NCBI GenBank assembly: GCA_900314165.1
Contig: OMUE01000230.1
Span: forward strand, 1-13,942
DNA length: 13,942 nt
Direction: 5' to 3'
Origin: an uncultured Acidaminococcus sp.
Lineage (GTDB): Bacteria > Bacillota_C > Negativicutes > Acidaminococcales > Acidaminococcaceae
Below the pieces are notes generated by a model, which was not told the origin of the DNA, made no database searches, and saw only the letters and a program-made list of their open reading frames with translations. Shown in pieces: positions 1-13,942 of this stretch. The translations under genes and the position numbers were made by a program. Within the stretch, counting starts at the first letter, position 1. Each line of letters opens with the position of its first letter.

Positions 1-125
1 CCCACGTTGGGACTGATGGTATGCAGGATGACGCCGATAGCCAGAAGCAGGGCCGTCATGGCGATCCACCGGTGGGTATCCTTCGCCGCCTCCACCGTAA
101 TCAGATCAGGAATCTCTTTCTCCAT
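1..125 (-). CDS. ECF/TrpP-like membrane transporter S component, N-terminal fragment
   Basis: This is a leftward gene cut by the window edge; only its first 41 codons are present. The start ATG (123-125) is preceded by a good ribosome binding site (AAAGGAG, about 8 nt upstream) and a sigma-A promoter at 166-194. The visible protein has a short charged cytoplasmic N-terminus (about residues 1-19) followed by a hydrophobic segment reading ALLLAIGVILHTISPNVG. That first helix resembles the start of small ECF-type S components and TrpP-like tryptophan transporters, whose first helix typically reads like LLLAIG.VLH. The match rests on one helix, so another small integral membrane protein is possible. 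The substrate cannot be stated. Confidence 0.5.
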   Translation of the reverse strand, partial: MEKEIPDLITVEAAKDTHRWIAMTALLLAIGVILHTISPNV

Positions 126-165
126 AATGAATGCTCCTTTATCAGAATAAAACGCTATAGCTATA

Positions 166-194
166 AGTGTAAGTGGATGTGTAAAGGAAGTCAA
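166..194 (-). promoter_or_regulatory. Sigma-A promoter of the 1-125 gene
   Basis: On the minus strand there is a -35 TTGACT (189-194), a 17-bp spacer and a -10 TACACT (166-171). The predicted transcript starts near 159, leaving a short leader of about 34 nt, too short for a T-box or large riboswitch. The leader contains a small palindrome (TATAGCTATA) of unknown meaning. Confidence 0.65.
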
Positions 195-210
195 GAGTTT
201 AGTGGACTGG

Positions 211-252
211 GATTAGATGATTAGATGATAGATGATAGATGATAGAAGTCAG
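211..252. repeat. Heptad tandem tract A (ATGATAG type)
   Basis: Six consecutive 7-bp units: GATTAGA, TGATTAG, ATGATAG three times, AAGTCAG. Five of the six end in AG and the three central ones are identical. The tract lies about 17 bp upstream of the promoter of the 1-125 gene. Nothing else recognisable lies between 195 and 305 except a near-palindrome CTCCTTAAGGAT at 282-293. It is one of six period-7 tracts in this window. Confidence 0.75.
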
Positions 253-313
253 AACACGGGTGTCAAATGGTAGAAGCTTACTCCTTAAGGATAGAAATTT
301 AAATAGTTAGTAC

Positions 314-512
314 CTAGTATAGAAGATTATAATTAACTTTCTGTTTGTACTAACCCGTAGGGGCGCATCGTAAGATGCGCCCACCAAGGATTCTTGACAA
401 GAAGATGCTTTGTGGGTTCATCTTACGATGAACCCCTACGGATTCGTGTCATGATTTTGCGTCTATATTAAGGTTAAGTAAACAGAAAGTTATTTGCAAA
501 TTTCTATACTAG
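314..512. mobile_element. MITE-like palindromic element with 33-bp terminal inverted repeats
   Basis: The ends are 33-bp inverted repeats (314-346 and 480-512; 28 of 33 positions match, including an 11-bp outer block CTAGTATAGAA and a perfect 13-bp inner block TAACTTTCTGTTT). Inside is a second inverted pair of 30 nt (355-384 and 412-441, 26 of 30 matching), each arm itself a hairpin with a 9-bp stem (361-382 and 414-435). A third hairpin, TTCTTG-A-CAAGAA, lies at 391-403. The element has no coding capacity, as expected for a non-autonomous element moved by a transposase in trans. CTAG at both tips could be a 4-bp target duplication, though it is palindromic and therefore ambiguous. The right end overlaps the 3' end of the M32 peptidase gene. 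Confidence 0.75.
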
Positions 513-2022
513 TGCCCGCTGGTTCAAGGTCGTAGAGAGGTAAGTATTTCTGCTCCAGATAGGCCAGGAAAGGCCGGGCATCCAGAGAACTTCCCGTAAG
601 ACGCTGTACCATTTCTCCGGCAGTGAAGCAGCAGCCATGGCGCCAAATGTTTTCCCGCATCCAATCATTAAGGGAGCTAAATTTCCCTTGGCGGATAGCT
701 TCCTGCCAGTTCGGTATATCCCGCTCCAGAGCCTGAAGAATCTGACCATCGTAAATATTGCCCAAAGCATAGCTCTGGAAGTAGCCAATATAGTCGCCAG
801 CCCAGTGCATATCCTGAAGGATTCCCTGAGTATCGTCAGGGGGACAGATTCCCAGATAGTCATGGTACTTTTTGTTCCAGGCCGCAGCCATATCCTCAGC
901 CCGAAGCTTGCCGGCAAAGTAATCCCGTTCCAACTCAAAGCGGAGGATGGCATGGAGGCTGTAGGTGACTTCATCGGAAGCTATGCGTTTAAAGCTGGGT
1001 TGCACTCTGTGGAGCCCCTTGTAGAACGTCTCCTGGTCCAGCGCCGCAAACTGGGGAAATGCCGCAATGAGTTTGGGGAAGCAGTAATCCCAATAAGCCC
1101 GGCTGCGGCCTACCATATTTTCATAAAAACGAGAATTAGCCTCATGGAAGCCCCCTTCAATGCCGCCCCACATTCCGGCGTCAATAACCTTTTGGCAGCT
1201 GCCGGCGGAGTACATAGCGTGGCCCGCTTCGTGAAGGCAGGTGAAGATAAGCTCATAACTGCCTGAACAGTAGGTGGAAACCCGAGCATCCCGGGGACCC
1301 ATAAAGGAAGTAAAGCCGTGGACCACTTTGTCATTAAACGTTCCAATGTCCGTGGTAAAGCCCAGCTCCCGGGCCAGGCTCTGGGCGAAGGCAGACATGG
1401 CTGCAGGGTCAACTTGAGGGTAGTTCACCTTTTCCGGTGCTGTACCGTGAGAAAGTTTGAGCATCAGGGCCTTCAGGCCCTGTTTCAACACGTCAAACTC
1501 CCGGGATATTTCATCCACTCTGGCGCCTTCATCTGTAAGCCCCACTAAAGTGTCGAAGGCAGGACAGTCCGGATTGATGGCTTCGGCAATCTGCTTTTTT
1601 AAATCAAAGGCCTGCTTGAGCCAGGGCTGGAAGATGCGATAATCCTTCGCTTCCCGTGCCTGCTTCCATTTTTCCATACATTCCGTTTTAATGAGGCTGT
1701 ACTGCCGCTGGAGTTTTTCCGGAGTATGAGCAGCCACCCGCCGACGGCTCAAAAAAGTACGGATGAGTCCCCGTTCCACCTCATCCTTAATCTCATGGAG
1801 AGGTATCTGGGCGAAGTATTCCTCCTCCTGGGCAGCCTGATCCGTACAATAGAGGCGATTTTTCCCCTGAGCAACGAAAGCCGCCATCTCCTGGCGGTAG
1901 GTCACACCCTTTTGCGGCAGGGCGGACCATTGGTCCAGCTCAAAAAGTGACTCTATGCTTTTAAAGTAGCGATATTCCCGGTTAATCTGTGTAATGATTT
2001 CCAGATGTTGTTGATAGTTCAT
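490..2022 (-). CDS. M32-family metallocarboxypeptidase (thermostable carboxypeptidase 1 type)
   Basis: A 510-residue cytosolic zinc carboxypeptidase (M32 members are usually about 500 aa) that removes C-terminal residues from peptides. The zinc-binding HEXXH motif is HEAGH at residues 264-268, and the family's second motif (HESQS in most members) appears as HEANS at 293-297, carrying the likely third zinc ligand Glu294. The family block upstream of the active site is present as GPRDARVST (242-250). The start has a strong AAGGAGG site 7 nt upstream. The gene follows abgT by only 71 bp and is probably co-transcribed with it. Oddity: the last residues (TSIEICK) and the TAA stop are read from the terminal repeat of the MITE at 314-512, so the native C-terminus was replaced after about LEPAG. 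The catalytic domain is intact. Confidence 0.93.
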   Translation of the reverse strand: MNYQQHLEIITQINREYRYFKSIESLFELDQWSALPQKGVTYRQEMAAFVAQGKNRLYCTDQAAQEEEYFAQIPLHEIKDEVERGLIRTFLSRRRVAAHTPEKLQRQYSLIKTECMEKWKQAREAKDYRIFQPWLKQAFDLKKQIAEAINPDCPAFDTLVGLTDEGARVDEISREFDVLKQGLKALMLKLSHGTAPEKVNYPQVDPAAMSAFAQSLARELGFTTDIGTFNDKVVHGFTSFMGPRDARVSTYCSGSYELIFTCLHEAGHAMYSAGSCQKVIDAGMWGGIEGGFHEANSRFYENMVGRSRAYWDYCFPKLIAAFPQFAALDQETFYKGLHRVQPSFKRIASDEVTYSLHAILRFELERDYFAGKLRAEDMAAAWNKKYHDYLGICPPDDTQGILQDMHWAGDYIGYFQSYALGNIYDGQILQALERDIPNWQEAIRQGKFSSLNDWMRENIWRHGCCFTAGEMVQRLTGSSLDARPFLAYLEQKYLPLYDLEPAGTSIEICK

Positions 2023-2049
2023 GCCAAATCCTCCTTAGTAAGAGTAATA

Positions 2050-2075
2050 CCGCCTGCCCCTGATGAGGCAGACGG
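2050..2075 (-). other. Stem-loop between abgT and the M32 gene
   Basis: A 9-bp stem (CCGCCTGCC with GGCAGACGG, one mismatch, or a G-U pair in RNA) closes a loop of about 8 nt, just after the abgT stop. No T-run follows in the leftward direction. It is more likely an mRNA-stabilising or partially attenuating hairpin within one operon than a terminator. Confidence 0.4.
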
Positions 2076-2093
2076 TACAGTAATTAACGATTT

Positions 2094-3614
2094 TCAACGC
2101 AGAAATACGGCAGCCCCGGGCCCAAGAGGCAGATCCAAGAACATCCAGGCAATGACAAAGATCGTCCAGATGATCAGGAAACCGAAGGAATAGGGAATCA
2201 TCATAGAGATGACGTTGCCCATACCGAATTTCTTATCGTACTTGGCGGCCATGCCGATGACCATGGGCAGATAGGGATAGATAGGAGTAATGGGGTTCGT
2301 ACAAGAATCGGCAATACGGTAAACCACTTGGGCGAACTCAGGGGTAAGTCCCAGCATCATGAACAAGGGCACGAAAATGGGTGCAAAGATGTACCATTTA
2401 GCGGTGCCGCTGGTCATAAAGAAATTAACAAAAGTGGTAACCAGCAGGATGGCCAGAATCAGAGGCACGCCGGTCAGTCCGATATTCTTCAGCAATGTAG
2501 CCGCATTGACAGCAATGATCATGGCCACGTTCGTGTAATTGAAAATAGCGATGAACTGGGCAATGACGAAGACCAGCACAATATAGCCGGTAAGGGAGGT
2601 AAGGGATTCGGACATGACCCGGGGAATATCCTCAAACTTCTTGAACGTACCTACCGTAAAGCCATAAACCATGCCCACCAGGACAAAGTAAGCCAACAGG
2701 AAAGGCACCAGGCCCGTAACGAAAGGTCCATTGATGATAGAGCCATTAGTGCCCCGCAACAGACCGTTGGACGGAATCAGGCCAATGAGAATGAGGCCGA
2801 TAAAGATGAGGGAAAAGATTCCCGCATTGCGCAGACCTTTCTTCTCCAGAGCAGTGGCATCACTGACTTGGTCTACTTCCGAGCCGGTAAATTTGCCCAG
2901 CCGGGGCTCAATGATATGGTCATTGACAAGAGTCCCTGCAATCGTCAGCACAAAACAGGAGGCAATCATGAAATACCAGTTGTTGGCAGGCGTTGTGGTG
3001 TAAGAAGGATCGATCAACTGGGCTGCTTCCTGGGTAACGCCGTACAGAAGAGCATCCGTAGCGGTAATCATCACGTTAGCCGTAAAGCCTGCGTTGGTGG
3101 CTGCATACCCGGCAATGAGGCCGGCCAGAGGGTGCTTGCCTGCCGCATAGAAGGCAGCAGCGGCGAGAGGTGGAATAAAGATAATGGACGCCTCGGAAGC
3201 GATGGAACCGTTAATGCCGATAAAGATGATGGTAGCCGTAAGAGCCCAGGCCGGTACACCCAACACAGCCCGCCGGATCGCCGTTGTGAGAAGGCCGCTG
3301 GACTCGGTAACACCGATTGCCATCTGCATAACCAGCACAATCCCCAAAGCGGCAAAGCCAGAAAAGTTTTTAACAAGGGATTTCAGGATCCACACTAAGC
3401 CGTCACGGGTCAGCAGACTTTTTACCACCACGACCTTACCGGTGGTGGGGTTTGTCGCCGATACGCCCATAGCGGCCAACACGGCAGCCAGCACGACTAG
3501 GATAACGATGAGATACAAAAACAGGATAAAGGGATGGGGAAGGGCATTGCCTACCCGCTCAATGGTGCCCAGAATGCCACCGGTTTTCTTTGCCGGGGAA
3601 TTGTTTGCCGCCAT
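2094..3614 (-). CDS. AbgT-family transporter (p-aminobenzoyl-glutamate transporter family)
   Basis: A 506-residue inner-membrane protein of the usual AbgT length with about 12 hydrophobic segments. The family signature NAGFTANVMITATDALLYG spans residues 174-192 (AbgT proteins usually read GFSANL...TDALLAG). A second conserved block near the C-terminus reads NPITPIYPYLPM. E. coli AbgT imports p-aminobenzoyl-glutamate, while some homologues (YdaH, MtrF) have been described as antimetabolite exporters, so direction and substrate are open. The start is MAANNSPAKK with an AGAAAGGA site about 11 nt upstream. The promoter at 3678-3706 and the palindrome at 3654-3677 imply repression by the TetR protein encoded just upstream. 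The gene is followed by the M32 peptidase rather than the M20 AbgA/AbgB pair found in E. coli. Confidence 0.92.
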   Translation of the reverse strand: MAANNSPAKKTGGILGTIERVGNALPHPFILFLYLIVILVVLAAVLAAMGVSATNPTTGKVVVVKSLLTRDGLVWILKSLVKNFSGFAALGIVLVMQMAIGVTESSGLLTTAIRRAVLGVPAWALTATIIFIGINGSIASEASIIFIPPLAAAAFYAAGKHPLAGLIAGYAATNAGFTANVMITATDALLYGVTQEAAQLIDPSYTTTPANNWYFMIASCFVLTIAGTLVNDHIIEPRLGKFTGSEVDQVSDATALEKKGLRNAGIFSLIFIGLILIGLIPSNGLLRGTNGSIINGPFVTGLVPFLLAYFVLVGMVYGFTVGTFKKFEDIPRVMSESLTSLTGYIVLVFVIAQFIAIFNYTNVAMIIAVNAATLLKNIGLTGVPLILAILLVTTFVNFFMTSGTAKWYIFAPIFVPLFMMLGLTPEFAQVVYRIADSCTNPITPIYPYLPMVIGMAAKYDKKFGMGNVISMMIPYSFGFLIIWTIFVIAWMFLDLPLGPGAAVFLR

Positions 3615-3653
3615 ATTGAATCAAATCCTTTCTCAATTTTACTCCGCTTTTCA

Positions 3654-3677
3654 AAAAAATGACCGCGGTCATTTTTT
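3654..3677. promoter_or_regulatory. 24-bp perfect palindrome, probable TetR operator
   Basis: A perfect palindrome centred on GACCGCGGTC, flanked by T6/A6 arms. It begins directly next to the -10 box of the abgT promoter and covers the predicted transcription start, so bound protein would block initiation. Core sequences of the form TGACC...GGTCA are common TetR-family operators. The nearest candidate repressor is encoded at 3776-4384. The A/T arms could also form a hairpin in the abgT leader, but the position over +1 favours an operator. Confidence 0.75.
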
Positions 3678-3706
3678 ATTATACGTTGTGCCTTATAGCG
3701 TGTCAA
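3678..3706 (-). promoter_or_regulatory. Consensus sigma-A promoter of the abgT-M32 operon
   Basis: Exact consensus on the minus strand: -35 TTGACA (3701-3706), 17-bp spacer, -10 TATAAT (3678-3683). The predicted start is near 3671, inside the palindrome at 3654-3677. A promoter this strong with an operator across its start fits a tightly repressed, strongly inducible operon. Confidence 0.88.
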
Positions 3707-3740
3707 GCAATCCTGAGCTTTGAAAAAAGCATAAAAGAAA

Positions 3741-3777
3741 GAGAAGTGAAAGGGCTGTGAAAACAGTTCTCCCTTTC
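3741..3777 (-). terminator. Intrinsic terminator of the TetR gene (first copy)
   Basis: The stem GAAAGGG/CCCTTTC (3748-3754 with 3771-3777) continues after a 4-nt bulge into CTGT/ACAG with a 4-nt loop. In the leftward direction it is followed by a pyrimidine-rich, T-rich stretch. The stem starts within the TGA stop of the TetR gene. It separates that gene from the abgT promoter. Confidence 0.6.
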
Positions 3778-4384
3778 AATTCTCCTTCGTACCGGAAGAA
3801 AAAATTCCCTTAGAAAATACATCCCAAAAGTACATGGTTTCTTCCGTCAGGTCTATGTCTCCTCCTTTGCAACACCATTCAAAAAAGGTAGAGCGAATTC
3901 CCCGCAGGATCAATATGGCCAATTCCTGTGCCGCCATAGTGCTACAACATTCTCCGGTTCGCTGCCCTTCCTCCAAGAGTTGAAGCAGGATATGAAAAAG
4001 TGTTCGTTTTTCATTCAAATCATCAACTCTCTGTCCGTTACCGGCTATTTCCTGGGTATACAGAGCCCGGATCAGATCCAGTCCGATGACCTCCTGGGTA
4101 AACTGGCAGGCCGCCTGAATCATCTGCCGTAAACGATGTTCCACGCTCCAGGAGGGATCCAGTTGGGCTGACACCGTGTCATAATAATCATCATAATGCC
4201 GCAGCATCTCAGTGATAATGTCGGCCTTTGTGTCAAAGTAATTGTAGAAAGAGCCTTTCGCCAGGCCTGCCTTCCGGACGATTTCATTCACGGAAACATG
4301 ATCATAGCCCTTCTCCCGAAACAGCTCCATAGCACAGTGGTAAAGCTGTTGTTTTGTCCGTTGTCCCTTCGTTTCACCCTTCAT
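3776..4384 (-). CDS. TetR/AcrR-family transcriptional regulator
   Basis: A 202-residue repressor-type protein. The N-terminal DNA-binding domain spans about residues 8-58, with the recognition region reading VNEIVRKAGLAKGSFYNYF (32-50), followed by an all-alpha ligand-binding domain with no recognisable signature. It lies upstream of and on the same strand as abgT. The palindrome over the abgT start is its most likely target, so it probably represses abgT-M32 until an inducer binds. No copy of that palindrome was seen at its own promoter (4466-4494), which argues against simple autoregulation through the same site. The ribosome binding site (GGAAAGGA) is unusually far, about 15 nt, from the ATG. 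A stop codon lies in frame just upstream, so no earlier start exists. Confidence 0.9.
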   Translation of the reverse strand: MKGETKGQRTKQQLYHCAMELFREKGYDHVSVNEIVRKAGLAKGSFYNYFDTKADIITEMLRHYDDYYDTVSAQLDPSWSVEHRLRQMIQAACQFTQEVIGLDLIRALYTQEIAGNGQRVDDLNEKRTLFHILLQLLEEGQRTGECCSTMAAQELAILILRGIRSTFFEWCCKGGDIDLTEETMYFWDVFSKGIFSSGTKEN

Positions 4385-4465
4385 GCCAGCTGTTTTCTAT
4401 CCTTTCCAACAATTTACTCCTGCATTGCAAAAATATATTACAATTTTACCAGTCAAGTTGCAAAT

Positions 4466-4494
4466 ATTATAACGTGCGCCGATACAATTTTCAA
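4466..4494 (-). promoter_or_regulatory. Sigma-A promoter of the first TetR gene
   Basis: Minus strand: -35 TTGAAA (4489-4494), 17-bp spacer, -10 TATAAT (4466-4471). The predicted leader is about 75 nt, AT-rich, without the 24-bp palindrome found in front of abgT. Confidence 0.65.
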
Positions 4495-4522
4495 TGTAAT
4501 AAAGGAGCCCTTCCTTGCAGTC

Positions 4523-4562
4523 GCAGCGCACGCCTTTTCACTTTTCACCGTTCTCTTTTCAC
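4523..4562. repeat. Dispersed repeat: GCAGCGCACGCC followed by heptad tract B
   Basis: The 12-mer GCAGCGCACGCC (4523-4534) is followed by four 7-bp units: TTTTCAC, TTTTCAC, CGTTCTC, TTTTCAC. The same composite occurs at 8394-8461, with the same 12-mer and the same order of a GTTCTC-type unit followed by TTTTCAC. It sits between the hsp20 terminator and the TetR promoter. Confidence 0.75.
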
Positions 4563-4566
4563 TCAC

Positions 4567-4610
4567 AAAAAAGCAGCTGCAGGAGCTCCCGCTCCCACAG
4601 CTGCTTTTTT
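4567..4610. terminator. Bidirectional intrinsic terminator after hsp20
   Basis: A 13-bp perfect stem (4567-4579 with 4598-4610) made of GCAGCTG/CAGCTGC with A6/T6 arms, so a T-run follows the hairpin in either direction. It begins 8 bp beyond the hsp20 stop, ends that leftward transcript and insulates the downstream TetR gene. Confidence 0.88.
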
Positions 4611-4618
4611 ACTATCCG

Positions 4619-5062
4619 TCATCCTTCGATGGCGATGAATTTCTTTTGTTCTACCTTTTCCGGTTCCTTCTTAGGAATGCTCAATTGCAGGATACCGTTT
4701 TCGTACTTAGCCTTCACATCGGCTTCCGTAATGGCGTCGCCTACGTAGAAGCTTCTTGCGCACTGGCCGTAAGTCCGTTCACGATGGATGTACTGGCCCT
4801 TCTGGTCCTTTTCATCCTTGTCCAGGCTCTTGCTGGCGCTGATGGTCATATAGCCATTTTCCAGTTCCGCGTGGATTTCATCCTTCTTGAAGCCCGGCAG
4901 GTCGATGTCCATTTCGTAATGGTCACCCAGATCCCGCACATCGGTCTTCATCATATTTCTGGCCCGTTTCCCGTACAGCGAATTCCGGTCCGTGAACACA
5001 TCGTCAAAATCATTCATTAAATCATCAAACACATTGTCATTGAAAACACTAGGCAGTAACAT
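4619..5062 (-). CDS. Small heat-shock protein, Hsp20/alpha-crystallin family
   Basis: A 147-residue ATP-independent holdase that binds unfolding proteins in the cytosol. The alpha-crystallin domain spans about residues 40-130 and ends with the family motif NGILQLSIPK (122-131). The C-terminus carries the oligomer-forming I-X-I motif (IAI, 143-145). The start is taken as the ATG at 5060-5062 because GGAGG lies 8 nt upstream. An earlier in-frame ATG at 5077 overlaps that ribosome binding site and has none of its own. Expression is probably HrcA-controlled through the CIRCE element at 5200-5226, which overlaps the -35 box. The leader of about 115 nt may add control. A regulator gene lies immediately upstream on the same strand without an obvious terminator, so some read-through is possible. 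Confidence 0.93.
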   Translation of the reverse strand: MLLPSVFNDNVFDDLMNDFDDVFTDRNSLYGKRARNMMKTDVRDLGDHYEMDIDLPGFKKDEIHAELENGYMTISASKSLDKDEKDQKGQYIHRERTYGQCARSFYVGDAITEADVKAKYENGILQLSIPKKEPEKVEQKKFIAIEG

Positions 5063-5132
5063 AAGCCATTCCTCCATTCAACATACTGGCCTTGAAGGTC
5101 GGAAACTTATTGGAACTACAGAGGCTTTCAGC

Positions 5133-5152
5133 GGGTTCCTCTCCCGGAACCC
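5133..5152 (-). other. Hairpin in the hsp20 leader
   Basis: A perfect 7-bp stem GGGTTCC/GGAACCC with a 6-nt loop lies near the 5' end of the predicted hsp20 leader. Further down, AAGCC and TTCC can pair with GGAA and GGCTT around the ribosome binding site. That could partly hide the site at low temperature, but the pairing is short and interrupted, so a thermosensor role is only a suggestion. Confidence 0.4.
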
Positions 5153-5183
5153 CTTTCCTTAGGTCTTCCTTCGTTCTGATTAT

Positions 5184-5212
5184 GTTATACCACCGTTTGT
5201 TAGCACTGTCAA
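5184..5212 (-). promoter_or_regulatory. Sigma-A promoter of hsp20
   Basis: Minus strand: -35 TTGACA (5207-5212), 17-bp spacer, -10 TATAAC (5184-5189). The -35 box lies inside the CIRCE inverted repeat, so HrcA binding would exclude RNA polymerase. The predicted start is near 5177. Confidence 0.85.
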
Positions 5213-5226
5213 GTGTTGAGTGCTAA
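5200..5226. promoter_or_regulatory. CIRCE operator (HrcA binding site)
   Basis: TTAGCACTG, 9-bp spacer, GAGTGCTAA. The consensus is TTAGCACTC-N9-GAGTGCTAA, so there is one mismatch in the left arm. CIRCE is the operator of the heat-shock repressor HrcA, best known in front of groESL and dnaK. Here it controls hsp20, whose -35 box overlaps it. Confidence 0.93.
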
Positions 5227-5252
5227 TTTTTTTGATTTTTTGACTTTTATTT

Positions 5253-5963
5253 TTAAACCATGGCCACTAACTTTCGTCCCAGATCCAGCATATAGGGTTC
5301 CTGGAGCATCATCTCCGAAATCAGCCTGGCGGCTATCCGTTCCGGCACTTCAAAAGCCTCCAGGGCCTTCTGCAGCAGCATTTTCTTCAGCTCTGCCTTG
5401 GGCATCAGCCTCTTGAACCGGTGGATCATAATGTACCCGCCTACCGCACTGCGCACCAGGAGCACCCTCTCGTAGCACTGCCGGGACGTAAACTTCCGGG
5501 CAAACATGGAATACGCAAAAGTGCTCTGCCGATCCACCATCTTTTCAAATAATGAAGGCGTCGTATAGGACACCTGGTACAAGCTGCAGACCAGGGCGTC
5601 ATTGTCTATGCCCTCCAGTTCCAGGGCCAGCAGGAACAAATACTGATATACGTCCTGGATTTCACGGGAATGGGCATTCATAGTCTCCGTAGCCGCCACT
5701 TCCTGGCGGATCAGCTGTTGGGCCAGCAGCATAGCCCGGCTGACCAGGGCTTCAAAGACCTCGTCCTTCGTCTTGTAGAGGCTGGTCACCGTCTGGAATT
5801 GGATACCGGAATCGTTGGCAATCTTCCGCAGGGACGTGCGGAGATAGCCCTGTTCCAGGAACATCTTCTTGGCCGTAGCCAGGATCAGCTGCTGGACGGG
5901 ATCTTTTATAGTAAGGTCTGTATTCAGTTCTGTTGGAGATAAAGGCTGCCATGTGCTGTCCAT
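5253..5963 (-). CDS. TetR/AcrR-family transcriptional regulator (second)
   Basis: A 236-residue regulator. The N-terminal TetR DNA-binding domain spans about residues 20-70 (ATAKKMFLEQGY, then LRKIANDSGIQFQTVTSLYKTK), followed by a long ligand-binding domain without a recognisable signature. The first 18 residues are an extension before the usual TetR start. The start is taken as the ATG at 5961-5963: in-frame TTG/ATG codons at 5991-6002 have no ribosome binding site and overlap the predicted promoter at 5985-6013, whereas this ATG has a weak AGG 7 nt upstream. The -35 box lies in a 12-bp palindrome, suggesting autorepression. Its target is unknown. Its neighbours are hsp20 downstream and the OmpM-like porin upstream, all leftward, but each of those has its own signals. 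Confidence 0.87.
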   Translation of the reverse strand: MDSTWQPLSPTELNTDLTIKDPVQQLILATAKKMFLEQGYLRTSLRKIANDSGIQFQTVTSLYKTKDEVFEALVSRAMLLAQQLIRQEVAATETMNAHSREIQDVYQYLFLLALELEGIDNDALVCSLYQVSYTTPSLFEKMVDRQSTFAYSMFARKFTSRQCYERVLLVRSAVGGYIMIHRFKRLMPKAELKKMLLQKALEAFEVPERIAARLISEMMLQEPYMLDLGRKLVAMV

Positions 5964-5984
5964 AATCGTACCTGTTTTACCTTT

Positions 5985-6018
5985 TTTATACATCATATAC
6001 AATGGGGCGTAAATACGC
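5985..6018 (-). promoter_or_regulatory. Promoter of the second TetR gene with overlapping palindrome
   Basis: Minus strand: -35 TTTACG (6008-6013; 4 of 6 consensus), 17-bp spacer, -10 TATAAA (5985-5990). The -35 lies inside GCGTAAATACGC (6007-6018), a 5-bp inverted repeat with a 2-bp centre, which could be an autoregulatory operator. It predicts a leader of only about 15 nt. Confidence 0.45.
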
Positions 6019-6053
6019 TATACATAAACTCTGAAATCCTTGCCCATTATAGA

Positions 6054-6085
6054 AAAAAGGACGACTCCGAAGAATCGTCCTTTTT
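6054..6085. terminator. Bidirectional intrinsic terminator of the porin gene
   Basis: An 11-bp stem AAAAAGGACGA/TCGTCCTTTTT. On the porin (minus) strand the stem extends to a UUC(UUCG)GAG cap, a very stable UUCG tetraloop, followed by a T-run. The arms also give a T-run on the plus strand. It lies about 50 bp beyond the porin stop. Confidence 0.92.
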
Positions 6086-6137
6086 GCATCCATCCGTTTA
6101 GGGGGAAGGACATGTCTGCTTTTTAGAGCAAGCTGAA

Positions 6138-7451
6138 TTAGAAGGTTACGATCATTTGAGACCACAGGGTCCGTGCATGTTGATCGTCCTTGTAGTCGTC
6201 GCTGTTGCTGCGGCCTTTCAGGTCATAGTATTCAACGGTAGCAACCATGTTCTTGGCAATAGCCCAGTTAGCGCCTACGTTCCAGCCCTTGAAGCCTTCA
6301 GGACCGAATTTATCGTAGTTGCCGTTCATGGTATGAGCGATGTAGGTAGCGCCGCCCTGATCATAGTAGTGAGCGAACAGGCCCCAAGAACCGGGTTTGG
6401 AAGCCTTAGCGCCTTTGTAGGCTACAGTAGCTACCCAGCCATCATGATCGGGTTCTGCATCAGATTTAGCATCTTTTACAACTTTATCGTCGGCATCGCC
6501 GTGCAGGTACATAGCGCCGATCTTCCAGTCGTCTGCGTGCCAGGTAGCAGCAGCGGTCCAGATGTTGTCGCTGCCGGTCATCCAACCAGTAGAACCATTT
6601 TTGAGATCAGTCGTATCAATATCTTTTACATGGAAGTAGTTGGCTTCCAGGTTCCATTTACCCCAGTCAGCGCCCACTACAGCTTGGGTGAATTCGCCGG
6701 CAATGGAATCTTTCGTGCTAAACTTGTCATCATCCTGGTCAACAACGTCCTTGTTAGCCATCTTGCCCCAGGTTGCGCCGATGTAGGTTACGCCGGATTT
6801 ACCACTCAGGTTCACAGCGTCCACACGGGTATCGTATACGTTACCATCAGCATAGGTACCGTTGTAACGGCCAGCAGTCATGTTGACTACACCGATGTTA
6901 CCGGTCACGTAAGCTCTCTGGAACTTTGTTTCGGTTTCGCCGGAGTCATTCTTGTCATTGTGGTTGATCCAGTGCTGCTGGTTCTGCAGCATGCCCACAT
7001 AATGCCAGTTGTCATTCACTTCGCCGGTGAAGAACAGACGGGAACGAGTGACGGAAGAAGACGGATTCTTCAGGTCGCCGTAGCTTTGGTTGTAGATGGT
7101 ACGGATGTTGCCAGTGATTTTCACATTGTCAGCATTCTTTTCCAGTTTAGCAACGCGAACGCCCAGGTTGTCCAGTTCGTCAGCGAATTCGCTAACCAGT
7201 TTGTCGTCAGCACCGATAGCGCCTTTAGCCAGAGCCTTGGCAACGATCTGAGCCATTTCATAACGGGTCATGGTCTTGTCGCCTTTGAAGGTGCCATCAG
7301 GATAGCCGTCAACGATGCCGGCAGCAGCCAGTTTAGCCACAGCGCCATAAGCCCAGTGACCAGCAGGCAGATCGGAGAAGGGGTTAGCTGCGAAAGCAGT
7401 AGCGCTAACGCCCAGTGCCATAGCCATGGCAAATACTAAAGATTTTTTCAT
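6138..7451 (-). CDS. SLH-domain outer-membrane porin, OmpM type
   Basis: A 437-residue outer-membrane protein of the kind that tethers the outer membrane to peptidoglycan in diderm Firmicutes. A signal peptide at residues 1-21 is cleaved after AFA. One SLH domain follows (about 24-75: FSDLPAGHWAYGAV, then GIVDGYPDGTF, then MTRYEMAQIV). Next comes a short coiled-coil linker (about 85-108) and a long region of alternating polar/aromatic strands typical of a beta-barrel, ending in Phe (QMIVTF), the usual signal for outer-membrane insertion. In Negativicutes the SLH domain binds polyamine-modified peptidoglycan. The start is the ATG at 7449-7451 with AAGGAGG upstream; the frame stays open upstream through the leader, but a start there would bury the signal peptide. 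It is followed by a strong terminator and is likely a highly expressed single gene. Confidence 0.92.
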   Translation of the reverse strand: MKKSLVFAMAMALGVSATAFAANPFSDLPAGHWAYGAVAKLAAAGIVDGYPDGTFKGDKTMTRYEMAQIVAKALAKGAIGADDKLVSEFADELDNLGVRVAKLEKNADNVKITGNIRTIYNQSYGDLKNPSSSVTRSRLFFTGEVNDNWHYVGMLQNQQHWINHNDKNDSGETETKFQRAYVTGNIGVVNMTAGRYNGTYADGNVYDTRVDAVNLSGKSGVTYIGATWGKMANKDVVDQDDDKFSTKDSIAGEFTQAVVGADWGKWNLEANYFHVKDIDTTDLKNGSTGWMTGSDNIWTAAATWHADDWKIGAMYLHGDADDKVVKDAKSDAEPDHDGWVATVAYKGAKASKPGSWGLFAHYYDQGGATYIAHTMNGNYDKFGPEGFKGWNVGANWAIAKNMVATVEYYDLKGRSNSDDYKDDQHARTLWSQMIVTF

Positions 7452-7480
7452 GATAAAAGCCTCCTTGGATAAAATTTGCC

Positions 7481-7522
7481 CGTCCGGACGTTCCAGGAGG
7501 TTCATGAATCTTCTCGTGCGAG
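7481..7522 (-). other. Hairpins in the porin leader
   Basis: Two small palindromes lie in the predicted leader of about 140 nt: CGTCCGGACG (7481-7490) and CTCG-TG-CGAG (7513-7522). Long structured leaders are common on stable outer-membrane protein mRNAs. A specific regulatory role is not shown. Confidence 0.35.
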
Positions 7523-7600
7523 TATCCTTGTTTCCTCTACGGAGCTGAACCATGTTCCCCTTGTGCCGCCCATTCAGGCTGTAGGTTTTACCATGGTTTT

Positions 7601-7609
7601 AGTGTAGCA
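7601..7609 (-). promoter_or_regulatory. Candidate extended -10 promoter of the porin gene
   Basis: Minus strand TGC-TACACT (extended -10). The hexamers at 16-18 bp upstream match the -35 consensus poorly, so the call rests on the extended -10. It predicts a leader of about 140 nt. The upstream AT-rich stretch (7615-7735) may hold another promoter that I could not define. Confidence 0.4.
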
Positions 7610-7731
7610 TTTGCCCTGTTTTCAATTCTATAAAATCCGTGAGAGTTCCCAATTACTCCTTTTAATCACGTAAACTTATAGTGAATTCCAATTTTTTATC
7701 ACCGTAGTATTGTGACAAATTGTGAACTTTA

Positions 7732-7766
7732 GAAAGAGACGTTAGATTTTAGACGTTAGAGGCTAG
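7732..7766. repeat. Heptad tandem tract C (ACGTTAG type)
   Basis: Five consecutive 7-bp units: GAAAGAG, ACGTTAG, ATTTTAG, ACGTTAG, AGGCTAG. Four end in TAG. It marks the left border of the repeat-rich, gene-free interval that ends near 8465. Confidence 0.7.
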
Positions 7767-7799
7767 TGGCCGCTGGCCGTAGACTGTGCCCTGCACGGA

Positions 7800-7898
7800 C
7801 ACCCCCACCACCGGCTACGCCGGTCCCCCGTCCCCGCTTGAAGCGAGGGCGGACAGGGGGCAGTACAGCGCACTGGACAGAGCACGCCCCCTGTACAG
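7800..7898. repeat. GC-rich palindromic repeat unit 1
   Basis: A run of hairpins: ACCGGC-TAC-GCCGGT, then arms CCCCCGTCC...CGCTT and AAGCG...GGAC-GGGGG, then GGGGGC...GCCCCC around GCAGTACAGCGCAC. It opens with CCCCACCACC and contains the 18-mer GGGGGCAGTACAGCGCAC (7856-7873), both shared with the unit at 8201-8405. It has no convincing coding content. Confidence 0.65.
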
Positions 7899-7901
7899 AC
7901 C

Positions 7902-7930
7902 TTGTCATTCTCTTGAAAACAAAGTATAAT
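7902..7930 (+). promoter_or_regulatory. Strong sigma-A promoter facing the 7942-8068 inverted repeat
   Basis: Plus strand: -35 TTGTCA (7902-7907), 17-bp spacer, -10 TATAAT (7925-7930). The predicted start near 7937 falls a few bases before the base of the long inverted repeat, and no protein gene follows for more than 500 bp. That spacing suggests transcription of a non-coding RNA. Confidence 0.65.
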
Positions 7931-7936
7931 ACAGAC

Positions 7937-8068
7937 AAAAGAGGTACTGCCGATAAGCGGTCAGCCCCTTGAGTTTTTAGTTAAAAATTAACCGCCAACG
8001 TGGGGACGTAGGGGCGGTTAATTTTTTTAAGGGGCGAAAATTGACCGCCTACCGTTATCGCAGTACCT
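7937..8068 (+). ncRNA. Candidate structured small RNA or palindromic element
   Basis: The sequence folds into one long rod. AGGTACTG (7942-7949) pairs with 8061-8068, CGATAA (7951-7956) with 8055-8060, GCGGTCA (7957-7963) with 8042-8048, and GCCCCTT (7964-7970) with 8029-8035. A 14-bp hairpin (7983-7996 with 8013-8026) forms the tip. Both asymmetric bulges are 6 nt and lie on the 3' arm (8036-8041 and 8049-8054). Within the tip, TTAACCGCC/GGCGGTTAA followed by seven Ts (8022-8028) is a good intrinsic terminator, so the main product could be about 92 nt (7937-8028), with read-through giving the full rod. A mobile palindromic repeat is the main alternative. It is not recognisable as 6S, SRP, tmRNA or RNase P RNA. 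Confidence 0.5.
7988..8028 (+). terminator. Intrinsic terminator inside the structured element
   Basis: A perfect 9-bp stem TTAACCGCC (7988-7996) with GGCGGTTAA (8013-8021), then seven Ts. It is the only clear terminator downstream of the 7902-7930 promoter. The 16-nt loop contains ACGT-GGGG-ACGT. Confidence 0.65.
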
Positions 8069-8069
8069 G

Positions 8070-8140
8070 TTGATAGTATACTATATAAAGTCGTAAATTA
8101 CAAACATATGTTCGTTTTACGTAATTACATGTTTAGAGCT
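8070..8140. other. AT-rich island with short palindromes
   Basis: It contains ATAGTATACTAT (8073-8084), AACATATGTT (8103-8112) and GTAATTAC (8121-8128), plus an imperfect direct repeat (TCGTAAATTACAAACAT at 8091-8107 and ACGTAATTACATGTTT at 8119-8134). It is clearly more AT-rich than the repeats on both sides. It could be a protein-binding region or the remnant of an older intergenic segment. No gene was found in it. Confidence 0.4.
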
Positions 8141-8200
8141 GTCCTCTGTATGCACCCCCACCAGCTTGGATAAGACGTCAGACATCAGTAGTCCTCTGGA

Positions 8201-8405
8201 CGGCCCCACCACCATCCTACGGATGGTTCCCCTCCCCTGCGGGGATGACAGGGCGCTGCCCAGCGGGCTGTCATCCCCGCAGGGATCTTGTCATCCCCGT
8301 AGGGGAGGAGGACCGTCTGCAAAAACAAGTTAGTTCAAGGCAGATGGTGGTGGGGCTGGGCGGAGCCCTTTACAAAGATGGCGAGGGGGCAGTGCAGCGC
8401 ACGCC
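8201..8405. repeat. GC-rich palindromic repeat unit 2 with nested inverted repeats
   Basis: The outer 14-bp inverted repeat GCCCCACCACCATC (8203-8216) pairs with 8343-8356. The inner 17-bp perfect inverted repeat (8235-8251 with 8268-8284) has the core GCGGGGATGACAG. A third copy of the inner motif follows directly (TTGTCATCCCCGTAGGGG, 8288-8305). The unit ends with GGGGGCAGTGCAGCGCAC (8385-8402), which differs by one base from the 18-mer of unit 1. This looks like a chromosomal palindromic repeat family rather than a gene; the frames open through it are compositionally repeat-like. Confidence 0.7.
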
Positions 8406-8461
8406 TCTTCACTTTTCACTTTTCACTGTTCACTTTTCACTGTTCTCTTTTCACTTTTCAC
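8406..8461. repeat. Heptad tandem tract D (TTTTCAC type)
   Basis: Eight exact 7-bp units over 56 bp: TCTTCAC, TTTTCAC, TTTTCAC, TGTTCAC, TTTTCAC, TGTTCTC, TTTTCAC, TTTTCAC. It directly follows the 12-mer GCAGCGCACGCC (8394-8405), as at 4523-4562. The seventh and eighth units supply the probable -35 of the promoter at 8450-8478. Confidence 0.85.
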
Positions 8462-8478
8462 TTAACCAATGCTATAAT
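8450..8478 (+). promoter_or_regulatory. Promoter of the 114-aa gene, -35 within the heptad tract
   Basis: -35 TTCACT (8450-8455; 4 of 6 consensus), 17-bp spacer, -10 TATAAT (8473-8478) with an extended TG at 8470-8471. The -35 is built from repeat units, so gain or loss of whole units need not change the spacing and may leave a similar -35. Confidence 0.65.
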
Positions 8479-8511
8479 ACAAGTATACCAAACGAAAGAA
8501 GGAAATCTCCT

Positions 8512-8856
8512 ATGGAAAATTATACCGAATTAATGGCTGCTGTGAAAGAATTGATTGCTGCGCCCAGCTGCTATGGTCCTCTGAAAGAATTAGCTGAAAA
8601 GTGGGTGGCCGCTGACGGTACCGCTGCCCAGGCCAATCTGACGGCTCTGCTGAAGGGCGCCCTGAAGGAAGACGTTTGCACCATTGATGACGTGCTGCCG
8701 TTCTTCGCTTCCGACGCTGCCAAAGAAGCTTTTGGCGCCGAAGCTGCCGCTGCCATGCTGAAGCAAGGCCAGGAAGTGAAAGCTGCCGGTGGCAAGTACT
8801 GCTTCTGCCCTGCCTGCACCGCCGGTGCCAAGATCCTGGGATTGCTGGGAGAATAA
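8512..8856 (+). CDS. Small conserved protein with C-terminal CxCxxC motif, function unknown
   Basis: A 114-residue, soluble, alanine-rich and probably all-helical protein. The C-terminal motif is KYCFCPACTAG, with Cys97, Cys99 and Cys102 in a C-X-C-X2-C arrangement suited to metal binding or redox chemistry; Cys20 and Cys56 are also present. It resembles a family of roughly 120-aa Firmicutes proteins ending in AGAKYCDCPAC, which I recall being labelled heat-shock or Hsp90-like in databases. No Hsp90 domain is visible here and the label should not be trusted. The start ATG has GAAGGA about 9 nt upstream; the same frame is open back to 8245, but that stretch is repeat DNA. It has its own promoter and a shared terminator (8939-8978), and is the only rightward protein gene in the window. 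Confidence 0.8.
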   Translation: MENYTELMAAVKELIAAPSCYGPLKELAEKWVAADGTAAQANLTALLKGALKEDVCTIDDVLPFFASDAAKEAFGAEAAAAMLKQGQEVKAAGGKYCFCPACTAGAKILGLLGE

Positions 8857-8867
8857 TTATCTCGGTT

Positions 8868-8902
8868 ACGACAGACGACATACGACGACCGACGGACGAA
8901 AG
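8868..8902. repeat. Heptad tandem tract E (ACGACNN type)
   Basis: Five 7-bp units: ACGACAG, ACGACAT, ACGACGA, CCGACGG, ACGAAAG. It begins 11 bp after the stop of the 114-aa gene. Read on the opposite strand, its units match tract F at 9035-9069. A perfect hairpin CCACGC-TACC-GCGTGG (8908-8923) follows. Confidence 0.7.
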
Positions 8903-8938
8903 AGGAACCACGCTACCGCGTGGAATATAAAGACATAC

Positions 8939-8978
8939 AAAAACCCACCTACTCGTGCTACACGAATAAGTGGGTTTT
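8939..8978. terminator. Bidirectional terminator between convergent genes
   Basis: The stem AAAACCCAC/GTGGGTTTT (8940-8948 with 8970-8978) encloses an inner hairpin TCGTG-CTA-CACGA. T-runs follow in both directions, so it can serve the 114-aa gene (plus) and fumarase (minus). Confidence 0.88.
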
Positions 8979-9034
8979 CTCTTGCTTTAAAAAACTACCG
9001 ACAAGCAACGTTCCAAGCTAATAGCAGAAACAAG

Positions 9035-9069
9035 CGTCCGTCGTCCGTCGGTTGTCGTCCGTCGTTCTT
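9035..9069. repeat. Heptad tandem tract F (CGTCCGT type)
   Basis: Five 7-bp units: CGTCCGT, CGTCCGT, CGGTTGT, CGTCCGT, CGTTCTT. It ends exactly where the fumarase stop codon begins (9070-9072). On the fumarase strand the units read ACGGACG, the same family as tract E, so the two tracts form an inverted pair around the shared terminator. Confidence 0.75.
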
Positions 9070-10443
9070 TTACACCATTTCTTCCGGATGGAACACCTTA
9101 TCGAAGTCTTCCTCTGTCATGTAACCCAGCTTCAGGACGGCTTCTTTCAGGGAAATGTTATCCTTGAAGGCCTGTTTGGCTACCTTGGCACAGTTATCGT
9201 AGCCGATATAGGGGCTGAGAGCCGTCACCAGCATCAGGGAATTGTGCAGGTTATGAGACATCTTTTCCTTGTTGGCCTTGATGCCCACGGCGCAGTTCTT
9301 CCGGAAGGAGGCCATGACGTCTCCCAGCAGCCGCACGGACTGCAGGAAATTGTAGATGGTCACCGGCAGGAACACGTTCAGCTGGAAATTCCCCTGGGAG
9401 TTCGTAAAGCCGATGGTGGCGTCGTTGCCCATGACCTGGACGGCCACCATAGTCACAGCTTCGCACTGAGTGGGGTTCACCTTGCCGGGCATAATGGAGG
9501 AACCCGGTTCGTTGGCAGGAATGGTGATTTCGCCTAACCCATCCCGAGGCCCGGAAGCCAGCCAGCGCACGTCGTTGGCGATCTTCATCATATTGCCGGC
9601 CAGAGCCTTCAAAGCCCCGTGGGCGAACACCATATCGTCCAAGCTGGTGAGAGCGTGGAACTTGTTAGGCGCCGTCACAAAGGCATAGCCCGTATTTTCC
9701 GCAATATGGGCCGCGGCTTTTTCCGCAAAGCCTTTGGGAGCGTTCAGCCCCGTACCTACGGCCGTGCCGCCAAGAGCCAGTTCCAGCAGGCCCTTTTCTG
9801 CCAGTTTCAGTTCGTCTCTATTCCGTTCCAGCATGGTGCGCCAGCCGGAAATTTCCTGGGAGAAGGCTACGGGTACAGCGTCCTGCAGATGGGTCCGGCC
9901 CGTGGTGACGATGCCCTTGTTCTCTTCTTCCAGGGTCTTAAAGGTTTCTACCAAGGCGTCCAGGGACGGCAGCAAGGTCTTTTCGATTTCCCATACGGCG
10001 GAGATGTGCATGGCTGTCGGGAACGTGTCGTTGGAGCTCTGGGACATATTCACGTGGTCGTTAGGGTGCAGCAGGGTCTCGCCGGCGATTTCGTTGCCCC
10101 GGTGAGCGATGACTTCGTTGACGTTCATGTTGCTCTGGGTGCCGCTGCCCGTCTGCCATACGGCCAGAGGGAAGTTGCCGTCCAGCTTGCCGGCCAGAAT
10201 TTCGTCGCAGACCTGGCAGATGATGGCACAGCGCTTGTCGTCCAGCTTGCCCAGTTCATGGTTAGCCTGAGCAGCAGACTTTTTCAAATACGCAAAAGCC
10301 CGGATGACTTCCATAGGAACCTTTTCCGTGCCGATTTTGAAGTTTTCAAAGCTGCGCTCCGTCTGGGCGCCCCAATATTTATCCGCAGGGACCTTCATTT
10401 CCCCCATGGAGTCGTGTTCGATCCGCCATTTTGTATCCGTCAT
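9070..10443 (-). CDS. fumC: Class II fumarate hydratase
   Basis: A 457-residue iron-independent fumarase that interconverts fumarate and L-malate in the cytosol; it forms a tetramer in its family and has the usual length of about 460 aa. Family landmarks are all present: SGTQSNMN (100-107), SSND (136-139), TGRTHLQDAVP (181-191, with the conserved His185) and the superfamily signature loop GSSIMPGKVNPTQ (314-326) carrying the catalytic serine. Aspartase, a close relative, is less likely given the fumarase-type N-terminus (RIEHDSMGEMKVPADKYWGAQT) and TGRTHLQD block. The start has GAGGGGG 7 nt upstream. It has its own promoter (10479-10507) and is separated from the upstream TRAP operon by a strong terminator, so it is probably monocistronic. 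Confidence 0.95.
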   Translation of the reverse strand: MTDTKWRIEHDSMGEMKVPADKYWGAQTERSFENFKIGTEKVPMEVIRAFAYLKKSAAQANHELGKLDDKRCAIICQVCDEILAGKLDGNFPLAVWQTGSGTQSNMNVNEVIAHRGNEIAGETLLHPNDHVNMSQSSNDTFPTAMHISAVWEIEKTLLPSLDALVETFKTLEEENKGIVTTGRTHLQDAVPVAFSQEISGWRTMLERNRDELKLAEKGLLELALGGTAVGTGLNAPKGFAEKAAAHIAENTGYAFVTAPNKFHALTSLDDMVFAHGALKALAGNMMKIANDVRWLASGPRDGLGEITIPANEPGSSIMPGKVNPTQCEAVTMVAVQVMGNDATIGFTNSQGNFQLNVFLPVTIYNFLQSVRLLGDVMASFRKNCAVGIKANKEKMSHNLHNSLMLVTALSPYIGYDNCAKVAKQAFKDNISLKEAVLKLGYMTEEDFDKVFHPEEMV

Positions 10444-10478
10444 ACCGTTACCCCCTCGTAATAGTTAAGTTTAGCTTG

Positions 10479-10507
10479 ATTATTTCATAGGATGGAAAGG
10501 ATGTCAA
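10479..10507 (-). promoter_or_regulatory. fumC: Sigma-A promoter of fumC
   Basis: Minus strand: -35 TTGACA (10502-10507), 17-bp spacer, -10 AATAAT (10479-10484). The -35 is only 7 bp from the stem of the TRAP operon terminator, a compact terminator-promoter junction. Confidence 0.75.
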
Positions 10508-10514
10508 ATAAAAG

Positions 10515-10546
10515 AAACGAGCAGTTCCCGAAGGAACTGCTCGTTT
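10515..10546 (-). terminator. Intrinsic terminator of the TAXI TRAP operon
   Basis: A 14-bp perfect stem (10515-10528 with 10533-10546), core ACGAGCAGTTCC, with a UUCG tetraloop on the minus strand and a T-rich tail. It lies 11 bp beyond the permease stop and marks the end of the leftward operon. Confidence 0.93.
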
Positions 10547-10557
10547 TATCATTTGAC

Positions 10558-12582
10558 TCAAGCTGCCGGTTTCAAAGCTTTTGCTTTCTTCTTCTGCAGG
10601 AATACTACAGCTACCAGGATAACGGCACCTGCAATATCGGTGGTGGTACCGGGAACCATCAAGAGCAGAGCGCCCGCCAGGGACACTAACCGCATGACGA
10701 TGTTAACCGGTGCATACACATACCCTTCGCAGGCCACAGCCAGCAGGAATACGCCGAGAGCTGCCGTAAAGGCGGTTACCAGGCCTTCTGCCAACGTGGT
10801 GTTGATCAGCATCAGCTGAGGAGACAGAACGAAGATGTAGGGGATGATGAACCCTGCAATAGCCAGTTTTACAGATACCCAGCCGGTCTTCATTGGATCG
10901 CCGCCGGACACGCCTGCTGCAGCAAAGGCTGCCAGAGCAACAGGAGGAGTCAGGTTTGCGAACATTGCGAAGTAGAAGCTGAACATATGGGCTGCTGCGT
11001 TAGGGATACCCAGTTTGAACAGAGCAGGAGCTGCAATGGAGGAGGTGATGATGTAGGAAGGAATGGAAGGAAGACCCATGCCCAAGATCATGCAGGTGAT
11101 CATGGTGAATACCAGGGTGAACATGATGCTGGTATGGCCCAGGCTGATGATGGTGTTAGCCATGGTCAGACCAAACCCGGTCTTGGAGGATACACCTACT
11201 ACGATACCTACGCAGGCGCAAGCGATAGCTACGCTTACGGTCTGTTTTGCACCGTCTGCCAAAGCATCGACGATTTGTTTCGGTTTCATCCGGGTAGACT
11301 TTTTGAAGGCTGCTACCACGATGGTCACGAAAATCGTCAGTACAGCGCCGTACACTACGGTAGAACCGGAGAAGAACAGCATGTACAGCAGGAAGATGAT
11401 GGGGATGATCAGGTGGCCCTGAGCCTTCAGTACATCGGAGGCTTTAGGCAGCTGGCTCCGGGGAACGCCTACCAGGCCGTCCTTGGAAGCTCTCAGCTGT
11501 ACCTGGATCAGGATACCCATGTAGTACAGCAGGGCAGGAATAACTGCCCAGACGATGATTTCAGAGTACTTCACGCCCAGGATTTCTGCCATGATGAAGG
11601 CTGCAGCACCCATGATAGGAGGCAGCAGCTGACCGCCTACGGAAGCGGCTGCGGATACGGCGCCGGCAAATTCGGCAGAATACCCGGTCTTCTTCATCAG
11701 AGGAATCGTGAAGGAACCGGTGGTTACTACGTTAGCTACTGCGGAACCGTTAATGGAACCCAGCAGACCTGCAGCTACGACGGATACCTTTGCAGGACCG
11801 CCTTTCGTATGACCGGCTACGGCCAGGGAAATATCGTTGAAGAATTTGCCCATGCCGGACTTGGTCATAACGCAGCCGAACAGGATGAACAAGTAGATAT
11901 AGCTTGACGATACGTTGACGGACGTACCGTAAATCCCTTCGGTGTTAGCGAAGAAGTGGTTGGACAAGCTCAACCAGTCATACCCTCTGTGCATGAACAT
12001 GCCGGGGAATTCACGGCCGTACATGCCGTAGAAGATAAAGAAGATACTCAGGATGGGCAGGGCCAAACCGCTGCACCGACGGGTAGCTTCCAATGTCAGG
12101 ACTACCAGGATGGTAGCCATAATCATATCCGTATCGCTGGCGCGGCCGGCACGTTCTACGACGCCCAGATAGTCATTCCAGATATAGAACGGAATGACGA
12201 AGCTGACGATGGCCAGGATCCAGTCCAGGATACTCGGTTTCGTGTGGTCAGATTTCTTCCACATGGGATACATCAGGAAGCACATGGAGCTCATCATAGC
12301 CACGTGCAAGCTTCTGTGTACCAGGGTAACCGGTGGCCCAAAGATTGCAGTATACAAATGATAAAGTGATACGATAACGCTAAAAATGTAGAAGAACTTC
12401 TTCATGTTCCCGGTAAATTTCCGGGTTGCTGATTCTTTATCGACTTTTTCAATAATGGCATTCGTTTTCGCTGCCATTTCTTCGTCCATGTCGCCGGTGA
12501 TAATCCCGTCTTTATTCAGCGGCGCCTGGTTGAAGTCTTCGGTCGGCTTTACTACCTCATCGGTTTTCTTCAAGTCGTCCAT
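10558..12582 (-). CDS. TRAP transporter fused permease (4TM-12TM, TAXI type)
   Basis: A 674-residue inner-membrane protein combining the small and large TRAP subunits, as is usual for TAXI systems. After a hydrophilic N-terminus (about 1-60) come the small-subunit-like helices (about 61-185) and a long DctM-like domain (about 220 to the end). Large-subunit motifs are clear: GSINGSAVANVVTTG (275-289) and SVGGQLLPPIMGAAAF (314-329). TRAP permeases are sodium-driven importers fed by an extracytoplasmic receptor, here the protein encoded at 13076-13942. The start is the ATG at 12580-12582 with GAGGGG 8 nt upstream (a TTG just before it is not needed). The start overlaps the DUF1850 gene by 26 bp, implying translational coupling. 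The operon ends with the terminator at 10515-10546. Confidence 0.93.
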   Translation of the reverse strand: MDDLKKTDEVVKPTEDFNQAPLNKDGIITGDMDEEMAAKTNAIIEKVDKESATRKFTGNMKKFFYIFSVIVSLYHLYTAIFGPPVTLVHRSLHVAMMSSMCFLMYPMWKKSDHTKPSILDWILAIVSFVIPFYIWNDYLGVVERAGRASDTDMIMATILVVLTLEATRRCSGLALPILSIFFIFYGMYGREFPGMFMHRGYDWLSLSNHFFANTEGIYGTSVNVSSSYIYLFILFGCVMTKSGMGKFFNDISLAVAGHTKGGPAKVSVVAAGLLGSINGSAVANVVTTGSFTIPLMKKTGYSAEFAGAVSAAASVGGQLLPPIMGAAAFIMAEILGVKYSEIIVWAVIPALLYYMGILIQVQLRASKDGLVGVPRSQLPKASDVLKAQGHLIIPIIFLLYMLFFSGSTVVYGAVLTIFVTIVVAAFKKSTRMKPKQIVDALADGAKQTVSVAIACACVGIVVGVSSKTGFGLTMANTIISLGHTSIMFTLVFTMITCMILGMGLPSIPSYIITSSIAAPALFKLGIPNAAAHMFSFYFAMFANLTPPVALAAFAAAGVSGGDPMKTGWVSVKLAIAGFIIPYIFVLSPQLMLINTTLAEGLVTAFTAALGVFLLAVACEGYVYAPVNIVMRLVSLAGALLLMVPGTTTDIAGAVILVAVVFLQKKKAKALKPAA

Positions 12583-13066
12583 CAAAGAATCCCCTCTTTT
12601 CTATGATAAGTGTAAGTCTCGTATGTTCCGGCAAGAGCCGTCCACTGGTTATCAGTGTGTCGTTCAGTTTGATCTGCCGGGTCGCGTAATGAGAATTCAG
12701 CCAGTCGATTCGTTGAAACACCTGACCAATCTCATCCATGTAAATGTTCCCCTTTTCGTCCACCCACACTTTCTTTCCCTTGTTTTCGGGGATGCCCGCC
12801 CCGAAAGCGGGAAAAGAAATCGTGTCCAACACCAGACTGTTGTCGGACGCTACATGGAAGTATTCATGCCAATGGATGTGTTCCAACGAATGAATCCAGC
12901 CGAAAAATAATCTATCCCCCGGCTTGGCAGGGAATTCCACGTAAATTTTCTGGGTTTTAAAATCTTTGATTCTCATGACTGTCTGGTTAGCCCAGTGCCA
13001 CCAGCCCAGCAGGCCGATGACAATGGGCACTAACAGACAGAAAAGCCATTTTTTTCTGGGTTTCAT
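12557..13066 (-). CDS. DUF1850 domain protein of the TAXI TRAP operon
   Basis: A 169-residue protein with an N-terminal hydrophobic helix (about residues 8-24) that would anchor or export it, leaving a domain outside the inner membrane. Family landmarks are HSLEHIHWHEYF (59-70) and SFPAFGAGIPE (84-94), matching the HS-E...W-E-F and FGAG-P pattern of DUF1850. These proteins are repeatedly found between TAXI receptors and fused TRAP permeases, but their role is not established; an accessory part of the transporter is the natural guess. The start is ATG 13064-13066 (a GTG directly precedes it). There is no clear ribosome binding site, and the ATG is only 9 bp after the receptor's stop, so reinitiation by ribosomes leaving the receptor gene is likely. 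Its 3' end overlaps the permease gene. Confidence 0.88.
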   Translation of the reverse strand: MKPRKKWLFCLLVPIVIGLLGWWHWANQTVMRIKDFKTQKIYVEFPAKPGDRLFFGWIHSLEHIHWHEYFHVASDNSLVLDTISFPAFGAGIPENKGKKVWVDEKGNIYMDEIGQVFQRIDWLNSHYATRQIKLNDTLITSGRLLPEHTRLTLIIEKRGFFDGRLEENR

Positions 13067-13075
13067 CACACCAGA

Positions 13076-13942
13076 TTACAGCATACCTTTTTCTTTGAAG
13101 AACTTTTCAGCACCCGGATGCAGCTTCAGGCTGGTGCCCTTGATGCCTCTCAGGCCGGTCTTCAGAGTGATTTCACGTTTTGCGGTAGCGTGGGAGTTAC
13201 CGATGGTAGCCAGGCCTTTTTCGGAATAAATACCGGTCAGCAGGTCATATACTACGTCATCAGGCAGGTCCTTATCAACCAGCATAACGTTCATTACAGC
13301 TGCGGTCGGAGTATCTACGCCAGTGTCGTAAGCTTCTTTAGGAATCTTGAACGGCATGTAGAACGGATACTTCTTGCAGAGCTTCTTGATAGCTTCGCCA
13401 TCAACAGGGATGAAGTGAATCTTCTTCATGGTACCCAGTTCTTTGATGGTAGCGTTGCCCAGGCCGGAAGTTACGAAACCAACATCGCATTGGCCGTTCT
13501 TGATCTGGTCGATAGCTTCGCCGTAAGACAGGTAGTCAACCTTTGCGTCTTTATAGCTCATGTCGTTAGCTTCAAAGATCATGCGGGCGTTCAGTTCTAC
13601 GCCGGAGTTAGGAGCACCTACGCCGACTCTCTTACCTTTGATGTCTTTGAAGGTCTTGATACCGGTATCTTCGGTAGTAACGATTTGTACTACGTTAGGC
13701 CACAGGCCCATCAGGACACGCAGGTTCGGTTCTTTCTTCTTGCCTTCGAAAGCACCGAATGCTTCCTGGCATTGGATGACGGAGTCACTCATAGCAATGG
13801 CGATTTCGCCTTTGTGGGTCAGGATACCGTTGATGTTTTCAACCGTAGCGCCCGTTGCCGTAGCGGAAGTCTTGTAACCCATTTCCCCGGCTACTTTAGA
13901 GAAAGCGCCGCCGATGGGGAAATAAATACCGCTGGTAGGACC
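13076..13942 (-). CDS. TAXI-family TRAP transporter solute receptor, C-terminal 288 residues
   Basis: An extracytoplasmic solute-binding protein, open to the right window edge; the signal peptide and roughly the first 30-40 residues are missing. The visible part begins GPTSGIYFPIGGAFSKVAGE, the canonical TAXI start after the signal (G-T-S/G-YYP-GG), followed by TGATVENINGI. It contains the ligand-domain blocks KGKRVGVGAPNSGVE and DVGFVTSGLGN. TAXI receptors whose ligands are known bind acids such as glutamate or 2-oxoglutarate, but the ligand here cannot be read. It is the first visible gene of the receptor-DUF1850-permease operon; the promoter lies outside the window. Confidence 0.93.
   Translation of the reverse strand, partial: GPTSGIYFPIGGAFSKVAGEMGYKTSATATGATVENINGILTHKGEIAIAMSDSVIQCQEAFGAFEGKKKEPNLRVLMGLWPNVVQIVTTEDTGIKTFKDIKGKRVGVGAPNSGVELNARMIFEANDMSYKDAKVDYLSYGEAIDQIKNGQCDVGFVTSGLGNATIKELGTMKKIHFIPVDGEAIKKLCKKYPFYMPFKIPKEAYDTGVDTPTAAVMNVMLVDKDLPDDVVYDLLTGIYSEKGLATIGNSHATAKREITLKTGLRGIKGTSLKLHPGAEKFFKEKGML

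Follow-up and report, generated by a model that had tools for sequence, protein, structure and literature searches.

Heptanucleotide tandem arrays of common period and diverse sequence in the spacers of an Acidaminococcus species and its relatives

Why should several spacers of one bacterial genome carry tandem repeats that agree in period and differ in sequence? The question is raised by a 13,942-nucleotide stretch of DNA from an uncultured Acidaminococcus sp. (contig OMUE01000230.1), hereafter the window, where six intergenic tracts are built of 7-bp units. The best reading, which we hold to be rather probable, combines slippage by whole units, with a 7-bp step that depends on the lineage, and the spread of hairpin elements carrying such arrays.

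Heptad tracts of the window

All six tracts reported by the first-pass annotation are recovered by TRF with period 7 and at about the same places, and lag 7 is the best among lags 3-12 in each of them. The spacers of the window (2,524 bp) hold six period-7 arrays and one period-8 array, to be compared with 0.01 period-7 arrays per dinucleotide shuffle (n = 200, maximum 1); these are prokaryotic heptanucleotide tandem repeats, i.e. tandem 7-bp units beyond chance in noncoding DNA. No family reached its gathering score in an Rfam scan of the window. The period is not strict, as it had been called, since the tracts are degenerate, with lag-7 identities of 61-86%, and the first one needs an indel to stay in register. 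As for unlike sequences under a same period, the period is indeed common to all but the units fall into four families, namely ATGATAG, TTTTCAC, ACGTTAG and GACGACN, instead of six.

Tract 1, (ATGATAG)n, occupies positions 211-252 (TRF core 214-246, one indel; 22 of 35 matches at lag 7). Tract 2 (4535-4562; 15/21) associates TTTTCAC units with the variant CGTTCTC, and tract 4 (8406-8461, + strand; TRF score 91; 42/49) is made of eight units of the same type, including the variants TCTTCAC, TGTTCAC and TGTTCTC, the other five tracts counting four to six units; both TTTTCAC tracts are preceded by GCAGCGCACGCC. Over 61 bp, tract 4 is 96.7% identical to an IMG/VR contig (locus L222). For searches with TTTTCAC, the backwards control is void because the reversed unit is a rotation of itself. 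Tract 3, (ACGTTAG)n, spans 7732-7787, with 17/28 lag-7 matches over 7732-7766. By eye, its register continues past 7766 as TGGCCGC TGGCCGT AGACTGT (7767-7787, unscored). Tract 5 (8868-8902, + strand; 20/28), reading GACAGAC GACATAC GACGACC GACGGAC in the next phase, and tract 6 (9035-9069, - strand; 20/28), with GACGGAC GACAACC GACGGAC in its reverse complement, are inverted copies of one GACGACN-type family, 84% identical over 31 bp and 94% over 18 bp. Tract 5 is adjoined by a GGAA and a hairpin with a 6-bp stem (GGAACCACGCTACCGCGTGG; 8905-8924, + strand), also called terminator-like on the - strand, and a GGAA-hairpin likewise adjoins some arrays of relatives.

A location of the tracts next to a promoter or immediately behind a stop codon, initially proposed for all of them, applies to tracts 4, 5 and 6, the fifth starting 11 bp past a stop codon and the sixth abutting the stop codon of fumC; it does not apply to tracts 1 and 3 (mid-spacer) or to tract 2, situated by eye beyond a hairpin 3' of hsp20. 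The promoter predicted at tract 4 by a consensus scan is sigma-70-like (TTCACT-17-TATAAT with TG before the -10; 8450-8478, + strand; 10/12 consensus positions), in a region where such consensus sites number 8 against 1.5 expected. Its -35 (8450-8455) would lie inside the tract, upstream of a 114-aa ORF between tracts 4 and 5 (8512-8856, + strand) without a Pfam match. Coding sequence resembling this ORF was seen by eye beyond the fumC 3' spacer in three loci (L084, L085 and L092).

Period-7 arrays in related genomes and IMG/VR loci

An excess of period 7 over neighbouring periods had been preset as the check on these tracts, its absence being the refutation. The excess is borne out in sampled stretches of 12 related genomes, since period 7 accounts for 45 of their noncoding TRF arrays, period 8 for 5, period 9 for 1 and periods 4-6 for none. 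Besides, a lag test in noncoding DNA gives 9, 7 and 6 lag-7 runs in A. fermentans (G002), G007 and G009, respectively, against 0 in five Markov shuffles. These three genomes look heptad-strong whereas G003 and G004 look weak or devoid of heptads; heptad-rich and heptad-poor close relatives probably share one genus. A loose detector applied to coding and noncoding DNA yielded 31, 14, 25, 43, 2 and 1 segments for periods 4 to 9, the counts at short periods arising because short units pass this detector more easily.

Several unlike heptads per genome are found in the sampled relatives, and the sharing of a period without the sharing of a sequence extends from the window to these genomes and to IMG/VR loci. 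Of 28 loci (237 kb), each retrieved through one of three heptads, 15 contain another heptad family, amounting to 27 noncoding arrays, when 79 control loci (780 kb) contain 2 period-7 arrays. Part of this signal is general repeat richness, since period 8 (8 arrays in the 237 kb vs. 2 in the control 780 kb, and also encountered in A. fermentans) and periods 9-13 (up about threefold over the control) are raised as well. IMG/VR scans with the flanks of the window repeats returned one contig each, otherwise dissimilar to the window, and neither a plasmid search nor a query of IMG/VR with the M32 protein found anything. A purine/pyrimidine strand bias of the units was rejected (2.41 observed vs. 2.61 expected).

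Origin of the arrays and rival explanations

In addition to the period excess and the many unit families, relatives display whole-unit differences, likeness of neighbouring units and dispersed elements. Whole-unit variation occurs between element copies and in two ortholog pairs, all in relatives: the length difference between orthologous arrays is exactly 14 bp in the pair L270/L253 and exactly 7 bp in L122/L150, and one element has a flank-to-flank length of 33, 40, 47 or 54 in 55 of its 57 copies, as searched with gaps of 10-40 bases. Two element copies with like flanks bear arrays of 43 and 127 bp. Across 18 long arrays, adjacent units match at 5.73 of 7 positions vs. 5.35 when shuffled, a level reached in 0 of 2000 shuffles. 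Unit identity drops from 0.82 to about 0.6 at a separation of 9-12, bearing in mind that one contig supplies 12 of the 18 arrays and that some of these 12 consist of arrays with unlike units lying end to end, a layout that alone lowers similarity with distance. Of the single generating mechanisms first envisaged, template slippage best fits the whole-unit differences, the neighbour likeness and the ortholog steps, but it does not stand alone as the dispersed hairpin element also spreads arrays.

Accordingly worded as a model, local duplications and deletions, each a whole step of 7 bp or at times 14 bp, would yield degenerate heptanucleotide tandem repeats. The most likely process is strand slippage or misaligned recombination, at work in spacers, where frame-breaking changes are tolerated. 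We infer that slippage of this kind also acted in the species of the window. The preferred step length would be a property of the lineage, and because of this many unlike spacers could become heptad arrays: diverse spacer sequences, often adjoining hairpins, would turn into arrays and then drift, some of them being later copied across the genome within hairpin-bearing dispersed elements. We would entertain, as a tentative possibility, that some bacterial lineages have a heritable state of the replication or repair machinery by which spacers of nearly any sequence are duplicated in 7-base steps, the period and not the sequence being inherited. Loss of mismatch repair as the cause was rejected, since all 16 genomes tried have MutS1.

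Some observations speak against slippage. The number 7 is left without explanation by the present evidence and, in G007, the GCG recurring at 7-bp intervals is much more conserved than the four intervening bases, a contrast not expected from simple drift. The latter pattern suits selection for a 7-bp spacing, where a protein or RNA partner would read a short core per 7 bp, core and spacing being kept while other bases vary, an explanation we judge unlikely. The mean entropy per phase is 0.34, 0.49 and 0.35 for GCG vs. 0.93, 1.58, 0.91 and 1.52 for the other four bases in 30 G007 copies, which were preselected from 55 (at least 12 of 24 lag-7 matches) and go back, by eye, to about two ancestral arrays. 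Similarly, A. fermentans sites mostly retain GAC while the other four bases vary (TAGT, TAGA, CGCT, AGCT, CGTT or CAGT), but this register is broken in 2 of 9 sites; GAC also occurs four times at 7-base steps in tract 5, and a plasmid protein, omega2, does bind 7-10 contiguous heptads (PMC4498918). At a larger scale, a conserved contiguous core across heptad families was rejected by phase permutation, contiguous conserved phases being not significant in 34 cluster representatives (349 of 3000 permutations) and in 97 Acidaminococcus-group arrays (960 of 3000). Nor do the 39 arrays examined in relatives clearly favour one kind of spacer, be it at promoters or at terminators: divergent spacers hold 0.38, tandem ones 0.45 and convergent ones 0.53 arrays per kb.

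The GCG or GAC skeleton is visible within the dispersed element, and it is distinctly unlikely that the tracts are all passengers of one or a few such REP/BIME-like hairpin elements with a 7-bp array, sharing their period by common descent. An element of the form hairpin, TTCCATCGG, array, GGGGTGTGA and hairpin is repeated. Matches to a related pattern, allowing at most 3 mismatches, occur at 45 places in A. fermentans and 97 in G009, and G007 has a version with TTCCACGG. As to the window, a flank or a sequence is common to the members of tract pairs and tract 5 abuts its GGAA-hairpin. However, the families GATGAAC, CTCTTCC, AGTGCAG and AGTGGAT sit outside the hairpin element, and contigs retrieved with a given heptad hold plenty of others. 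A strict GGAA-hairpin abuts 13 arrays out of 92, the figure for random noncoding positions being 162 out of 10,000, and in the window it abuts one tract out of six. The initial view that one element had not spread is thus sustained by the unlike families outside the element, but not for the many arrays of A. fermentans, G009 and G007 that ride in it. Regarding the orientation of the element in A. fermentans, no clear strand bias by replication half emerged (16 + and 8 - in the first half, 12 + and 9 - in the second, counted by eye with the origin assumed near base 1). Spread by a Y1 transposase was rejected: Y1_Tnp is found in 7 of 9 genomes, G003 and G006 having no match, the element is present in G006, and transposase loci are without the element; three exact frame words of the element gave one match in 8 transposase loci (L371), with no heptad after it.

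A dedicated enzyme writing heptads, e.g. a reverse transcriptase, a terminal-transferase-like polymerase or a telomerase-like template, is very improbable: a preferred length with free sequence is the sole point in its favour, whereas same-family copies show point variants and whole-unit differences and neighbouring units are the most alike, which speaks against such an enzyme because copying errors of existing DNA would give the same. A chance origin, or an effect of the way TRF was set, to which the low scores of tracts 3 and 5 (34 and 35) could have pointed, is refuted by the shuffles (6 arrays vs. 0.01 expected) and by the concurring, independent lag statistic in relatives, and retains practically no probability.

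Known heptad systems and significance

Heptameric repeats were first linked here to filamentous cyanobacteria, which holds but is too narrow as a range, since several papers place them well beyond (PMC4692102; PMC4679880; PMC8262952). Heptamers are reported to be over-represented within the simple sequence repeats of many bacteria (Mrazek, Guo and Shah 2007, as cited in PMC4692102). The heptamer excess in bacteria is already published; what would be added here is the many unrelated units within one genome and the patchy load among close relatives. In Xanthomonas (GGGAATC) and Nostoc (GGGGA(C/T)T), intergenic heptads occupying the same spacer in close relatives differ in length and sequence, and some form inverted pairs (PMC4692102). 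The window heptads resemble them in being intergenic and in including an inverted pair but, unlike this single G-rich family with G4 potential, their units lack the run of at least three G per unit of G4-forming heptads (GGGNATC). The TAACTGA direct repeats of Beggiatoaceae, some Cyanobacteria and Bacteroidetes have one fixed sequence, related heptamers being rarely repeated, and mostly lie just upstream of start codons (PMC4679880); this unit is absent from the window tracts.

Tract 4 may be compared with the ATCTTTC heptads of the Haemophilus influenzae hmw1A promoter, which overlap promoter boxes and shift in number by whole heptads (PMC8262952). Tract 4 shares such an overlap, predicted from consensus, through its -35, whereas hmw1A is a long array at one contingency locus with a demonstrated effect on expression. 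The contiguous 7-bp parS iterons bound by plasmid omega2 are likewise unspaced, 7-10 in a row and overlapping promoters (PMC4498918), and tract 4 with its eight units falls within that range; parS is, however, a plasmid partition and repressor site, and an omega-family search matched 0 of 12 relatives, the control genomes being likewise without match. As for REP/BIME, they are also dispersed extragenic hairpins, often paired, with a variable segment between (PMC2817692), but they have a GT(A/G)G head where the heptad-bearing element has GGAA ahead of its palindrome, and the element was not found beside a transposase at the eight loci examined.

For Negativicutes or Acidaminococcus, no heptad paper was found in the portion of the repeat literature searched; the word 'tandem' is absent from the A. 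fermentans genome paper, as is any word beginning with 'hepta' from the searched text of PMC4060949. The preference for seven has been noted since 2007 and the one explanation found for it is a guess at polymerase contacts (as cited in PMC4692102). Close relatives that are rich or poor in heptads, with many array sequences, would make the why-seven question testable. Arrays overlapping promoters, as tract 4 seems to do from its sequence, could tune expression by their unit number. More generally, the finding points to a quirk of DNA copying with a preferred step length, the sequence changing from place to place.

Heptad arrays of the window

The first-pass annotation had claimed six tracts sharing one 7-bp period but unlike in sequence. 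Period-7 arrays, all of them degenerate repeats, were recovered by TRF at 214-246, 4534-4563, 7737-7760, 8408-8463, 8868-8903 and 9035-9065 (tracts 1 to 6, respectively). In the window spacers (2,524 bp, from a list presuming a gene start near base 126), period 7 accounts for six arrays and period 8 for one, and the chance level was 0.01 period-7 arrays per shuffle over 200 dinucleotide shuffles. While the six period-7 tracts are thereby confirmed, the unit families number four and not six (ATGATAG, TTTTCAC, ACGTTAG and GACGACN), since the tracts at 4535 and 8406 have unit and flank in common and the tract at 9035 is the inverted partner of that at 8868.

By Pfam, the window encodes an M32 carboxypeptidase, an AbgT transporter, two TetR regulators, an Hsp20, an SLH-domain protein, fumarase C, a DctM transporter and an NMT1-like binding protein; a 114-aa ORF at 8512-8856, ending CFCPACTAGAKILGLLGE, had no Pfam match, and three relatives have similar coding sequence past their fumC 3' spacer. 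The closest fumarase among the 80 loci listed is from an uncultured Acidaminococcus (82% protein identity), and the related genomes G002 and G006 are 79% identical in DNA to a 4.9-kb window stretch. In the fumC 3' spacer, the window carries tracts 5 and 6, G002 a GTCACTA array, and G006 and G005 a terminator-like hairpin only, so that this one site varies both in having heptads and in their unit.

GGAA and a hairpin with a 6-bp stem directly follow tract 5, the five remaining window tracts being without them; this GGAA-hairpin adjoins 13 of 92 sampled arrays vs. 162 of 10,000 random noncoding places. From consensus matching, a sigma-70-like promoter is predicted with its -35 inside tract 4. 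Besides, the 1-kb divergent spacer holds AGGGGGCAGTRCAGCGCAC at 7855-7873 and again at 8384-8402, 529 bp apart. Two REP-like hairpins, each headed by GTAG and with a 9-bp stem, namely GTAGGGGCGCATCGTAAGATGCGCCC (357-382, + strand) and GTAGGGGTTCATCGTAAGATGAACCC (414-439, - strand), resemble a BIME pair in their opposite orientation.

Period 7 among the relatives

Genome-wide statements on heptads concern here the relatives of the window organism, in which the excess of period 7 over neighbouring periods implied by the first reading was indeed found. With one best row per place over ~238 kb of noncoding DNA, stretches from 12 genomes held 45 noncoding arrays of period 7 vs. 5 of period 8, 1 of period 9, 3 of period 10, 12 of period 11, 14 of period 12 and 9 of period 14 without a 7-bp sub-period, together with 1 of period 3 and none of periods 4 to 6. 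Noncoding DNA was delimited by a crude ORF mask, some arrays landing in false ORFs (28 arrays in total vs. 14 noncoding in G002). Per 10 kb noncoding, the period-7 load was 2.8 in G002, 3.2 in G007, 3.3 in G009, 0.4-0.7 in G005 and G006 (a single array each) and, from just 2-4 arrays each, 3.3 in G008, 3.7 in G257 and 5.1 in G271; G257 and G271, as well as G167, were chosen for holding TTTTCAC. Period-7 noncoding arrays numbered zero in G003 and G004 (one in G003 under other counting rules), and zero in G001 and G167, where the samples (5 and 3 kb noncoding, respectively) are too small to call.

Lag-7 runs in noncoding DNA numbered 9 in G002, 7 in G007 and 6 in G009, with none in five Markov shuffles; by the same lag statistic, G002 had 4 lag-8 runs. 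A looser detector applied to all DNA returned 31, 14, 25, 43, 2 and 1 segments for periods 4 to 9, respectively, short units passing more easily because four units are demanded. Among twenty stretches from other families, only G042 contributed noncoding arrays (3), and the sole array in 20 stretches of the class came from G257. Two period-8 arrays of G002, GTGGTTAA (L126:4624-4716) and AACCACTT (L120:13499-13539), resemble heptads one base longer.

One period, many sequences

At one mismatch, 155 array hits (some loci overlapping) fell into 34 unit families. In the strongest test, IMG/VR loci were fetched with three bait units (TTTTCAC, CTAGTGA and GTTGACA), and units at most two mismatches from a bait were removed; a second heptad family was present in 15 of the 28 loci, which come from 26 contigs that may in part be related. 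Non-bait noncoding period-7 arrays numbered 27 in 237 kb of bait loci vs. 2 in 780 kb of control (79 loci from cellular genomes). Period 8 was likewise raised (8 vs. 2), and the per-base density of periods 9-13 was about three times that of the control, indicating that bait loci are generally repeat-rich, most strongly at 7. The view that the shared trait is the period rather than the sequence is supported among the relatives.

One contig with phage-like genes, judged by eye (IMGVR_UViG_3300031867_000530; loci L222 and L223, the latter of 61% GC), holds many heptad arrays whose units differ (TGCTGCC, GCTATCC, GGGTGTT, CTTTTCC, ACATTTC and TTTTCAC), several just upstream of ORFs. An array in L222 is 96.7% identical to tract 4 over 61 bp, nothing matching beyond the heptads, and by eye the variant units follow the same order; either common ancestry or convergence may account for the likeness.

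Probable duplication in seven-base steps

The genomes G002 and G009 together contain a dispersed element, arranged as hairpin-TTCCATCGG-array-GGGGTGTGA-hairpin, in 57 copies (exact flanks, spaced 10-40 bases), 55 of which measure 33, 40, 47 or 54, the other two 52 and 46. Among six spacer sets aligned between relatives, two differ by unit steps (14 bp, G006 vs. G005; 7 bp, G002 vs. G009), two lack the element in one species, one holds the hairpin-heptad element in opposite orientation (L252 of G002 vs. L255 of G009) and one (L119/L154) could not be interpreted. In 18 arrays of at least 8 units, neighbouring units are more alike than shuffled ones (0 of 2000 shuffles reach the observed value) and similarity drops with distance; 12 of these arrays are from L222/L223, some being abutting arrays of unlike units.

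Element lengths, spacer differences and neighbour likeness fit a mechanism in which whole heptad units would be duplicated and lost, in 7-bp steps, through slippage or unequal recombination, indistinguishable here. This is the best mechanism and a reasonably probable one, confidence being slightly lowered by the common L222/L223 origin of most long arrays. That a heritable lineage state of replication or repair duplicates spacer DNA in seven-base steps is a tentative proposal, weakened a little further by the thin sampling of G001 and G008. Protein recognition of the spacing is possible for the element: the G007 version has GCGNNNN units with GCG well kept and the four other bases varying (30 of 55 sequences retained, at least 12 of 24 lag-7 matches required), and the corresponding G002 triplet is mostly GAC at nine unselected sites, although one of these is not an array and two are off register, and a conserved-core test across all unit families was negative.

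An excess of heptameric repeats across many bacterial genomes was described in 2007, together with a polymerase-contact hypothesis (both as cited in PMC4692102), and some 6-9-bp units are described as highly enriched in prokaryotic phyla in a 2025 survey (PMC12699852). The cases detailed in PMC4692102 and PMC4679880 mostly involve one unit per genome (GGGAATC, GGGGA(C/T)T, TAACTGA), three heptanucleotides being mentioned for Calothrix (PMC4692102); in hmw1A, the number of heptads alters expression (PMC8262952). No published account of heptads in Acidaminococcus or Negativicutes was found in a search that left most subscription journals outside. The heptads described here are a variant of a known phenomenon, in which the sharing of one period by four unit families within the window is a confirmed observation.
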